From the NCBI GenBank assembly GCA_004570425.1, contig SPQJ01000002.1, forward strand, positions 62,001-126,000: a stretch of DNA of 64,000 nt, in the 5' to 3' direction. The notes under the pieces were generated by a model. The model was not told the DNA's origin, made no database searches, and was given only the letters and a program-made list of their open reading frames with translations. Shown here in pieces: positions 1-64,000 of the stretch. The translations under genes and the position numbers were made by a program. Origin of the DNA: Bacillus sp. AZ43 (GTDB lineage Bacteria > Actinomycetota > Actinomycetes > Mycobacteriales > Geodermatophilaceae). Within the stretch, counting starts at the first letter, position 1. Each line of letters begins with the position of its first letter.

Positions 1-783
1 GGCCGCGGCCGGGGCCGGGGCGGGATCCGCGGCCTGGGCCGCCTCCATGGCCTCGACCGCGATCTCGGCGGCGGACAGCGACGTGTCCGGGACCGCCTTC
101 ACCGGCGCGGCCTTGGCGGCCGCCTTCTTGGCCGGGGCCGCCTTCTTCGCCGGCGGCGCGCTGACCTTGTCGGTGGCCGCGGCGGCGGCCTTCTTCGTCG
201 CGGCGGCCGCCTTCTTCACGCCGCTCCCGTTGCTCGCGGCCTGCTCGGCCGAGGCGGCGATCTCCTCGACCGCGCCCGCGGCGGTGGCCGCGGCCTTCTG
301 CGCGGCGCTCTCGGCGCGGGCGGCGTCGCCCTGCGCGTCGCCCTCGCCGAGCTGGGCGGCGAGCTTGTCCGCGAACTGGCCGAGCAGCTTGTTGCCGACG
401 TCGGTCATCACGCCGCGGCCGAACTGGGCCGGGCGGCCGGTGATGTTCAGGTCGGTCAGCACGTTCACCCGGGTGATCGAGCCCTCGGCCTGCAGCCGGG
501 CGGTGACGACCGCGGCAGCCGTCCCGTTGCCGCGCTGGTCCTTGCCACGCGCGTCGATGACGGCCGTGTGCGCGGCCTCGTCCTTCTCGACGAAGGACGC
601 CTTGCCCTGGTAGGTCAGGTTGATCGGCCCGAGCTTGACCTTCACGCGCCCGGTGAAGTCGTCGCCGTCCACCGAGTCGAGGGCAGCACCGGGCATGCAC
701 GGGGCGATCCGCTCGATGTCGAGCAGCACGCGCCAGGCCTCGTCGACGGGCACGGGCACGGTGAACGAGTTCTCCAGTTGCAC
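1..783 (-). CDS. coxG: CoxG-like SRPBCC protein with long Ala/Lys/Pro tail (partial, runs off left edge)
   Basis: Family role: CoxG-type START/SRPBCC proteins help assemble molybdenum-hydroxylase CO dehydrogenases or attach them to the membrane. Seen: a GTG start at 783 seven bases after AGGAGG; the N-terminus QLENSF and the segment DIERIAPCMPGAAL are classic CoxG. Residues 1 to about 150 form the SRPBCC domain. After that comes a low-complexity tail dominated by Ala, Lys and Pro (repeated KKAA/AKKA blocks, about residues 160-235) that stays open to base 1, so the C-terminus is outside the window. It follows coxM by 75 bp containing a GC hairpin. The lysine-rich tail is unlike the single hydrophobic anchor of Oligotropha CoxG; an anchor could still lie beyond the edge. 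Confidence 0.85.
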   Translation of the reverse strand, partial: MQLENSFTVPVPVDEAWRVLLDIERIAPCMPGAALDSVDGDDFTGRVKVKLGPINLTYQGKASFVEKDEAAHTAVIDARGKDQRGNGTAAAVVTARLQAEGSITRVNVLTDLNITGRPAQFGRGVMTDVGNKLLGQFADKLAAQLGEGDAQGDAARAESAAQKAAATAAGAVEEIAASAEQAASNGSGVKKAAAATKKAAAAATDKVSAPPAKKAAPAKKAAAKAAPVKAVPDTSLSAAEIAVEAMEAAQAADPAPAPAAA

Positions 784-813
784 GGTGTGACCTCCTGCGA
801 GTCGCGCGGCCGA

Positions 814-840
814 CCCGCCCCCCGGCGACCGGGGGGCGGG
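814..840. terminator. Hairpin between coxM and coxG
   Basis: Perfect 12-bp inverted repeat CCCGCCCCCCGG / CCGGGGGGCGGG with a 3-base loop (CGA) in the 75-bp gap between coxM stop and coxG start. There is no T-run, so it is probably a pause, partial terminator or mRNA-stability hairpin that sets coxG expression apart from coxSLM. Confidence 0.5.
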
Positions 841-858
841 GCGGACAGGTCCTTCAAG

Positions 859-1713
859 CTACAGCCCGGCGGCCGCCGCGACCGCCCGGCGAGTCAGCAC
901 CGTGGCGAGATGTTGCCGGTAGTCGGCCTGCGCGTTGAGGTCGCTGCTCGGGCTGGTCCCCTCGGCGGCTCGAGCCGCGGCCGCCGCGATCGCCTCCGCC
1001 GATGCCGCGGCCCCGGTCAGGGCCTCCTCCACGCCGGTGGCCCGCAGCGGCGTGGGGCCCATGTTGGTCAGCCCGATGCGGGCCTCCGCGATGTGCCCGT
1101 CCTCCCGGCGCACCGCCGCCGCCACCGCGACGATCGACCACGCCTGCGCGACGCGGTTGAACTTCTCGTAGTGCATCCCCCAGCCCTCGCGCTTGGGGAT
1201 GCGGACCTCCACGAGGATCTCCCCCTCCTCGAGCGCGGTGGTGAGGTAGTCGACGAAGAAGTCGGAGGCAGGGACGGTGCGGCGACCGGAGGGCCCGGCG
1301 ATCACGAACTCGGCGTCCAGCGCCAGCGCCACCGCCGGCAGGTCGCCGGCCGGGTCGGCGTGCGCCAGCGCCCCGCCGAACGTGCCGCGGTGGCGCACCT
1401 GCCGGTCGGCCACCGTCTCGGTCGCCTCGGCGATCAACGGCGCGTACCGCGCGATCAGCGGGTCGGCGAGGACGTCGGAGTGCGTCGTCATCGCCCCGAC
1501 GACGATCGCGTCGCCGTCGTCCCGGACGCCGCGGAGCTCGGCGATCCGGGTGAGGTCGACGACGGTCTCCGGGGCGGCCAGCCGCAGCCGCATGACCGGG
1601 ATCAGCGACTGCCCGCCGGCGAGGATCTTCACGTCCTCGCCGCCGGCGGCGACGGCCTGCAGCGCCTCGTCGAGCGTGGTCGGCCGGGCGTAGGCGAACG
1701 GCGCGGGGATCAC
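859..1713 (-). CDS. coxM: Molybdenum hydroxylase FAD subunit (CoxM/CutM)
   Basis: FAD-binding medium subunit that passes electrons from the [2Fe-2S] subunit to a quinone or other acceptor. 284 aa, the normal size. The two FAD-binding motifs are visible: AGGQSLIPVMRLRLA near residue 32 and TFGGALAHADPAGD near residue 110; the C-terminal CO_deh_flav_C domain follows. GTG start at 1713 overlaps the coxL stop as GTGA, showing translational coupling. The order S-L-M is that of form II (BMS) operons, whereas form I operons are M-S-L. Confidence 0.92.
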   Translation of the reverse strand: MIPAPFAYARPTTLDEALQAVAAGGEDVKILAGGQSLIPVMRLRLAAPETVVDLTRIAELRGVRDDGDAIVVGAMTTHSDVLADPLIARYAPLIAEATETVADRQVRHRGTFGGALAHADPAGDLPAVALALDAEFVIAGPSGRRTVPASDFFVDYLTTALEEGEILVEVRIPKREGWGMHYEKFNRVAQAWSIVAVAAAVRREDGHIAEARIGLTNMGPTPLRATGVEEALTGAAASAEAIAAAAARAAEGTSPSSDLNAQADYRQHLATVLTRRAVAAAAGL

Positions 1714-4178
1714 AGCGCACCTCCCGAGGTGGACGGGGTGTCGGAGGAGTCGGCCGCCTGGGCGTTGGACCGGGCGGCGGCGCGGTCGCCGCCGTCCCCG
1801 CCCTGGTGGAGCGCTCGCCAGACCCGTTCCGGCGTCAGGGGCATCCGGATGTCGGACACCCCCAGGTGCCGGACGGCGTCGATCGCGGCGTTGACGACGG
1901 CGGGGGTCGAGGCGATGCAGCCCGCCTCCCCGACGCCCTTGGCGCCGATCGGGTTGGACGTCGCCTCGTGCACCGTGTTGCCGGTGTCGAAGTGCGGCAG
2001 GTCCGCCGCCGAGGGCACCAGGTAGTCGACGAACGTGCCGGTGGTCAGGTTGCCGTCGGCGTCGTAGATCGCCTCCTCGTACAGCGCCTGGGCGATGCCC
2101 TGCGCCAGCCCGCCGTGCACCTGGCCCTCGACGATCAGCGGGTTGACGATCGTCCCGACGTCGTCCACGCAGGCGTACTTCCGGATCTTCACGAAGCCGG
2201 TCTCGGTGTCGACCTCCATGGCGCAGATGTGCGTGCCGTGGGGGAAGGAGAAGTTCTCCGGGTCGAACGTCGCCTCGGCGTCGATCGACGGCTCGATGCC
2301 CTCGGGGTAGTTGTGCGCCGCGAAGATCGCCAGCGCGATCTCCTGGATGCCCAGCCCCGTGCCCGGCGTCCCGCGGACGGAGAACTTCCCGCCCGAGAAC
2401 TCCAGGTCGTCCTCGCTGGCCTCGAGCAGGTGCGCGGCGATCCGGCGGGCCTTCGCGATGACCTTCTCGGCCGCCTTGACCACGGCGGTGCCGCCGACGA
2501 CGAGCGACCGCGAGCCGTAGGTGTCCAGGCCCTTCGAGGAGATCGCGGTGTCGCCGTGCAGGACCTCGACGTCCTCGAACGGCACGCCCAGCTGGTCGGC
2601 GACGATCTGGCTCCACGCCGTCTCGTGGCCCTGGCCGTGCGGCGTCGCGCCGGTGACCACCTCGACCTTGCCGGTGGGCAGCATCCGGATGGACGCCGAC
2701 TCCCAGCCGCCCGCGCCGAACGACAGCGAGCCGAGCACCCGGGAGGGCGCCAGGCCGCACATCTCGGTGAAGGTGGAGAAGCCGATGCCCAGCTGGACCG
2801 GGTCGTTGGACTCGCGCCGGCGGCGCTGCTCCTCGCGCAGCTCGTCGTAGCCGAGCAGCCGCAGCGCCTCCTCGGTGGCGGTGTCGTAGTCACCGCTGTC
2901 GTACTGCAGCCCGGCGACCGTGGTGAACGGGAACTCCTCGGCCTTGATCCAGTTCTTCCGGCGCAGCTCCAGCGGGTCCATGTCCAGCTCGACGGCGAGC
3001 TCGTCCATGATCCGCTCGATGGCGAAGGTCGCCTCGGGCCGCCCGGCCCCGCGGTAGGCGTCGGTGGGCACCTTGTTGGTGAAGACGCCGTCGCACTCGA
3101 AGCGGTAGGCCGGGACCTTGTAGATGCCCGGGAACATGAACGCCCCCAGCGCCGGGATGCCCGGGGTGATCAGCCGCAGGTAGGCACCCATGTCGGCCAG
3201 CAGCCGGACCTTCAGGCCCTTGAGGTTGCCCTCCCGGTCGGCGGCGACGTCGATGTACTGGATCTGGTCGCGCCCGTGGTGGGCGGTCATCAGCGACTCG
3301 CTGCGCGTCTCGGTCCACTTGACCGGCTTGCCCAGCCGCCGCGCCAGGATCAGCGAGATGACCTCCTCCGGCGTCGGCGTGATCTTCCCGCCGAAGCCGC
3401 CGCCGACGTCGGGGGCGATGACCCGCAGCTTGTGCTCCGGGACGCCGGTGACCATCGCCAGCATCACCCGCAGGATGTGCGGGATCTGGGTCGAGGACCA
3501 CATCGTGAAGCTGTCGCTCACCGGCTGGACGACGACCGAGCGCGGCTCCATGAACGCCGGGATCACCCGCTGCTGCACGAACCGCCGGCTGACGACGACC
3601 TCGGCATCGGCGAACGCCTGGTCGGTGTCCGCGCCCGTGCCGGCCTCGCCGGCGTCGAACACGAAGTGGTAGCTGGTGTTGGACGACGTGTGGTCGTGGC
3701 AGAGGTCGGTGTCCTTCACCGCCTCCTCCATGTCGAGGACGACCGGCAGCGGGTCGTAGTCGACGTCGACCAGCTCGACGGCGTCCTGGGCCGCGGCCTT
3801 GCTGCGGGCGACGATGACGGCGACCGCCTCGCCGACGTGGTTGACCTCGTCGACGGCGATCGACGGGTGCCCGGGGTTGACCATGTCGGGCGTCACCGGC
3901 CACGCGCAGGGCAGCGACCCCTGCTCCTCGGCGACGTCGCGGCCGGTGAACACGGCGACCACGCCGGGCGCCTCGCGCGCGGCGGTGGTGTCGATGTTCG
4001 TGATCTTCCCGTGGGCGACGGGGCTGCGGACGAACGCCAGGTGCAGCATCCCGGGCAGGACCAGGTTGTCGGTCCACTGCGTCCGCCCGGTGATGAGGTG
4101 GGCGTCCTCCTTGCGGCGGCGGGCCTGGCCCACCTCCTTGTCGACGGTGACGGAGGCGGCGTCCTCGGTGATCGTCAT
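1710..4178 (-). CDS. coxL: Form II CO-dehydrogenase-like molybdenum hydroxylase large subunit (CoxL)
   Basis: Molybdopterin-cytosine-dinucleotide catalytic subunit of the xanthine oxidase family, 822 aa. Seen: the a/b hammerhead domain in the first 140 residues, GGGFGGK near residue 265, and the active-site loop AYRGAGR near residue 373. True CO dehydrogenases (form I) have AYXCSFR with the copper-binding Cys; AYRGAGR defines form II, whose substrate is uncertain. The final active-site segment GVGEAG (catalytic Glu) is present at about residue 760. ATG at 4178 overlaps the coxS stop (ATGA). The C-terminal 30 residues are low-complexity Ala/Ser/Asp. Function as an aldehyde, purine or CO-related hydroxylase cannot be decided from sequence. 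Confidence 0.93.
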
Positions 4179-4678
4179 GCCTGCGCTCCGAGGGTGTCGG
4201 CGGCGGACGTGCGGCCGTTCATCTCGGCGGCGGCCTGCTGCACGGCGCGGACGATGTTCTGGTAGCCGGTACAGCGGCAGAGGTTGCCCTCGATGCCCTC
4301 GCGGACCTCGTCCTCGCTCGGGTCGGGGTTGTCGTTCACCAGGTCGATCGAGGCCATGATCATGCCCGGCGTGCAGAAGCCGCACTGCAGGCCGTGCATC
4401 TCGTGGAAGGCCTTCTGCATGGGGTGCAGACCACCCGGGGGCGCGATCCCCTCGATGGTGGTCACCTCGCTGCCGTCGGCCTGCACCGCGAACACCGTGC
4501 AGCTCTTCACGGCCTCGCCGTCGAGGTGCACCGTGCAGGCGCCGCAGTTGCTGGTGTCGCAGCCGACGACCGTCCCGACCTTGCCGAGCGTCTCCCGCAG
4601 GTAGTGCACGAGCAGGGTCCGTGGTTCGACGTCGTCGGTGTAGGACGCGCCGTCCACGCGCACGGTGATGGGTGTCAT
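4175..4678 (-). CDS. coxS: Molybdenum hydroxylase [2Fe-2S] subunit (CoxS/CutS)
   Basis: Iron-sulfur small subunit, first gene of the coxSLMG operon, 167 aa. Plant-type cluster cysteines C40, C45, C48 and C60 (CDTSNCGAC...C) and the second cluster cysteines C99, C102, C134, C136 ([15 protein letters not shown]) are all present. ATG at 4678 has GGAGG five bases upstream. The stop overlaps the coxL start. Confidence 0.95.
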
Positions 4679-4931
4679 CAGTCCTCCGCCTCGTTGCAGG
4701 GCTCGATGGCGCCCACGGCGTGGCCGCGGGGCCTGACCGGAGTCTGCACCCTGAGGAGTGACTTAGGCCACGCTCACCTGCGCGGTCTCGGGCGGGCCCG
4801 GGAGACAGGTCCCGGACGCACGTATCCGGCGGGCCCGTGGTCCGCACGGGACCGGCGGCGCCGCCGATCTCACCGCGTCGTCCCCGGCCAGCGCCCCCTG
4901 CCCTTAGCATCCGCCGGAACGGGGAGGTCTC
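4679..4931. promoter_or_regulatory. Divergent promoter region between coxS and the DUF4760-like gene; weak iron-box-like palindrome
   Basis: This 253-bp gap must hold the cox operon promoter. At 4763-4781 the sequence TTAGGCCACGCTCACCTGC matches the IdeR/DtxR iron-box consensus (TTAGGTTAGGCTAACCTAA) at about 13 of 19 positions, 85 bp before coxS. I see no convincing -35/-10 pair. The iron-box reading is weak because it loses much of the right arm. Confidence 0.3.
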
Positions 4932-5627
4932 ATGCGCAGGTTGCAGCTCTGGATCGCTCATCGCCGGGTGGCCTTCTGGACGACGGTCCTGGTCGCGCTG
5001 GTGCTTGCCGGGATGGCGCTCACCGGGGTGGTCCTCGGCGCTCAGGTCGTGCGAGACGCAGCCCCGGTCGCTGCTGCCTCCGTCGCCCTGCTCTCCCTGG
5101 TCGTCGCCGCAGCCAGCGCTCTGGGCAACTGGCAACGCCAGAAGCGCGAGGCCACCATCAAGGCCTGGACGGACTGGTCGGACAGCACTCGCGAGCTGCG
5201 AGCCCAGGTCACTGCCGTTCTCGGCGAGGGCGCGATCACGAAGGATCAGGCGCGAGGCCTCGTCGACCAGGAGCGACCGCTCCTGGACAAGGACGGGCGC
5301 AAGCTGCGTGCGGCCGCACGCAGGGAGATCCGCATCACCGTCGCCTCACTGCTCAACGGGCTGGAACGGTTGGCTGCGGGCGCCAACCTCGGCGTGTTCG
5401 ACGGACGCACCCTCAAAGCCCTGGGCGGAACCATCATCGTTCGGCACTGCGAACGGTTCGAGGAGTACATCAAGGTGCGCCGGAGCGGCGCGGACGGCCA
5501 GCTCACGCCCCACGTGACCGCCTTCGTCGAGCTCGAGTGGTTCGTCAGCGGGCTGCAGAGCCGCAGGTTCCTGGACATGGGACGGAAACTCGACGAACAA
5601 CGACTCAGGCACCTCCGGAACCGATGA
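4932..5627 (+). CDS. Two-helix membrane protein, DUF4760-like
   Basis: 231 aa, function unknown. Two hydrophobic helices (about residues 14-37 and 43-65) are followed by a cytosolic domain with KAWTDWSDSTRELR, LLNGLERLAAGANLGVFD and the pattern RHCERFEEYI, which resembles DUF4760 proteins. ATG at 4932 lies eight bases after GGGGAGG. Base composition is a little less GC-rich than its neighbours. It stands alone, divergent from the cox operon, with a hairpin overlapping its stop codon. Confidence 0.7.
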   Translation: MRRLQLWIAHRRVAFWTTVLVALVLAGMALTGVVLGAQVVRDAAPVAAASVALLSLVVAAASALGNWQRQKREATIKAWTDWSDSTRELRAQVTAVLGEGAITKDQARGLVDQERPLLDKDGRKLRAAARREIRITVASLLNGLERLAAGANLGVFDGRTLKALGGTIIVRHCERFEEYIKVRRSGADGQLTPHVTAFVELEWFVSGLQSRRFLDMGRKLDEQRLRHLRNR

Positions 5628-5640
5628 TCCGAGGTGCCTG
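5606..5640. terminator. Perfect stem-loop at convergent gene ends
   Basis: CAGGCACCTC (5606-5615) pairs perfectly with GAGGTGCCTG (5631-5640). The 15-base loop holds the TGA of the upstream plus-strand gene. It lacks a T-tract but is placed to stop transcription from both sides, including any minus-strand transcript of the MFS gene or the tiny frame at 5671-5700. Confidence 0.6.
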
Positions 5641-5670
5641 ATTCGAGGTCACGATGGGCCCTGTCGACCG

Positions 5671-5700
5671 CTAGTCGACGTCTTCCTCTTCGAGGAACAT
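5671..5700 (-). CDS. Possible 9-residue peptide MFLEEEDVD with strong ribosome binding site
   Basis: Very short frame, listed as a candidate only. ATG at 5700 is five bases after AAGGAGG, the best Shine-Dalgarno in this part of the window, and the frame ends with TAG after nine codons (acidic MFLEEEDVD). A -10-like TAGGCT lies about 30 bases upstream, and the shared hairpin 5606-5640 lies just downstream. Nothing here identifies a function; it could be a leader-type or regulatory microORF, or the remnant of a gene start. Confidence 0.3.
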   Translation of the reverse strand: MFLEEEDVD

Positions 5701-5800
5701 GTCGCCTCCTTCTCGATGACCGACCCGAGCCTAGGGCATTGACACTCGTCCAGCTGTCCAGCGCCACACCGCGCCGGAATGTTCCCGGGCGGATCGTGCG

Positions 5801-7141
5801 CTAGGCGCGCGAATGTACGCCTTCGCCAGCCTCGGAGCGAAGGATCTTCGGCTGAGCGTCGCCAGAACGTGATGCGTCGGACCGCACGTCCGCGACCATC
5901 CCTGCGCCGTCGAGAGATCCGGATGCACGTACTCGCTCCCGCCGGCGCAGGACAGCGGAGATCGCCAGCGGGACCAGCCCCGCGGCGGCGAGGCCGGCGC
6001 CGACGGCGCTGGGGGCGCGGTAGCCGAGCCCGGCGGCGATCACCAGGCCGCCGGCCCACGCGCCGAGGGCGTTGGCGAGGTTGAGCGCCGAGTGGTTGAG
6101 CGCCGCGCCGAGCATCTGCGCCTCGCCGGCGGTCTCCATCAGCCGCAGCTGCAGGAGGATGGCGAGCGTCGAGCCGCTGACCGACACCAGGAAGACGCCG
6201 AGCACCATGCCCGGCGGCCAGGGCGCGACCAGGGCGACGACGACCAGCATCGCCAGCAGCGCCACCAGGGAGCCGACCACCGAGCGGAACAGCGCCCAGT
6301 CGCCGAGCCGCCCGGCCAGCGCCGTCCCGATGACGCCGCCGATCCCGTACACGAGGAGGACCACCGGCAGCGTGCCGCGGGAGAGCCCGGCGACGTCGGT
6401 GACGACCGGCGCGATGTAGCTGTAGAGCGCGAACATGCCGCCGAACCCGACGACGCCGACGCCGAGGGTCAGCAGCACCTGCGGCCGGCGGAGGGCGCCC
6501 AGCTCACCGCGGATCGTGGCCTCGGGGCGTCCGGGCATCGAGGGGACGACCGCGAGCACGGCGGCGACCGTGGCCGCCGCCAGGACGACGACCAGCCAGT
6601 ACGCCGCGCGCCAGCCCGCCGCCTGACCCAGCCACGTGGCGGCGGGGACCCCGGCCACCAGCGCGACGGACAGACCCAGCATCACGGAGCTGACCGCCCG
6701 GCCGCGCAGCCGCGGTGCGACGAGCGACGCCGCGACCAGCGAGGCGACGCCGAAGTAGGCGCCGTGCGGGAGGCCGGCGACGAACCGGGCGACCAGCAGC
6801 GTCCCGTAGCCCGGCGCGAGCGCGCTGAGCAGGTTGCCGACCAGGAAGGCGCCCATCAGCCCGACCAGCAGCGCACGCCGGGGCAGCCGGGCGCTGAGCG
6901 CCGCGATCACCGGCGCCCCGACGACGACGCCGAGCGCGTAGGCCGAGATGACGTGGCCGGCCGACGGGATGTCGACGCCCACGCCGTCGGCGATGTCGGG
7001 CAGGACGCCCATCGTCACGAACTCGGTGGTGCCGATCGCGAAGCCGCCGAGCGCCAGCGCCACGATGGCGACCACGATCCGGACGGTGCTCAGGGGTGCG
7101 GCGCTCACTCCCCCAGCCAAGCGCCCTTCGCCGGCACGCAT
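5801..7141 (-). CDS. MFS transporter, DHA1 (AraJ/YdhP/Cmx-like) family
   Basis: 446 aa with about 12 hydrophobic segments; the N-terminal GTTEFVTMGVLPDIA and the GHVISAYALGVVVGAP block are typical of drug:H+ antiporter-1 pumps (arabinose/chloramphenicol efflux type). A polar 40-residue tail follows the last helix. I chose ATG 7141; a GTG at 7108 (VSAAPLST) would remove 11 residues and fits family alignments as well. It lies 11 bp downstream of a second MFS gene on the same strand, so the two are probably cotranscribed. Substrate unknown. Confidence 0.85.
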   Translation of the reverse strand: MRAGEGRLAGGVSAAPLSTVRIVVAIVALALGGFAIGTTEFVTMGVLPDIADGVGVDIPSAGHVISAYALGVVVGAPVIAALSARLPRRALLVGLMGAFLVGNLLSALAPGYGTLLVARFVAGLPHGAYFGVASLVAASLVAPRLRGRAVSSVMLGLSVALVAGVPAATWLGQAAGWRAAYWLVVVLAAATVAAVLAVVPSMPGRPEATIRGELGALRRPQVLLTLGVGVVGFGGMFALYSYIAPVVTDVAGLSRGTLPVVLLVYGIGGVIGTALAGRLGDWALFRSVVGSLVALLAMLVVVALVAPWPPGMVLGVFLVSVSGSTLAILLQLRLMETAGEAQMLGAALNHSALNLANALGAWAGGLVIAAGLGYRAPSAVGAGLAAAGLVPLAISAVLRRRERVRASGSLDGAGMVADVRSDASRSGDAQPKILRSEAGEGVHSRA

Positions 7142-7152
7142 TCCCGCGGACC

Positions 7153-8427
7153 TCAGTGCGCGGCGACCACGACGGCGTCGTCGTCCGGGACGGGCAGCTC
7201 CCAGGGCCGCACGACCAGCACGAGGACGCCGATGGCGAGCACCAGCGCGGCGACGACGACGGTTCCGATGGCCGCGGCGTCGTTGCCCAGCAGGCCGACC
7301 ACGGGCGAGACGACCGCGCCCACCCCGAACTGGACGGCGCCCAGCAGCGCCGCGGCGGTGCCGGCGGCGTCGCCGTGCCGGGAGAGCGCCAGCGCGGGGG
7401 CGTTCGGCAGCGCCAGCCCGCAGGCGAACAGCACCACCCAGAGCAGCCCGGCGACGGCGGGCAGCCCGCCGGTGCGGGTGGCCGCCGCGGCGACGAGCGC
7501 GGCGCCCGCGAGGGCACCGAGCACCGTGCCGGCGACCAGCAGCTGCTGGGGGGACCAGCGGCGCAGCAGCAGCGGGTTGGCCTGGGTGGCGGCGATCAGC
7601 CAGAACGCGCCGGCCCCGAACAGCAGGCCGAACTGCTGCTCGTCCAGGCCGAACTCGCCCTGGTAGACGAAGGCCGAGCCGGACACGTAGCTGAACAGCC
7701 CGGCCATGGTCAGCCCCGCGACGAGGACGAGGCCGACGTAGGCGCGGTCGCCGAACAGCGCGCGGTAGCCGCGCAGGGTCCCCCGGACGCCGCTGCTCTG
7801 CCGGCGCTCGGCGGGCAGCGTCTCGGGGAGCGCCTTGGCGCCGATGAGGACCATCAGCAGCCCGTACACGGCCAGGAACGCGAAGATCCCCCGCCACGAG
7901 GTGAAGCGCAGCAGCTCCCCGCCGATCGTCGGCGCGAGCACCGGGGCCGCGCCGAGGACGAGGAACAGCCGGGAGAGCATGGTCGCGGCGGCCCGGCCGT
8001 CGTAGAGGTCGCGCACGATCGCGAGCGCGATGACCGCACCGGCCGCCGTCCCGACCCCCTGGAGCACGCGCAGCGCCCCGAGGACGGCGAGGTTGGGGGC
8101 CACGATCACCAGCAGCGACGCGAGGACGTGCAGCGCCGTGCCCGCCAGCAGGGGGCGCTTGCGTCCCAGCGCGTCGGACAGCGGTCCGAGCACCAGCTGC
8201 CCCAGCGCGAGCCCGACGAGGGTGCCCGTCAAGGTCAGCTGCACCGCGGACGACGTCGTCTCCAGCTCCCGCGTGATGGTCGGGAGCGCGGGCAGGTACA
8301 TGTCGATGGTGAGCGGGCCGATGGCGACGAAGGCGCCCAGCAGCAGCGCGGTGCGGGCGGCGCCCGGGCGGGCGACCGGTGCCGGCGCGGCGGCTGTGTC
8401 GGCGGGTCGTTCCTGGATCGCGGTCAT
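7153..8427 (-). CDS. Bcr/CflA-family multidrug efflux MFS transporter
   Basis: 424 aa, 12 predicted membrane segments. The N-terminal signature TIDMYLPALPTI and the loop motif GPLSDALGRKRPLL (motif A) place it in the Bcr/CflA branch (bicyclomycin, sulfonamide or sugar-export type). A 27-residue Ala/Pro-rich cytosolic N-terminus precedes helix 1. ATG 8427 follows a GAGGGG Shine-Dalgarno at good distance. Probable first gene of a two-pump operon with the MFS gene at 5801. No regulator adjoins it. Confidence 0.88.
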   Translation of the reverse strand: MTAIQERPADTAAAPAPVARPGAARTALLLGAFVAIGPLTIDMYLPALPTITRELETTSSAVQLTLTGTLVGLALGQLVLGPLSDALGRKRPLLAGTALHVLASLLVIVAPNLAVLGALRVLQGVGTAAGAVIALAIVRDLYDGRAAATMLSRLFLVLGAAPVLAPTIGGELLRFTSWRGIFAFLAVYGLLMVLIGAKALPETLPAERRQSSGVRGTLRGYRALFGDRAYVGLVLVAGLTMAGLFSYVSGSAFVYQGEFGLDEQQFGLLFGAGAFWLIAATQANPLLLRRWSPQQLLVAGTVLGALAGAALVAAAATRTGGLPAVAGLLWVVLFACGLALPNAPALALSRHGDAAGTAAALLGAVQFGVGAVVSPVVGLLGNDAAAIGTVVVAALVLAIGVLVLVVRPWELPVPDDDAVVVAAH

Positions 8428-8548
8428 GCGGGCCCCTCTGTCGAGCGTGGTCGTCGCGGGGGCCGGCGCTGGCTCGAACCGCAGTGCGAGGGCTCCCAAG
8501 GCGCGACGGCCGCCGGGCATTCCGGCCCCGGCGCGACTCGCCGGAGAG

Positions 8549-9789
8549 TCAGTTCCGGGGGCGGGTGGGCAGCAGGGCCCGGGGGCTGCGGGCGCGGACC
8601 GCGCCCGCCCAGAGGCCGGCGCCGTAGGCGAGGTCCTCGAGCCGCCGGCCGACGGTGTGACGGATCGGTCCGATCCGCCCGCGCACCGGCCACCACGCCA
8701 CCGCCGAGTCGGCCACCACCGCCGCGACGACCAGCCGCCGCGCCCGGCGGGAGGCCAGCGACGCCCCCACGGCCAGCGGCCAGTGGTGCCGGGTGGCCGA
8801 TCGGGCCAGGGCGCGGCCCGAGGCGCCCACCCCGCGGGCGACGAGCAGCGCGGCGAGCCCGGCGGATGGCCGCTCACCGGACGCGACCAGCCGCGACGCC
8901 AGCCGGGCGGCGGTGACGCCCAGGATCCCGAGCGCCGCGACCGCGCCCCGGCGGCGGCCCGAGAGCGCCAGTACCCAGGCCAGTGCCGTCTCCGGGGCCA
9001 TGACCAGCGGGGAGACGGCGCTCCCGTGCCGGGCGGCCAGCAGCGCCGCCCCGGTGCCGTAGAACGCGCGGCGGCGCAACCACTCCGCGGTCGTGGCCGG
9101 GTGCTCGTGGGCCACCTCGGCGGCCGGCTCGTAGCGCACCCGCCACCCCGCGCCGGTCAGCCGCCACACCAGGTCGACGTCCTCGGCCACCCGCATGGAC
9201 TCGTCGAAGCCGGCCCCGAGCGCGTCCCGGCGGACCAGCAGCGCCGCGCTGGGCACGTAGGAGACCGCCGACCCTGCCCGCACCGGCGCAGGGTGCGGCC
9301 CCATGTCGAGCGCCCCGACCACCGCCTCGTACTCGCCCGGCCAGCCGCTCGCGTCCAGCGGCACGATGCGCGGCGCGACGGCGGCCAGCGACGGGTCGTC
9401 CAGGTGCGGGCGCAGGCGCTCCAGCCAGCCGGGCCGGGGCACGCAGTCGGAGTCGAGGAACGCCACCAGGGCGGTGCCCGCCGCGCGCAGCCCGGCGTTG
9501 CGCGCGGCGGCCGGCCCGCGGGCGACGTCGTGGCGGAGCACCCGCACGCCCGCGGGCGCGCTCACCGGGGCGGCCGAGCCGTCGTCCACGACGACGACCG
9601 GCAGGCCGGCCGTGCCCGGGTCGGCGCGCAGCGCGGCCAGCAGCCGGGCTCCAGGAGCCCGCGGGCCCGCGGCGAGAGGCGGACCAGGCGCAGCGGCGAG
9701 CCGCCCAGCAGCGTGGCCCCGTCGTCCCGGGAGCGGGTGCGCGGGTCCAGCCGGACGGCGAAGCCGTCGGGCAGCCGGCCCCGGCTCAT
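8549..9789 (-). pseudogene. mftF: Mycofactocin glycosyltransferase MftF, interrupted by internal deletion plus frameshift
   Basis: MftF is the GT2-family enzyme that adds glucose chains to premycofactocin. Two frames must be joined. From ATG 9789 the frame reads SRGRLPDGFAVRLD and ALLGGS-type MftF N-terminus up to RLSPRARGLLEPG (about 9643), then becomes nonsense and stops at 9562. The other frame starts near ARLLAALRAD (about 9649), continues through VVVVDDGS, GPAAARNAGLRAA, FLDSDCVPRPGW, SYVPSAALLVRRDAL and EDVDLVW, with C-terminal membrane segments, to 8549. Compared with family members, about 50 residues that normally lie between (including the first strand of the GT fold, V-x-V-V-V-P-V-R-D) are missing. 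The start overlaps the upstream stop as ATGA. Either a real null mutation or a GC-related assembly collapse. Confidence 0.8.
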
Positions 9790-10340
9790 CGCGCGGCCAG
9801 CACCTCGTCGGTGGTGGTGATCTCCACCAGGGGTGCGTAGAGGCCCATGATCCGCAGCGCGCGGTCGTGGTCCTCGTCGCAGGAGCCCGCGCAGGCGTCG
9901 CCCACGACGCGCACGTGCACGCCGGCGTCGGCGGCGGGCAGGACGGTGGAGAGGACGCAGCAGTCGGTGGCCACGCCCACGACGGTCAGCGGCCCGTCGC
10001 CGACGACCTCCACCAGGTCCGGGCCCCACTTCCCGAACGTCGTCGCGTCGACGACCGGGTGCCCGCCGGGGTCCTCGACCAGCTGGTAGAGCGGGTCGTC
10101 GGGCGGTCGGAGCGCGAAGTCGTACTGCTCGTAGTACTCCTTCCACGCCCCGACGGGCTCGGCCGGCGCGACGAAGCGGGTCCAGACGACCCGGTCGCCG
10201 AAGGCCGCCACCAGGCGGCGCACCTTCGCGCGGGCCTCCTCGAACCGGGGCGTGGTCCACGGCGAGTCGCCGTCGCGGAAGACCTCCTGGAGGTCCACGA
10301 CGACGAGCCATCCTTCGGGCTGCGGTGCGGGCGTGCTCAC
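9786..10340 (-). CDS. Isochorismatase/nicotinamidase-family cysteine hydrolase
   Basis: 184 aa. The catalytic triad of the family is visible: D16 in VVVDLQ, K104 in FGKWGPD and C128 in VATDCCVLST (with the preceding GVATD cis-peptide motif). Members hydrolyse nicotinamide, isochorismate, N-carbamoylsarcosine or ureidoacrylate; the substrate cannot be assigned. GTG start at 10340 overlaps the stop of the DUF4386 gene (GTGA) and its own stop overlaps the mftF start (ATGA), so DUF4386, this gene and mftF form one translationally coupled unit. Confidence 0.85.
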   Translation of the reverse strand: MSTPAPQPEGWLVVVDLQEVFRDGDSPWTTPRFEEARAKVRRLVAAFGDRVVWTRFVAPAEPVGAWKEYYEQYDFALRPPDDPLYQLVEDPGGHPVVDATTFGKWGPDLVEVVGDGPLTVVGVATDCCVLSTVLPAADAGVHVRVVGDACAGSCDEDHDRALRIMGLYAPLVEITTTDEVLAAR

Positions 10341-11041
10341 CCGGCGATCATCTCCCGCGGGCGATCGGGGGAGACGGGGTGCCCGACGGGACGGAACCCC
10401 TTCACGAGCAGGTACGCCGCCAGGCTCATCTCCCAGGCGAACACCGGCAGCGCGGTCAGGGTGCCGGCCACGGAGACCTGCTCGTAGAGCCCGGCGAGGA
10501 CCGCCGTCGCCGAGGCGAAGATCAACGGGCCGCTGACGAGGCCGAGCACCGGGATCCAGCGGGGGACGAGACCCGAGCGGAGCATCAGCCAGGCGAGCAG
10601 CGTGGTGTTCACACCGAGGGCGACGTTCGGCCCGAAGAGGAACGTCCAGTCGTGCACGGCGACCAGCGAGCGGGCGACGGCGAGCAGCCCGTCGTCCGAC
10701 CCGGCCGGCTCCTGGCGCAGCGTGAGGATCGCCAGCAGGCTGATGATGCCGACGACGATCAGGGTCGCCTCGAGCAGGCGCCCGCAGACGTAGCCGAGGG
10801 CGAAGCCGTGGTGCCGGCTCCGGAGGACCGGGTAGAGCGTGATCGCCGTCCCTGCCACCGACAGGGCCACGAGGATCTCGAGGAACGCCCCCACCCGTAC
10901 GCCGCCGTCGCTCCCGGTCCCGAGCACGAAGTCGGGATCGCCGAGGACCGGCTGGTACAGCGCGAGCGCGGCCATCGCCGGGAAGGCGGCCACCAGGAAG
11001 AACACCCCCGTGACGACTGCGGTCCTTCTCGTCGAGCTCAT
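10337..11041 (-). CDS. DUF4386 multi-pass membrane protein
   Basis: 234 aa, about six hydrophobic segments; residues near WTFLFGPNVALGVNTTLLAWLM and GLVPRWIPVLGLVSGP match the DUF4386 pattern. Function unknown. ATG 11041 follows CAGGAGG by six bases. It is transcribed from a good sigma-70-type promoter (11092-11120) overlapped by a TetR-type operator, divergent from the TetR gene, so it is the likely primary target of that repressor. Confidence 0.8.
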   Translation of the reverse strand: MSSTRRTAVVTGVFFLVAAFPAMAALALYQPVLGDPDFVLGTGSDGGVRVGAFLEILVALSVAGTAITLYPVLRSRHHGFALGYVCGRLLEATLIVVGIISLLAILTLRQEPAGSDDGLLAVARSLVAVHDWTFLFGPNVALGVNTTLLAWLMLRSGLVPRWIPVLGLVSGPLIFASATAVLAGLYEQVSVAGTLTALPVFAWEMSLAAYLLVKGFRPVGHPVSPDRPREMIAG

Positions 11042-11061
11042 GACGTCCTCCTGCCGTGGTG

Positions 11062-11080
11062 AGGTGTACGGCGTACACCT
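11062..11080. promoter_or_regulatory. TetR-type operator O1
   Basis: Perfect palindrome AGGTGTACG-G-CGTACACCT, 19 bp, in the 101-bp gap between the DUF4386 gene and the TetR gene. It lies in the 5' leader of the DUF4386 transcript, 20 bp before the start codon. A related copy (O2) lies 35 bp away, centre to centre. Confidence 0.75.
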
Positions 11081-11091
11081 CTTGCCTGGGA

Positions 11092-11120
11092 ACGGTAGGT
11101 ATACGCTGTACACCTGTCAA
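11092..11120 (-). promoter_or_regulatory. Promoter of the DUF4386-hydrolase-mftF unit with TetR-type operator O2
   Basis: Minus strand: -35 TTGACA (11120-11115), 17-base spacer, -10 TACCGT (11097-11092). The spacer is filled by O2, AGGTATACGCTGTACACCT (11097-11115), whose arms match O1 with two changes. A repressor on O2 would block RNA polymerase directly. The divergent TetR gene starts 23 bp beyond, so autoregulation is likely. Confidence 0.65.
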
Positions 11121-11142
11121 GGACCACGACCCGGAGGGGTGG

Positions 11143-11868
11143 ATGGCGGAGCAGCAGGACGCCGGTCGCCGCACGCCGTTGAGCCGGGACCGCGTGCTCC
11201 GGGCCGCCGTGTCGCTCGCCGACGACGCGGGGATCGACGCGCTGAGCATGCGGAGGCTGGCGCAGGAGCTCGGCGTCGTCCCGATGGCGCTCTACAAGCA
11301 CGTCGCGAACAAGGACGAGCTGCTCGACGGCATGGTCGACCTGGTCATCGACGAGTTCGAGCGGCCCGGGCCCGGGCTGCGGTGGGACGACGCCGTCCGG
11401 CACCGCGTCCTCTCCGCGCGGCGCGCGGTGCTCCGGCACCCCTGGGCGCGGCGGGCCATCGAGTCCCGCACCCGCCGGACGCCCACCGTGCTCGCCTACA
11501 TGGACGAGATGACCGGCACCTTCCTCGACGGCGGCTTCTCGGCGAACCTGACCCACCACGCCCTGCACGCGCTCGGCAACCGCATCTGGGGCTTCAGCCC
11601 GGAGCTGTTCGAGGAGGAGCCCGATCCCGGCCGGCCCACCCCGGACCCGGAGGCCCAGGCGGCGATGGTCCGCGAGTTCGGGCAGCGGTACCCGCACATC
11701 CTGGCCGTCGCCACGGCGGCGACCGACGGCGATCTCTCCCGGGTGGGCGAGGGCTGCGACGAGCAGTTCGAATTCGAGTTCGCGCTCGACCTGCTCCTGG
11801 ACGGCTTCGACCGGCTCCGCACGCGGGGCTGGACGTCGGGGCGGGGGCCGCTGCGGGACGGCCGGTGA
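11143..11868 (+). CDS. TetR-family transcriptional regulator
   Basis: 241 aa. Residues 11-60 form the helix-turn-helix: AAVSLADDAGIDALSMRRLAQELGV-PMALYKHVANKDEL is the TetR signature. The C-terminal region (DRxRHRVLSARRAVLRHPWA, FALDLLLDGFDRL) matches the TetR_C class seen in TetR/MphR-like drug-responsive repressors. ATG 11143 follows GGAGGGG by four bases. It is divergent from the DUF4386 operon, and the gap holds twin GTGTAC palindromes that should be its operators. Ligand unknown. Confidence 0.88.
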   Translation: MAEQQDAGRRTPLSRDRVLRAAVSLADDAGIDALSMRRLAQELGVVPMALYKHVANKDELLDGMVDLVIDEFERPGPGLRWDDAVRHRVLSARRAVLRHPWARRAIESRTRRTPTVLAYMDEMTGTFLDGGFSANLTHHALHALGNRIWGFSPELFEEEPDPGRPTPDPEAQAAMVREFGQRYPHILAVATAATDGDLSRVGEGCDEQFEFEFALDLLLDGFDRLRTRGWTSGRGPLRDGR

Positions 11869-11890
11869 CCTCCGGCCGACCACGCTGTGC

Positions 11891-11909
11891 TTAGGTCAGC
11901 CTTACCTGA
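11891..11909. promoter_or_regulatory. IdeR/DtxR iron box
   Basis: TTAGGTCAGCCTTACCTGA matches the consensus TTAGGTTAGGCTAACCTAA at 15 of 19 positions and starts 37 bp before the ATG of the siderophore-binding lipoprotein. Iron-loaded IdeR/DtxR should repress that gene. Function of neighbour and site agree. Confidence 0.75.
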
Positions 11910-11927
11910 CCGTCCGAAGGAGCCCCG

Positions 11928-12935
11928 ATGTCCCGCCGTCCCGCCCTCCGTGGCGCCGCTCTCGTGGCCGCCGCCCTCGTGCTCAGCAGCTGCGGCTCCG
12001 ACGACGGCTCCGGCTCCGCCTCCGGCGGCGAAGGTCCGGCAGGCTCGCCGTCCGAGGCGTTCCCCGTCACCGTCGAGACCGCGTTCGGCGAGGTCACGGT
12101 CGAGGAGGAGCCGACCCGGGTCGTCGCGCTCGGCTGGTCCGACGCCGAGACGGCGCTCGCGCTCGGCGTCCAGCCGGTGGGCGCCAGCGACTGGCTGGCG
12201 GTCGGCGGCGACGGCCTCGGCGACTGGGTCGAGGAGTCCTACGACGAGGAACCGGAGATCCTGGGCACGCTGGAGCTCAGCTACGAGGCGGTCGCGGCGC
12301 TCGAGCCCGACCTTATCCTCGACACCCGGTCGCCCGCGACCCAGGAGCGCTACGACCTGCTCAGCGAGATCGCGCCCACGATCGCCCAGCCCGAGGGCGT
12401 GAACCCCTACGAGACGACCTGGCAGCAGCAGCTGGAGATGGTCGGCCAGGCGCTCGGCCGGAGCGATCGCGCCGAGGAGCTGCGCGCGGAGGTGGAGCAG
12501 GCGTTCGCCGACGCCGCCGCGGCACACCCCGAGTTCGAGGGCACCGAGGTCGCGGTGGGCGCCTACTCGTCGGAGGGGTACGGCGCCTACGTCCGCGGCG
12601 ACGCCCGCGTCGCCTTCATGGAGGACCTCGGCTTCGTGAACAAGCCGGAGATCGAGGAGCAGGAGACGGAGCGCTTCTTCGTCCCGGTCAGCGAGGAGCA
12701 GCTCTCCCTGCTCGACGCCGAGCTCACCGTCGTCTTCCCGATCTTCGTGGAGGCCTCGGAGTTCACCTCCAGCCCGGTCTGGCAGGGGCTGGCGTCGGTC
12801 CGCGAGAACCGCGCCGTCGTCCTCGACGACCCGACGATGCTCAACGCCTTCTCCAGCGCCTCGGTCCCCGGCCTGCGCTACGCCTTGGACACGACCGTGC
12901 CGCTGTTCGCCGACGCCCTCGGCAACAGCTCCTGA
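11928..12935 (+). CDS. Iron-siderophore ABC transporter substrate-binding lipoprotein (FecB/FepB type)
   Basis: 335 aa. Signal peptide with lipobox LSSC (Cys22), then a Gly/Ser-rich linker and a type III periplasmic binding fold: TRVVALGWSDAETALALGVQPVG, an ALEPDLILDTR strand and a C-terminal VWQGLASVRENRAVVLDD segment. It should bind a ferric siderophore at the outer face of the membrane. No permease or ATPase lies next to it, so it must share a transporter encoded elsewhere. SD GAAGGAG is six bases before ATG. An iron box lies upstream and a strong hairpin downstream. Confidence 0.9.
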   Translation: MSRRPALRGAALVAAALVLSSCGSDDGSGSASGGEGPAGSPSEAFPVTVETAFGEVTVEEEPTRVVALGWSDAETALALGVQPVGASDWLAVGGDGLGDWVEESYDEEPEILGTLELSYEAVAALEPDLILDTRSPATQERYDLLSEIAPTIAQPEGVNPYETTWQQQLEMVGQALGRSDRAEELRAEVEQAFADAAAAHPEFEGTEVAVGAYSSEGYGAYVRGDARVAFMEDLGFVNKPEIEEQETERFFVPVSEEQLSLLDAELTVVFPIFVEASEFTSSPVWQGLASVRENRAVVLDDPTMLNAFSSASVPGLRYALDTTVPLFADALGNSS

Positions 12936-12937
12936 GT

Positions 12938-12981
12938 GCGTCCGCCGGCGCGGGGGCCGGAGGCTTCCCGCCGGCGGACGC
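12938..12981. terminator. Bidirectional terminator hairpin
   Basis: Perfect 13-bp inverted repeat GCGTCCGCCGGCG (12938-12950) and CGCCGGCGGACGC (12969-12981) with an 18-base loop, two bases after the TGA of the binding protein and 13 bases before the end of convergent mftE. No T-tract. Confidence 0.65.
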
Positions 12982-12994
12982 GGAGTCGCTCGGC

Positions 12995-13735
12995 TCAGCT
13001 GGGGGACGGCAGCTGGTCGCGGTGTCGTCCGGAGGACGACGGATCACGCAGCCGGCCGTCGGCGGCCGGCTGCCAGCCGGCCGCCGACGTCACCAGTTCC
13101 GCGACCAGCCGGTCGAGCAGTTCGGCCCCCTCCGCCGCCGACGCCCCGGCGGGGTCGCCGAGGACGCCGGTCGGGCTGACGCCGAGGACGCCCTCGGCGC
13201 GCAGCCGGGGCAGCAGCTCGCGGACGGGCGTGGTCACCCCGGCCACCGCGCGGTCCTCACGGACCCCGTCCGGTTCCACGTGCAACATCAGTGACGTCTC
13301 GGTGCGCCCGGCGTGCGCGTCCCCGCCGCGGACCCCGCACGCGAACCAGGCGACGTCGCGCCCCTCGGCGCGCAGCAGGGGGACGGCGGCCCGCAACGCG
13401 TCGAGGTTGCCGCCGTGCCCGTTGACGACCAGCACCCGGCCGGCCCAGCGGCAGGCCGAGCGGCCGATCTCGACCAGCAGGCCGATGAGGGCCTCGGTGC
13501 CGATGGAGATGGTCCCGGGGAAGCCCTCGTGCTCGCCGCTCGCGCCGTAGGCGAGGGCCGGGGCGAGCACCGCGCCGTCCAGGGACGGTGCGGCCGCCTC
13601 GGCGACGGCGCAGGCGACGGCGGTGTCGGTGGTCAGCGGCAGGTGGTGACCGTGCTGTTCGACCGCGCCCAGCGGGACGACGAGCAGCGGCCGGTCCGGG
13701 AGCGCCGGCCAGACGGCACCGCCCAGGGAGGTCAC
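12995..13735 (-). CDS. mftE: Mycofactocin system creatininase-family peptidase MftE
   Basis: MftE releases the cyclised Val-Tyr product from the C-terminus of modified MftA. 246 aa. Creatininase metal-site residues are visible: E26 and H28 in AVEQHGHHLPL, D37 in TTDT, the NGHGGN loop near residue 113, and an ETSLMLH segment with the last acidic ligand. GTG 13735 gives the usual N-terminus (SLGGAVWPAL); no clear Shine-Dalgarno. It stands alone, 2.4 kb from mftC and separated from it by two unrelated genes, unlike the usual contiguous order. The last 30 residues are extra and contain a 31-base perfect palindrome (13058-13088). Confidence 0.88.
   Translation of the reverse strand: MTSLGGAVWPALPDRPLLVVPLGAVEQHGHHLPLTTDTAVACAVAEAAAPSLDGAVLAPALAYGASGEHEGFPGTISIGTEALIGLLVEIGRSACRWAGRVLVVNGHGGNLDALRAAVPLLRAEGRDVAWFACGVRGGDAHAGRTETSLMLHVEPDGVREDRAVAGVTTPVRELLPRLRAEGVLGVSPTGVLGDPAGASAAEGAELLDRLVAELVTSAAGWQPAADGRLRDPSSSGRHRDQLPSPS
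13058..13088. repeat. 31-base perfect palindrome inside the 3' end of mftE
   Basis: GTCGGCGGCCGGCT (13058-13071), loop GCC, AGCCGGCCGCCGAC (13075-13088): 14 of 14 pairs. It is read as AGWQPAAD in mftE, beyond the conserved domain, so it may be an extragenic hairpin absorbed into the frame. Confidence 0.6.
13273..13286 (+). repeat. parS-like 14-mer, copy 1
   Basis: GTTCCACGTGCAAC, inside mftE. Exact match to copies 2 and 3; 12 of 14 bases match the bacterial parS core GTTTCACGTGAAAC. Confidence 0.55.
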
Positions 13736-13788
13736 CGGCGCAGCCTACGAACGGGTGTCGGAGTCCGGATCGTGGGCACCCCCGAGCC

Positions 13789-14268
13789 ATGAGCGACGAG
13801 CAGACGCGCAAGGTGGCCGAGCTGATCTCCGGCGAGCGGTTCGCCTTCCTCACCACGATCACGATCGACGGCAAGCTGACCAGCCGGCCCATGACCCTCC
13901 AGCAGGTGGAGTTCGACGGCGACCTGTGGTTCTTCGCCGAGCGCGACGGCAACCCGGCCAAGCACGTGGCGGCCTCCCCGCAGGTGAACGTCGGGGTGGG
14001 CTCCGGGGGCAGCTGGGTGTCCCTCACCGGCGACGCCGTCGTGGTGGACGACCCGGCGAAGAAACGGGAGCTGTGGAACTCCGCCGTCGAGGCCTGGTTC
14101 CCGCAGGGCCCGGACGACGACAGCGTCGTGCTGATCAAGGTCGAGGGGGAGTCCGCGGAGTACTGGGACGCCCCGGGTGGCCGCCTCGCCACGGCCTTCA
14201 GCTTCGCCAAGGCGAAGCTGACCGGTCAGCGGATCGAGAGCGGCGAGAACGAGAAGGTCGACCTCTAG
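13789..14268 (+). CDS. Pyridoxamine 5'-phosphate oxidase-fold protein (general stress protein 26-like)
   Basis: 159 aa, flavin-reductase-like split barrel: RFAFLTTITIDGKLTSRPMT, LWFFAERDGNPAKHVAASPQVNV and SWVSLTGDAVVVDDPAKKRELW follow the GSP26 pattern. Such proteins bind FMN, F420 or haem; no specific cofactor can be named. ATG 13789 with no clear Shine-Dalgarno. Its TAG ends one base before the complementary stop of the convergent GGDEF-EAL gene, within CTAGCTAG. Confidence 0.82.
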   Translation: MSDEQTRKVAELISGERFAFLTTITIDGKLTSRPMTLQQVEFDGDLWFFAERDGNPAKHVAASPQVNVGVGSGGSWVSLTGDAVVVDDPAKKRELWNSAVEAWFPQGPDDDSVVLIKVEGESAEYWDAPGGRLATAFSFAKAKLTGQRIESGENEKVDL

Positions 14269-16104
14269 CTAGCGGGCGACGGCGCTGCCGCCGATGCGCT
14301 CCGCCGCCCGGTCGGCCGGCTCCGGGCGGGCGAACAGGTAGCCCTGCGCGGAGCCGCAGTCCAGGCCGGCGAGCGCGAGGCGCTGCTCCTCGTTCTCCAC
14401 GCCCTCGGCGACCACGTCGAGGCCCAGGGTGCGGGCCAGCTCGACGATCGAGGTGATCAGGGTGACCGCCGACTTCCCGCGCGGCAGGTCCATGACGAAG
14501 CTGCGGTCGATCTTGATGATGTCCGCGGGAAGGTGCCGGAGGTAGGACAGCCCGGAGAACCCGGTCCCGAAGTCGTCGATGGCGATCCGGATGCCGAGCG
14601 CCCGCAGCGATTCGAGCTGCGCGACGACGGCGTCGACGTCGCGGACCAGGACGCCCTCGGTGACCTCGAGGGTGAGCTGGGCCGGCGGGAAGCCGGTCGC
14701 CTCCAGTGCGGCGACGACGTCGGCGGTGACGTCGCCGTCGTGGAACTGGCGCGGGGAGAGGTTGACCGCCATGCGCAGCGGCGTCCCCGTCTCCGCGCTC
14801 CACGCGGCGCCCTGCCGGAGAGCCTCGTGGAGCACCCACCGGCCGATGTCGGTGATGGCGCCGGTCTCCTCGGCGAGCGGGATGAACTCGGCCGGCGGCA
14901 CCAGGCCGCGCTCGGGGTGGTCCCAGCGGACCAGCGCCTCGAAGCCCGTCGTCCGCCCGTCGGAGAGCCGGACCGTCGGCTGGTAGTGGAGCTGCAGCCG
15001 CCCCGACGCGGCGGCGGCGGCGAGGTCCTGCGCGAGGTCGGCCCGCCGCCGGGCCGCCTCCGCCATGCCGTCGGTGTAGGCGACCAGGCGGTTCTTGCCC
15101 TGGGCCTTGGCGAGGTACATGGCCAGGTCGGCGTCGCGGAGCAGCGATCCCGCGGTGCGCTCGACGGAGTCGGTGGAGGTCGCCACCCCGAGGCTGGCGT
15201 GCACCGTCACGGCGCCGTCGGCGAGGGGCACCGGCAGGGAGAGCGCGAGCAGCGCCCGCTCCCCGACGGCCCGTGCGGCGTCGGCGCCGCCGTCCACGAC
15301 GACGGCGAACTCGTCGCCGCCGAGCCGGGCCACGACGTCGCCGGGCCGCACGCACCCGCGCAGCCGCTCGGCGAGGACGAGCAGCAGCTCGTCGCCCACC
15401 GCGTGACCGCGGCTGTCGTTGACGTCCTTGAAGTCGTCGAGGTCGATGAACACGAGGCTGACCGCCCGGCCGCGCTGCAGCAGGCGGTGGGTGATCTCCT
15501 CGAGCATCGTGCGGTTGGCGAGGCCGGTCAGGGAGTCGCTGAGGACCTGGTCCTCGTTGAGCCGCCACGCGGCCAGGTGGGCGATGCTCGCGGCGAGCAC
15601 GAAGGCGGCGTGGATGCCCGCCCACACCCAGGGGTCGTGCTGGGCGTGGTGGGCGAAGACCGCCTCCGGGTAGAGGGTGCCCGCGACGCCGTGGTGGAGG
15701 GTGACGATCACCAGCGCGATGCCGTAGGGCACCCAGTCCTGGTAGAGCGAGACGACGCCGATCATCACGAAGAACGCGAAGTGCGACTCGGTGACCCCGC
15801 CCCACAGGTGCACCAGTGCGACGGAGGCGGCCATCAGGCTCGCCGTCGTGGCGGCCGCGCGGCCCTTGCGGCCCAGCCGCGGGACGGCGGCGAGGGCCAC
15901 CGGGCCGGCGACGGAGGCGAGGACGCCGACGGCGGCCGGCTGGCCGTACCCGCGCAGCCAGGCGAACAGCAGCAGCAGGCCGGCCGAGGCGAGGCACAGC
16001 CGGACGATCGACCGGTGCCGGCGCTCCCACACGGCCTCGGGCAGCGAGCGGCCCTCGGGGAGCCGGCCGACGACGCGGTCGCGCAGGTCGGTCAGGAGGG
16101 TCAC
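14269..16104 (-). CDS. Membrane-bound diguanylate cyclase/phosphodiesterase (GGDEF-EAL)
   Basis: 611 aa. About five hydrophobic helices (residues 33-180) form an N-terminal membrane sensor. GGDEF domain: SDSLTGLANR near 190, GGDEF at 262-266, with an intact RxxD product-inhibition site (RPGD, 253-256) five residues before it. EAL domain: FEALVRW, NLSPRQF, TLEVTEG, DDFGTGFSGLSYL, IKIDRSFV, EGVE and QGYLF, so every catalytic residue of an active phosphodiesterase is present. Both activities may therefore work. GTG 16104 follows AGGGGAGC. Last gene in the minus-strand direction after mftC, 65 bp away; probably independent of mycofactocin. Confidence 0.92.
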   Translation of the reverse strand: MTLLTDLRDRVVGRLPEGRSLPEAVWERRHRSIVRLCLASAGLLLLFAWLRGYGQPAAVGVLASVAGPVALAAVPRLGRKGRAAATTASLMAASVALVHLWGGVTESHFAFFVMIGVVSLYQDWVPYGIALVIVTLHHGVAGTLYPEAVFAHHAQHDPWVWAGIHAAFVLAASIAHLAAWRLNEDQVLSDSLTGLANRTMLEEITHRLLQRGRAVSLVFIDLDDFKDVNDSRGHAVGDELLLVLAERLRGCVRPGDVVARLGGDEFAVVVDGGADAARAVGERALLALSLPVPLADGAVTVHASLGVATSTDSVERTAGSLLRDADLAMYLAKAQGKNRLVAYTDGMAEAARRRADLAQDLAAAAASGRLQLHYQPTVRLSDGRTTGFEALVRWDHPERGLVPPAEFIPLAEETGAITDIGRWVLHEALRQGAAWSAETGTPLRMAVNLSPRQFHDGDVTADVVAALEATGFPPAQLTLEVTEGVLVRDVDAVVAQLESLRALGIRIAIDDFGTGFSGLSYLRHLPADIIKIDRSFVMDLPRGKSAVTLITSIVELARTLGLDVVAEGVENEEQRLALAGLDCGSAQGYLFARPEPADRAAERIGGSAVAR

Positions 16105-16169
16105 GCTCCCCTGATCGACCGGTCGGGGACCGAACTCGAGCGGCTGCCCGGCCGGCCGCCCCTTCCGGG

Positions 16170-17384
16170 TCAGTCGAGGGCGACCCCGGACAGCGGGGAC
16201 TCGTCGCAGGGCTTCGCCGGGATCGACGGGATGCCGAGCAGCGTGGGCTGTCCGCGGACAGGGCCCGTGTGCGAGTGGTCGATGTGGCTGCGCGGGGTCA
16301 CCGTGGAGGCGTCGCGGGCCGCCAGCGCCGTCTCGCCGTAGCCCTGGACGCACTCGGGGTCGGGGCCGTCCAGCGGCAGACCGGTGAAGAACTTGGCCGC
16401 CATGCAGCCGCCGCGGCAGGCGTCGAAGTGGGCGCACTTCGTGCAGGCGCCGCCGGTCTGCGGGCTGCGCAGCTCCTGGAACAGCTCCGAGGTCTGCCAG
16501 ACCCGCTGGAACCCGCCCTCGTCGCGGACGTTGCCGGCGAGGAAGTTCTCGTGGATGGCGAACGGGCAGGCGTAGACGTCGCCGACGGGGTCGATGAGGC
16601 AGACCACCCGGCCGGCGCCGCACAGGTTCAGCCCCGGCAGGGACTCCCCCAGCGCCGACAGGTGGAAGAACGAGTCGCCGGTGAGGACGCGGTCGCCGTG
16701 GGCGAGCAGCCAGGCGTAGAGCTCGCGCTGCTGCTGCTGGGTGGGGTGCAGCCGGTCCCAGACGTCGGCGCCGCGGCCCGAGGGCCGGAAGCGGGTGATC
16801 CGCAGCTGGGCGCCGTACCGGTCGGTCAGAGCCGTGAACTCGTCGAGTTGACCGGCGTTCTCGCGGGTGACGACGACGGAGACCTTGACGTCCGTCATCC
16901 CGGCCTCGGCGAGGTTCTCCAGCGCACGGGTGGCCGTGGCGAACGAGCCGGAGCCACGGACGGCGTCGTTGACCTCGGCCGTCGCGCCGTCCAGGGAGAC
17001 CTGGACGTCGACGTAGTCGGTGCGGGCCAGCTGCTCGGCGCGGGCCCTGTCGAGCTTGATGCCGTTGGTCGAGAACTTGACGCCGACCTGGTGGTCGACG
17101 GCGTAGTCGAGCAGGTGCCAGAAGTCCGGCCGGACCGTGGGCTCGCCGCCGCCGACGTTGACGTAGAAGACCTGCATCCGCTGCAGCTCGTCGATGACCG
17201 CCTCGGCCTCGGCGGTGGAGAGCTCCCGCGGGTCGCGCCGTCCCGAGGAGGACAGGCAGTGCACGCACGCCAGGTTGCAGGCGTAGGTGAGCTCCCAGGT
17301 CAGGCAGATCGGGGCGTCGAGGCCGTACTCGAACTGGTCGACGAGCCTGCCGCCCACCGGGCGCTGGGGGAGGACGGCGGTCAT
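16170..17384 (-). CDS. mftC: Mycofactocin radical SAM maturase MftC
   Basis: MftC oxidatively decarboxylates the C-terminal Tyr of MftA and then cross-links it to the preceding Val. 404 aa. Radical SAM cluster C36, C40, C43 (CNLACVHC), GGGEP near residue 77, and the SPASM domain cysteines in LCGAGRVVC, VYACPF and CTKCAHFDACRGGC for auxiliary Fe-S clusters are all present. ATG 17384 overlaps the mftB stop (ATGA). A C-terminal extension of about 30 residues follows the SPASM domain, as in other MftC proteins. Confidence 0.96.
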   Translation of the reverse strand: MTAVLPQRPVGGRLVDQFEYGLDAPICLTWELTYACNLACVHCLSSSGRRDPRELSTAEAEAVIDELQRMQVFYVNVGGGEPTVRPDFWHLLDYAVDHQVGVKFSTNGIKLDRARAEQLARTDYVDVQVSLDGATAEVNDAVRGSGSFATATRALENLAEAGMTDVKVSVVVTRENAGQLDEFTALTDRYGAQLRITRFRPSGRGADVWDRLHPTQQQQRELYAWLLAHGDRVLTGDSFFHLSALGESLPGLNLCGAGRVVCLIDPVGDVYACPFAIHENFLAGNVRDEGGFQRVWQTSELFQELRSPQTGGACTKCAHFDACRGGCMAAKFFTGLPLDGPDPECVQGYGETALAARDASTVTPRSHIDHSHTGPVRGQPTLLGIPSIPAKPCDESPLSGVALD

Positions 17385-17668
17385 GTGCGCACCTCGATCA
17401 TCTGGGAGCGGGCGAGGTCGGCCAGGGCCTTCACGTACGCGGGCCGCTGCGCGTCGGTGACGCCGCAGGCGGCGAGGGCCGCCTCGGCGGTCGGGTGGTC
17501 GGACAGCGCCTCGACGACCTCCACCAGCAGCTTCGACTTCAGGAAGGAGAGCTTCCTGGTGCTGAAGGAGTAGACGAGCGCGCCGAAGGGCTCCGGGCGC
17601 AGGGCCACCGAGCGGGACCTCCGCCAGGGCTGCCCCGGGTCGAAGGCCACCTCGGCCGGCGCGGTCAT
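17381..17668 (-). CDS. mftB: Mycofactocin precursor-binding chaperone MftB
   Basis: 95-aa PqqD-like RiPP recognition element that presents MftA to MftC. Typical pattern: PWRRSRSVALRPEPFGALVYSF and TRKLSFLKSKLLVEVVEAL. ATG 17668 starts eight bases after the mftA stop; its stop overlaps mftC, so A-B-C is a tight operon. Confidence 0.94.
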   Translation of the reverse strand: MTAPAEVAFDPGQPWRRSRSVALRPEPFGALVYSFSTRKLSFLKSKLLVEVVEALSDHPTAEAALAACGVTDAQRPAYVKALADLARSQMIEVRT

Positions 17669-17676
17669 CGGGTGGC

Positions 17677-17799
17677 TCAGTAGACGCCGCACATGCCGTC
17701 GATGGAGACCTCCTCGACGAGCGACTCCTCGACCAGTTGCTCCTCCGCGGCCGCGGGGGCCGGGGCCTCGGTCGCGACGGCGGTGTTCGTCTCGGGCAC
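17677..17799 (-). CDS. mftA: Mycofactocin precursor peptide MftA
   Basis: 40-residue RiPP precursor, easily missed because it starts with GTG (17799) and is short. The acidic leader (EEQLVEESLVEEVS) ends in the invariant core IDGMCGVY, whose last Val-Tyr pair becomes mycofactocin. A GGAG Shine-Dalgarno lies six bases upstream. The next GTG or ATG inside would cut the leader. Promoter and candidate MftR operator lie at 17840-17868. Confidence 0.95.
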   Translation of the reverse strand: MPETNTAVATEAPAPAAAEEQLVEESLVEEVSIDGMCGVY

Positions 17800-17839
17800 G
17801 GCGCACTCCAGGTGATCGCGGTCACGGATGGATGGGGCG

Positions 17840-17868
17840 AGGCTAGTGGCACCGAGTGCCACGGACAA
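17840..17868 (-). promoter_or_regulatory. mftABC promoter with candidate MftR operator in the spacer
   Basis: Minus strand: -35 TTGTCC (17868-17863), 17-base spacer, -10 TAGCCT (17845-17840), about 40 bp before mftA. The whole spacer is the palindrome GTGGCAC-NNN-GTGCCAC (17846-17862). A protein bound there would exclude polymerase. The same 15-bp core, TGGCACNNAGTGCCA on the plus strand, recurs before mftD. mftR is transcribed away from this site. Confidence 0.75.
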
Positions 17869-17886
17869 GACGTGGAACGGGTCCCG

Positions 17887-18519
17887 ATGAGCATCCGCCC
17901 GCGGGCCCGGACCGGCATGATCGGCGCCGTGACGCAGACGGGGACCGAGCAGGCGGACGCCGTGCGCGCCCGCGTCGAGCGGGCCGCGCTCGAGCTGTTC
18001 ACGCTGCGCGGGTTCGACGCCGTCACCGCCGACGAGGTGGCCGACGCCGCCGGGATCAGCCGCCGCACGTTCTTCCGCCACCACCCGACGAAGGCCGACG
18101 CGGTGTGGGGCGACTTCGACCGGCACGTCGCCCGGCTCGACCGGCTGCTGCGCGAGACCGACCCCGGTCGGCCGGTGCTGGAGACCGTCTGCGGCGCCTA
18201 CGCGGACGTGAACGACTACGGCCCCGACGACCTCCCGGTGCTCCGCCAGCGGATGCGGCTGATCCTCACCGAGCCCGCGCTGCAGGCGCACTCGCAGCTC
18301 CGCTACGCCGCGATCGACCGGGTGGTGGCCGAGCACGTCGCGCGCCGGACCGGCGACGCCCCGACCGCGCTGCTCCCCCGGCTCGTGGCTGCCGGCACCC
18401 GGGCGGCGGCGATGACCGCGTTCGCGGTGTGGCTGGCCGACGACCGGTCCTCCCTGGCCGGGCACCTGCACCGCGCGTTCGACGAGCTCGCCGGCGGTTT
18501 CCCCAGCCTGCGGAGCTGA
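17887..18519 (+). CDS. mftR: Mycofactocin-locus TetR regulator MftR
   Basis: 210 aa. N-terminal HTH: ALELFTLRGFDAVTADEVADAAGISRRTFFRHHPTKADAVWGDF is the signature that separates MftR from other TetR proteins (SRRTFFR then WGDF). The C-terminal half matches the MftR ligand domain; acyl-CoAs are the reported ligands in mycobacteria. ATG 17887 chosen; GTG 17929 would remove 14 residues. Divergent from mftABC and followed 96 bp later by mftD, each preceded by the same palindrome. Confidence 0.88.
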   Translation: MSIRPRARTGMIGAVTQTGTEQADAVRARVERAALELFTLRGFDAVTADEVADAAGISRRTFFRHHPTKADAVWGDFDRHVARLDRLLRETDPGRPVLETVCGAYADVNDYGPDDLPVLRQRMRLILTEPALQAHSQLRYAAIDRVVAEHVARRTGDAPTALLPRLVAAGTRAAAMTAFAVWLADDRSSLAGHLHRAFDELAGGFPSLRS

Positions 18520-18561
18520 TCCGGCAGGCGCCGGGTGTGGCGTGCGTCTCGTCCCGCCCGC

Positions 18562-18581
18562 TAGCCTGGCACTCAGTGCCA
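18562..18581 (+). promoter_or_regulatory. mftD -10 element and second candidate MftR operator
   Basis: TAGCCT (18562-18567), identical to the mftA -10, runs directly into the palindrome TGGCACTCAGTGCCA (18567-18581), which matches the mftA operator core at all positions except the centre. It would lie over the transcription start, 35 bp before the mftD ATG. No good -35 is visible. Confidence 0.65.
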
Positions 18582-18615
18582 CCCGGGGCGCCGGGGGCGA
18601 CGAGGAGGGTCAACG

Positions 18616-19848
18616 ATGGGCAACCCCTGGTTCGAGTCGGTCGCCGAGGCGCAGCGCCGGGCGAAGAAGCGCCTGCCCAAGGGCGTGTACGGCGCGCTCG
18701 TCGCCGGCTCGGAGCGCGGGCTGACCCTGGAGGACAACCTCGCCGCGTTCGCCGAGCTCGGTTTCGCGCCGCACACGGCCGGGCTGGCCAACGAGCGGAA
18801 CATGGGCGTCACCGTCATGGGCCAGCCGATGTCGATGCCCGTGATGATCAGCCCGACCGGCGTGCAGGCCGTGCACCCCGACGGCGAGGTCGCCGTCGCC
18901 CGCGCGGCCGCCGCCCGCGGCGTGGCCATGGGGCTCTCCTCGTTCGCCAGCAAGCCGATCGAGGACGTCGTGGCGGCCAACCCGCAGACCTTCTTCCAGA
19001 TGTACTGGGTCGGCACCCGCGACGAGATGCTCGCCCGCATGGACCGGGCGAAGAGGGCCGGCGCCGTCGGGCTGATCGCCACGCTGGACTGGTCGTTCGC
19101 CTACGGCCGCGACTGGGGCAGCCCGTTCATCCCCGAGAGGATCGACTTCGAGGCCGCCCGCCGGTACGCGCCGCAGGTGCTGGTGAAGCCGCGCTGGCTC
19201 TGGGACTTCGCGCGGACCGGCAAGATCCCCGACCTCACCGTGCCGAACATGGTCGCCACCCCTGGCGAGCCGGCGCCCACGTTCTTCGGCGCCTACGGCA
19301 TGTGGAACGCCTCACCGATGCCGACCTGGGAGGACGTCGCCTGGCTGCGCGAGCAGTGGGACGGACCGTTCATGCTCAAGGGCGTCATGCGGGTCGACGA
19401 CGCCGAGCGGGCCGTCGACGCCGGCGTCACCGCGATCTCGGTGTCCAACCACGGCGGCAACAACCTCGACGGGACACCCGCCTCGATCCGGGCGCTGCCG
19501 TCGATCGCCGAGGCCGTCGGCGACCGGATCGAGGTGCTCCTCGACGGCGGCATCCGGCGCGGCGGCGACGTCGCCAAGGCCCTCGCCCTGGGCGCGAAGG
19601 CCGTGATGATCGGCCGCGCCTACCTGTGGGGCCTCGCCGCCAACGGCCAGGCGGGCGTGGAGAACGTGCTCGACGTGCTCCGCGACGGCCTCGGCTCGGC
19701 GATGGTCGGCCTCGGCCGGCCGGACGTGACCGATCTCTGCCGCGAGGACCTGGTCATCCCGCCGGGCTTCGAGCGCGCGCTGGGCCAGGCCGCCGTCGAC
19801 ACCGCGCTCCAGCCGGTGGCACCGGCCCGCCGCCGCCGCGAGGCCTGA
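18616..19848 (+). CDS. mftD: Mycofactocin FMN-dependent oxidase MftD
   Basis: MftD oxidises the MftE product to premycofactocin by oxidative deamination. 410 aa, alpha-hydroxy-acid-oxidase TIM barrel. N-terminus NPWFESVAEAQRRAKKRLPKGVY and the catalytic His279 in SNHGGNNLDG with the downstream LDGGIRRGGDV and IGRAYLWGL flavin phosphate-binding loops are diagnostic. GAGGAGGG is eight bases before ATG. Likely controlled by MftR at 18567-18581, apart from mftABC. Confidence 0.95.
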   Translation: MGNPWFESVAEAQRRAKKRLPKGVYGALVAGSERGLTLEDNLAAFAELGFAPHTAGLANERNMGVTVMGQPMSMPVMISPTGVQAVHPDGEVAVARAAAARGVAMGLSSFASKPIEDVVAANPQTFFQMYWVGTRDEMLARMDRAKRAGAVGLIATLDWSFAYGRDWGSPFIPERIDFEAARRYAPQVLVKPRWLWDFARTGKIPDLTVPNMVATPGEPAPTFFGAYGMWNASPMPTWEDVAWLREQWDGPFMLKGVMRVDDAERAVDAGVTAISVSNHGGNNLDGTPASIRALPSIAEAVGDRIEVLLDGGIRRGGDVAKALALGAKAVMIGRAYLWGLAANGQAGVENVLDVLRDGLGSAMVGLGRPDVTDLCREDLVIPPGFERALGQAAVDTALQPVAPARRRREA

Positions 19849-19856
19849 CCCCCTCG

Positions 19857-21290
19857 TCACCGACGCGCGGCGGCGACGATCCGGTCGGGACGGATGCGGA
19901 CCGTCGCACCGCGCAGCCAGGAGGCCAGCCCCCGGCCCGGGTCCACGACGCGGACCTCGCTGCCGTCCTCCCGGCGGACGCGCAGGTCGGGCGCCAGCTC
20001 GGCCCAGCCGTCGCCGAGGACGTCGTCCAGCCGGCAGGGCCGGCCGTCCACGAGCACCTCGGGCTGGGGCACCAGGGAGCCGGCGAGCCGGCGCCCGGCC
20101 CGGCCGCGCCGCTCCACGAGCGGGCCGCGGGGCAGCGGGGGCGTCCGGCTGTCGGTCGCCAGCCGCGCCACCGCCGGGATCCGCCGGACGGCGGCCAGGG
20201 ACCAGTGCCGGACGACGTCGCCCGCCCGGCCACCGCCGGTCATGAGCGCACCCAGCAGCAGTGCCATTCGGATCAGCGCGCGGGCGTGCGGCTCGCGCTC
20301 GGCCTGGTAGCTGTCGAGCAGCGCGTCGTCGGCCTCGCCGGCGAGCACGGCCGCCAGCTTCCAGGCCAGCTGGTGGACGTCGCGCAGCCCGAGGCCCAGG
20401 CCCTGGCCCACGAACGGCGGGGAGAGATGCGCGGCGTCCCCGGCCAGGAGCACGCGCCCGGACCGCCACCGGTCGGCCACCTGCGCCCGGAACGTGTACT
20501 CGACAGCGCGCACGATCTCGACGGCCGACGGGTCCACCGGCGCCAGCAGACCGGCCAGCCGGTCGGGGGTGGTCGCGTCGCCGACCGTCTCCCCCGGCGA
20601 GAGCCGGCACTCCCAGCGGTACCGGTCGCCGGTGACCGGCATGAAGGTGGCCGGGTGCCGCGAGTCGCACACCTGGTGGGCACCCGGCCAGACCGGCAGC
20701 TCGACCGGCGACCGGACGTCGAGCACCAGCCACCTGTCGGCCGGGCCCACGTCGCGCATGCCGGCGCCGACGAGCTGCCGGACGGTGCTGTTCGCGCCGT
20801 CGCAGCCCAGCGCGGCGGCCGCCCGCAGCTCGCGCCGCGCTCCCCCGTCCCGCTCGCGCACGGCGAGCGTCACGCCGTCGCCGTCCTGGGTCAGCCCGGT
20901 CACCTCGCAGCCGCGGACCACGGTGATCCCGGCGCCGGCTGCCGCCGCGGCGAGGACCTCCTCGAGGTCGGGCTGGTGCACCAGCGAGCCCTGCGGCCAG
21001 CCGTGCACCCCGGCGTCGGGGTGGCGGGCGAACTCGGCGAGCACGCGGTGCCGCCGGTCGAGCAGCCGCAGCCCGGCCATCGGGCGGCTGCGGGCCCGAA
21101 CGGCGTCGGCGACGCCGGCGGCCTGCAGCACGCGGAACACCTCGTCGTCCAGGTGCACCGCCCGCGGGAGGGGATAGGGCTCGCGGTGCCGCTCCACGAC
21201 GGTGACCGCCACGCCGCGGCGCGCGAGCAGCAGCGCCGCGGTCAGCCCGACCGGCCCGGCGCCCACCACGACCACCGGGACGCCGGACAC
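19857..21290 (-). CDS. FAD-dependent aromatic monooxygenase (MhpA/PheA-like)
   Basis: 477 aa. Rossmann FAD motif VVGAGPVGLTAALLLARRG at residue 8, the DG motif ALGCDGANSTVRQ and the GDAAHLSPPFVGQGLGLGLRD motif define class A flavin hydroxylases. The C-terminal thioredoxin-like domain is present. Closest type: 3-(3-hydroxyphenyl)propionate hydroxylase, but substrate is not fixed. GTG 21290. Convergent with mftD (8-bp gap) and divergent from the alcohol dehydrogenase. No ring-cleavage genes adjoin it. Confidence 0.88.
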   Translation of the reverse strand: MSGVPVVVVGAGPVGLTAALLLARRGVAVTVVERHREPYPLPRAVHLDDEVFRVLQAAGVADAVRARSRPMAGLRLLDRRHRVLAEFARHPDAGVHGWPQGSLVHQPDLEEVLAAAAAGAGITVVRGCEVTGLTQDGDGVTLAVRERDGGARRELRAAAALGCDGANSTVRQLVGAGMRDVGPADRWLVLDVRSPVELPVWPGAHQVCDSRHPATFMPVTGDRYRWECRLSPGETVGDATTPDRLAGLLAPVDPSAVEIVRAVEYTFRAQVADRWRSGRVLLAGDAAHLSPPFVGQGLGLGLRDVHQLAWKLAAVLAGEADDALLDSYQAEREPHARALIRMALLLGALMTGGGRAGDVVRHWSLAAVRRIPAVARLATDSRTPPLPRGPLVERRGRAGRRLAGSLVPQPEVLVDGRPCRLDDVLGDGWAELAPDLRVRREDGSEVRVVDPGRGLASWLRGATVRIRPDRIVAAARR

Positions 21291-21396
21291 CCCGCCAGTC
21301 TGACCGGAGGCACCGGAACCGAACAGTCAGGGTTGACGGCCGCTCGCCCGCCTCAGCAGAGTGTGACCCACGGCACGACGGCGACCGGCGGAAGGG

Positions 21397-22527
21397 ATGT
21401 CTGTGAAGACCAAGGGCGCGATCTTGTGGGGCGTGGGCGAGGAGTGGTCGGTCGAGGAGATCGAGGTCGGCGACCCGGCGCCGGGTGAGGTGACCGTCCA
21501 GCTGGCCGCCTCGGGCCTGTGCCACTCCGACGAGCACCTCGTCACCGGCGGCACCCCCGTGAACTACCCCGTCCTCGGCGGGCACGAGGGCTCGGGCGTC
21601 GTCACCAAGGTCGGCCCCGGCGTGGCCAACCTCAAGGAGGGCGACCACGTCGTCACCGCCTTCATCCCGGCGTGCGGCCAGTGCCCGCCGTGCTCGAAGG
21701 GCATGCAGAACCTCTGCGACCTGGGCGCCTTCCTGCTGGGCGGCACCGCGATCGCCGACGGCACCCACCGGGTCACCGCCCGCGGGCAGGGCGTCTCGCC
21801 GATGTGCCTGCTCGGCACCTTCTCCCCCTACATCACCGTCCACCAGGCATCCGTCGTGCGCATCGAGCCCGACATCCCGCTGGAGGTCGCGGCGCTGGTC
21901 GGCTGCGGCGTCACCACGGGCTGGGGCTCGGCGACGAAGGTGGCCGAGGTCCGTGCCGGCGAGACCGTGGTCGTCATGGGCGTCGGCGGGGTCGGCATGA
22001 ACTCGGTGCAGGGCGCGGCGGCGTCGGGCGCCCGCCACGTCGTCGTGGTGGAGCCGGTGGCGCACAAGCGCGACTGGGCGAAGGACTACGGCGCCACGCA
22101 CGCCTTCGCGACGGCGGAGGAGGCCACGGCGGCGGTCAACGAGCTGACCTGGGGCCGGATGGCGGACAAGACGATCATCACCGTCGGCGACATCCAGGGC
22201 GAGGACGTCCAGACCGCCCTGAGCCTCACCGGCAAGGGCGGCCGCGTCGTCGTCACCGGCATGGGGCACTGGGCCAACACCGACGTGAAGCTCAGCCTGT
22301 TCGAGCTCACGCTGCTGCAGAAGGACGTGCAGGGCGCCATCTTCGGCGGGCTGAGCCCCCGCGCGGCCATCCCCGAGCTGCTGCGGCTCTACCAGGACGG
22401 GCAGCTCAAGCTCGACACGCTGGTCACCAACCGGTACGCCCTCGAAGACGTCAACAAGGGCTACCAGGACATGCGCGACGGCAACAACATCCGCGGGATG
22501 ATCGTCTACGGCGACGGCGACCGCTGA
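21397..22527 (+). CDS. NDMA-dependent-type zinc alcohol dehydrogenase, mycofactocin-associated
   Basis: 376 aa. Family knowledge: these medium-chain dehydrogenases hold NAD(H) tightly, exchange electrons with the artificial acceptor NDMA and depend in vivo on mycofactocin. Seen: catalytic zinc ligands in SGLCHSDEH and GGHEGSG, four structural-zinc cysteines in ACGQCPPCSKGMQNLC, and nucleotide-binding VMGVGGVGMNS. The C-terminus MRDGNNIRGMIVYGDGDR is typical of the Rxyl_3153-type family. ATG follows GGAAGGG closely. A TTGACG (21333) about 18 bases before CAGAGT may be the promoter. Strong hairpin follows. Confidence 0.9.
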   Translation: MSVKTKGAILWGVGEEWSVEEIEVGDPAPGEVTVQLAASGLCHSDEHLVTGGTPVNYPVLGGHEGSGVVTKVGPGVANLKEGDHVVTAFIPACGQCPPCSKGMQNLCDLGAFLLGGTAIADGTHRVTARGQGVSPMCLLGTFSPYITVHQASVVRIEPDIPLEVAALVGCGVTTGWGSATKVAEVRAGETVVVMGVGGVGMNSVQGAAASGARHVVVVEPVAHKRDWAKDYGATHAFATAEEATAAVNELTWGRMADKTIITVGDIQGEDVQTALSLTGKGGRVVVTGMGHWANTDVKLSLFELTLLQKDVQGAIFGGLSPRAAIPELLRLYQDGQLKLDTLVTNRYALEDVNKGYQDMRDGNNIRGMIVYGDGDR

Positions 22528-22535
22528 CCGACGGC

Positions 22536-22567
22536 GGCCGGCCGGGACCTCGTCGTCCCGGCCGGCC
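22536..22567. terminator. Bidirectional terminator hairpin
   Basis: Perfect 13-bp repeat GGCCGGCCGGGAC / GTCCCGGCCGGCC with a 6-base loop CTCGTC between the ends of the alcohol dehydrogenase and the convergent lipoprotein gene. Confidence 0.7.
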
Positions 22568-22575
22568 GGCCGGCA

Positions 22576-23244
22576 TCAGGCGCCGAGGTCGGCCAGGTCG
22601 ATCGCGTCCTCGGGAGCGGAGATGTCCTCCTGCTCGCCGAACCGGCTGAAGGTCATGGTGCCGCCCTCCTCGCCGTCGTTGGTCAGGGTGAGCGGGTAGG
22701 ACGGGTCGTCGTCGGCGACCGAGAGCGTGCTGCCGTCCTCCTGCTCGACGACGACGACGTCCGTGCCGTCGACCTCGCCGGAGCGGACCTCGTCCTTGAC
22801 CGCGCTCTCGGGGTTGCGGAACGAGTCGACGATGCCCGCCAGCGAGAAGTCGTCGAACCCGCCGCTCGCCTCGGCCGGGAGGATCACCCACTGGTCCTCG
22901 AACATCGCGGCGGCCGCTTCGGGGAGGCCGAACGAGGCCCAGAACTCCGGGGCGCCCTTCACGTAGACGGCGCCGTCGACGCTGATGAGCTCCAGCTCCG
23001 CGCCGTTGAAGGTGATCGTGCCCGTGGCGTCGTCGCCCTGCAGGTGCAGGTCGACCTCGCCGGTCTCGCCCTCCTGCTCCATCTCGCCGGTCACGTGGAC
23101 GGCGTCGGCCTTCTCCAGGGCGTCGGCCGCGGCGTCGGCGACCTCGGAGCCGTTCTTGCCCTCGAGCGGGCTGCTGCCGCAGGCGCTCAGGAGGAGGGCG
23201 GTCGCCGCGACCGTGGTCGCGGCGGTGAGCTGACGAATGCGCAT
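22576..23244 (-). CDS. LppX/LprG-like lipoprotein of unknown function
   Basis: 222 aa. Signal peptide with lipobox LSAC (Cys22). The mature part (DALEKADAVHVTGEMEQEG, DLHLQGDDATGTITFNGAELELISVDGAVYVKG) has the alternating strand pattern of LppX_LprAFG-type lipid-binding lipoproteins. Strongly acidic. It is the last gene behind the molybdenum-maturation genes (46-bp gap after the MOSC gene), which may be coincidence. Confidence 0.75.
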   Translation of the reverse strand: MRIRQLTAATTVAATALLLSACGSSPLEGKNGSEVADAAADALEKADAVHVTGEMEQEGETGEVDLHLQGDDATGTITFNGAELELISVDGAVYVKGAPEFWASFGLPEAAAAMFEDQWVILPAEASGGFDDFSLAGIVDSFRNPESAVKDEVRSGEVDGTDVVVVEQEDGSTLSVADDDPSYPLTLTNDGEEGGTMTFSRFGEQEDISAPEDAIDLADLGA

Positions 23245-23290
23245 GTGATGTCCTCCGGACGATCCGCTTCCCGGAGCTGTCGTCCGGCCG

Positions 23291-23860
23291 TCAGCGATCC
23301 TCGCCCATCGGAGGGCGCGTGACGGACCCGGCCGTCCGGGCGTGTTGCGCTCCGGCGCGGCCGGGGTCGAGGGCGACGGCCGCGCGCAGGACGGCCGGCC
23401 CCAGCCGGAGGACGCCGTCGCTCAGGGCCGCGCACCGGACACCGGCGCGGCCCCGCATGCCCCGGTGGGCGCCCGGCGCGAGCGCCGGGTCCAGCCAGGC
23501 GCACGGGTTGGCGGGGCGGCCGCCCTGCAGCAGCACCTCGCCCTCGCCGGAGTCGAGGGAGAACCGGACGCCGCGCAGCGCCTCGACCTCGGCGCCGCGC
23601 AGGACGACGTTCCGCCGGGCCAGGAGGGGGTCCAGGGGGCCCGTGCCGAGCTCGGCCGCCAGCTCCTCGACGGCCTCGGCGGCCAGCACGGTCACCGCGG
23701 CGTCCCGGTGCGCCGGCCTGCCGGCGTAGCGGTCGCCCACGATGCCGAACCCGGCGCGGACCTCGATGCGCTCCCGCCGGTCGGCCGACTGCTCCGGCAC
23801 CGGGCCGGGCCGTCCGTCGTACCGGTGCCGCGCGGAGACCACCAGGCCGACGATCTCCAC
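23291..23860 (-). CDS. MOSC-domain protein
   Basis: 189 aa. MOSC (Moco sulfurase C-terminal) domain: GIVGDRYAG, AAVTVLAAEAVEELA, LARRNVVLRGAEVEALRGVRF and a single conserved Cys in NPCAWLD. MOSC proteins carry sulfur for metal-sulfur cofactors, fitting the adjacent XdhC, CoxE and CoxD. GTG 23860 (VEIVGLVVS); its Shine-Dalgarno GGAGGAGGGGG lies about 11 bases upstream and is supplied by a palindromic repeat (23861-23922). Confidence 0.85.
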   Translation of the reverse strand: MEIVGLVVSARHRYDGRPGPVPEQSADRRERIEVRAGFGIVGDRYAGRPAHRDAAVTVLAAEAVEELAAELGTGPLDPLLARRNVVLRGAEVEALRGVRFSLDSGEGEVLLQGGRPANPCAWLDPALAPGAHRGMRGRAGVRCAALSDGVLRLGPAVLRAAVALDPGRAGAQHARTAGSVTRPPMGEDR

Positions 23861-23922
23861 GGCAGAAAGGACCCCCTCCTCCCCACCCCTCGCACGCTCG
23901 GGGCGGGCCCCGGGAGGGGGCC
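23861..23922 (-). repeat. Palindromic 60-bp repeat, copy A
   Basis: On the minus strand this element begins GGCCCCCTCC and ends with GGGGTCCTTTCTGCC; it exactly fills the gap between the XdhC stop and the MOSC start. It aligns with copy B (26199-26259) at roughly four of five positions, including the central CCCGAGC-TGCGA core and the GGGGTCCTT end. Terminal arms are complementary, so it can fold. Confidence 0.6.
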
Positions 23923-25044
23923 TCAACGCTCGGCCGTCCGGTGGATGGGCCCCTCGGTGCCGGCGAGCCGCTCCCCCGTGCCGCCCCAGCGGCCCGCGAT
24001 GATCTCGGCGGCGATGGAGATCGCCGTCTCCTCGGGGGTGCGGGCACCCAGGTCGAGACCGATCGGCGAGGACAGCCGACCGATCTCGTCCGCGCTCAGC
24101 CCGGCCTCGGCCAGCCGCGCCAGCCGCTCGTCGTGGGTGCGTCGCGAGCCCATCGCCCCCACGTAGGCCACCGGGATGCGCAGCGCGACCTCCAGCAGCG
24201 GGACGTCGAACTTCGGGTCGTGGGTGAGCACGCACAGCACGGTGCGCTCGTCGATGCGGCCGGCGTCGACCTCCGCCTGCAGGTAGCGGTGCGGCCACTC
24301 GACGACCACCTCGTGGGCGTCGGGGAAGCGCTTCGGGGTCGCGAAGACCGGCCGGGCGTCGCAGACGGTGACCCGGTAGCCGAGGAAGGCACCCACCCGC
24401 GCGACGGCGGCGGCGAAGTCGATCGCGCCGAACACCACCATCCGCGCCGGCGGGGCGAACGAGTTCACGAACAGCGTCAGGTCGTCGCCGCGGCGCTCGC
24501 CGTCGTGGCCCACGTGCAGCAGCCCGGTGCGCCCGGCGGCGAGCATCCCCCGGGCGTCGGCGGTGACCGCGTCGTCCAGGCGCTGCAGGCCGAGGGTCCC
24601 CGACGAGCGGTCGGGCCAGAGGACCAGCCGCCTGCCCAGGCGGTCGTCGGGGCCCTTCACCACGGTGACGACGGCGACCGGCTCATGCCGGTCGACCGAC
24701 TCGGCGACCTCGCCGAGCTCGGGGAACGACTCGCGCGAGACCGGTTCCACGAAGACGTCGAGGATCCCGCCGCAGGTCAGCCCGACGGCGAACGCGTCGT
24801 CGTCGCTGACGCCGTAGCGCTCGAGGGTGGGCACCCCGGTCTCGACGGCGTCCTTGGCCTCCTCGTACACCGCGCCCTCGACGCAGCCGCCGGACACGCT
24901 GCCCACGGCCGTCCCGTCCGGGCCGACCAGCATCGAGGCGCCGGCCGGGCGCGGGGCGGACCGCCAGGTGGCCACCACCGTGCCCATCCCGACGGTCTCC
25001 CCCGCCTGCCACCAGCCGACCAACTCATCGAGCACGTCACGCAT
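23923..25044 (-). CDS. XdhC/CoxI-family Moco maturation protein
   Basis: 373 aa. XdhC proteins bind molybdopterin cofactor, promote its sulfuration and insert it into xanthine-dehydrogenase-family enzymes. N-terminal domain: GWWQAGETVGMGTVVATWRSAPRPAGASM and VSGGCVEGAVYEEA; C-terminal Rossmann domain: MVVFGAIDFAAAVARVGAFLGYRVTVCDAR and VAYVGAMGSRRTHDERLARL. ATG 25044 is seven bases after AAGGAG. Located between coxE and the MOSC gene, far from coxSLM, which it most likely serves. Confidence 0.92.
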   Translation of the reverse strand: MRDVLDELVGWWQAGETVGMGTVVATWRSAPRPAGASMLVGPDGTAVGSVSGGCVEGAVYEEAKDAVETGVPTLERYGVSDDDAFAVGLTCGGILDVFVEPVSRESFPELGEVAESVDRHEPVAVVTVVKGPDDRLGRRLVLWPDRSSGTLGLQRLDDAVTADARGMLAAGRTGLLHVGHDGERRGDDLTLFVNSFAPPARMVVFGAIDFAAAVARVGAFLGYRVTVCDARPVFATPKRFPDAHEVVVEWPHRYLQAEVDAGRIDERTVLCVLTHDPKFDVPLLEVALRIPVAYVGAMGSRRTHDERLARLAEAGLSADEIGRLSSPIGLDLGARTPEETAISIAAEIIAGRWGGTGERLAGTEGPIHRTAER

Positions 25045-25068
25045 CGGAGGGCTCCTTCCACCCGGAAC

Positions 25069-25082
25069 GTTCCACGTGCAAC
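25069..25082 (+). repeat. parS-like 14-mer, copy 2
   Basis: GTTCCACGTGCAAC in the 41-bp gap between the coxE-like and XdhC genes, next to the palindrome GGAACGTTCC (25064-25073). Confidence 0.55.
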
Positions 25083-25085
25083 GCC

Positions 25086-26261
25086 TCATGCACGCTGGAT
25101 CACTCCTGTCAGCTCCTCGAACGCCGCCATGCTGTGCCCGGCCACGAAGGCGTCGACCGACGGCAGCGCCGCCTGCATCCCACCGGTCAGCGGCTCGTAG
25201 CCGGACCGCCCCTTGTGCGGGTTCACCCAGACGACGGAGTGCGCCAGCCGTCGCAGCCGCGCCATCTGGTCCCCGAGCAGGGCCGTGTCGCCGCGCTCCC
25301 AGCCGTCGCTGCAGACGACGACCACGGCCCCGCGGGCGGTGCCGCGCTGCCCCCACCGGTCGAGGAACGCCTTGAGCACCTCGCCCAGGCGGGTGCCTCC
25401 CGACCAGTCGGGGATCGCGTCGCCGCTCGCGGCCAGCGCGCGGTCGGCGTCGCGGAGCCGCAGCTCGCGGGTCACCCGGGTCAGCCGCGTGCCGATCGTG
25501 AAGACCTCGGTGCTGCCCGGCCGGGCGCGGACCGCCGCGTGGGCGTAGCGGAGCAGCGCGTCGGCGTAGGGCGTCATCGACCCCGAGACGTCGACCAGGA
25601 GGACGACGCGCCGTGGCCGGGCGTGCCGCCGGCGGTGCGCCAGCCGGCGGACCTCGCCGCCGTCGCGCAGCGCCGCCCGGACGGTGTGCGCGGGGTGCAC
25701 CGATCCGCGCAGGCTCGGGCGGCGCCGGCGCGAGGGCCGCATGGGGGTGGCGGGCCGCAGCAGGGCGAACAGCCGGCGCAGGTGGTCCCGCTCGGCGGCG
25801 GTCAGGTCGGCGACGTCACGGTGGCGCAGCACCTCCTCCGCGCTGGCCTGCACCGCGAGGTCGGGAGCCTCGGTGTCCTCCTCGCCGTCCCCGGGGCCGT
25901 CGTCCAGCGGGGCCGCGGTCGCCAGCTGCACCTCGGGGCGGCCCGTGGGCGGCGGGGCCTTCGGCCGCCGGCCGGCGAAGTAGGCGGCGAAGGCGGCGTC
26001 GTACCGGGCGAGGTCGTCGGGCCCGGAGCAGAGCGTGAGCCGGCCGGCCCAGTACACGGCGGCCGGGTCGAGGACGTCGAGCCGGCCCAGCGCGTCGAGC
26101 ATCGCCTCGACCCGGTCCGGCGAGGCGGGAACCCCGGCGTGCCGGAGCGTGCGGGCGAAGCCGAGGACGGTGTCGACGACGTCCCTGGGTGCTGGAACGG
26201 CCCCGTCCGGAGGCTCGCCCCGAGCCTGCGAAGGGTGAGGGGGACGGGGTCCTTCAGCCAC
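25086..26261 (-). CDS. coxE: CoxE-like VWA-domain protein
   Basis: 391 aa, MIDAS motif DVSGSM at about residue 224 inside a VWA domain; partner of the CoxD ATPase in maturing the molybdenum active site. Middle segment RRRRRPSLRGSVHPAHTVRAALRDGGEVRRLAHRRR region is basic, as usual. The first 25 residues (rich in Pro, Gly, Ala) are encoded by a dispersed palindromic repeat (26199-26259), so the conserved protein really begins near PRDVVDTVLGFARTLR. GTG 26261 overlaps the end of the ATPase gene by eight bases. Confidence 0.88.
   Translation of the reverse strand: MAEGPRPPHPSQARGEPPDGAVPAPRDVVDTVLGFARTLRHAGVPASPDRVEAMLDALGRLDVLDPAAVYWAGRLTLCSGPDDLARYDAAFAAYFAGRRPKAPPPTGRPEVQLATAAPLDDGPGDGEEDTEAPDLAVQASAEEVLRHRDVADLTAAERDHLRRLFALLRPATPMRPSRRRRPSLRGSVHPAHTVRAALRDGGEVRRLAHRRRHARPRRVVLLVDVSGSMTPYADALLRYAHAAVRARPGSTEVFTIGTRLTRVTRELRLRDADRALAASGDAIPDWSGGTRLGEVLKAFLDRWGQRGTARGAVVVVCSDGWERGDTALLGDQMARLRRLAHSVVWVNPHKGRSGYEPLTGGMQAALPSVDAFVAGHSMAAFEELTGVIQRA
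26199..26259 (+). repeat. Palindromic 60-bp repeat, copy B
   Basis: Begins GGCCCCGTCC and ends GACGGGGTCCTTCAGCC; the ends are complementary (GGCCCCGTCC with GGACGGGGTCC) and an inner AGGCTCG-CCC-CGAGCCT hairpin is perfect. It is the counterpart of copy A at 23861-23922 in opposite orientation and forms the 5' coding end of the coxE-like gene plus its overlap with the ATPase stop. Confidence 0.6.
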
Positions 26262-27141
26262 CGAAGAGCGCTCCCCGCGGCATGCCCTGCACCCGCTCGG
26301 TGTCCTCGCGGTACTTGAGCACCGCGCCCAGGGTGCGGGCGGCCAGATCGGGATCGAGGTCGCGGGCGCCGAGGGTGTGCAGCGCCGTCGCCCAGTCCAT
26401 GGCCTCGGCGATCCCCGGCGGCTTGAGCAGGTCCAGGCTGCGCAGCGTCGCCGTCGCCCGCGCGACGTCCCGGGCCAGCTGCTCGGTCACCTCCGGCAGC
26501 CGCCGCCGGAGGATCGCGACCTCGCGGTCGAACTCCGGGTGCTGCAGCCAGTGGTAGAGGCACCGGCGCTTCAGGGCGTCGTGCACCTCGCGGGTGCGGT
26601 TGGAGGTGAGGACGACCAGCGGCGGGGTCTGCGCGCGCACCGTGCCCAGCTCGGGGATCGAGATGGTGAAGTCGGAGAGCACCTCGAGCAGGAACGCCTC
26701 GAACTCGTCGTCGGCGCGGTCGACCTCGTCGACGAGCAGCACGCTGGGCGAGTCCTCCAGCGCCCGCAGCAGCGGCCGGGCGAGGAGGAACCGGCGGTCG
26801 TAGAGCGAGGCCTCGAGCTGCTCGGTGTCGGCGGTGGCGTGCGCGGCCTCGGCGGCGCGCAGGTGCAGCAGCTGGCGGCCGAAGTCCCAGTCGTAGAGCG
26901 CCTGGCTGGCCTCGAGCCCCTCGTAGCACTGGAGGCGGTGGATCGGCCGGCCGGTGACCTCGGCGAGCGCGTGGGCCAGCGCGGTCTTGCCGACGCCGGC
27001 CTCGCCCTCCAGGAACAGTGGCCGGTGCATCACCAGGGCCAGGTAGGCGGCGGTGGCCAGCCCGTCGTCGGGGAGGTAGCCCGTCTTCTCCAGGGCGGCC
27101 GCCAACTCGCCGGGGTCCGCGGGCAGGTCGTGCTCGGTCAC
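26254..27141 (-). CDS. coxD: MoxR/CoxD-type AAA+ ATPase
   Basis: 295 aa. Walker A GEAGVGKT near residue 45, Walker B LLVDEVDR near 124, sensor 1 LTSNRTRE, and the arginine-finger region DALKRRCLYHWL mark the MoxR/CoxD class. CoxD drives maturation of the molybdenum active site with CoxE. GTG 27141. First gene of the operon ATPase-CoxE-XdhC-MOSC-lipoprotein. Confidence 0.9.
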   Translation of the reverse strand: MTEHDLPADPGELAAALEKTGYLPDDGLATAAYLALVMHRPLFLEGEAGVGKTALAHALAEVTGRPIHRLQCYEGLEASQALYDWDFGRQLLHLRAAEAAHATADTEQLEASLYDRRFLLARPLLRALEDSPSVLLVDEVDRADDEFEAFLLEVLSDFTISIPELGTVRAQTPPLVVLTSNRTREVHDALKRRCLYHWLQHPEFDREVAILRRRLPEVTEQLARDVARATATLRSLDLLKPPGIAEAMDWATALHTLGARDLDPDLAARTLGAVLKYREDTERVQGMPRGALFGG

Positions 27142-27170
27142 GGACCGAGCATCCCATCCGCGGGAAGAGC

Positions 27171-27205
27171 GGCGGCCGGTCGAGCGGAGTGCTCGACCGG
27201 CCGCC
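27171..27205. terminator. Terminator hairpin after the PRC-barrel gene
   Basis: Perfect 15-bp inverted repeat GGCGGCCGGTCGAGC / GCTCGACCGGCCGCC with loop GGAGT, 12 bases after the PRC-barrel gene stop and before the ATPase gene start. It separates two same-strand units. Confidence 0.75.
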
Positions 27206-27217
27206 GTCGTCCGTTGC

Positions 27218-28051
27218 TCAGATGCGCCGGTCGCGGTCGGCGTCACCCTCCATCTCGATCTCCTCCTTGCGGAGGGTCTCGTTGACCTGCGCCTCCTCGG
27301 TCACCGTGTCCTTGTCCAGGCGGACGCGCTCGACCGGGACGGCCTCCTTGGCCACGACCGGGGTCTCGGCGTGCAGGACGACCTCGTGCTCCTCCTCGGA
27401 GATGGCCGGCCCGTCCATGGCGCTGCCGACGTTGGCGTCGGTGATCGGCTCGCGCTCGAGCCGGACCTCCTCGCGGGTCACGGGGACGGTCTCGGTGACG
27501 TTCTCGCTGACGACGTACTTGCGCAGCCGGGCGCGGCCGACCTCCTGCTGGCGGGTGCCCACGCTCAGGCGCTCCTCGGACCGCGTCATGGCGTCGTCGG
27601 TGGTGGGCCCGGACGTGTCGTGGCCGACGGTCCCGCGGGCGTCGGTGTCGGTCATGCCGGTCGTCGCCATCCCGGTGGTGGACTCCATGCCGGTGGTGGA
27701 CTCCATGCCGGTGGTCATGGTCTGCGAGGTCTCGGTGCCGGAGCCCATGCCGTAGTACCGGTACAGCTCCTGCTCCTCCTGCGGGGAGAGGTGGCCGTCG
27801 GTGTCGATCTTCGGCGCGTCCTTCACCTTGTCCTTGCTGATCGGTACGCGGACGCCGTCGTTGGTCAGGTCGGCGTCCCGGATCGGGACGAAGGACTCCT
27901 TGGTGCCGAACATGCCGGTGCGCACCGTGACCCATTCGGGCTGACCGGTCTCGTCGTCGAGGTAGACCTCCGAGGCCGAGCCGATCTTCTGCCCGGACGA
28001 GTCGAGGACGTCCTGCCCGATCACGCGGCTGATGGTGTCGGTGCCAATCAT
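27218..28051 (-). CDS. PRC-barrel and DUF2382 (YsnF/AvaK) stress protein
   Basis: 277 aa. Residues 8-75 form a PRC-barrel (IGQDVLDSSGQKIGSASEVYLDDETG). A Met/Thr/Ser-rich linker follows with GMESTT twice and GMATTGM, encoded by two exact 18-bp tandem units (27672-27707). Residues 165-270 form DUF2382, with paired strands (RLSVGTRQQEVGRARLRKYVVSENVTETVPVTREEVRLEREPI pattern). Such proteins are general or desiccation-stress proteins in actinobacteria. ATG 28051 follows AGGAG by nine bases. Monocistronic, with its own terminator. Confidence 0.85.
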   Translation of the reverse strand: MIGTDTISRVIGQDVLDSSGQKIGSASEVYLDDETGQPEWVTVRTGMFGTKESFVPIRDADLTNDGVRVPISKDKVKDAPKIDTDGHLSPQEEQELYRYYGMGSGTETSQTMTTGMESTTGMESTTGMATTGMTDTDARGTVGHDTSGPTTDDAMTRSEERLSVGTRQQEVGRARLRKYVVSENVTETVPVTREEVRLEREPITDANVGSAMDGPAISEEEHEVVLHAETPVVAKEAVPVERVRLDKDTVTEEAQVNETLRKEEIEMEGDADRDRRI

Positions 28052-28389
28052 GTGGTTGCGCTCCTATTCGTGCACGGGGCTGGTGCGGTCACCCGATTGG
28101 GTGACCGTGATCACCGGGGCGAAACGAGACCGGCCGCTCCGACACGCGCGGCCGCGTGGACGCATCACGCCCGGTGCCCGTGACCCCGGGGCACGGCAAT
28201 CCGGGTTTGGCCGCCGTCCGCGCAGGTGGCCCCGGGGATCATTGGCGCGCAACCCGGTGTGGGTTGGCGGACACAACCAGTGCGCCGACTCGGTCACTCT
28301 CGGTGCGGACGCCTCCCGCCGGGCGTGTCACTCCTCGTGACCGGCGCGTCCTCCGCCGGATGGCACGCCTCCGTGCTCAGCATGGAGGC
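28052..28389. promoter_or_regulatory. 338-bp divergent intergenic region
   Basis: Lies between the PRC-barrel gene and the DUF3097 gene. It holds a perfect 8-bp repeat GGTCACCC-GATT-GGGTGACC (28087-28106) near the PRC-barrel start, overlapping a second GGTGA-TCACC pair, which could be an operator. It also holds the left arm of the start-codon hairpin of DUF3097 (28362-28394). I found no convincing coding frame or sigma-factor consensus. Confidence 0.45.
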
Positions 28390-28394
28390 GTGCC
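28362..28394 (+). promoter_or_regulatory. Hairpin covering the DUF3097 ribosome binding site and GTG start
   Basis: GGCACGCCTCC (28362-28372), 11-base loop, GGAGGCGTGCC (28384-28394): 11 of 11 pairs. The right arm contains GGAGG and the GTG at 28390, so folding would hide the start. As DNA it could equally be an operator. Confidence 0.55.
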
Positions 28395-29199
28395 TCCCCG
28401 TTCCCCCTACGACAACCTCGTCCACCCACGGACCGTGAAGAAGCCGGTCCCGCAGGTGGAGGCCGAGAAGGACCTCGTCGTCGAGGACCCGAGCTCGGGC
28501 TTCGTCGGCGCCGTCGTCCGCTGCGAGAAGGACGTCGTCCACCTCGAGGACCGCTTCGGCCGGGTCAAGGGCTATCCCCTGGGGCCCGGATTCTGGGTGG
28601 ACGGCCGGCCGGTCGTGCTGGTGCGCCCCAAGCACGCCGTCGCCTCGGCGCCCACCCGCAGCGCGTCCGGGTCCACCTATGTCGCGAACGCCCGCGCCCG
28701 GGTGGCCCGCGAGGGCCGCATCTACGTCGAGGGGAAGCACGACGCCGAGCTGGTGGAGAAGGTGTGGGGGCACGACCTGCGCATCGAGGGCGTGGTCGTC
28801 GAGCCGCTGCACGGCGTCGACGACCTGCCGGCGATCGTGAAGGAGTTCCGCCCGGCGTCGGGACGACGGCTGGGCGTGCTGGTCGACCACCTGGTGACGG
28901 GGTCCAAGGAGTCGCGGATCGCCGAGCAGATCACCGGCGAGCACGCGCTCGTCGTCGGTCACCCGTTCATCGACATCTGGCAGGCGGTCAAGCCCTCCGT
29001 CGTCGGCATCAGGGCGTGGCCGACGGTGCCGAAGGGCGAGGACTGGAAGACCGGCGTCTGCCGGCGGCTGGGCTGGGAGGACGACACCGGCTACGTGTGG
29101 GCGCAGCGGATCCTCGCCCGCGTGCGCACCTGGACCGACCTCGAGCCGACGCTCATCGGCCGGGTCGAGGAGCTCATCGACTTCGTGACGACGGACTGA
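28390..29199 (+). CDS. DUF3097 family protein
   Basis: 269 aa, actinobacterial family of unknown function. Hallmarks: SGFVGAVVRCEKDVVHLEDRFGR, ARVAREGRIYVEGKHDAELVEKVWGHDLR, LGVLVDHLVTGSKESRIAEQ, WPTVPKGEDWKTGVCRRLGW and a C-terminal LIGRVEELIDFVT. The EGKHDAEL and DHLVTGSKE blocks resemble a TOPRIM-like metal site, an inference only. GTG 28390 gives an N-terminus (PPRSPYDNLVHP) matching the family. The start lies in a perfect hairpin. Confidence 0.85.
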   Translation: MPPRSPYDNLVHPRTVKKPVPQVEAEKDLVVEDPSSGFVGAVVRCEKDVVHLEDRFGRVKGYPLGPGFWVDGRPVVLVRPKHAVASAPTRSASGSTYVANARARVAREGRIYVEGKHDAELVEKVWGHDLRIEGVVVEPLHGVDDLPAIVKEFRPASGRRLGVLVDHLVTGSKESRIAEQITGEHALVVGHPFIDIWQAVKPSVVGIRAWPTVPKGEDWKTGVCRRLGWEDDTGYVWAQRILARVRTWTDLEPTLIGRVEELIDFVTTD

Positions 29200-29202
29200 C
29201 GG

Positions 29203-29249
29203 GTGCGCCGACGCCCGGTTCCACGGCTGCGAACCGGGCGCCGGCGCAC
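29203..29249. terminator. Long bidirectional terminator hairpin
   Basis: 19-bp arms 29203-29221 and 29231-29249 pair at 18 of 19 positions around a 9-base loop, directly after the DUF3097 stop and before the end of the convergent aldo-keto reductase gene. Confidence 0.75.
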
Positions 29250-29253
29250 ACCG

Positions 29254-30093
29254 TCAGCCGGGGATGTAGTTGAAGGTGTCGGGATCGGGGCCGGTGCGCT
29301 CGCCGCGGTCGAGCCCGGTGAGCGCGGCCATGTCGCCGGCGGAGAGCTCGAAGTCGAACAGCGCGAAGTTCTCGGCCATCCGCTCGCGCGACGAGGACTT
29401 CGGGAAGACGACGTCTCCGCGCTGGATGTGCCAGCGCAGCACGACCTGCGCGGGCGTGCGGTCCAGGCGTTCGGCGATCGCGGTGATCGCCGGGTCGCCC
29501 AGCACCTTGCCCTGCGCGATCGGCGACCAGGCCTCGGTCACGATCTCGTGGTCGGCGTCGAACGCCCGGACGTCGTCCTGTGCGAGGTACGGGTGCACCT
29601 CGATCTGGTTGACCGCCGGCCGGATCTCCGTCTCCGCGAAGAGCCGCCGCAGGTGGTGCGGGTTGAAGTTGGAGACGCCGATGGCCCGGCAGCGACCGCC
29701 GGCGTAGATCTCCTCCATCGCCTTCCAGGTCTCGACGTAGTCGACGTCGATGCCCGGCAGCGGCCAGTGGATCAGGAACAGGTCGACGTAGTCCGAGCCC
29801 AGGTCGGCCAGCGTGCGGTCGAAGGCACGCAGGGCGTCGTCGCGCCGGTGGAAGCTGTTGTTGAGCTTGCTGGTCACGAAGATCTCGCCGCGGTCGATGC
29901 CCGACCTGGCGATCGCCTCGCCGACGCCCTTCTCGTTGCCGTACATCTCGGCGGTGTCGATGTGCCGGTAGCCGACCTCGAGCGCCGTGGCGACGGTGTC
30001 GGCGGTCTCCTCGGGCGGGACCTGGTACACGCCGAAGCCGAGCTGCGGGATCTCGACGCCGTTGTTGAGCGGGATCGTTGGCACAGTGCCCAC
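29254..30093 (-). CDS. Aldo-keto reductase (2,5-diketo-gluconate reductase-like)
   Basis: 279 aa. NADPH-dependent carbonyl reductase with the full catalytic tetrad: Asp and Tyr in HIDTAEMYGNE, Lys in VTSKL and His in LIHWPLP. Also GVSNF, NQIEVHPYL and the C-terminal PKSSSRERMAENF cofactor loop. GTG 30093 lies eight bases after AAAGGA. Monocistronic or read after the upstream MFS gene's opposite-strand promoter; substrate broad or unknown. Confidence 0.9.
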   Translation of the reverse strand: MGTVPTIPLNNGVEIPQLGFGVYQVPPEETADTVATALEVGYRHIDTAEMYGNEKGVGEAIARSGIDRGEIFVTSKLNNSFHRRDDALRAFDRTLADLGSDYVDLFLIHWPLPGIDVDYVETWKAMEEIYAGGRCRAIGVSNFNPHHLRRLFAETEIRPAVNQIEVHPYLAQDDVRAFDADHEIVTEAWSPIAQGKVLGDPAITAIAERLDRTPAQVVLRWHIQRGDVVFPKSSSRERMAENFALFDFELSAGDMAALTGLDRGERTGPDPDTFNYIPG

Positions 30094-30163
30094 GAGCAGT
30101 TCCTTTCGGGTCGGGGAGGCCGTCCGCGCGCGACCGGTGGTGCGCGATCGACCTGTTCGCCGC

Positions 30164-31405
30164 CTACCCGGTGATGCGCTCCTCAACCAACGGCGTGCCG
30201 AGCGGCGCCGGCGTCCGGAGCACCGCCGCGCAGCCCAGGGCGAGCAGGCCCGCGAGCCCACCGGCCAGCGCCGGGACGGCGAACGCCGCCTCCGCGCCCC
30301 ACGCGTCCACCGCGGCGCCGGCCACCGCCGAGCCCGCCGTGACGCCGACGGTGAGCCCGGTGATCGTCCACGCCAGCGACTCGGTGAGGCCCCCGGGCGC
30401 GACCCTCGACTCCACCAGCGACGTCCCGGAGACGAGCACCGGCGCGATCGTGAGCCCGGCGAGGAAACCGCAGCCGACGAGCACCGGCAGGGACCCGACG
30501 CCCCACAGCACCTGCGCGGCCAGGCCGAAGGCGACGGCCGTCGCCACGAACCGGGCCGCGAGGCTGCCGGGCAGCCTGGCCAGCCCGTAGACGAGCCCCG
30601 CCACGAGACTGCCGAAGGCGAAGACCGCGAGGACCAGCCCGGAGAGGGCGTGCGCGCCCTCCTCCTCGGCGAACCCGACCACGACGACGTCGATGGACCC
30701 GAAGACGGTGCCGACCGCCAGGTAGGTGACGACGACGACCAGCAGCGTCGGCGTGAGCACCGACCGGCGCCGCTTCGGGGCGGCCGGGTCGGCCACGTGC
30801 AGCGGCGGCTCGGTGGCCCGCTGCGCGGCGAGCCAGAGGCCGCCGACCACGCCGAGGACGATCCCGGTGAGGAAGCCGACCGGCGGGGCGATCAGCGTCG
30901 CGAGCAGCGTGACCAGCGGCGGCCCGAGCACGAAGACGACCTCGTCGGCGACCGCCTCGAACGCGAAGGCCGTCTGCCGGCCCTCCGGGTCGAGCAGGGC
31001 CGACCAGCGGGCGCGCACCAGCGAGCCGATGTTGGGGCTGCTGAACCCGGTCGCCGCCGCGAGCAGGAACCAGCTCCACCGTGGTGCGTCGCCGACCACG
31101 GCCGCGACGAAGGCGGCGCCGGTCACCAGGAAGGCGGCCATGGTCAACCGCAGCACCACGGCCTGCCCCCCGCGGTCCATGACGCGGCCCCACAGCGGCC
31201 CGGCCACGGAGTAGGAGAGCGCGAGCGTCCCCGAGACGGCGCCGGCGAGGCCGTAGCTGCCGGTCGCGCCCTCGACCAGGAGGACGGCGCCCAGACCCAG
31301 CATCGGCGCCGGGAAGCGGCCGACCCAGCCGGCGAAGGAGAAGCGCCCCGCGCCGGGGACGGCGAACAGGCGCAGGTAGGGGCCCAAGAGGGTGCGGGGT
31401 GACAC
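30164..31405 (-). CDS. MFS transporter, function unknown
   Basis: 413 aa, about 12 hydrophobic helices. GPLWGRVMDRGGQ is the cytosolic loop-2/3 motif A; VADEVVFVLGPPLVTLL is typical of a set of actinobacterial MFS proteins with no defined substrate. GTG 31405 without a clear ribosome binding site. It is divergent from moaA and followed 70 bp later by the aldo-keto reductase. Confidence 0.82.
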   Translation of the reverse strand: MSPRTLLGPYLRLFAVPGAGRFSFAGWVGRFPAPMLGLGAVLLVEGATGSYGLAGAVSGTLALSYSVAGPLWGRVMDRGGQAVVLRLTMAAFLVTGAAFVAAVVGDAPRWSWFLLAAATGFSSPNIGSLVRARWSALLDPEGRQTAFAFEAVADEVVFVLGPPLVTLLATLIAPPVGFLTGIVLGVVGGLWLAAQRATEPPLHVADPAAPKRRRSVLTPTLLVVVVTYLAVGTVFGSIDVVVVGFAEEEGAHALSGLVLAVFAFGSLVAGLVYGLARLPGSLAARFVATAVAFGLAAQVLWGVGSLPVLVGCGFLAGLTIAPVLVSGTSLVESRVAPGGLTESLAWTITGLTVGVTAGSAVAGAAVDAWGAEAAFAVPALAGGLAGLLALGCAAVLRTPAPLGTPLVEERITG

Positions 31406-31460
31406 GGGTTCGTCTCGCGCTTCCTGGCCACAAGCGAGTGCGGGTGATTCCTCCGCCGGT

Positions 31461-31481
31461 CTCTCGGGTGGCGCCCGAGAG
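31461..31481. promoter_or_regulatory. 8-bp inverted repeat in the moaA/MFS divergent region
   Basis: CTCTCGGG-TGGCG-CCCGAGAG. It lies 64 bp before moaA and 56 bp before the MFS start; an operator or a weak hairpin. I saw no Moco riboswitch-like structure here. Confidence 0.35.
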
Positions 31482-31532
31482 CCTAGCCGCGCTCCCCGGG
31501 TGGACGCCGCCGCATTTGTCCGCCCGCGCGGC

Positions 31533-31538
31533 TACATT
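31533..31538 (+). promoter_or_regulatory. Probable -10 element of leaderless moaA mRNA
   Basis: TACATT ends six bases before the moaA ATG (31545), so transcription should start at or next to the A of ATG. No Shine-Dalgarno precedes the start. Confidence 0.5.
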
Positions 31539-31544
31539 CGCCCT

Positions 31545-32600
31545 ATGACCAGCGCCGAGCTGCCCGACCCGGTGGTGCGCCACGCCGACGCGGCGCCCGC
31601 GCCGGGCAGCGGCGGGCTGGTCGACCGGCACGGCCGGGTCGCCACCGACCTCCGCGTCTCGCTGACCGACCGCTGCAACCTGCGGTGCACCTACTGCATG
31701 CCGCCCGAGGGGCTCGACTGGCTGCCGAAGGTGGAGGTGCTCACCGACGAGGAGATCGTCCGGCTGGTGCGCATCGGCGTGGAGCACCTGGGCATCCGCG
31801 AGGTCCGGTTCACCGGCGGCGAGCCGCTGCTCCGGCCGGGCCTGGTCGGCATCGTCGCGGGCGCCACGGCGCTGGAGCCCCGGCCCGAGGTCAGCCTCAC
31901 GACGAACGCGATCGGGCTGGCGCGGGTCGCGCCGGCCCTGGCCGCGGCCGGGCTCGACCGGATCAACGTCAGCCTCGACACGGTCGACCGCGACCGGTTC
32001 AAGCAGCTCACCCACCGCGACCGCTTCGACGACGTCCTCGCCGGCCTCGCCGCCGCCCGGGCCGCGGGGCTGACGCCGGTGAAGGTCAACGCCGTCCTGC
32101 TGCGCGGCATGAACGAGCAGGACGCCGTCCCGCTGCTCGACTTCTGCCTGGAGCACGGCTACCAGCTGCGGTTCATCGAGCAGATGCCGCTCGACGCCCA
32201 CCACGCCTGGACGCGGGGCGAGATGGTCACCGCCGAGGACATCCTGGAGCGGCTGTCGGCCGCGCACACGCTCACCCCGGACACGGAGGAGCGCGGGTCC
32301 GCGCCCGCCGAGCGCTGGCTCGTCGACGGCGGGCCGGCGACCGTGGGCGTCATCGCCTCGGTCACCCGCTCGTTCTGCGGCTCCTGCGACCGCACCCGGC
32401 TGACCGCCGACGGGCAGGTGCGCAACTGCCTGTTCGCCCGCGAGGAATCCGACCTGCGGACGCCGATGCGCGAGGGGGCCAGCGACCAGGAGCTGGCCGA
32501 CCGCTGGCGGATCGCCACGCTGGGCAAGCTGCCCGGTCACGGCATCGACGACCCGGCCTTCCTGCAGCCGGCCCGGCCGATGTCGGCCATCGGCGGATGA
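31545..32600 (+). CDS. moaA: GTP 3',8-cyclase MoaA
   Basis: First step of molybdopterin synthesis, GTP to 3',8-cyclo-GTP. 351 aa. N-terminal radical SAM cluster C44, C48, C51 (CNLRCTYC), RFTGGEPLLRP SAM site, and C-terminal cluster CGSCDRTRLTADGQVRNC. The C-terminal SAIGG is the functionally needed GG tail. A 28-residue N-terminal extension precedes the core. The stop overlaps moaD (ATGA). Probably leaderless. moaC is not in the window. Confidence 0.96.
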   Translation: MTSAELPDPVVRHADAAPAPGSGGLVDRHGRVATDLRVSLTDRCNLRCTYCMPPEGLDWLPKVEVLTDEEIVRLVRIGVEHLGIREVRFTGGEPLLRPGLVGIVAGATALEPRPEVSLTTNAIGLARVAPALAAAGLDRINVSLDTVDRDRFKQLTHRDRFDDVLAGLAAARAAGLTPVKVNAVLLRGMNEQDAVPLLDFCLEHGYQLRFIEQMPLDAHHAWTRGEMVTAEDILERLSAAHTLTPDTEERGSAPAERWLVDGGPATVGVIASVTRSFCGSCDRTRLTADGQVRNCLFAREESDLRTPMREGASDQELADRWRIATLGKLPGHGIDDPAFLQPARPMSAIGG

Positions 32601-32842
32601 GCACCGTCACCGTCCGCTACTTCGCCGGGGCCCGCGCGGCCTCCGGCGTCGACACCGAGTCCCGCGACGCGGCCAGCCTCGACGAGCTGGTGGGCCAGAT
32701 CGTGGCCGACCACGGGGAGCGGCTGGAGCGGGTGCTCACCGCCTGCTCGTTCCTGATCGACGGCACGACGACGCGCGACCGGTCGCACGCGCTGTCCCCC
32801 GGCGCGGTGGTCGACGTCCTCCCGCCCTTTGCCGGCGGCTGA
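32597..32842 (+). CDS. moaD: Molybdopterin synthase sulfur-carrier subunit MoaD
   Basis: 81 aa, ubiquitin-like fold (VTVRYFAGARAASG at the start) ending in PPFAGG; the C-terminal Gly-Gly is thiocarboxylated and gives sulfur to the dithiolene. Overlaps moaA by ATGA. Its partner moaE lies 0.75 kb away on the other strand. Confidence 0.93.
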   Translation: MSTVTVRYFAGARAASGVDTESRDAASLDELVGQIVADHGERLERVLTACSFLIDGTTTRDRSHALSPGAVVDVLPPFAGG

Positions 32843-32861
32843 CCTGCGGGAGGATGGGGTC

Positions 32862-33056
32862 ATGAGCATCTTCGACAAGGCCAAGGCGAAGGCCGAGGAA
32901 CTGCTGGGCCGGGCCGAGCAGCTCTACGGGGAGTCGCACGGCGACGCCGCCGCGACCGCCGACGGCGAGGCGCGGGAGGCCGCGGCCGAGGCCGAGGAGG
33001 AGCAGCTCGACGCCGAGCGGCACCGCCGCGAGGACGGGCTCGGCACCGGCCGCTGA
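32862..33056 (+). CDS. Small acidic helical protein, CsbD/antitoxin-like
   Basis: 64 aa: MSIFDKAKAKAEELLGRAEQLYGE then an Ala/Glu/Asp-rich, charge-patterned helix. It resembles CsbD-like stress proteins and small Rv0909-type proteins but matches neither with certainty. ATG follows GGGAGGATGGGG. 19 bp after moaD. Confidence 0.65.
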   Translation: MSIFDKAKAKAEELLGRAEQLYGESHGDAAATADGEAREAAAEAEEEQLDAERHRREDGLGTGR

Positions 33057-33092
33057 CGGTTGCCGGGACGCTGTCCTGGGAATACGTCCGGC

Positions 33093-33593
33093 ATGGTTCC
33101 GGCGGAGGTCGCCGACGTCTCGCCGTGGCAGGACTGGTGCTCCGCCGCGGAGGGCGCCCTGCGCTTCCTGGCCGACTACGTCGGCTGGGACTTCTGGATG
33201 GTCACCCAGGTCGTCGACGGGCGGCAGGTCGTGCTGCTGGCCCATCCGCCCGAGGCGGTGCGTCCCGGCGTCGAGCTGCCGTGGGAGGAGAGCTTCTGCC
33301 GCCAGATGATCGAGGGCAACGCGCCGCGGCTGGCCACGGTCACCGCGGCCGTGCCGGCCTACGCCTCGCGCACGACCGGCCCGCTGCGTGACGTGGCCGC
33401 GTACGTGGGTGTGCCGCTGGTGCGCGCCGACGGCGCCCTGTTCGGAACGCTCTGCGGCGTAGCGTTCCGCGCCAAGCCGCGCAGCGCGGTCCGCGACCTG
33501 CGGGTGGTCGAGGCCGCCGCCCGCCTGCTCAGCACGCTGATGGCCGCCGGCATGCAGCCGCCGCCGCTGCCCTCACCGGACCGGCCCGGCTAG
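33093..33593 (+). CDS. GAF-domain protein
   Basis: 166 aa, one GAF domain: AEGALRFLADYVGWDFWMVTQV, LPWEESFCRQMIEGNAPRLA and YVGVPLVRADGALFGTLCGVAF. No output domain, so it may be a sensor partner acting in trans. Similar to the GAF halves of actinobacterial diguanylate cyclases. ATG 33093; an AATACGT just before it hints at a leaderless start. Its TAG shares the palindrome CTAG with the moaE stop. Confidence 0.75.
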   Translation: MVPAEVADVSPWQDWCSAAEGALRFLADYVGWDFWMVTQVVDGRQVVLLAHPPEAVRPGVELPWEESFCRQMIEGNAPRLATVTAAVPAYASRTTGPLRDVAAYVGVPLVRADGALFGTLCGVAFRAKPRSAVRDLRVVEAAARLLSTLMAAGMQPPPLPSPDRPG

Positions 33594-34000
33594 GGGCAGG
33601 CGACCCACTCCTCCTCGCCGTCGGTGAAGACCTGCCGCTTCCAGATCGGCAGCCGCTTCTTCACCTCGTCGACGAGCTCCGCGCAGGCGGCGAACGCCTG
33701 ACCTCGGTGGGAGGCGCTCACGGCGCAGGCCAGGGCGACGTCGCCGATGCCCAGCAGCCCGATCCGGTGGCTCACCGCCACCGCGTGGACCTCGGGCCGG
33801 GCGGCGAACTCCTCGGCCAGCTCGGTGATGACGTCGGCGGCGGTGGGGTGGCCGACGTACTCCAGCTCGGTCACCGACCGGCCGCCGTCGTGGTCGCGGA
33901 CCACCCCGGCGAACGAGACGACGGCGCCGGCGGCCTTGTCGGCGACGGCGTCCTCGTGCTCCGCGACGGACAGCGGCTCGTCGACGACCCGGGCGATCAC
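33590..34000 (-). CDS. moaE: Molybdopterin synthase catalytic subunit MoaE
   Basis: 136 aa. FAGVVRDHDGGRSVTELEYVGHPTA, VAVSHRIGLLGIGDVALACAVSASHR and the active-site Lys region VDEVKKRLPIWKRQ are diagnostic. It converts cPMP to molybdopterin with thiocarboxylated MoaD. GTG 34000 overlaps the mocA-like stop (GTGA), making it the last gene of the mod operon. Confidence 0.95.
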   Translation of the reverse strand: MIARVVDEPLSVAEHEDAVADKAAGAVVSFAGVVRDHDGGRSVTELEYVGHPTAADVITELAEEFAARPEVHAVAVSHRIGLLGIGDVALACAVSASHRGQAFAACAELVDEVKKRLPIWKRQVFTDGEEEWVACP

Positions 34001-34578
34001 GGCGCCGAAGGTACCCCGGTCGGCGGCACGTCGAGGTCGGCCGGATCCGCGATGCCCGTGCAGTCGACCTCGGTGACGTCGTGCGCCGCCAGGTAGCGGC
34101 GGGCGCCCTCGTCGCCGGTCGCCGTCTCGATGACCCCCGCCCAGTGGTCGCGGCCGATCAGCACCGGGTGCGCGCGGACGCCGTCGTAGGTGGCGACCGC
34201 CAGGGCGTCCGGCGCGGCGTGCGCGGCCATCCGCTCCAGCGCGGCGGGCGTCATCCCCGGCATGTCCACGAGGGTCACGAGCGCGGCGTCCACCGTGCCC
34301 GGGAAGCCGCGCAGCCCGTCCAGGCCGGTGCGCAGCGAGGACGCCATGCCGGTCTCCCAGTCCGCGTTCGCCAGGACGGTGGCGCCGGTGAGGTCCGCGG
34401 TCCGCCAGACGTCGACGGCCCGCGCCCCGAGGACGACGAGCACGACGTCGCACGCCGCCCGCGCCGTCCGCACGGCACGCTCGACCAGCAGGCTGCCCTC
34501 GTACTCGACCAGCGCCTTGGGCATCCCGTACCGGCGGCCGCCCCCGGCGGCCAGGACGACGGCGGCTGTCGTGCTCAT
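33997..34578 (-). CDS. mocA: MocA/MobA-like nucleotidyltransferase
   Basis: 193 aa. GT-A nucleotidyltransferase with LAAGGGRRYGMPKAL as the NTP-binding loop and LVDMPGMTP as the metal/base motif. MocA makes the molybdopterin cytosine dinucleotide that CoxL-type enzymes need, so the CMP form fits the genome context better than MobA (GMP). The two cannot be separated firmly by these motifs. ATG 34578, 12 bp after modC. Confidence 0.85.
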   Translation of the reverse strand: MSTTAAVVLAAGGGRRYGMPKALVEYEGSLLVERAVRTARAACDVVLVVLGARAVDVWRTADLTGATVLANADWETGMASSLRTGLDGLRGFPGTVDAALVTLVDMPGMTPAALERMAAHAAPDALAVATYDGVRAHPVLIGRDHWAGVIETATGDEGARRYLAAHDVTEVDCTGIADPADLDVPPTGVPSAP

Positions 34579-34590
34579 CCCCCCACCCTC

Positions 34591-35637
34591 TCAGCGCTCG
34601 TAGACGGCGACCTCGGAGGCCTTCACCGCGGCCCACACCGGCGTGCCCGGGGCGAGGCCGAGCTCGGCGAAGGAGGTCGCCGTCACGTCGGCGACCAGCG
34701 GCACCTCGCCGTCGAGCTCGCAGCGCACCGTGGTCCCGTGCGGGGTGGCCCCGGTGAGGGTCAGCGGCCAGACGTTGCGCGGGCTCCCCTCCGGCCGGGC
34801 CGGGAACAGCGCCACCGACTCGGGACGGACGGCGGCGAACACCGGCCCGCTCACCTCCTCCGCGACGGCCACCACGCCCCCGGCGTCCAGCCGCACCGTG
34901 CGCCCCTCCCCCGTGCCGGCCAGCAGCGACAGCCCGACCAGCCGGGCCACGTAGTCGGTGCGCGGCCGGCGGGCGACGTCGGACGGCGTCCCGGTCTGGA
35001 CGATCCGTCCGTCCTCGACCACGACGACGCGGTCGGCCAGGGCCATCGCGTCCACCGGGTCGTGGGTGACCAGCACCGTGCTGCCCGCGAACCCGGCGAG
35101 GTGACGGCGCAGCTCCGCCCGCACGGCCAGCCGGGTGCGGGCGTCCAGTGCGGAGAGCGGCTCGTCCAGCAGCAGGACGCTCGGGTCGACGGCGAGCGCG
35201 CGGGCCAGCGCGGCGCGCTGGGCCTGACCGCCGGACAGCTCCGCCGGGCGCCGCCCGCCGAGCCCGTCGAGGCCCACCCGGGCGAGCCACTCCCCCGCCG
35301 CGGCGCGGGCGGCCGGGCGCCGGGTGCCGCGGGTGCGGAGCCCGTAGGCCACGTTGTCGGCCACCGACAGGTGCGGGAAGAGCAGCGCGTCCTGGAAGAC
35401 CATGCCGACCGAGCGCTCGTGGGCCGGCCGGTGCGTCGTCCCGTCGTCCCAGACCACCCCGTCGACGGCGACCCGGCCGGTGTCCGGTCGCAGCAGGCCG
35501 GCCAGCACGCGGACCAGCGTGGACTTGCCCGCGCCGTTGGGGCCGAGCAGCGCCAGCACCTCGCCGCCGGCCACCTCGAACGACGCCTGCACGGCCAGGC
35601 TGCCGCGGCGCACGGCGACGTCGGCGGTGAGGGTCAC
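34591..35637 (-). CDS. modC: Molybdate ABC transporter ATP-binding protein ModC
   Basis: 348 aa. Walker A GPNGAGKST at residue 33, signature LSGGQAQRAALARAL, Walker B VLLLDEPLSALDA, H-loop VTHDPVDA. The C-terminal third is a Mop/TOBE domain (TPHGTTVRCELDGEVPLVADVT, GTPVWAAVKASEVAVY). GTG 35637 overlaps the modB stop (GTGA). Confidence 0.94.
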   Translation of the reverse strand: MTLTADVAVRRGSLAVQASFEVAGGEVLALLGPNGAGKSTLVRVLAGLLRPDTGRVAVDGVVWDDGTTHRPAHERSVGMVFQDALLFPHLSVADNVAYGLRTRGTRRPAARAAAGEWLARVGLDGLGGRRPAELSGGQAQRAALARALAVDPSVLLLDEPLSALDARTRLAVRAELRRHLAGFAGSTVLVTHDPVDAMALADRVVVVEDGRIVQTGTPSDVARRPRTDYVARLVGLSLLAGTGEGRTVRLDAGGVVAVAEEVSGPVFAAVRPESVALFPARPEGSPRNVWPLTLTGATPHGTTVRCELDGEVPLVADVTATSFAELGLAPGTPVWAAVKASEVAVYER

Positions 35638-36443
35638 AGCGGTGCCCCCGAGCGGCCCAGCCAGCGGTCGCGCAGGAGGAGCAGCGTGGCCAGCGAGACC
35701 CCGAGCAGCACCAGCGAGAGCACGATGGCGGCCTCCGGGTCGCGCTGCAGCGCCAGGTAGACCGCGAGCGGCATCGTCTGCGTCGTCCCCGGGAAGTTGC
35801 CGGCGAAGGTGATGGTGGCGCCGAACTCCCCCAGCGCGCGGGCCCAGCAGAGCACCGCGCCCGCGGCCACGCCGGGCGCCACCAGCGGCAGGGTCACCGT
35901 GCGGAACGTCGTCCACCGGCCGGCGCCGAGGGTGGCCGCGACGTCCTCGAACCGGGCGTCCGCGGCGCGCAGCGCGCCCTCGACGCTGACCACGAGGAAG
36001 GGCATGGCCACGAACGTCTCGGCGATGACGACGGCGGCCGTCGTGAACGGGATCGTGACGCCGAAGGTCTCGTCCAGCCAGGAGCCGACGATGCCCTGGC
36101 GGCCGAGGACGAGGAACAGCGCGACACCGCCCACCACCGGCGGCAAGACCAGCGGGACGGTGACCAGCGCGCGCAGCACCGCGCGGCCGCGGACCCGGGA
36201 GCGCGCGAGCACCCAGGCGAGGGGGACGCCGAGGACCAGGGACAGGAGCGTGGCGAGGGTGGCCGAGACGAGGGAGAGGCGCAGCGCCTGGCCGATGCCG
36301 GGGGCGCCGAGCTGCTCGACGACGGAGGACCACGGCGCCCGCACCAGCAGGCCGACCAGCGGCAGGACGAGGAAGGCGACGGCGAGCGCCGCGGGCACCA
36401 GCAGCGGGGCCGGGATGCGGGCGCCGTCCGGGGCGCGGCTCAC
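35634..36443 (-). CDS. modB: Molybdate ABC transporter permease ModB
   Basis: 269 aa with six membrane helices and the EAA loop (EDVAATLGAGRWTTFRTVTLPLVAPG) that contacts ModC. LGEFGATITFAGNFPGTTQTMPLAVY is typical of ModB/CysT permeases. GTG 36443 overlaps the modA stop. Confidence 0.94.
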   Translation of the reverse strand: MSRAPDGARIPAPLLVPAALAVAFLVLPLVGLLVRAPWSSVVEQLGAPGIGQALRLSLVSATLATLLSLVLGVPLAWVLARSRVRGRAVLRALVTVPLVLPPVVGGVALFLVLGRQGIVGSWLDETFGVTIPFTTAAVVIAETFVAMPFLVVSVEGALRAADARFEDVAATLGAGRWTTFRTVTLPLVAPGVAAGAVLCWARALGEFGATITFAGNFPGTTQTMPLAVYLALQRDPEAAIVLSLVLLGVSLATLLLLRDRWLGRSGAPL

Positions 36444-37246
36444 CCCGGGGGCAGGAACCCGGCGTCGGCCAGCGCCCGCTGCCCCTCGTCGGAGCGGACC
36501 AGGTCGACGAACGCCCGGGCGGCCGCGGGGTTCGGGGCGTCCTCGACGACGCCGATCGGATAGGAGTTCCTCGCCGCGATCCCCTCGCGGAACCCGAAGG
36601 CGAGGATCGAGTCGCCCGCAGTGTGCACGTCCGAGACGTAGACCAGGCCGGCGTCGACCTCGCCGAGCTGGACCTTGGTGAGGACCGCGCGCACGTCCTC
36701 CTCGTAGGTGTCGGGCGCATCGGTCAGGCCGGCCGCCTCGAGGATGTCCGCCGACAGCGCTCCGCAGGGCACCTCCGGCGCGCAGACGGCCATGGTCACG
36801 TCGGCCGGGACCAGCTCGGCCAGGGACGGCGTGCCACCACTCCCCGGGAGGGCGATCCCCGACGGGTTCTCGGCGGGGACGGCGAGCATCAGCGCGTTCT
36901 CGGCGAAGACGTCGGTCTCCTCGACCAGCCCGGCGTCCGTCACGCGGTCCATCTGCGCCTCGTCGGCGGAGGCGAAGACGTCGGCGGGGGCGCCCTGGAC
37001 GATCTGCCCGGCCAGCGCCGAGCTGCCGGCGAAGCTGATCTGCACGTCGAGGCCGGGGTGCTCCTCCTCCAGCCGCTCACCGAGCGCGGCGAAGACGTCG
37101 GTGAGCGACGCGGCGGCGAAGACGGTGAGCGTGCCCTCCATGGCGCCGTCCTCGCTCGGTCGCGCGGCCGGTTCCCCGGCGGCCTCTGACGTGCACGCGG
37201 CCAGCGCGAGCACCGTACCGAGGGCTGCTGCCAGGCGGCGGCTCAC
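36440..37246 (-). CDS. modA: Molybdate-binding lipoprotein ModA
   Basis: 268 aa. Lipobox ALAAC (Cys18). TVFAAASLTDVFAALGERLE, SFAGSSALAGQIVQGAPADVFASADEAQMD and VYVSDVHTAG are the ModA binding-site segments. GTG 37246 overlaps the stop of the regulator gene, so regulator-A-B-C form one coupled operon. Confidence 0.95.
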   Translation of the reverse strand: MSRRLAAALGTVLALAACTSEAAGEPAARPSEDGAMEGTLTVFAAASLTDVFAALGERLEEEHPGLDVQISFAGSSALAGQIVQGAPADVFASADEAQMDRVTDAGLVEETDVFAENALMLAVPAENPSGIALPGSGGTPSLAELVPADVTMAVCAPEVPCGALSADILEAAGLTDAPDTYEEDVRAVLTKVQLGEVDAGLVYVSDVHTAGDSILAFGFREGIAARNSYPIGVVEDAPNPAAARAFVDLVRSDEGQRALADAGFLPPG

Positions 37247-37635
37247 GGGACGTCCACGGTGACCTGGGTGGCCTTGACGGTCGCGACGGCCCGGACGCCG
37301 ACCTCCAGGCCCAGCTCGTCCGCGGCCTCCCGGGACATCAGCGAGACCACGCGGAAGGGTCCGGCCTGCAGCTCGACCTGCGCCATCACGGTGTCGCGGA
37401 CGACCCGGGTGACGATGCCGGTGAGCCGGTTGCGGGCCGACGACGGCGTCGTGCCCGGCTCGGGGGGCTCGCGGAGCCGGGTGGCGACCCGGGCCAGGTC
37501 GACGCCGTCCACCACGGCCGGGCCGCTTCCCCCGCGGCGGACCGGCAGCTTCTCCCCGTCGATCCAGCGGCGCACGGTGTCGTCGCTCACGCCGAGCAGC
37601 GCGGCGGCCTCGGCGATCCGGTAGGTGGGCGGCAC
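37243..37635 (-). CDS. ModE2-like regulator: MerR-type HTH plus one Mop (TOBE) domain
   Basis: 130 aa. Residues 3-35 form an excisionase/MerR-type winged helix (TYRIAEAAALLGVSDDTVRRWIDGEKLPV). Residues 66-128 form a single molybdate-binding Mop domain (ARNRLTGIVTRVVRDTVMAQVELQAG, VGVRAVATVKATQVTV). This architecture senses molybdate and probably controls the mod operon that it heads. GTG 37635 is most likely leaderless (promoter at 37642-37671). Confidence 0.85.
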   Translation of the reverse strand: MPPTYRIAEAAALLGVSDDTVRRWIDGEKLPVRRGGSGPAVVDGVDLARVATRLREPPEPGTTPSSARNRLTGIVTRVVRDTVMAQVELQAGPFRVVSLMSREAADELGLEVGVRAVATVKATQVTVDVP

Positions 37636-37641
37636 GCGGGC

Positions 37642-37671
37642 ACGGTAGTTCCGCAACCGCGGTGGGCACAA
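37642..37671 (-). promoter_or_regulatory. Promoter of the mod operon (leaderless)
   Basis: Minus strand: -35 TTGTGC (37671-37666), 18-base spacer, -10 TACCGT (37647-37642), then six bases to GTG 37635. The transcript should begin at the start codon. No obvious ModE-box palindrome is seen. Confidence 0.55.
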
Positions 37672-37753
37672 GCGCCATCACGTCCGCATCCTCGGAAGCA
37701 CCCGCCCGCCGTCGCGGCGTTTGCCGATCACCGGCGCCGGGGAGAGGGAGCCG

Positions 37754-39466
37754 GTGCCTCCCGCTCGCGCCCAGGACAACCCCGCCGGCAACTCCGCGTC
37801 GGTCCGCACCCGACGGATCCGCGAGACCGCCCGCGACGTCCTCGGCTACGAGGAGTTCCGCCCGGGCCAGGAGGCCGCGATGCAGTCGGTCGTGGGCGGC
37901 CGCGACACCCTCGCCGTCCTCCCCTCCGGCGCCGGCAAGACGGCGGTCTACCAGGTCGCCGGGCAACTGCTGGACGGGCCGGTGGTCGTCGTCTCGCCGC
38001 TGATCGCCCTGCAGCGCGACCAGGTCGAGCGGCTCACCGAACTGGAGGACCGGGCGGGCCGGGCCGCGCAGCTGAACTCCACGATGTCGGCCGGCGACCA
38101 GCGCGAGGTCCTGGAGTCCCTGGGGGACGGAACGGTCCGCTTCGTCTTCCTCGCACCCGAGCAGCTGGCCAAGCCCGAGGTGGTCGACGCGATCGCCGAG
38201 GCGGGTCCCGCGCTGTTCGTCGTCGACGAGGCGCACTGCGTCTCCGCCTGGGGCCACGACTTCCGGCCCGACTACCTGCGCCTCGGCGGGGTGATCGAGC
38301 AGCTCGGCCACCCCACGGTGCTCGCGCTGACCGCGACCGCGGCACCCCCCGTCCGCGCGGAGATCGTCGAACGGCTGGACATGCGGGAGCCGCAGGTCGT
38401 CGTCGCCGGCTTCGACCGCCCGGAGATCCGCCTGGAGGTCGACCACCACGCCGACGCCCGCGCCAAGGAGCTCGGCGTCCTCGACCGGGTGCTGACCGAG
38501 CTCGGCGAGGGCCGCGGCCCGGGCATCGTCTACAGCGCCACCCGCAAGGGCACCGAGGAGATCGCCTCCGAACTGGCCGACCGGGGCCTGCGCGCGCGGC
38601 ACTACCACGCGGGCCTGAACAAGGCCGACCGCGAGGACACCCAGCGGGCCTGGATGGAGGACGAGCTGGACGTCGTCGTCGCGACGACCGCGTTCGGCAT
38701 GGGCATCGACAAGCCCGACACCCGGTTCGTCATCCACGCGGAGCCCGCCGACTCCCTGGACAGCTACTACCAGGAGATCGGCCGGGCCGGCCGCGACGGC
38801 GAGCCGGCCCTCGCCGTCCTGGTCTACCGGCAGGAGGACCTCGGGCTGCGCCGGTTCTTCGCCGCCGGCGCCCCGGCGGAGGAGGAGCTGCAGCAGGTCG
38901 CCGGCCTCGTCCAGGCCGCGGCCGCCGCCGGCATCGAGGACGGCGTCGACGTCAAGGACCTCCGCGAGGAGACCGGCCGCGCCGCCACCCCGCTGGCCCG
39001 CGACCTCAACCTGCTCGAGCAGGTGTCCGCCGTCGTCCTCGACGAGGACGGCGCCGCCCACCCGGCCGACGGCGCCCCGTCGCCCGGCGACGCCGCCGCG
39101 GCCGCCCGCGAACTGGCCGAGCACCACGAGCGGGTCGACCAGAGCCGGGTGGAGATGATGCGCGGCTACGCCGAGACCACGGAGTGCCGCCGCCAGTTCC
39201 TGCTCGGCTACTTCGGCGAGCAGCTCGACGAGCCCTGCGGCAACTGCGACAACTGCTCGGCCGGCACCGCCCAGGAGTCCCCGGCGGTCGACGACCAGGA
39301 CACCCCGTTCCCCGTCGAGACGGCGGTGGAGCACAGCGAGTGGGGCCCGGGCGTCGTCATGCGGGTCGAGGACGACCGCATCACCGTGCTGTTCGACGAG
39401 GTCGGCTACAAGACGCTCGGCCTGGCCGCCGTCGAGGCGAACGACCTCCTCCGCACCCGCGGCTGA
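37754..39466 (+). CDS. RecQ-like superfamily 2 DNA helicase
   Basis: 570 aa. Motif 0 YEEFRPGQEAAMQSV, Walker A as PSGAGKT (RecQ usually TGGGKS), DEAHCVSAWGHDFRPDY, SAT-equivalent TATAA, GMGIDKPDTRFVIHAEPADSLDSYYQEIGRAGRDG. Zinc site: Cys in TTECRRQFLLGYFGE then CGNCDNC. Instead of RQC-HRDC it ends with a small WGPGVVMRVEDDRITVLFDEVGYKTL beta domain, as in many actinobacterial RecQ homologues. GTG 37754 sits four bases after GAGAGGGAG. Confidence 0.9.
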   Translation: MPPARAQDNPAGNSASVRTRRIRETARDVLGYEEFRPGQEAAMQSVVGGRDTLAVLPSGAGKTAVYQVAGQLLDGPVVVVSPLIALQRDQVERLTELEDRAGRAAQLNSTMSAGDQREVLESLGDGTVRFVFLAPEQLAKPEVVDAIAEAGPALFVVDEAHCVSAWGHDFRPDYLRLGGVIEQLGHPTVLALTATAAPPVRAEIVERLDMREPQVVVAGFDRPEIRLEVDHHADARAKELGVLDRVLTELGEGRGPGIVYSATRKGTEEIASELADRGLRARHYHAGLNKADREDTQRAWMEDELDVVVATTAFGMGIDKPDTRFVIHAEPADSLDSYYQEIGRAGRDGEPALAVLVYRQEDLGLRRFFAAGAPAEEELQQVAGLVQAAAAAGIEDGVDVKDLREETGRAATPLARDLNLLEQVSAVVLDEDGAAHPADGAPSPGDAAAAARELAEHHERVDQSRVEMMRGYAETTECRRQFLLGYFGEQLDEPCGNCDNCSAGTAQESPAVDDQDTPFPVETAVEHSEWGPGVVMRVEDDRITVLFDEVGYKTLGLAAVEANDLLRTRG

Positions 39467-39560
39467 GCTTCGAGCTGCGGGTTCACCCCGCGAACGTGAT
39501 CATCGGGACGGACCGGCGCCTGGAGCAGACGGGCAGCCGGGGCCACGAGAAGGAGTGCGC

Positions 39561-41204
39561 ATGAAGGTCCTCGGCATCAACGCGATCTACCACGACCCCG
39601 CGGCGGCGCTGGTCGTCGACGGCCGCATCGTGGCCGCCGCGGAGGAGGAGCGCTTCAGCCGGCGCAAGCACGGCAAGCGCCCCCTGCCGTGGAGCGCGTG
39701 GGAGCTGCCGGAGCTCTCGGCCGCCTGGTGCCTGGCGGAGGCGGGGCTCCGGCCGGAGGACCTCGACGCCGTCGCCTACTCCTTCGACCCGGCCCTCATG
39801 GGCACCCCGGAGGAGTCGGGCCTCTTCGACTCCGGCGACGTCATGCGGAAGATGTACGCCGAGAAGGCGCCCGAGTTCCTGGCGCACGCCCTGCCCGGGC
39901 TCGACCCGGCGAAGGTCCGCTACGTGAAGCACCACGTCGCGCACGCCGCATCGGCCGGGCTGGCCGCCCCGACGCAGGACAACGCCGTCCTCGTGCTCGA
40001 CGGCCGCGGCGAGGCGCACAGCCACCTCGCCGGGCGCTACGTCGACGGGCAGCTGGAGATCCTGGCCGGCCAGGCGCTCCCCCACTCGCTGGGCCTGCTC
40101 TACGAGGACCTCACCGACCACCTCGGCTTCCTGCGCAGCAGCGACGAGTTCAAGGTCATGGCGATGGCCTCCTACGGCAAGCCGCGCTTCGCCGGCGAGC
40201 TGGCCGAGCTGGTCGTCGCCACCGAGGACGGCGGCTTCCGGACGCCGAAGATCGACTTCTCCGAGTTCGCCCCCCGCCTGCGCAAGGGTGACGACTGGAC
40301 CGAGGACCACGCCGACCTCGCCGCCAGCGTGCAGCTGCGCACCGAGGAGGTGCTGATCGACCTCGCCCGCTGGCTGCACGACCGCACCGGCGAGCGCATG
40401 CTCACCCTCGCCGGTGGCGTCGCGCTCAACTGCGTGGCCAACACCCGGATCTTCGCCGAGACGCCCTTCGAGCAGGTCTGGGTGCAGCCGGCCGCCGGCG
40501 ACGCCGGCACGGCGCTGGGCAGCGCGCTGCACGTCGCCCGCGGGCTCGGCGAGACGACCGAGCCGATGCCGGGCGCGGACCTCGGGCGCGGCTGGTCGGA
40601 CGACGAGATCGAGCAGTACCTGCGGACGGCGGCGATCGAGTACGAGCGGCCGCGCGACGTCGCCGACGCCGTCGCGGAGGTGCTGGCCAACAACGGCATC
40701 GTCGCCTGGTTCCAGGGCCGCAGCGAGTACGGGCCGCGCGCGCTGGGTCACCGGTCGCTGCTCGCCCACCCCGGCTACGAGGCCAACCTCGAGCGCATGA
40801 ACGACGTGAAGGGCCGGGAGCAGTTCCGCCCGGTGGCGCCGATGGTGCTCGCCGAGCGGGCGGCGGAGATCTTCAGCCGCGGCCCCATCCCCTCGCGCTA
40901 CATGCTCTTCGTCCACGACGTCGCCCCGGAGTGGAAGGACCGCATCCCGACGGTCACCCACGTCGACGGGACGGCGCGCATCCAGACCGTCGACCGCGCG
41001 GAGGAGCCGCTCGTCGCCCGCATGCTGGAGTGCTTCGAGCGGCGCACCGGCCTGCCCGTGGTGGTGAACACCAGCCTGAACACCGCCGGCCGCCCCATGG
41101 TCGACGACCCGCGCGACGCCCTGGAGTGCTTCGGGTCCGCCCCGGTGGACCTGCTCGCGATCGGGCCGTTCGTCGTCCGCCGTCGCCGGTCGACGCTCGG
41201 CTGA
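39561..41204 (+). CDS. Carbamoyltransferase (NodU/CmcH family)
   Basis: 547 aa. N-terminal ASKHA-type domain: VLGINAIYHDPAAALVVDG, EEERFSRRKHGK, HHVAHAASAG and VLDGRGE; then LAGGVALNCVANTRI and the C-terminal carbamoyltransferase domain GRSEYGPRALGHRSLLA, REQFRPVAPMVL, LPVVVNTSLNTAGRPMVDDP. It uses carbamoyl phosphate and ATP to carbamoylate a hydroxyl group, as on antibiotics or Nod factors. No biosynthetic partner or glycosyltransferase is nearby. ATG 39561 is five bases after AAGGAG. Confidence 0.9.
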   Translation: MKVLGINAIYHDPAAALVVDGRIVAAAEEERFSRRKHGKRPLPWSAWELPELSAAWCLAEAGLRPEDLDAVAYSFDPALMGTPEESGLFDSGDVMRKMYAEKAPEFLAHALPGLDPAKVRYVKHHVAHAASAGLAAPTQDNAVLVLDGRGEAHSHLAGRYVDGQLEILAGQALPHSLGLLYEDLTDHLGFLRSSDEFKVMAMASYGKPRFAGELAELVVATEDGGFRTPKIDFSEFAPRLRKGDDWTEDHADLAASVQLRTEEVLIDLARWLHDRTGERMLTLAGGVALNCVANTRIFAETPFEQVWVQPAAGDAGTALGSALHVARGLGETTEPMPGADLGRGWSDDEIEQYLRTAAIEYERPRDVADAVAEVLANNGIVAWFQGRSEYGPRALGHRSLLAHPGYEANLERMNDVKGREQFRPVAPMVLAERAAEIFSRGPIPSRYMLFVHDVAPEWKDRIPTVTHVDGTARIQTVDRAEEPLVARMLECFERRTGLPVVVNTSLNTAGRPMVDDPRDALECFGSAPVDLLAIGPFVVRRRRSTLG

Positions 41205-41235
41205 ACGGCGGCGCCACCCGAGGTGACGGTTCGGC

Positions 41236-41289
41236 AACGGTGGTCGCCCAGGCGGGTGACCACCGTTACCCCTGGTCTTCCGCGGGTAC
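41236..41289 (+). promoter_or_regulatory. Inverted repeat and possible SigB/SigF-type promoter before the DUF4383 gene
   Basis: AACGGTGGTC (41236-41245) and GACCACCGTT (41258-41267) pair perfectly around 12 bases and may end the carbamoyltransferase transcript. GTTA (41265-41268), 15 bases, GGGTAC (41284-41289) resembles the actinobacterial stress-sigma pattern GTTT-N15-GGGTAT, 55 bp before the next ATG. Confidence 0.4.
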
Positions 41290-41344
41290 AGGCCCCCCAG
41301 CACCCGTCAAAGAACTGGCGGGCACACCCTTCTGGGAGGACACC

Positions 41345-41782
41345 ATGGCCGCAACCGCGGGCAACAACGCAGCAGGCCGGGGCAAGACGGTGCCGGAGAT
41401 CCTGGCACTGGCATTCGGGGCCATCTACCTGCTGGTCGGGATCGTCGGCTTCTTCGTCACCGGATTCGACGACTTCTTCGCCCACGACACCAACGAGACG
41501 CTGCTCGGCTTCGAGATCAACGGCATGCACAACGTCGTGCACATCGTGATCGGCCTCGCCGGGCTGCTGCTGGGCCGGACGCTGTCCGGTGCCCGCACCT
41601 ACGGCTGGCTGCTCGCCGTCGGCTACGGCGCGGCCTTCGTCTACGGCCTCATCGCCATGGGCGAGACCTGGGACTTCCTCAGCATCAACACCGCGGACAA
41701 CGTCCTGCACATCGCCACCGCCGTCGTCGGCCTGGTGATCGCGCTCATGCCGGTCCGCAACGCGGTGGACAGCCGCCACTGA
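41345..41782 (+). CDS. DUF4383 four-helix membrane protein
   Basis: 145 aa. Four helices, with [41 protein letters not shown] and [20 protein letters not shown]. The paired NxxHxxxG motifs in helices 2 and 4 are the family hallmark. Function unknown; often in stress regulons. GGGAGG lies five bases before ATG. Confidence 0.85.
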
Positions 41783-41894
41783 CCGCACGGCCCACGAGCC
41801 GGGCGTCGTCGTTCCCCCCGGGACGGCGGCGCCCGGCTCGCGTCGTCCCGGGGGCCGTCGCATCCCCGGGTGCGACGGCCGTCACGTCCGGCGC

Positions 41895-41900
41895 TACGTT
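41895..41900 (+). promoter_or_regulatory. Probable -10 of leaderless acyl-CoA dehydrogenase mRNA
   Basis: TACGTT ends six bases before ATG 41907; TGCGAC at 41871-41876 could be a -35 with 18-base spacing. No Shine-Dalgarno is present. Confidence 0.5.
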
Positions 41901-41906
41901 CCAGGC

Positions 41907-43118
41907 ATGGACTTCGCTCTCTCCGCCAAGGCCGAGGACGTCTGCGCGCGTGCGTGGGACTTCATGCGCGAGCACGTGTTCCCCGCCGAGCCCGTGTACG
42001 ACCAGTGGCGGGCCGAGCGCGGCCACGACAACCACGAGCACCCCCCGGTGCTGGAGGAGCTGAAGGCCGAGGCGCGCAAGCGCGGCCTGTGGAACCTCTT
42101 CCACCACGAGCTCGGCGGCCTGTCGAATCTCGAGTACGCCTCGGTCGCGGAGATCACCGGCTGGTCGCCGACGATCGCCCCCGAGGCCATGAACGTGGGC
42201 GCGCCCGACACGGGCAACATGGAGACGCTCATGCTCTTCGGCACCGACGAGCAGAAGCGCCGCTGGCTCGACCCGCTGCTGGAGGGCGAGATCCGCTCCG
42301 GGTTCGCCATGACCGAGCCCGACGTCGCCAGCTCCGACGCCCGCAACATCCAGACCTCGATCGTCCGCGACGGCGACGAGTACGTGATCAACGGCCGCAA
42401 GTGGTGGACGTCGGGCGCCGCCGACGAGCGTTGCCAGATCTTCATCGTCATGGGCAAGACCGACCCCGACGGCCCGCCGCACCGCCAGCAGTCGATGGTC
42501 CTGGTCCCGCGCGACACCCCGGGCCTGGAGATCATCCGGCACCTGCCGGTGTTCGGGTACCAGGACCAGCACGGCCACTCGGAGCTGCGCTTCACCGACG
42601 TCCGGGTGCCGGTGACCAACATCCTGGCCGGCGAGGGCGACGGCTTCATGATCGCCCAGGCCCGGCTGGGTCCCGGCCGCATCCACCACTGCATGCGCGC
42701 CATCGGCATGGCCGAGCGGGCGCTGGCCCTCATGGTGGAGCGGACGAAGAACCGGGTGGCCTTCGGCCGCCCGCTGGCCGACCAGGGCACCGTGCGCGAG
42801 GCGATCGCCCTGTCGCGCATCGAGATCGACCAGGCGCGGCTGTACGTGCTCAAGACCGCCGACCTGATCGACAAGTACGGGGCGAAGGGCGCGAAGACGG
42901 AGATCTCGGCGATCAAGGTCGCCGCGCCCAAGGTGGCGCTCGACGTCATCGACCGCGCGATCCAGGTGCACGGCGGCGCCGGCGTCAGCAACGACACGGT
43001 GCTGGCCCGCTTCTACGCCAGCGCCCGGACGCTCCGCATCGTCGACGGGCCCGACGCGGTGCACATCCGCGGGGTGGCCAAGGAGGAGCTGGCCCGGGAG
43101 CGTCCCTACACCGGCTGA
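41907..43118 (+). CDS. Acyl-CoA dehydrogenase (ACAD10/11-like)
   Basis: 403 aa, FAD enzyme that desaturates acyl-CoA thioesters. N-terminal [64 protein letters not shown], and C-terminal [35 protein letters not shown]. This matches the branch linked to 2-methyl-branched or 4-hydroxy-acyl-CoA substrates; substrate is not certain. Not in an operon with other beta-oxidation genes. Confidence 0.9.
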
Positions 43119-43144
43119 CGGATGTCGTAGCCCTGCGGCACGGT

Positions 43145-43525
43145 GTGCCCGTGCCCAGGGACGACGCCGCCGTCGACGCGCTGCTCCGCGACCACACCGA
43201 CGCCGTCGCCGCGACGGCGCGGCGGCTGCGGGCCGTCGTGCTCGACGCCCACCCCCAGCTCGCCGAACGCGTGCGGACCGGCTGGCACTCGGTGAACTAC
43301 CGGGACCCGGACGCCGGCTTCGTCTGCGCGCTCTTCCCCGGAGCCGACCGGGTGCAGCTGGTGTTCGAGCACGGTGCCCGGCTGCCCGACCCCCGGGGGC
43401 TGCTCACGGGTACCGGTCGCCAGGTCCGCATGCTGGTCCACGCGGCGCCGGAGGACGTCGACCCCGGCGTCGTCACCGGGTTCCTCGACCTCGCCGTCGA
43501 CCTCGGTGCCGCCCGCCGGCGGTGA
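43145..43525 (+). CDS. DUF1801-like protein
   Basis: 126 aa. DALLRDHTDAVAATARRLRAVVLDAHPQLAERVRTGWHSVNYRDPDAGFVCALFPGADRVQLVFEHGARLPDP pattern resembles YdhG/DUF1801 (iron-chaperone frataxin-like fold). GTG 43145 chosen; GTG 43151 is also possible. 26 bp after the acyl-CoA dehydrogenase. Confidence 0.7.
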   Translation: MPVPRDDAAVDALLRDHTDAVAATARRLRAVVLDAHPQLAERVRTGWHSVNYRDPDAGFVCALFPGADRVQLVFEHGARLPDPRGLLTGTGRQVRMLVHAAPEDVDPGVVTGFLDLAVDLGAARRR

Positions 43526-43534
43526 GCGGCCGGC

Positions 43535-43735
43535 TCAGGGGGCGATGCTGCCGCCGAAGCCCCCTGCAGCCAGTTTCGCCATGAGCTGCGTCCGGTCCAG
43601 GCCGACGCCGTCGAGCGCGTCGGCGTCCCGGTCGGTGTCGATCTCCTCGGGCAGCGCGCCCTCGACCTTGTCGGCCGTGTCGTTGTCGCCCTCCGTGCGC
43701 AGCACGCGCACCAGTTCGTCCCTGTCCAGCTTCAC
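43535..43735 (-). CDS. Small acidic hypothetical protein
   Basis: 66 aa, acidic, two helices predicted from KLDRDELVRVLRTEGDNDTADKVEGALP and LDRTQLMAKLAAGGFGGSI. No family recognised beyond short conserved actinobacterial proteins. GTG 43735 follows GGAGG by four bases; a start at 43750 would add five residues without a better site. Confidence 0.6.
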   Translation of the reverse strand: MKLDRDELVRVLRTEGDNDTADKVEGALPEEIDTDRDADALDGVGLDRTQLMAKLAAGGFGGSIAP

Positions 43736-43888
43736 CGGTCCTCCGTCCACCGCCCCGCGGGCGTCGACGCGAGTGTGGGACGGCCCACATCGGCGCGCAA
43801 CGGCGGCGGGAGATCACGATCCGGTCACGACGGCGTTCGCGGGGCCGGCCGCCTGGCGTCATAGGGGTGTGACCACGGGGGGCCGCCG

Positions 43889-44395
43889 GTGAGGGCGGAG
43901 GACGAGGCCGCGTTCGAGGAGTTCGTCGACGTCCGGTCGGGCGACCTGCTGCGCACCGCCGTCCTGCTGACCCGCGACCGAGGCCACGCCGAGGACCTGC
44001 TCCAGACGGCACTCGTGAAGGCCTACCGCCGGTGGGACCGGATCGAGGGGGACCCGTACCCGTACGTCCGCCGGGTCCTCGTCACCAGCGCCGCCAGCTG
44101 GCGGCGGCTGCGCAGCACCCAGGAGATCGTCGCGATGCCCGCCCATGACCCCGGCGGGCCCGACGACACCGCCGCCGTCGACGAGCGGGAGCGGATGGCC
44201 GCCGCGCTGGCCACCCTGCCGCCGCGCATGCGAGCGGTCCTCGTCCTCCGCTACACCGAGGACCTCAGCGAAGCGGCCACCGCCGAGCTCCTCGGCTGCT
44301 CGGTGCACACGGTCCGCAGCCAGACCGTGCGCGGCCTGGCCCGCCTCCGCGTCGTCCTCGGCGCGGTCGCGACGTCCGTTCTCGAGGAGTGCTGA
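43889..44395 (+). CDS. SigE-family RNA polymerase ECF sigma factor
   Basis: 168 aa. Region 2: FEEFVDVRSGDLLRTAVLLTRDRGHAEDLLQTALVKAYRRWDRI. Region 4: LATLPPRMRAVLVLRYTEDLSEAATAELLGCSVHTVRSQTVRGLARLR. This belongs to the large actinobacterial SigE-like ECF group. GTG 43889. It overlaps the next gene by one base (TGATG), so the neighbour is its probable membrane partner. Confidence 0.9.
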   Translation: MRAEDEAAFEEFVDVRSGDLLRTAVLLTRDRGHAEDLLQTALVKAYRRWDRIEGDPYPYVRRVLVTSAASWRRLRSTQEIVAMPAHDPGGPDDTAAVDERERMAAALATLPPRMRAVLVLRYTEDLSEAATAELLGCSVHTVRSQTVRGLARLRVVLGAVATSVLEEC

Positions 44396-45783
44396 TGATC
44401 TCCGACACCGACCTCGAGGCCGGCCTGCGCGACCTCCGCACCCGGGCCGACGAGATCCCCCCTCCCCCGGCCGGTCTGGCCGAGCTCACCCGTGCGCGGT
44501 ACCGGGCCCAGCGGCGGTCCCGGGCGGCCTGGGCGGCCGGCGGCCTGGTCGCCGCCCTCGTCCTCGTGGGCGTCCCCGTGGCCGCGTCCATGCTGGCGGT
44601 GGATTCCGACCGCGGCCAGGCGGCGTCCGAGCGCACGGTCGTCCCGTCGCCTTCCGAGGGCCTGTACGCGCTGCCCACCCGCGGCTCGCTGGCCGACGAC
44701 CAGGAGTGGCTGGCCGGCATCACCGCCCGGGACTGGCAGCCCGTGACCGACGGGGCCACCCCGCCGGGCGGCGAGCTGCCCGATCCGGCCGTGGACACCC
44801 GCCGGGTCGCCTTCGCCGGCGACGTGTACAGCGGCCGGGTGGCCCTGGTCCTCGGGCTGGACGACGGCCGCCTCGGCTACGCCTGGTTCACCGGTCCCGA
44901 GGGCGCCGACGCGGCGGAGATGGAGCCGGCGTCCGATCCGTCGACGATCGGGCCCGACGCCGCCCTGGCGCTGCTCGACGCCCCTGCCCCCGGTGCGTCG
45001 GAGACGCTGGTGGTGGTCGCCCACGACGGCGACCGGGTCGACCTCGGGCTGACGGTGGTGGAGGCCTCGGGGAAGCTGCGCGCCGACCGGTTCGACCTCC
45101 CGGTCGAGGACGGCGTCGCGGTGGTCGAGGCCGAGCTCCCCGAGGTCCTCTGGAGCTGGCAGGACGTGCGGGTCCACCGCTCCGCGGGCGGCACACGGGC
45201 GTTCCAGCTCGTCGACAGCGCACGACTCCGGGGCGGCGCCGGTCCCGTCGCGTCCCCGGGCGACGTCGCCGCCGCGGACCCGCGAGGGCTCGTCGGCGGG
45301 ATCGCGCCGGAGATCACGCGGAGCATCGTCGCCGACCAGCTCGCCGGCTACGGCCTGTCGGCCGAGCAGGCGGCCCCCACGCTGCTGGCGGCCGCACCCG
45401 TGGACGCGAAGGGCCGGTACGGCGAGCTGTACGGCATGACCCACCCCTCGGGGGCCACCAGCACGTGGGTGGTCGTCGGCCACTACCAGCACCCGCAGGA
45501 GGGCGCGGAGATCTACGACCTCCCCCCTGCGCCCGCCGGCACGGGGCTGCTGGACCGGGCGATCGCCGTGCCCGTCCGGAGCACGATGCTGGTCAGCGCA
45601 CCCGGCGCCGGCGTCCGTGCCGAGCTGCTCGGCGCCGCCGGCGAGGTGCTCGGCACCGTGCCCCTCGCCCGGGGGACCGGGGCCGTTCCCCTGACCGGTG
45701 TCGCGGCCACGGTGACCGTGCGGGTCCTCGACGCCGACGGCGAGGTGGTGGCGGAGGCGCCGGTCACCCGGCTCGGGAAGTGA
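44395..45783 (+). CDS. Membrane-anchored partner protein of the sigma factor (putative anti-sigma function)
   Basis: 462 aa. Cytosolic N-terminus of about 45 residues (ISDTDLEAGLRDLRTRADEIP), one helix (about 46-68, WAAGGLVAALVLVGVPVAASML), then a 390-residue exterior part with beta-rich repeats and no family I know. No zinc anti-sigma HxxxCxxC motif is visible. Position directly after a SigE-family sigma gene suggests it regulates it; this is inference. ATG 44395 follows GAGGAG. Confidence 0.7.
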   Translation: MISDTDLEAGLRDLRTRADEIPPPPAGLAELTRARYRAQRRSRAAWAAGGLVAALVLVGVPVAASMLAVDSDRGQAASERTVVPSPSEGLYALPTRGSLADDQEWLAGITARDWQPVTDGATPPGGELPDPAVDTRRVAFAGDVYSGRVALVLGLDDGRLGYAWFTGPEGADAAEMEPASDPSTIGPDAALALLDAPAPGASETLVVVAHDGDRVDLGLTVVEASGKLRADRFDLPVEDGVAVVEAELPEVLWSWQDVRVHRSAGGTRAFQLVDSARLRGGAGPVASPGDVAAADPRGLVGGIAPEITRSIVADQLAGYGLSAEQAAPTLLAAAPVDAKGRYGELYGMTHPSGATSTWVVVGHYQHPQEGAEIYDLPPAPAGTGLLDRAIAVPVRSTMLVSAPGAGVRAELLGAAGEVLGTVPLARGTGAVPLTGVAATVTVRVLDADGEVVAEAPVTRLGK

Positions 45784-45787
45784 CCGC

Positions 45788-45991
45788 TCAGGCCCGCCCC
45801 GACCGGCGCACCAGGAAGCCGCCGACGCCGACCAGGGCGGCGCCGAGCACCAGCTGACCGATGCCCACGCCGACGCGGTCGCCGGCGAACCAGGTGACCG
45901 ACGAGACGAGCAGGACCAGGGCGATGCCGAGGACGAGCAGGCCGACCAGGCGCTCGCGGGGGGCCTTCGGGGAGGGCACGGGCGCGGACAT
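45788..45991 (-). CDS. Small two-helix membrane protein
   Basis: 67 aa. Helices LVGLLVLGIALVLLVSSVTWFAG and VGIGQLVLGAALVGVGGFLV separated by a short loop; basic end RRSGRA. Unknown function. Its end is four bases from the convergent gene. ATG 45991 chosen over GTG 46000. Confidence 0.65.
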   Translation of the reverse strand: MSAPVPSPKAPRERLVGLLVLGIALVLLVSSVTWFAGDRVGVGIGQLVLGAALVGVGGFLVRRSGRA

Positions 45992-46012
45992 GGGGCCCAC
46001 CCTGCCAGCCGC

Positions 46013-46537
46013 TCAGAGCCGGTGGACCAGCAGGATCTCCTCGCGGTCGTCACCCGGGGCGACGCGGATGGCACCCGGCACCCGGCCCACCTCCGTGTAG
46101 CCGAGCCGACGGTAGAAGGCGTCGACGCCGGTGCCGCCGCGCGCGCCGAGGTGGAGGAACTCCTTCCCCCGTGCCCGCGCGATGTCGTGGACGCCGTGCA
46201 TCAGCACCCGGCCCAGCCCACGGCCCTGGTGGTCGGGATGGACCTGCACCCGCAGCACCGTGACCCAGTGCCGGCGCAGCGGGCTGGACGAGCCGCCGAG
46301 GACGGCGAACCCGGCGGTCGCGCCGTCCACGGTCAGCAGCGCCAGCACGTCGCGGCCCGACCGGATGCCCTCGAGCTGCCGGTCGAGCACCGGGGCGACG
46401 TCCTCCCGCGTGACCGGGGGCACGAAGCCGACCGCGCCGCCGGCGTTGGTGACGTCGGTCCAGCAGGCCAGGAGATCCGCGCGGAGGGCGTCGTCCACGT
46501 CGTTCACGGCACGGACCTCGACACCCACGCCCTCCAT
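46013..46537 (-). CDS. GNAT-family N-acetyltransferase
   Basis: 174 aa. Acetyl-CoA motif VLRVQVHPDHQGRGLGRVLMHGVHDIARARG and C-terminal GVDAFYRRLGYTEVGRVPGAIR. Substrate unknown. ATG 46537 or GTG 46528; both sit in GGAGG-rich sequence, so the exact start is uncertain. Confidence 0.82.
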   Translation of the reverse strand: MEGVGVEVRAVNDVDDALRADLLACWTDVTNAGGAVGFVPPVTREDVAPVLDRQLEGIRSGRDVLALLTVDGATAGFAVLGGSSSPLRRHWVTVLRVQVHPDHQGRGLGRVLMHGVHDIARARGKEFLHLGARGGTGVDAFYRRLGYTEVGRVPGAIRVAPGDDREEILLVHRL

Positions 46538-46597
46538 CCTCCCGCGCCGCGTGGGGCGACCGCGCACGGCCTCCTGTCGGGCGGGCGCGAACGGCTC

Positions 46598-46603
46598 TAG
46601 CGT
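46598..46603 (+). promoter_or_regulatory. Probable -10 of leaderless nuclease mRNA
   Basis: TAGCGT ends six bases before ATG 46610; CTGTCG (46574-46579) could be a -35. No Shine-Dalgarno. Confidence 0.45.
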
Positions 46604-46609
46604 TCCGCC

Positions 46610-47470
46610 ATGAACCCGCTGCCGACGGCGCGCGAGCTGGACGACCGGGCGGGCTACGACCCCGCCTTCCTCGGCCCGGACGTGCCGATGCCGACGCTCG
46701 CCTCCGCCGTGGTCACGGTGCTGCTGCGCTACCTGCACTACAGCGTCCTGTTCCGCCCGGACCGGCGCTTCGCCGCGGTGACCGCCGTCGACGTCGACGG
46801 CGCCCGGCTCGCGCAGGTCGATCGCACCGACGACTGGCGGCTCGACCCCCGGCTCGCCGCCGAGCTGCAGGCCGGGCCGCCCGTGTACGCCCACAACGAC
46901 CTCGACCGCGGGCACCTCGTCATGCGGGCGTCGTCCACGTGGGGCAGGACGGAGGAGGAGGCCCGGCTGGCCGAGGCCGACACGTTCTTCTTCACGAACG
47001 CGGCTCCGCAGGACAAGCGGTTCAACCAGGGGCGCGAGCTGTGGCTCGGCCTGGAGGACCACCTGCAGGACCACGCCGCGGCGCACGACCGGAAGCTGGC
47101 CGTGTTCGCCGGTCCGGTGCTCGACCCGTCCGACCCGCCGTACCGGGGGATCCAGGTGCCGCTGCGGTTCTGGAAGGTGGTCGCGTTCGTCCAGGACGGC
47201 GCGCTGGCCGCGACCGGCTACCTGCTGGACCAGACGCCGCTCGTCGGCGACCTCGAGGCGGCCGCGGCGGGCGAGGCGCCGCCGCTGGGCCCGTTCCGGA
47301 CCTTCCAGGTGCCCGTCGCGGACATCGCGGCCCTGACCGGCGTCGATCTCGACCAGCTCGCCGGCGTCGACCTGCTGCGGCCCGTGGGTCCCGCGGAGGC
47401 GCCGCCGCCGGGCCGGCCGTCGGGCCGCTGGCTGGAGCTCCGGTCCCTGGACGACGTCGTCCTCGGCTGA
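46610..47470 (+). CDS. NucA-type DNA/RNA non-specific endonuclease without signal peptide
   Basis: 286 aa. Beta-beta-alpha-Me nuclease: the catalytic DRGHL (residues 99-103, in NDLDRGHLVMR), then FFFTNAAPQDKRFNQG carrying the metal-binding Asn, and ELWLGLEDHLQDHA. Family members cut DNA and RNA and are usually secreted or mitochondrial; here the N-terminus (NPLPTARELDDRAGYD) shows no signal or anchor, so the enzyme looks cytosolic. No inhibitor gene is recognisable beside it. Confidence 0.85.
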   Translation: MNPLPTARELDDRAGYDPAFLGPDVPMPTLASAVVTVLLRYLHYSVLFRPDRRFAAVTAVDVDGARLAQVDRTDDWRLDPRLAAELQAGPPVYAHNDLDRGHLVMRASSTWGRTEEEARLAEADTFFFTNAAPQDKRFNQGRELWLGLEDHLQDHAAAHDRKLAVFAGPVLDPSDPPYRGIQVPLRFWKVVAFVQDGALAATGYLLDQTPLVGDLEAAAAGEAPPLGPFRTFQVPVADIAALTGVDLDQLAGVDLLRPVGPAEAPPPGRPSGRWLELRSLDDVVLG

Positions 47471-47512
47471 AAACCGGCTGCGCGCGGGCGACCGGACGGA
47501 GAGACTCCGCCG

Positions 47513-48034
47513 GTGCACGTCCGCCGCGAACGCCCCACCGACCACGAGGCCGTCCGCGCCCTGCACCGGGCGGCCTTCGGGCCGGTGGCCGCCGGGCGCG
47601 GCGCCGCGCTCGTCGAGGACCGGCTGACCGACGAGCTGCGCGAGGACGCCGGGTTCCTCCCGCACCTGTCGCTGGTCGCCGTCGACTCCGACGCGGTCGT
47701 CGGCCACGTGCTGGCCACCCGGGGGTGGGTCGAGCCGCTCGGCGTCCCGGCGCTGGGCCTGGGGCCGCTGGGCGTGCTGCCCGCGCGGCAGGGGAGCGGC
47801 GCGGGCAGCGCACTGGTGCACGCGCTGCTCGCCGTCGCGGAGGCGTGCGGGGAGCGCGTGGCCGCGTTGCTCGGCGACCCGGCCTACTACCGGCGGTTCG
47901 ACTTCCGGCCGGCCGCGGAGCTGGGCATCTCCGCACCCGACCCGGCGTGGGGCGGGTACTTCCAGGCACGCGTGCTCACCGGGGCCCCGGTGCGGGGCAC
48001 GTTCCGCTACGCCGCCCCGTTCGAGCGGCTCTGA
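47513..48034 (+). CDS. GNAT-family N-acetyltransferase (YhbS-like)
   Basis: 173 aa. RRERPTDHEAVRALHRAAFG, LGLGPLGVLPARQGSGAGSALVHALLAVAEACGERVAALLGDPAYYRRFDFRPA is the YhbS pattern. GTG 47513 follows GGAGAGACT at some distance. Ends one base from the convergent LCP gene. Confidence 0.85.
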   Translation: MHVRRERPTDHEAVRALHRAAFGPVAAGRGAALVEDRLTDELREDAGFLPHLSLVAVDSDAVVGHVLATRGWVEPLGVPALGLGPLGVLPARQGSGAGSALVHALLAVAEACGERVAALLGDPAYYRRFDFRPAAELGISAPDPAWGGYFQARVLTGAPVRGTFRYAAPFERL

Positions 48035-48035
48035 G

Positions 48036-49583
48036 TCAGCCCCGGCGGGTGGGCGGTTCGCCCTGGGCGAGCGCCTCCTGGGCGCGGACCGGGTCGTAGG
48101 CGCACGCGTCGCCCACGTCCGCGGCGGGGGCCGGCGACGGCGACGGCTGGGGGTCGCTCGCCGGCGCGGGAGCGCCCGTGTCCGCGGCGGCGCTCGCGTC
48201 GGCGGGGGCGTCGTCCGTGGGCTCGATGGCCTCCTCGACGATCTGGCGCATCCGGTCGTAGTCGGGATACGCCGGGTCGATGAGGGCGGGGTCGAAGACG
48301 ACGCTGCGCACCTCGGCGTCCTTGACCAGGAACCCGAGGTCGACCAGGTCGTCGAGGACCGCGCGCGGGATGTCGGTGCGCACGATGTCCTGCGTGGTGG
48401 CGGCCAGCTCCTGGTACTGCCGGAGCAGGGTGACCGGATCGGCGGCCGCGATGATCGCGTCGATCGTGCAGCGCTGACGGTCCATGCGGTCGTAGTCGGT
48501 CAGCCCGAAGCGCCCGCGGGCGAAGGCCAGCGCGGTCGCGCCGTCCATGTGCTGGTCGGGCCCGGGCTCGATGTAGTCGTCGGGCAGCTGCTCGTCGGGG
48601 ATCCCGCCGACCGGGACCCAGTAGTTGACGTTCACCGTGATGCCGCCGAGCGCGTCGACGAGGCGGCTGAACCCGTCGAGGTTGACCAGCACGTAGTAGT
48701 CGATGTCGAGGCCGAGCGCCTCGCCGACGCCGAGCTTGAGGAAGTCCGCGCCCGGGTCGTCCGTGGGCCCGAGGATGTCCGGGTGCTCCGCCGGGCCGTT
48801 GCCGTAGACGGCGTTGAGCAGGCTCTCGCTCTCCTCACCGGTGTCGAAGCCCTCGGGGTAGACCTCCGCGAGCGGGCTGTCGGCGGGGAAGGGCAGGTTC
48901 CGCAGGTTGCGCGGCAGGCTGAACAGCGTCGTCTCGCCGGTCTCGGTCGCGATGCTCGCCACGATCACCGTGTCGGTGCGCACGCCCTGCCGGTCGTCGC
49001 CGCCGTCGCCGCCCAGGAGCAGCACGTTGACCCGCTCCTTGTCCCCGAAGGGGTCAGCGCCCTCGTCGACGGTGGCCGACCGCCCGTCGTCGTCGAAGAC
49101 CCCGGCGATGAGGTCGCGCTGCGTGAACGCCAGCCGGGTGACGAGGACGGCCGGCAGCACGACGGCGGCCACGAGGACCAGCACCAGCAGCGCTCCCCCG
49201 GCCCGGGCACCGCGGGTGCTGCCGCGGGGCATCAGCATCCGGTGCCCGGCGACGATCACCAGCGCCCACAGGAGCGCGACCAGGCCGACCCCGACGACGA
49301 TCCAGAGCAACCGGTCGGTGTCGACGGCGGCGCGGACGGCGGCCCGCCGCCCGCCGGTCGCCAGCCAGACGCCGCCGCCGACCAGGAGCAGGAAGACCAG
49401 CAGCGTGACGGCGCCGAGCACGCGGCGGCCGGCGGCGAGGAACGCCGTCCCGGGGAGGACCGCGCCCAGCGCCGTCAGGCCGAGAGCGGACGGGACCGAT
49501 CGGGCCCGCCGGTGCCGTGGCGGGCGGAGCGCGGTGGCCCCGGCCGGGGGTCCGTCGGCAGGGCTGGGGGGACCGGCGCTCAC
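48036..49583 (-). CDS. LytR-CpsA-Psr (LCP) cell-wall glycopolymer ligase
   Basis: 515 aa. Three to four N-terminal helices (about residues 30-155), more than the single anchor of most LCP proteins. Catalytic LCP domain outside: VNVLLLGGDGGDDRQGVRTDTVIVASI, TTLFSLPRNLRNLPFP, DYYVLVNLDGFSRLVDALGGITVNV, FARGRFGLTDYDRMDRQRCTIDAI with the conserved Arg/Asp residues. C-terminal Pro/Ala/Ser-rich tail. LCP enzymes attach arabinogalactan, teichoic acid or capsule to peptidoglycan. GTG 49583. Confidence 0.9.
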   Translation of the reverse strand: MSAGPPSPADGPPAGATALRPPRHRRARSVPSALGLTALGAVLPGTAFLAAGRRVLGAVTLLVFLLLVGGGVWLATGGRRAAVRAAVDTDRLLWIVVGVGLVALLWALVIVAGHRMLMPRGSTRGARAGGALLVLVLVAAVVLPAVLVTRLAFTQRDLIAGVFDDDGRSATVDEGADPFGDKERVNVLLLGGDGGDDRQGVRTDTVIVASIATETGETTLFSLPRNLRNLPFPADSPLAEVYPEGFDTGEESESLLNAVYGNGPAEHPDILGPTDDPGADFLKLGVGEALGLDIDYYVLVNLDGFSRLVDALGGITVNVNYWVPVGGIPDEQLPDDYIEPGPDQHMDGATALAFARGRFGLTDYDRMDRQRCTIDAIIAAADPVTLLRQYQELAATTQDIVRTDIPRAVLDDLVDLGFLVKDAEVRSVVFDPALIDPAYPDYDRMRQIVEEAIEPTDDAPADASAAADTGAPAPASDPQPSPSPAPAADVGDACAYDPVRAQEALAQGEPPTRRG

Positions 49584-49611
49584 GCGCCGGCCGTCGTCGC
49601 GCGCTGCCGGG

Positions 49612-49625
49612 TCATGACTTCATGA
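49612..49625. promoter_or_regulatory. Tandem TCATGA operator-like sequence
   Basis: TCATGA-CT-TCATGA in the 185-bp divergent gap between the LCP gene and the desaturase. Each half is itself a palindrome and the whole is a dyad repeat. AT-richer than its surroundings, so it stands out. No regulator is next to it. Confidence 0.35.
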
Positions 49626-49768
49626 TCCACGGAAGCCGGACGCCGCGCCCGGGGAAGGGCACGGAGGCATGCCTGCGGCCCTGCCGGGGAACCGGGTGGG
49701 GACGCGCTCCGTTGGCCGAGCACAGGCGCAGGTCTCGGCGGCGCAGGTCGAGCGGACCGGAGGTCCCC

Positions 49769-50719
49769 ATGCCCCAGACGTCCCCCCAGGCAGCGGTGCT
49801 GATCGAACTCGAGCCGGTGGTCGCCGAGAACCTGGACCGGCACCTGCGGATCGCCAAGGAGTGGCACCCGCACGACTACGTCCCGTGGGACGAGGGGCGG
49901 AACTTCGCCTTCCTCGGCGGCGAGGACTGGTCGCCGGAGCAGTCCCGGCTGGACGAGACGGCGAAGGCCGCGATGTTCGTCAACCTGCTGACCGAGGACA
50001 ACCTGCCGAGCTACCACCGCGAGATCGCCACCCGCTTCGGCCGCGACGGCGCCTGGGGTCAGTGGGTGGGCCGGTGGACGGCGGAGGAGGGCCGGCACGG
50101 CGTCGCGCTGCGCGACTACCTGGTGGTGACCCGCGGCGTCGACCCCGTGGAGCTGGAGCGGGCCCGGATGGACTACATGACCACCGGCTACGACTCCGGG
50201 GACAAGAGCCCCCTCGAGGCGGTCGCGTACGTCTCGTTCCAGGAGCTGGCCACCCGGGTCTCGCACCGCAACACCGGCAGGGCGACCGGCGACCCGATCG
50301 CCGACAAGCTGCTGGCCCGCATCGCCACCGACGAGAACCTGCACATGATCTTCTACCGGAACCTGGTGACGGCGGCCTTCGACATCGACCCCGACGAGAT
50401 GATGAAGGCCGTGGCCAAGGAGGTCATGACCTTCGAGATGCCCGGCGCGAACATGGCGAACTTCCGGAAGAACTCGACGATCATCGCCAAGGCGGGCATC
50501 TACGACCTGCGGCTGCACCACGACGAGGTGGTCGCCCCGATCCTGCGCACCTGGAAGGTGTTCGACCGCACGGATCTCGGCCCCGAGGGCGAGCGGGCAC
50601 GCGAGGAGCTGGCCGCGTTCCTGGCCGGGCTGGACGCGCAGGCCACGAGGTTCGTGGAGAGCCGCGAGCGGCTGCGGGCCCGCATGGCGGCCAAGGGCGA
50701 GATCCCCGTCCAGGTGTGA
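49769..50719 (+). CDS. Acyl-ACP desaturase (DesA type, soluble di-iron)
   Basis: 316 aa. Di-iron carboxylate ligands visible: LTEDNLPSYH, TAEEGRHGVALRDYL and ATDENLHMIFYRN (two E-x-x-H helices). FVNLLTEDNLP and W-rich HPHDYVPWDEG match mycobacterial DesA1/DesA2-like desaturases that introduce a double bond in acyl-ACP for membrane or mycolate lipids. GGAGG lies six bases before ATG 49769. Confidence 0.9.
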   Translation: MPQTSPQAAVLIELEPVVAENLDRHLRIAKEWHPHDYVPWDEGRNFAFLGGEDWSPEQSRLDETAKAAMFVNLLTEDNLPSYHREIATRFGRDGAWGQWVGRWTAEEGRHGVALRDYLVVTRGVDPVELERARMDYMTTGYDSGDKSPLEAVAYVSFQELATRVSHRNTGRATGDPIADKLLARIATDENLHMIFYRNLVTAAFDIDPDEMMKAVAKEVMTFEMPGANMANFRKNSTIIAKAGIYDLRLHHDEVVAPILRTWKVFDRTDLGPEGERAREELAAFLAGLDAQATRFVESRERLRARMAAKGEIPVQV

Positions 50720-50733
50720 GCGCGGTCGTTCCG

Positions 50734-50739
50734 TAGGGT
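50734..50739 (+). promoter_or_regulatory. Probable -10 of leaderless exonuclease III mRNA
   Basis: TAGGGT ends eight bases before ATG 50748 with no Shine-Dalgarno between; 15 bp after the desaturase stop. Confidence 0.4.
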
Positions 50740-50747
50740 CGGTGGCC

Positions 50748-51551
50748 ATGCGGCTGGCCACCTGGAACGTGAACTCCATCCGTACCCGGGCCGACCGGGT
50801 GGCCGCCTTCCTCGAGCGCCAGGACGTCGACGTGCTGGCCCTGCAGGAGACCAAGTGCCGGGACGACCAGTTCCCCGAGATGGTCTTCAGCGCGATGGGT
50901 TACGAGGTGGCGCACGTGGGCCACTCCCAGTGGAACGGCGTCGCGGTCCTGTCCCGCGTCGGCATCGAGGACGTCGAGGTCGGCTTCCCCGGCATGCCGT
51001 CGTGGTCGTCGAAGGAGGGCCAGGACCCGACGCCGGAGGCCCGCGCCCTGGGCGCGACGTGCGGCGGCGTGCGGGTCTGGAGCCTCTACGTCCCGAACGG
51101 CCGGACGCTGGCCGACCCGCACCTGCAGTACAAGCTCGAGTGGCTGGAGGCGCTGCGGACGACGGCGGCCGGCTGGCTCGCGGAGCGGCCCGACCTCCCC
51201 ACGGCGCTGGTCGGCGACTGGAACATCGCGCCGGAGAACGACGACGTCTGGGACATGGCCGTCTTCGCCCACTCCACGCACGTCTCCCCGCCCGAGCGGG
51301 CCGCGTTCCGCGCGATCGTCGACGCGGGGTACGCCGACGTCGTCCGCCCCTACGCCCCCGGGCCGGGCGTCTACACGTACTGGGACTACACCCAGCTGCG
51401 CTTCCCCCGCCGCGAGGGCATGCGGATCGACTTCGTGCTGGGCAACAGCGCCTTCGAGAAGCGCGTGACCGGCGCCCGCATCGACCGCGAGGAGCGCAAG
51501 GGCAAGGGCGCCAGCGACCACGCCCCCGTCATCGTCGACCTGTCCGAGTAG
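50748..51551 (+). CDS. xthA: Exodeoxyribonuclease III / AP endonuclease
   Basis: 267 aa, base-excision repair. ATWNVNSIRTR, LALQETKCRDDQFP (catalytic Glu), WSLYVPNGR, LVGDWNIAPENDDVWD (Asp/Asn), YTYWDYT and SDHAPVIVDL (Asp-His) cover the whole active site. ATG 50748 is likely leaderless. Two bases separate it from the YaaA gene; the two would act together in oxidative damage. Confidence 0.94.
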   Translation: MRLATWNVNSIRTRADRVAAFLERQDVDVLALQETKCRDDQFPEMVFSAMGYEVAHVGHSQWNGVAVLSRVGIEDVEVGFPGMPSWSSKEGQDPTPEARALGATCGGVRVWSLYVPNGRTLADPHLQYKLEWLEALRTTAAGWLAERPDLPTALVGDWNIAPENDDVWDMAVFAHSTHVSPPERAAFRAIVDAGYADVVRPYAPGPGVYTYWDYTQLRFPRREGMRIDFVLGNSAFEKRVTGARIDREERKGKGASDHAPVIVDLSE

Positions 51552-51553
51552 CC

Positions 51554-52300
51554 GTGCTGATCCTCCTGCCGCCGTCGGAGACCAAGGCCCCCGGCGGCGA
51601 CGGCGCACCGCTGGACCTCGCGACGCTGACCGCGCCCGAGCTCACGCCGGTCCGCACCGGGATCGCCGAGGCGCTGGTCGAGCTGGCCGGCGACGTCCCG
51701 TCGTCCCGGACCGCCCTGGGACTGTCGCCGAAGCAGGACGACGAGATCGCGCGCAACGCGGAGCTCTGGACGAGCCCGACCCGGCCCGCGATCGAGCGCT
51801 ACACCGGCGTGCTCTACGACGCCCTGGAGGTCGCGTCGATGACGCGCGCCCAGCGCGCCCGGGCCGGACGCCGGCTCGCCGTCGGCTCGGCACTGTTCGG
51901 GCTCGTGCGCGCCGACGACCCGATCCCGGCCTACCGCCTGTCGGCCGGATCGGCGCTGCCGGGACTGCCCACCCTGCGCGCGCTCTGGAAACCGGCCCTC
52001 TCGCCCGTGCTGGCCGCGGTCGACGAGCTGGTCGTCGACCTGCGCAGCGGGTCGTACGCCGCGCTGGCGCCCGTCCCGGGCGCCGTCACCCTCGACGTCC
52101 TCAGCGAGCGCCCCGACGGCAGCCGCTCGGTGGTCAGCCATTTCAACAAGGCGCACAAGGGGCGGGTGGCCCGGCTGCTGGCCACGACGACGGCCGAGCC
52201 GGCGGACGTCGTGCGACTGCGGAGTCTGCTGAGACGGGCGGGGTTGCACGTGGAACATCGCGGCGGGACGGCTCTCACCCTCGTGGTCCCTGCTCCCTGA
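51554..52300 (+). CDS. YaaA/DUF328 peroxide-stress protein
   Basis: 248 aa. LILLPPSETKAPGG, RYTGVLYDAL, RLAVGSALFGLVRADDPIPAYRL, VVDLRSGSYAALAP and VSHFNKAHKGRVARLL are the YaaA signature (lowers iron-driven DNA damage). GTG 51554 just after the exonuclease III stop. Carries one copy of the 14-mer GTTGCACGTGGAAC at 52243. Confidence 0.92.
   Translation: MLILLPPSETKAPGGDGAPLDLATLTAPELTPVRTGIAEALVELAGDVPSSRTALGLSPKQDDEIARNAELWTSPTRPAIERYTGVLYDALEVASMTRAQRARAGRRLAVGSALFGLVRADDPIPAYRLSAGSALPGLPTLRALWKPALSPVLAAVDELVVDLRSGSYAALAPVPGAVTLDVLSERPDGSRSVVSHFNKAHKGRVARLLATTTAEPADVVRLRSLLRRAGLHVEHRGGTALTLVVPAP
52243..52256 (-). repeat. parS-like 14-mer, copy 3
   Basis: The same 14-mer on the opposite strand (GTTGCACGTGGAAC on plus), inside the 3' end of the YaaA gene. 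Confidence 0.55.
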
Positions 52301-52451
52301 GCCATCGCGCCGGTGGGCGCGACGTGACGTTCGTCGGCTCGGTTGCGCGCAACCGAGAGTCCGTGACATAACAGTGCGGCGAGGCGCCGCTCGAACAACG
52401 GGTTTCCGGCACCCCCCTCAGGTCTCCCGGCGCTCCGGGCGGAAGGGCATC

Positions 52452-54998
52452 GTGGACACGTCCCCCGACCGGCAGGTCGTCGAGCATGCCGCCATGGCGC
52501 TGGCCGGTGACGCCGATCGTCTCGACGCAGCCCGCCGCCTCCTGCCGCACGGTGGCGGATCGGCGGCGCTGGATCGGCTGGCCGAGCTCGCCGCCCGTCT
52601 GCTGGGCACCGACGCGAGCCAGATCTCGCTCCTGAGCGACGTGCAGCTGGTCGCCTCCGGGACGGGCCTGCCGCCCGGGACCATCGGGAGCACCGGCCCC
52701 CTGGCCGAATCCCTCTGCACGGTGACGGCGTCGCAGGACGGTCCGCTCGTCGTGTCGGACGCCCGCGGCGACGCTCGTGTCCGCGACCTCCCGCCGGTGG
52801 CGTCGGGCCGGGTCGCCTCCTATCTCGGCGTCCCGCTCGCCGCGAGCGGCGGCGCGACGGTCGGCGCGCTGTGCGTGTTCGAGCCGGCTCCGCGGGACTG
52901 GTCCGACTCCGACGTCGAGACCCTGCGCCGGCTCGCCGAGACGGTGATCACCGAACTCGAGCTGTCGGCCCTGGTCCACCAGTACGAGAGCGACTCGGTC
53001 CGCTTCGGGCTGGCGATCGACGCCGCCGGGATCGGCACCTTCGACTGGGACCTGGTCACCGGTCGGCTGTTCTGGGACGACCGCCTGATCGAGCTGTTCG
53101 GCTACGACATCCAGACGTTCAGCGCCGACATCGGCGCCTTCAACGCCCGCCTCCACCCGGACGACCTCGGCCGCGTCACCGAACTGCTGGGCCACGCGAT
53201 CGACACCTGCGGCGAGTACGACGCGGAGTACCGCGTCGTACGCCCCGACGGTGGGACGCGCTGGGTGCACGCCCGGGGCAAGGCGCTACCCGGCCCCGAG
53301 GGCACCGCGGTACGGGTGATCGGCGCCGCCTACGACACCACCGGCGAGCGCGAGGCCGCCGGCCTGGTGACCCGCGTGCTGGAGGCCATGCCCGCCGGCT
53401 TCTACAGCCTGGACCGCGAGTGGCGGTTCACCTACGTCAACGCCGTCGCCGAGCGGATCCTCGGCCGCACCCGGGAGGAGCTGCTCGGGAGGCTGCTCTG
53501 GGACGCCTTCCCCGCGGCGGTCAACAGCATCTTCGAGGACAGCTACCGCACCGCCGTCCGCGTCGGGGTGCCCGTGTCGTTCGACGCCTACTACCCCGAG
53601 CCGCTCGACGGCTGGTACGAGCTGCGCGCCTGGCCGAGCCCCGACGGGCTGTCGGTGTACTTCCTGGAGGTCACCGAGCGGCGGCGGGTGCAGGAGCGGG
53701 CCGAGGACTCCGCCCAGCGCCTCGCCCTCCTCGCCCGGGTCAGCTCCGAGCTGGCCGGCACCCTCGACGCCCAGGTCGCCACCGCGCACCTGCCGCAGCT
53801 CGTCGTGCCGGCGCTGGCCGACTTCTGCATCGTGACGGTGGTGGACCCCGACGGTCCGCCCCGGGACGTGGGCTGGTGGCACGCCGACCCGGCGGCACGG
53901 CCGCTGCTGGCGCGCTACGCCGACGTCCGGCTGGACGCCATGCCCGCCACGTCGCCCGTCGCCCGGGTGCTCGCGACCGGGGAGGGGGTCCGCGAGGACG
54001 GCGCCAGGGTGCTCGACATGCTGCCGGCCGGCGAGGCGCGGGACCTGTTGCGGGTGCTGAACCCGGCGACCGCCGCCGCCGTCCCGCTGCGGGGCCGGGG
54101 CCGCACGCTGGGCGTGCTCACGCTCTACTTCCGCAGCTGGTCGTCGGTCACCGACGAGGACCTCAAGACGGCGCAGGACGTCGCCGACCGGGCGGGGCTG
54201 GCCCTCGACAACGCCCGGCTCTACAGCGCGCAGCAGCAGCTGGCCGAGGAGCTGCAGCGCAGCCTGCTGACCGACCCGCCGGAGCCCGACCACGCCGAGA
54301 TCGCCGTCCGGTACCAGCCGGCGGCGGAGGCCGCCCGCGTCGGCGGCGACTGGTACGACGCCTTCCTGCAGCCCGGTGGGACGACGATGCTGGTCATCGG
54401 CGACGTCGCCGGGCACGACACGGTCGCGGCCGCCGCGATGGGGCAGCTGCGCGGCCTGCTGCGCGGGATCGCCACCTACAGCGACGCCGGCCCGGTGGAG
54501 GTGCTGCGCGGGCTGGACGCCTCCATGGCGACGCTGCAGTGGAAGACCCTGGCCACCGCCGCCGTCGCCCGGTTCGAGCAGACGCCCGACGAGCTGGCCC
54601 GCGGCGTCACGCGGATGCGCTGGGCGAACGCCGGCCACCTCCCGCCGCTGGTGGTGAACCCCGACGGCACCGTCGCCGAGCTCGCGACCTGGACCGGTGA
54701 CCTGCTCCTGGGTGTGGACGCCGAGGTCGAGCGCCGCGAGTCGGTCGTGACCCTCGACCGGGGGTCGACGGTCCTGCTCTACACCGACGGGCTCATCGAG
54801 CGCCGCGACGCCGACCTCGACCAGGGCATGGTCCGGCTGCGCGACACCCTCATCGAGCTCGCCGACCTGCCGCTGCAGCAGATGCTCGACGAGCTGCTGG
54901 AGCGCCTGGTGGACGGCCGACCGGACGACGACGTCGCGCTGGTCGCCGTCCGCCTGCACCCGCAGGAGGCGCCGCTGCAGGGTCCCGGCGCGAGCTAG
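52452..54998 (+). CDS. GAF-PAS-PAS-GAF SpoIIE/RsbU-type protein phosphatase
   Basis: 848 aa. GAF (about 20-165: TDASQISLLSDVQLVASG, SYLGVPLA), PAS with PAC (about 175-305: FDWDLVTGRLFWDDRLIELFGY), second PAS (about 310-425: FYSLDREWRFTYVNAVAERILGRT), GAF (about 430-600) and a PP2C-like SpoIIE domain (about 615-835) with VGGDWYD, IGDVAGHD, RMRWANAGHLPPLV, TDGLIERRD and DDDVALVAVR, all metal ligands present. It likely dephosphorylates an anti-sigma antagonist in response to a sensed signal. No kinase is linked. GTG 52452 follows GGAAGGG. Its TAG overlaps the convergent stop in CTAG. Confidence 0.9.
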   Translation: MDTSPDRQVVEHAAMALAGDADRLDAARRLLPHGGGSAALDRLAELAARLLGTDASQISLLSDVQLVASGTGLPPGTIGSTGPLAESLCTVTASQDGPLVVSDARGDARVRDLPPVASGRVASYLGVPLAASGGATVGALCVFEPAPRDWSDSDVETLRRLAETVITELELSALVHQYESDSVRFGLAIDAAGIGTFDWDLVTGRLFWDDRLIELFGYDIQTFSADIGAFNARLHPDDLGRVTELLGHAIDTCGEYDAEYRVVRPDGGTRWVHARGKALPGPEGTAVRVIGAAYDTTGEREAAGLVTRVLEAMPAGFYSLDREWRFTYVNAVAERILGRTREELLGRLLWDAFPAAVNSIFEDSYRTAVRVGVPVSFDAYYPEPLDGWYELRAWPSPDGLSVYFLEVTERRRVQERAEDSAQRLALLARVSSELAGTLDAQVATAHLPQLVVPALADFCIVTVVDPDGPPRDVGWWHADPAARPLLARYADVRLDAMPATSPVARVLATGEGVREDGARVLDMLPAGEARDLLRVLNPATAAAVPLRGRGRTLGVLTLYFRSWSSVTDEDLKTAQDVADRAGLALDNARLYSAQQQLAEELQRSLLTDPPEPDHAEIAVRYQPAAEAARVGGDWYDAFLQPGGTTMLVIGDVAGHDTVAAAAMGQLRGLLRGIATYSDAGPVEVLRGLDASMATLQWKTLATAAVARFEQTPDELARGVTRMRWANAGHLPPLVVNPDGTVAELATWTGDLLLGVDAEVERRESVVTLDRGSTVLLYTDGLIERRDADLDQGMVRLRDTLIELADLPLQQMLDELLERLVDGRPDDDVALVAVRLHPQEAPLQGPGAS

Positions 54999-56698
54999 CG
55001 AGCGCCGGGGGGCAGCGGGGTCCTTTCACGGTCGCGGCGGACCGTCGCCTTCCGCCCCTTGATCATGGTGGCCCGCAGGGCCTGGACCACCTCGTCCGCG
55101 GCCGGCGCGGGAACCTCCACCAGCGCGAACCGCTGGTGGATCTCGATGGCGCCGATGTCGCGGCCGGTCAGCCCGGTCTCGCCGGTGATCGCGCCGACCA
55201 GATCGCCGGGGCGGATCCCCGCCTCCCGGCCCAGCCCGACGAACAGCCGCGCGGCCGGGCCGCCCGCCGCCCGCCGCGGGCGGGCTCCGGCGTCCCGCCC
55301 GTTGCCGGCCCGGGGAGCCTTGCCGGAGTCGGGGCGGAAGCCGACCTGCGGGATCTCCTCGTCGTCGTCGGCCCCTCCCCCGGCCTCGTGCGCGAGCTTC
55401 ACCGCGGCCAGGGCGACCTCCATGAGGTCGAACTCGTCGCAGAGGGTCTCGACGACGACGCGGACGCCGTCCAGGTCACCGGCCAGGAGCGTCTCGCGCA
55501 GCGCGGCGCGGGTGAGGTCGAGCCGGCGCGCCCGCAGGTCGGCGACCGTGGGCACGGTCTGGACGGCGATCGGGCTGCCGGCGACCCGCTCGATCGTCTT
55601 GAGCATCCGGTGCTCGCGCGGCTCGGCGAGGGTGATCGCGACGCCCTCGCGCCCGGCCCGGCCCACGCGCCCGATGCGGTGCACGTAGGACTCCGGCGCG
55701 GACGGGACGTCGTAGTTGACGACGTGGGTGAGCTGCTCGATGTCCAGACCGCGCGCGGCGACGTCCGTGGCGACCAGCAGGTCCGCCGTCCCGCTCCGCA
55801 GCCGGCCCATCACCTTGTCCCGCTGCTCCTGGCTCATCCCGCCGTGCAGTGGCTCCGCTCGGTAGCCGCGGCCGTTGAGCGTCTCGGTGAGCGAGTCGAC
55901 CTCCTCGCGGGTGCGGCAGAAGACGATCGCGGCGGTGGGGGCCTCGACGTCGAGGATCCGGCCCAGCGCGGCGGGCTTGGCCGCGCGCGGGACGACGTAG
56001 GCGGTCTGCCGCACGCGGGGTGACTCCCCCGCCGCCGCCTTCTCCCGGGCGATGGTGATCCGCACCGGGTCGCTCAGGTGCCGACGGGCCAGGGAATCGA
56101 GCCGGCGGGGCATGGTCGCGGAGAAGAGCACGGTCTGCCGCTCCTCCGGCGTCTCCTCCAGGATCGCCTCGAGGTCCTCGGCGAAGCCCATGTCGAGCAT
56201 CTCGTCGGCCTCGTCCAGGACGACGGTGGCGACCCCGCCCAGCTGCAGGCTGCCCCGGTTGAGCAGGTCCAGGGCGCGGCCGGGCGTGGCGACGACGACG
56301 TCGACGCCGGACTCCAGGCTGCGCAGCTGCCGGACGATCGGGGCACCGCCGTAGACGGGCAGGACCCGGGTGCCGAGCTCCTTGCCGTAGCGGTGCAGCG
56401 CCTCGGAGACCTGGACGGCGAGCTCGCGGGTCGGGACCAGGACCAGCGCGGCCGGCGCCTTCTCCGTGCGGTGGGCGGTCAGCCGCTGCAGCACCGGGAG
56501 GGAGAAGGCGGCCGTCTTGCCGGTGCCGGTGGCGGCCTGGCCCAGCAGGTCGCGCCCCTCGACCAGCGGGGGGATCGCCTCCTGCTGGATGGGGGTGGGC
56601 TCCTCGTAGCCGAGCGCCGACAGGGCACCGAGCAGCTCGGGCCGCAGGCCCAGGTCCTCGAAGGTCTGGCCGTGCTGGTCGTCGTTCATCGTCCCCAT
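54995..56698 (-). CDS. DEAD-box RNA helicase with DbpA-like RNA-binding domain
   Basis: 567 aa. Q motif TFEDLGLRPELLGALSALGYEEPTPIQQ, Walker A AATGTGKT, PTRELAVQV, VLDEADEMLDMGF, LFSATMP, IVFCRTREEVD, HRIGRVGRAGREG. Residues 480-560 (RLFVGLGREAGIRPGDLVGAI, GAIEIHQRFALVEVPA) form a DbpA RNA-binding domain as in CsdA/DeaD, pointing to ribosome assembly or cold-shock RNA unwinding. ATG 56698; ATG 56689 is an alternative. Confidence 0.93.
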   Translation of the reverse strand: MGTMNDDQHGQTFEDLGLRPELLGALSALGYEEPTPIQQEAIPPLVEGRDLLGQAATGTGKTAAFSLPVLQRLTAHRTEKAPAALVLVPTRELAVQVSEALHRYGKELGTRVLPVYGGAPIVRQLRSLESGVDVVVATPGRALDLLNRGSLQLGGVATVVLDEADEMLDMGFAEDLEAILEETPEERQTVLFSATMPRRLDSLARRHLSDPVRITIAREKAAAGESPRVRQTAYVVPRAAKPAALGRILDVEAPTAAIVFCRTREEVDSLTETLNGRGYRAEPLHGGMSQEQRDKVMGRLRSGTADLLVATDVAARGLDIEQLTHVVNYDVPSAPESYVHRIGRVGRAGREGVAITLAEPREHRMLKTIERVAGSPIAVQTVPTVADLRARRLDLTRAALRETLLAGDLDGVRVVVETLCDEFDLMEVALAAVKLAHEAGGGADDDEEIPQVGFRPDSGKAPRAGNGRDAGARPRRAAGGPAARLFVGLGREAGIRPGDLVGAITGETGLTGRDIGAIEIHQRFALVEVPAPAADEVVQALRATMIKGRKATVRRDRERTPLPPGAR

Positions 56699-56752
56699 GG
56701 TCCCCCGGACGGGGCTGCCGCCCGCGCGCGGGCTGCTGGAAGGATCGCGGGC

Positions 56753-58174
56753 GTGACGACCGCCACCGACGACCTCTGCGCCCGCCCGGCCACCGAGCTG
56801 GCCGCCCTGCTGCGCAACCGCGAGATCTCCGCCCGGGAACTGCTCGACGCGCACCTGGACCGGATCGAGCGGTTGGACCCCGTGGTGAACGCTGTCGTCA
56901 CCGTCGACGCCGACGGCGCCCGGGCCGCCGCGGACGCCGCCGACGCGGCGCTGGTGGCCGGGGACCCGGTCGGCGCGCTGCACGGCCTGCCGGTGGCGCA
57001 CAAGGACACGCACGCGACCGGCGGCATGCGGACGACGTGGGGCTCGCCGCTGCACGCCGACACCGTGCCGCTGCGCGACGAGCTCGTGGTCGCGCGGCTC
57101 CGCGCCGCCGGTGCCATCCGGGTGGGCAAGACCAACGTGCCCGAGTTCGCGGCCGGCTCGCACACCTTCAACCCGCTGTTCGGGGCGACCCACAACCCGT
57201 ACCGGCACGGGCTGTCGGCCGGCGGCTCGTCCGGCGGGGCGGCCGCGGCGCTGGCCGCGGGCTTCGTGCCGCTGGCCGAGGGCAGTGACATGGGCGGCTC
57301 CCTGCGCAACCCGGCAGCCTTCTGCAACGTCGTCGGCCTGCGCCCGACGCCCGGCCGGGTGCCGACCTGGCCGGCCCCCATGGCGTGGTCGCAGCTGTCG
57401 GTGCAGGGCCCGATGGGGCGCACCGTCGCCGACGTCGCCCTGCAGCTGTCGGTGCTGGCGGGCCCGGACCCGCGGGTGCCGATCGCGCTGTCCGACGACC
57501 CCGCCGGGTTCGCCGCTCCTCTGCCGGAGACGCTGGCCGGGCTGCGGGTGGCGTGGGCGCCGACCCTGGGCGGGCAGGTCACCGTCGACCCGGCGATCAC
57601 CGACGTGCTGGCGCCGTCCGTAGCGGTGTTCGAGTCGCTCGGCGCCACGGTGGAGGAGGCCTGCCCCGACCTCTCGGGCGCCGACGAGGTGTTCGGGACG
57701 CTGCGGGCCTGGCTGTTCGACGCTTCGTTCAGCGACCTGGCCCGGCGGCACCCGGACAAGGTGAAGGAGTCGATCCGCTGGAACGCCGAGCTGGGCGCGA
57801 AGCTCACCGGCGCCGACCTGGCCCGCGCCGAGCAGCTGCACACGAAGCTCTACGAGCGGATGGTCGCGTTCTTCGACACCTACGACGTACTGCTGGCGCC
57901 GACCACCCAGGTGCTGCCCTTCCCGGTGGAGATCGAGTACCCGACCGAGATCGCCGGGGTGCACCAGGAGAACTACCTGGAGTGGATGCGGTCCTGCACC
58001 GTCATCTCGGCGACCGGCTGCCCGGCGCTGTCGGTGCCGGGCGGCTTCACCCCGGACGGGCTGCCGGTGGGCCTGCAGGTCATCGGCGCCCCGCGCGCGG
58101 ACCGGCGGGTGCTCGAGGTCGGGCACGCCTTCGAGCAGGCCACCCGCTTCGGCGAGCGCCGTCCCGCCCTCTGA
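56753..58174 (+). CDS. Amidase-signature-family hydrolase
   Basis: 473 aa. Ser-cisSer-Lys triad: K84 in PVAHKDTHATGG, Ser159/160 in SAGGSSGGAAAALAAG and nucleophile S183 in GSDMGGSLRNPA. The R-x-A-G-A-I-R-V-G-K-T-N-V-P-E-F block is also standard. Not GatA-linked: no gatB/gatC adjoin it. Probably a general amidase; substrate unknown. GTG 56753, divergent from the helicase. Confidence 0.9.
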   Translation: MTTATDDLCARPATELAALLRNREISARELLDAHLDRIERLDPVVNAVVTVDADGARAAADAADAALVAGDPVGALHGLPVAHKDTHATGGMRTTWGSPLHADTVPLRDELVVARLRAAGAIRVGKTNVPEFAAGSHTFNPLFGATHNPYRHGLSAGGSSGGAAAALAAGFVPLAEGSDMGGSLRNPAAFCNVVGLRPTPGRVPTWPAPMAWSQLSVQGPMGRTVADVALQLSVLAGPDPRVPIALSDDPAGFAAPLPETLAGLRVAWAPTLGGQVTVDPAITDVLAPSVAVFESLGATVEEACPDLSGADEVFGTLRAWLFDASFSDLARRHPDKVKESIRWNAELGAKLTGADLARAEQLHTKLYERMVAFFDTYDVLLAPTTQVLPFPVEIEYPTEIAGVHQENYLEWMRSCTVISATGCPALSVPGGFTPDGLPVGLQVIGAPRADRRVLEVGHAFEQATRFGERRPAL

Positions 58175-58636
58175 CCGCCTCTACGGCTCTCTAGCGTGGG
58201 GGCTAGAGCACCTGAGACACGTTCAGAGAAGGCCTCGCGGGCGTCGACCAGACCGTCCTGCCGAGCCCGGTAGCGCAGCCGGGCCAGGAACTCGTCCTGG
58301 TGGACGTCGGCGCCCTCGCCGGGGAACCAGTCGTCAGGCACGCCACATGATCGCCTGCCCGATGAGCGCGGCACACGAACGACGCCCCGATCGTCCCCTC
58401 ATCCGCACGCGTGCTGATCGGTGTCACCAGATGTCGAAGGCCCCGACGCGTCCCGATGACCGCCCCCTGCACATCCGGGGGGCGATCTGGCCGTCGAGTG
58501 ACCGCCCTCGTCCGGAAGCAGGCGGTCAGCGCGCGTCGAGATCAGCAGCGGGCCGGTCACGCAGTCGCGGGATACCGGCTTGCGCCCGATCTCGTCGTCC
58601 CGTGTCGCGCCCTGCCCGGGGGAAGATCTCGCTCGG
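58175..58636. other. 462-bp intergenic region with hairpins and a possible DUF2267 remnant
   Basis: No full gene. CTCTAGC-GCTAGAG (58189-58208) may end the amidase transcript. CGCCCCC-GGGGGCG (58461-58484) and TGACCGCC-GGCGGTCA (58499-58528) are further perfect repeats and could form the end of the glutamate dehydrogenase mRNA. Codon bias is lost here. Minus-strand 58220-58343 encodes a fragment described separately. Confidence 0.5.
58220..58343 (-). pseudogene. Possible truncated DUF2267-like gene start
   Basis: From GTG near 58343 the frame reads PDDWFPGEGADVHQDEF then LARLRYRARQDGLVDAREAFSERV, whose second part resembles the first 25-30 residues of DUF2267 proteins (DEFLxRVRxRAxLxxREEA). 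After that the similarity is lost. Judged a remnant; weak. Confidence 0.25.
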
Positions 58637-61600
58637 TCACTTCTCGGCGGGGCGGGGGAGGCGGCGGGCCTGGCGGCGCCTGCGCAGCCCGCGAAGCGTG
58701 CGGACGGCCACCAGCATCTCGGCCAGCTCGTGCCGGTCGCCCGACGCGATGTCGGCCAGCTGCGCCGCGGAGCGCGCCTGGGTGGCGTCCCAGCCCTCGG
58801 CCCACGCCGCGACCAGCGCGTGCGGGTCGTCCTGGTCGGACCCGCGGGCGGTGAGCACGTCCTCGGTCAGCGACGACGTCTCCGAGGCGAGGTCGTCGCG
58901 CAACGAGGCGCGGGCCATCGACGGCCAGCGGCGGTCGCGGGGCAGCGCGGTGATCAGCTCCCGCAGCGGCACCAGGCCGAGCCGCTCCGAGATGCACTGC
59001 ATCACCTGCCCGGCCAGGGGCACCGGCGCCCCGGTCCGCTCCACGACGACGGCGAGGTCGAGCGCGGCCGGCATCAGCGGCGCGGCCGCGGCCTCGGCGG
59101 CCAGGTCGGCCGGCACCGCCGCCTCGCGCAGCCGGGCCACCCGGGCGGCGTACGCCTCGGCCTCCACGCCCAGCAGCCACGTCGGCAGCCCCGCCCGCAC
59201 GGCGGCGACCGGCTCGGCGAAGCGGTCCCGCACCTCGGCGATCGACGGTGCGGGATCGGCCACCAGGTCGGGCTGGCGCAGCAGCCAGCGCGTGGTGCGC
59301 TCGGCCAGGCGGGTCGCCTCGGTGCGCAGCTCGACCTGGGTGCTCGCCGGCACCTGGTTGTCCAGCGCTCCGACGGCGTCCCACAGCCGGTCGACGCCGA
59401 AGACCGCCCGGGCCACGGCGTGCGCCAGCACCACACGGTCCAGCGGCACCCCGGTCTCCTGCGCCAGCCGGAACAGCCCCGTGACGCCGGCGACGTTGAC
59501 CGCCCGGTTGGTCAGCGCCGTCGCGACGATCTCGCGGCGCAGCGGGTGCTCGGTGATCGCCTCGGGGAACCGCTCCCGCAGCCGGGTCGGGAAGTAGCGG
59601 GTGAGCAGCTCCTCGAGCGCAGGGTCGTCGGGCAGGTCGCTGCCGAGGACGACGTCACCGGTCTCGAGCTTGGCGTAGGCGAGCAGCACCGACAGCTCCG
59701 GGCTGGTCAGCGCCTGACCGTCGCGGCGCCGGTCGGCCAGCGCCCGGTCGTCCGGCAGCGCCTCGACGGCCCGGGCGAGCCGGCCGGAGCTCTCCAGCGA
59801 CCGCATGAACCGCTCGTGGGCGTCGAGCAGGCTGCGCGCGGAGGCCACCTCGGTGGCCAGGGTCGCGTTCTGGGCGTGGTTGTCGGCCAGGACGGCCTCG
59901 GCCACCTCGTCGGTCATCTCGCCGAGGAGCGCGGCGCGCCCCCGGGCGTCGAGCACGCCGGCCGCGACCTCGCGGTCCAGCGCGATCTTGATGTTGACCT
60001 CGTGGTCGGAGGTGTCGACGCCGGCCGAGTTGTCGATGGCGTCGGTGTTGACCCGCCCGCCGGCCAGGGCGTACTCGACGCGTCCGCGCTGGGTCAGGCC
60101 GAGGTTGCCGCCCTCGCCGACGACCTTCACGCGCAGCTGGCCGCCGTCCACCCGGACGGCGTCGTTCGCCTTGTCGCCGGCGTCGAGCGCGCTCTCGGTG
60201 GACGCCTTCACGTAGGTGCCGATGCCGCCGTTGAACAGCAGGTCGACCGGAGCCAGCAGGATGGCGCGGATCAGCTGGACGGGGGTGAGCGTCTCGACGC
60301 CGTCGTCCAGCCCGAGCGCGGCGCGCATCGGCCCGGAGACCGGGATCGCCTTCGCCGTCCGCGGCCACACGCCGCCGCCGGCGCTGATCCGGGACCGGTT
60401 GTAGTCGGCCCACGAGGAGCGCTGCAGCCCGAAGAGGCGCTTGCGCTCGGCGAAGGACGACGCCGCGTCCGGCGTGGGATCGACGAACACGTGCCGGTGG
60501 TCGAAGGCGGCGACGAGCCGGATGTGCTCCGACAGCAGCATGCCGTTGCCGAAGACGTCGCCGGACATGTCGCCGATCCCGACGACGGTGAAGTCCTGGC
60601 TCTGGACGTCGACGCCGAGCTCGCGGAAGTGGCGGGTCACCGACTCCCAGGCGCCGCGGGCGGTGATGCCCATGGCCTTGTGGTCGTAGCCGACCGACCC
60701 GCCCGAGGCGAAGGCGTCCCCGAGCCAGAACCCGCGCCCGACCGCCACCGAGTTGGCCAGGTCGGAGAAGGTCGCCGTCCCCTTGTCGGCCGCGACGACG
60801 AGGTAGGGGTCGTCGCCGTCGTGCCGGACCACCCGCTCCGGCGGGACGACCGTGCCGTCGACCAGGTTGTCGGTGAGCGACAGCAGCGCGCCGATGAACT
60901 CCTTGTAGCACTCCTGCCCGTGCGCCAGGACGGCGTCGCGCGAGGCGCCGTCCGGCGGGTTCTTGACGACGAAGCCGCCCTTGGCGCCGGTGGGCACGAT
61001 GACGGTGTTCTTCACCATCTGCGCCTTGACCAGCCCGAGGATCTCGGTGCGCAGGTCCTCGCGCCGGTCCGACCAGCGCAGCCCGCCGCGGGCGACCCTG
61101 CCGAACCGCAGGTGCACGCCCATGACGCGGGGCGAGCTCACCCACACCTCGTGCGCCGGCCGCGGCTCCGGCAGGTCGGGCACCGAGGCCGGGTCGAGCT
61201 TGAGCGCCAGCGGCCCACCGGCGTAGTACGTCGTCCGCTGGGTGGCCGTGACCGCGGCGAGCAGCGAGCCGAGCACCCGGTCGGCATCCAGCGAGGCGAC
61301 CTCGCCGATGGAGGCGCGCAGCGCCTCGACCAGCTCCTCCTGCCGCTTCGCCCGGCCGTTCACCCGGCCCGGGGAGAAGCGCGTCTCGAAGAGCAGCACC
61401 AGGCGGGCGACGACGTCCGGGTGGGCGGCCAGCGTCTGCTCGACGTAGGCCTGCCCGAAGGGCAGCCCCGCCTGGCGCAGCCACTGGACGTACGCGCGGA
61501 CGACGGTGACCTGCCGCCAGTTCAGGCCGGCGAGCAGCACCAGGGCGCCGAGCCCGTCGTCCTCGGCCTCGCCGCGCCAGACGGCGCCGACCGCCTCGGT

Positions 61601-63583
61601 GAAGCGCTCGGGCAGCGAACGCAGCAACGGCAGCTCGACCGCGGGGACGGCGACGCCGAAGTCGTAGATCCAGGTGGGCGGCGCGCCGATCCGGTCGATC
61701 TCGTAGGGCCGCTCGTCGACGACGTCGACACCCATGTTCTGCAGGACCGGCAGGACCTCCGAGAGCAGCAGCCGCTGGCCGACCCGGTAGATGGTCAGCC
61801 GGCGGTCGCCCGGTGTCGCGCCGCGCGGCGTCCACAGCCGCATCGACAGCTGCCCCTCGGCCAGCCCGTCGAGGCGGTCGAGGTCGTCGACGGCCTGCTC
61901 TGCCGTGAAGTCCTCCTGGTACGCGGCCGGGAACGCGTCGGCGACCCGCGCGAACACCTTCTCCGCGTCCGCGCCGTAGCGGGTGTGCAGCGCCTCGTTC
62001 AGCTCGTCGGTCCAGCTGCGGGCGGCCGCCGCCAGCTCGGCCTGGAGCACGTCGGCGTCGACGGCCACCAGCTTCGGGCTGCGCCCGCGCCCGACGGGGA
62101 CGCGGACGACGAAGTGCAGTCGGGCCAGGACCGACTCGGTGGAGCGGGCGGTGTACTCGATGCTCGTGCCGCCGAGCCGCTCGAGCAGCACCTGCTGCAT
62201 CGCCAGGCGGACCTCGGTGGTGTACCGGTCGCGCGGCAGGTAGACCAGCGCCGACCAGAACCGGCCGGTCGGGTCGCGGCGGAGGAACAGCCGGGTCTGC
62301 CGCCGCTCCTGCAGGTGGAGGACGGCGCTGGCGACCGGCAGCAGCTCGTCGGCGCCGACCTGCAGCAGCTCGTCGCGCGGGTAGGTCTCCAGGATCTCCA
62401 GGAGTTCCTTGCCGGTGTGGCTGTCGGCCGGCACGTCGGAGCGCTCCAGCACCTCGGTCACCCGCCGGCGCACCAGCGGCACGTCGAGGACGCTGCTCGT
62501 GTACGCGGTGGAGGGGAACAGCCCGACGAAGCGGTGCTGGCGCAGGCCGCCGCCGTCCGCCGGGACGTTGACCGTGACGAGGTCGAGCCAGGCCCGGCGG
62601 TGGACGGTCGACCGCACGTCGGCCTTGGTGACGGAGATCAGGTGCTGCGCCGGCAGGCTCGACGCCTCGGGCGTCCCGCCCGCGCCGGTGTCGCTGCGCA
62701 GGACCCCCAGCCCGCTGCCGGCGACGGCCCGGGCGGTCTGCCGGCCGCGGCTCTGCACCAGCTCGACGTCGCGCGCGCCGAGGAACACGAAGCTGCCGTC
62801 CGCGAGCCAGCGCAGCAGGGCCGCGGCCTCCGCGGGGTCGTCGGCCGGGTCCTCCGGGGACGACACCGCCGGGCGCGCCTCGAGCACGGCGGCCAGCTCC
62901 AGGACCCGGGCCCGCAGCCGCTCGGCGTCCTCGCAGACCGACCGGACGTCGTCGAGCACGGTGCGCAGGCCGGCGACCAGGTCGTCCGCGGCCTCGTCGT
63001 CCAGGGGCCCGTCGAGGACGACGGCCATCCACGACTCGCTGAGCGCGTCGGTGCCGCAGCCGGCCGCCAGGTCGCTGTCGCAGAAGGCCTTGATCCGCCC
63101 GCGCAGGTCGCGGCGGACGACCACCACGGGGTGCACGATGTGCGCCAGGGCGAAGCCCTGGCGGACGACCTCGGCGGTGACCGAGTCGACCAGGTACGGC
63201 ATGTCGTCGGTGACCAGCAGGACGATCGCCCGGCCGTCGGGGAGGGCCTGGACGTCGACGACGGCCGAGCCCGGCGGCCGGACCTCGGCGAAGCGCAGGT
63301 GGCCGACGGCGAGCGCGGCCAGGTCGGCCGGGTCCTGGCCGAGGACCTCCGCGGCCGGCTCGCTCCAGTAGTAGCGGCGCAGCAGCGACGGGAGGTCGTC
63401 GGGCGTGCAGCCCGCGGGCAGCGTGCCGGCGCCGGAGCGCGCCGCCTCCGCCGCGCGGTCGAGGAGCTGGCGTTTCTCGTCCCGGGCCGCCTCGAGGGCG
63501 GCGAGCTCGGTGAGGGAGCCCGTCGCGGAGCCGCCGTCCGGCGCGCGGAGCGCGGAGTCCGGGACGACGGTGGAGCTGGCCAT
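58637..63583 (-). CDS. gdh2: Large NAD-specific glutamate dehydrogenase (GDH-180 type)
   Basis: 1648 aa, oxidative deamination of glutamate to 2-oxoglutarate. The N-terminal 700 residues are the ACT-like regulatory region; the catalytic centre holds GGLRWSDRREDLRTEILGLVKAQMVKNTVIVPTGAKGGFVVK, then GDMSGDVFGNGM, NGGIGTYVKAS and VVGEGGNLGLTQRGRVEYA, all typical of Bac_GDH. The C-terminal 450 residues are the helical domain. ATG 63583 follows TAGCGT by eight bases, so it may be leaderless. In mycobacteria this enzyme is regulated by GarA. Confidence 0.95.
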   Translation of the reverse strand: MASSTVVPDSALRAPDGGSATGSLTELAALEAARDEKRQLLDRAAEAARSGAGTLPAGCTPDDLPSLLRRYYWSEPAAEVLGQDPADLAALAVGHLRFAEVRPPGSAVVDVQALPDGRAIVLLVTDDMPYLVDSVTAEVVRQGFALAHIVHPVVVVRRDLRGRIKAFCDSDLAAGCGTDALSESWMAVVLDGPLDDEAADDLVAGLRTVLDDVRSVCEDAERLRARVLELAAVLEARPAVSSPEDPADDPAEAAALLRWLADGSFVFLGARDVELVQSRGRQTARAVAGSGLGVLRSDTGAGGTPEASSLPAQHLISVTKADVRSTVHRRAWLDLVTVNVPADGGGLRQHRFVGLFPSTAYTSSVLDVPLVRRRVTEVLERSDVPADSHTGKELLEILETYPRDELLQVGADELLPVASAVLHLQERRQTRLFLRRDPTGRFWSALVYLPRDRYTTEVRLAMQQVLLERLGGTSIEYTARSTESVLARLHFVVRVPVGRGRSPKLVAVDADVLQAELAAAARSWTDELNEALHTRYGADAEKVFARVADAFPAAYQEDFTAEQAVDDLDRLDGLAEGQLSMRLWTPRGATPGDRRLTIYRVGQRLLLSEVLPVLQNMGVDVVDERPYEIDRIGAPPTWIYDFGVAVPAVELPLLRSLPERFTEAVGAVWRGEAEDDGLGALVLLAGLNWRQVTVVRAYVQWLRQAGLPFGQAYVEQTLAAHPDVVARLVLLFETRFSPGRVNGRAKRQEELVEALRASIGEVASLDADRVLGSLLAAVTATQRTTYYAGGPLALKLDPASVPDLPEPRPAHEVWVSSPRVMGVHLRFGRVARGGLRWSDRREDLRTEILGLVKAQMVKNTVIVPTGAKGGFVVKNPPDGASRDAVLAHGQECYKEFIGALLSLTDNLVDGTVVPPERVVRHDGDDPYLVVAADKGTATFSDLANSVAVGRGFWLGDAFASGGSVGYDHKAMGITARGAWESVTRHFRELGVDVQSQDFTVVGIGDMSGDVFGNGMLLSEHIRLVAAFDHRHVFVDPTPDAASSFAERKRLFGLQRSSWADYNRSRISAGGGVWPRTAKAIPVSGPMRAALGLDDGVETLTPVQLIRAILLAPVDLLFNGGIGTYVKASTESALDAGDKANDAVRVDGGQLRVKVVGEGGNLGLTQRGRVEYALAGGRVNTDAIDNSAGVDTSDHEVNIKIALDREVAAGVLDARGRAALLGEMTDEVAEAVLADNHAQNATLATEVASARSLLDAHERFMRSLESSGRLARAVEALPDDRALADRRRDGQALTSPELSVLLAYAKLETGDVVLGSDLPDDPALEELLTRYFPTRLRERFPEAITEHPLRREIVATALTNRAVNVAGVTGLFRLAQETGVPLDRVVLAHAVARAVFGVDRLWDAVGALDNQVPASTQVELRTEATRLAERTTRWLLRQPDLVADPAPSIAEVRDRFAEPVAAVRAGLPTWLLGVEAEAYAARVARLREAAVPADLAAEAAAAPLMPAALDLAVVVERTGAPVPLAGQVMQCISERLGLVPLRELITALPRDRRWPSMARASLRDDLASETSSLTEDVLTARGSDQDDPHALVAAWAEGWDATQARSAAQLADIASGDRHELAEMLVAVRTLRGLRRRRQARRLPRPAEK

Positions 63584-63591
63584 GTCAGTCC

Positions 63592-63597
63592 ACGCTA
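63592..63597 (-). promoter_or_regulatory. Probable -10 of the glutamate dehydrogenase gene
   Basis: TAGCGT on the minus strand, eight bases before ATG 63583, with no Shine-Dalgarno in between. Confidence 0.4.
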
Positions 63598-63676
63598 CTG
63601 CGATCCGCGCCACTTCTCATGGCGGCGCGCCCCGTCCGGAGGCCCGCGCGGAGCCCGCCGGTGGCGAGGGGGCCGG

Positions 63677-64000
63677 CTAGCGGTCGAGCAGCTGGTCGGC
63701 CACCCAGCCGGCGACGGCCAGGATGAGACCGCCGATGATCGCGGTGCCGATGCCGTCGATCTCGAGCCGGCTGGTGAGACCGGCCGTGAGCGCGAGCAGG
63801 GCCGCGTTGACCACCAGCAGGAACAGCCCGAGCGTGAGCAGCACGAACGGCAGGGAGAGCAGCCGCAGGATCGGGCCGACGATCGCGTTGACGACGCCGA
63901 AGATCAGCGCGATCCACAGGTAGGTGCCGTAGACGCCCAGCGGCCCGTCGGGGTTCTCCACGACCTCCAGCCCCGGCAGGACGTCGTACTTGGTCAGGCC
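63677..64000 (-). CDS. YvlD/phage-holin-family membrane protein (partial at right edge)
   Basis: The frame ends at 63677 and is open to 64000. Helices YLWIALIFGVVNAIVGPILRLLSLPFVLLTLGLFLLVVNAALLAL region and IGGLILAVAGWVADQLL match DUF360/YvlD proteins. Residues before the GTG at 63961 (GLTKYDVLPGLEV) continue the family sequence, so the true start lies outside the window; 63961 would cut the first helix. Function unknown; not evidence of a phage. Confidence 0.8.
   Translation of the reverse strand, partial: GLTKYDVLPGLEVVENPDGPLGVYGTYLWIALIFGVVNAIVGPILRLLSLPFVLLTLGLFLLVVNAALLALTAGLTSRLEIDGIGTAIIGGLILAVAGWVADQLLDR

Follow-up and report, generated by a model that had tools for sequence, protein, structure and literature searches.

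Results

The window, i.e., the whole stretch of 64,000 nucleotides analysed here (G000:C30:62001-126000), stems from the draft genome of Bacillus sp. AZ43, a strain described as a soil-type actinobacterium whose draft comprises 4.06 Mb in 78 contigs. It harbors a mycofactocin (mft) locus, and the nearest relatives of its mftF gene are those of Blastococcus. The minus strand carries intact copies of mftE (12995-13735; TIGR03964, 332.8 bits), mftC (16170-17382; TIGR03962 positions 1-338) and mftB (17381-17668; TIGR03967, 110.4 bits), together with the gene of the precursor peptide MftA (17677-17799), which ends in IDGMCGVY, scores above the TIGR03969 cut-off and was given a guessed start codon. 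On the plus strand follow intact mftD (18616-19848; TIGR03966, 692 bits) and an intact gene for an NDMA-dependent alcohol dehydrogenase of the Rxyl_3153 family (21406-22509, corresponding to C30:83406-84509; TIGR03989, 585.9 bits), a predicted mycofactocin user. MftG is encoded elsewhere in the genome, outside the window, and exceeds the TIGR03970 cut-off; TIGR04542, tried as an alternative model, turned out to be the wrong one for this group. Thus mftA, B, C, D, E and mftG are all present, and no other pathway gene examined is decayed. Between mftC and mftE lies a gene for a GGDEF-EAL protein (14269-16200), as is the case in many Blastococcus genomes.

The gene mftF sits with mftABCDE on the minus strand, at about 8549-9789. 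Its ATG overlaps the stop codon of the upstream isochorismatase-family gene (9786-10340, minus strand; PF00857) in an ATGA, and this gene is the neighbor of mftF in most of the genus. Since the gene order around mftF matches that of other Blastococcus, we regard it as the true orthologue rather than a stray copy. However, it is broken. The 5' fragment (9789-9562, minus strand) is an open reading frame of 75 aa that begins with MSRGRLPDGFAVRLDPRTRSRDDGATLLGGSPLRLVRLSPRARGLLEPG, the start of MftF; its codons 1-49 are homologous to MftF, with 71-91% identity to the N terminus of most Blastococcus MftF proteins, and the last 26 lie outside the MftF frame. The 3' fragment (8549-9646, minus strand) comprises 365 open and conserved codons and lacks the first strand of the GT2 fold. 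In a search of the whole genome with TIGR03965, both parts matched in separate frames, at positions 1-38 and 90-463; the 51 model positions between them are missing, and no single frame covers the full model. The C-terminal part alone reaches 398.7 bits over positions 91-463, well above the cut-off of 280, and matches PF00535 from its residue 17 at positions 30-116 of 168 only, which is an incomplete domain. No second mftF was found above the TIGR03965 cut-off in the genome.

Both frames meet at 9644-9649 (minus strand), in the six bases GCCCGG within GAGCCCGGCTGCTGG, which agrees with a preliminary description of this DNA that had placed the split near 9649. The loss of about 50 residues proposed there was borne out as well: the 38 Geodermatophilaceae mftF genes used for comparison carry 46-61 codons between the two points, mostly 48 or 49, and against these relatives the pattern of two frames and missing codons appears far from chance. 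The reading frames of both sides call for a gap of 3n+1 bases, about 148 or 151 if compared with congeners, so that a single deletion explains the loss of codons and the shift of frame alike. Consequently, of the deletion plus frameshift suggested previously, we retain both signs and reject a separate frameshift event. The closest known counterparts are the intact mftF genes of Blastococcus. That of B. haudaquaticus DSM 44270 (L046), for example, has the same neighbors (isochorismatase-family gene, MFS genes), and its product resembles the one encoded here with 77% identity in the C-terminal part and 86% over 42 residues of the N-terminal part. In contrast to the broken frame of the window, it is intact and possesses the approximately 48 codons that the window lacks.

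The six bases at the junction can be derived from either side, as would be expected after deletion between short direct repeats. Such a repeat at the joint is likely but not proven, because GCCCGG is present on the right side in many relatives and the left side of the ancestral gene is beyond reconstruction. In relatives, the sequence shared between the two homologous sites amounts to only 4-11 bases. Within their homologous stretch no hairpin stood out, inverted repeats being limited to 7-11 bases.

What the missing stretch contributes can be seen in an AlphaFold model of intact MftF of B. haudaquaticus (27 sequences, mean pLDDT 91.9). Residues 50-97, which correspond to the gap, comprise a strand (50-52), a helix (56-68), a second strand (71-73), the GT2 strand (83-89) and the start of a helix (93-105), i.e., the end of the N-terminal domain and the first strand of the GT2 fold. 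The latter had been anticipated in the preliminary description. The solved relatives that score best against the GT2 part begin to align at about residue 82, and hence this strand belongs to the shared fold. In addition, 10 residues that are invariant in the sequences of 27 relatives fall into the missing stretch. The C-terminal frame remains open for a long way upstream (478 aa), and its earliest start codon is GTG 9589. Since this start lies past the first GT2 strand and the N-terminal frame stops at 75 aa, an active MftF would not be expected from this gene.

The N-terminal domain itself, of which window positions 9643-9789 represent the first half, was studied in the intact protein (75-80 aa; L046:5710-5958). 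Neither PqqD nor another Pfam family was found in it, and it gave no profile match to MftB. In structural comparison with VIA-align, its model reached Z 5.7 (2.5 Å over 62) against the lasso B1 RRE, Z 5.0 (3.1 Å over 71) against PqqD and 4.7 (3.1 Å over 66) against the PbtF RRE, values that are tied with those of other winged domains, and a Foldseek comparison against known RREs gave no significant match (best E 0.92). The likeness of the model to RRE/PqqD winged helices is tentative. If it is right, MftF would bring its own peptide-recognition domain. The relevant passages of the RRE-Finder papers mention RRE-glycosyltransferase (PF00535) fusions and do not name MftF (PMC7470986, PMC12710340).

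The two halves of mftF show no sign of decay. The dN/dS of the C-terminal part against relatives amounts to 0.22-0.38, compared to 0.20-0.36 among intact genes, third-position GC is 97.5%, again a value like that of intact genes, and both halves keep their coding composition. Relaxed selection on the remainder is therefore not apparent, although a very recent loss would also show such intact-like values. Because the remaining pathway and both halves are undecayed, the loss is either very recent or a local error of assembly or library; a recent lesion and an assembly collapse had been named as options before. A loss of mycofactocin-coupled SDRs was considered as a further sign of decay and discarded: the genome has none above the TIGR03971 cut-off, but the same is true of several congeners whose mftF is intact.

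Among 96 genomes of the family that are at least 95% complete, mftC was found in 91, always at full length, and a match to mftF in 90. Short or absent mftF matches in four genomes (G007, G075, G107 and G099) coincide with contig ends. Three other assemblies show a single frame change inside mftF, at about residue 77 (G088, L179), 356 (G076, L180) and 382 (G070, L181); these assemblies consist of one to four contigs and have intact mftC. Like the window, they combine one frame break with an otherwise conserved mftF and an intact mftC. Unlike the window, they carry single small indels without loss of a segment, in equally unverified assemblies. Four mftF lesions against none in mftC is not a significant difference if gene length is considered (p = 0.11). 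Another congener, G012, contains a second mftC (L178, G012:C1:1856000-1875000) about 1.6 Mb from its main mft locus. No MftF-like frame above the cut-off exists in that genome besides the main one, and none within the 19 kb around the second mftC.

Discussion

Taken as a whole, the observations are probably best explained by a genuine recent deletion that abolished MftF function, a reading we hold with moderate confidence. A single out-of-frame deletion of 3n+1 bases would have hit mftF, probably through slippage or end-joining across short GC-rich repeats, and we infer that the cells carry it.

There is a smaller but still substantial chance that the cells hold an intact mftF and that the draft lost about 150 bases, either when a gap in coverage was bridged by a short, spurious overlap or when PCR molecules with the deletion prevailed in a GC-rich stretch. 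The draft is fragmented, the junction region has 83% GC compared to about 81% in mftF of relatives, and contigs of several relatives end inside this gene. The three assemblies with single frame changes suggest that sequence errors in mftF may be possible in general. Furthermore, an artefact would fit the absence of decay in either half, the intact pathway with its user genes and the near-universal presence of mftF alongside mftC in the family. However, the GC content of the lost stretch does not stand out within the gene (80% vs. 81% for mftF). Joints made by k-mer assemblers need molecules that hold them or a very short forced overlap, and the bases shared at the two sites in relatives are too few for a k-mer misjoin. 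Nor does the contig appear to be poorly assembled in general, a notion that the comparison with a syntenic congener did not support. When 71 open reading frames of this congener were aligned to 140 kb of the contig (81 kb coding), the only clear frame break within a gene was that of mftF, a rough count since the filter had been loosened until mftF was recovered as positive control. One further candidate break most likely reflects the start of a gene. Other scans for frame breaks were noisy or missed mftF, given how frequent open shadow frames are at 74% GC.

If the deletion is present in the cells, its consequence can be judged from the nearest described functional state, a M. smegmatis mutant with an mft locus intact but for mftF (PMC7491314). 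That mutant was constructed, complemented and characterized by metabolomics, whereas the lesion described here is either natural or artefactual. In M. smegmatis, the deletion of mftF abolished all glycosylated mycofactocins along with the aglycones PMFT and PMFTH2. Only traces of AHDP remained, and complementation restored the lost compounds (PMC7491314). In addition, M. smegmatis mft mutants, with the exception of mftE, did not grow on ethanol (PMC6529628). By analogy, the strain would lack glycosylated mycofactocin, produce hardly any PMFT or none, and perhaps retain traces of AHDP. This presumes that the outcome in M. smegmatis would hold in Blastococcus, too. A strain with the deletion thus most likely would make little or no working mycofactocin. 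Since PMFT and PMFTH2 were lost together with the glycosylated forms, we predict a deficiency and depart from the preliminary description, which had expected a non-glycosylated mycofactocin as the product.

In general, it seems quite improbable that a natural Blastococcus has lost MftF and yet employs bare premycofactocin, or another glycosyltransferase acting in trans, as its redox cofactor system. For the strain itself, the production of a bare redox-active premycofactocin that its enzymes use would fit the intact mftA-E and mftG and the turnover of PMFT itself by LimC in vitro (PMC7491314), but in view of the missing PMFT and PMFTH2 and the failure on ethanol in the M. smegmatis mutants we deem it very improbable. 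That a split or frameshifted MftF stays active, through recoding or separate translation of its halves, can practically be dismissed: the C-terminal frame is long, but it has no start codon ahead of GTG 9589, and no change of frame would return residues 50-97, to which the first GT2 strand and the 10 invariant positions belong.

Should the sequence prove to be an assembly artefact, it would call for caution in deducing pathway gaps from GC-rich drafts. If the deletion is genuine, as we favor, it would be an ordinary kind of gene loss and would by itself point to no new form of the cofactor. It would nevertheless represent a natural allele in which mftF has lost its function while the rest of the pathway is complete, and the strain would offer a ready test of whether mycofactocin outside the mycobacteria needs MftF.
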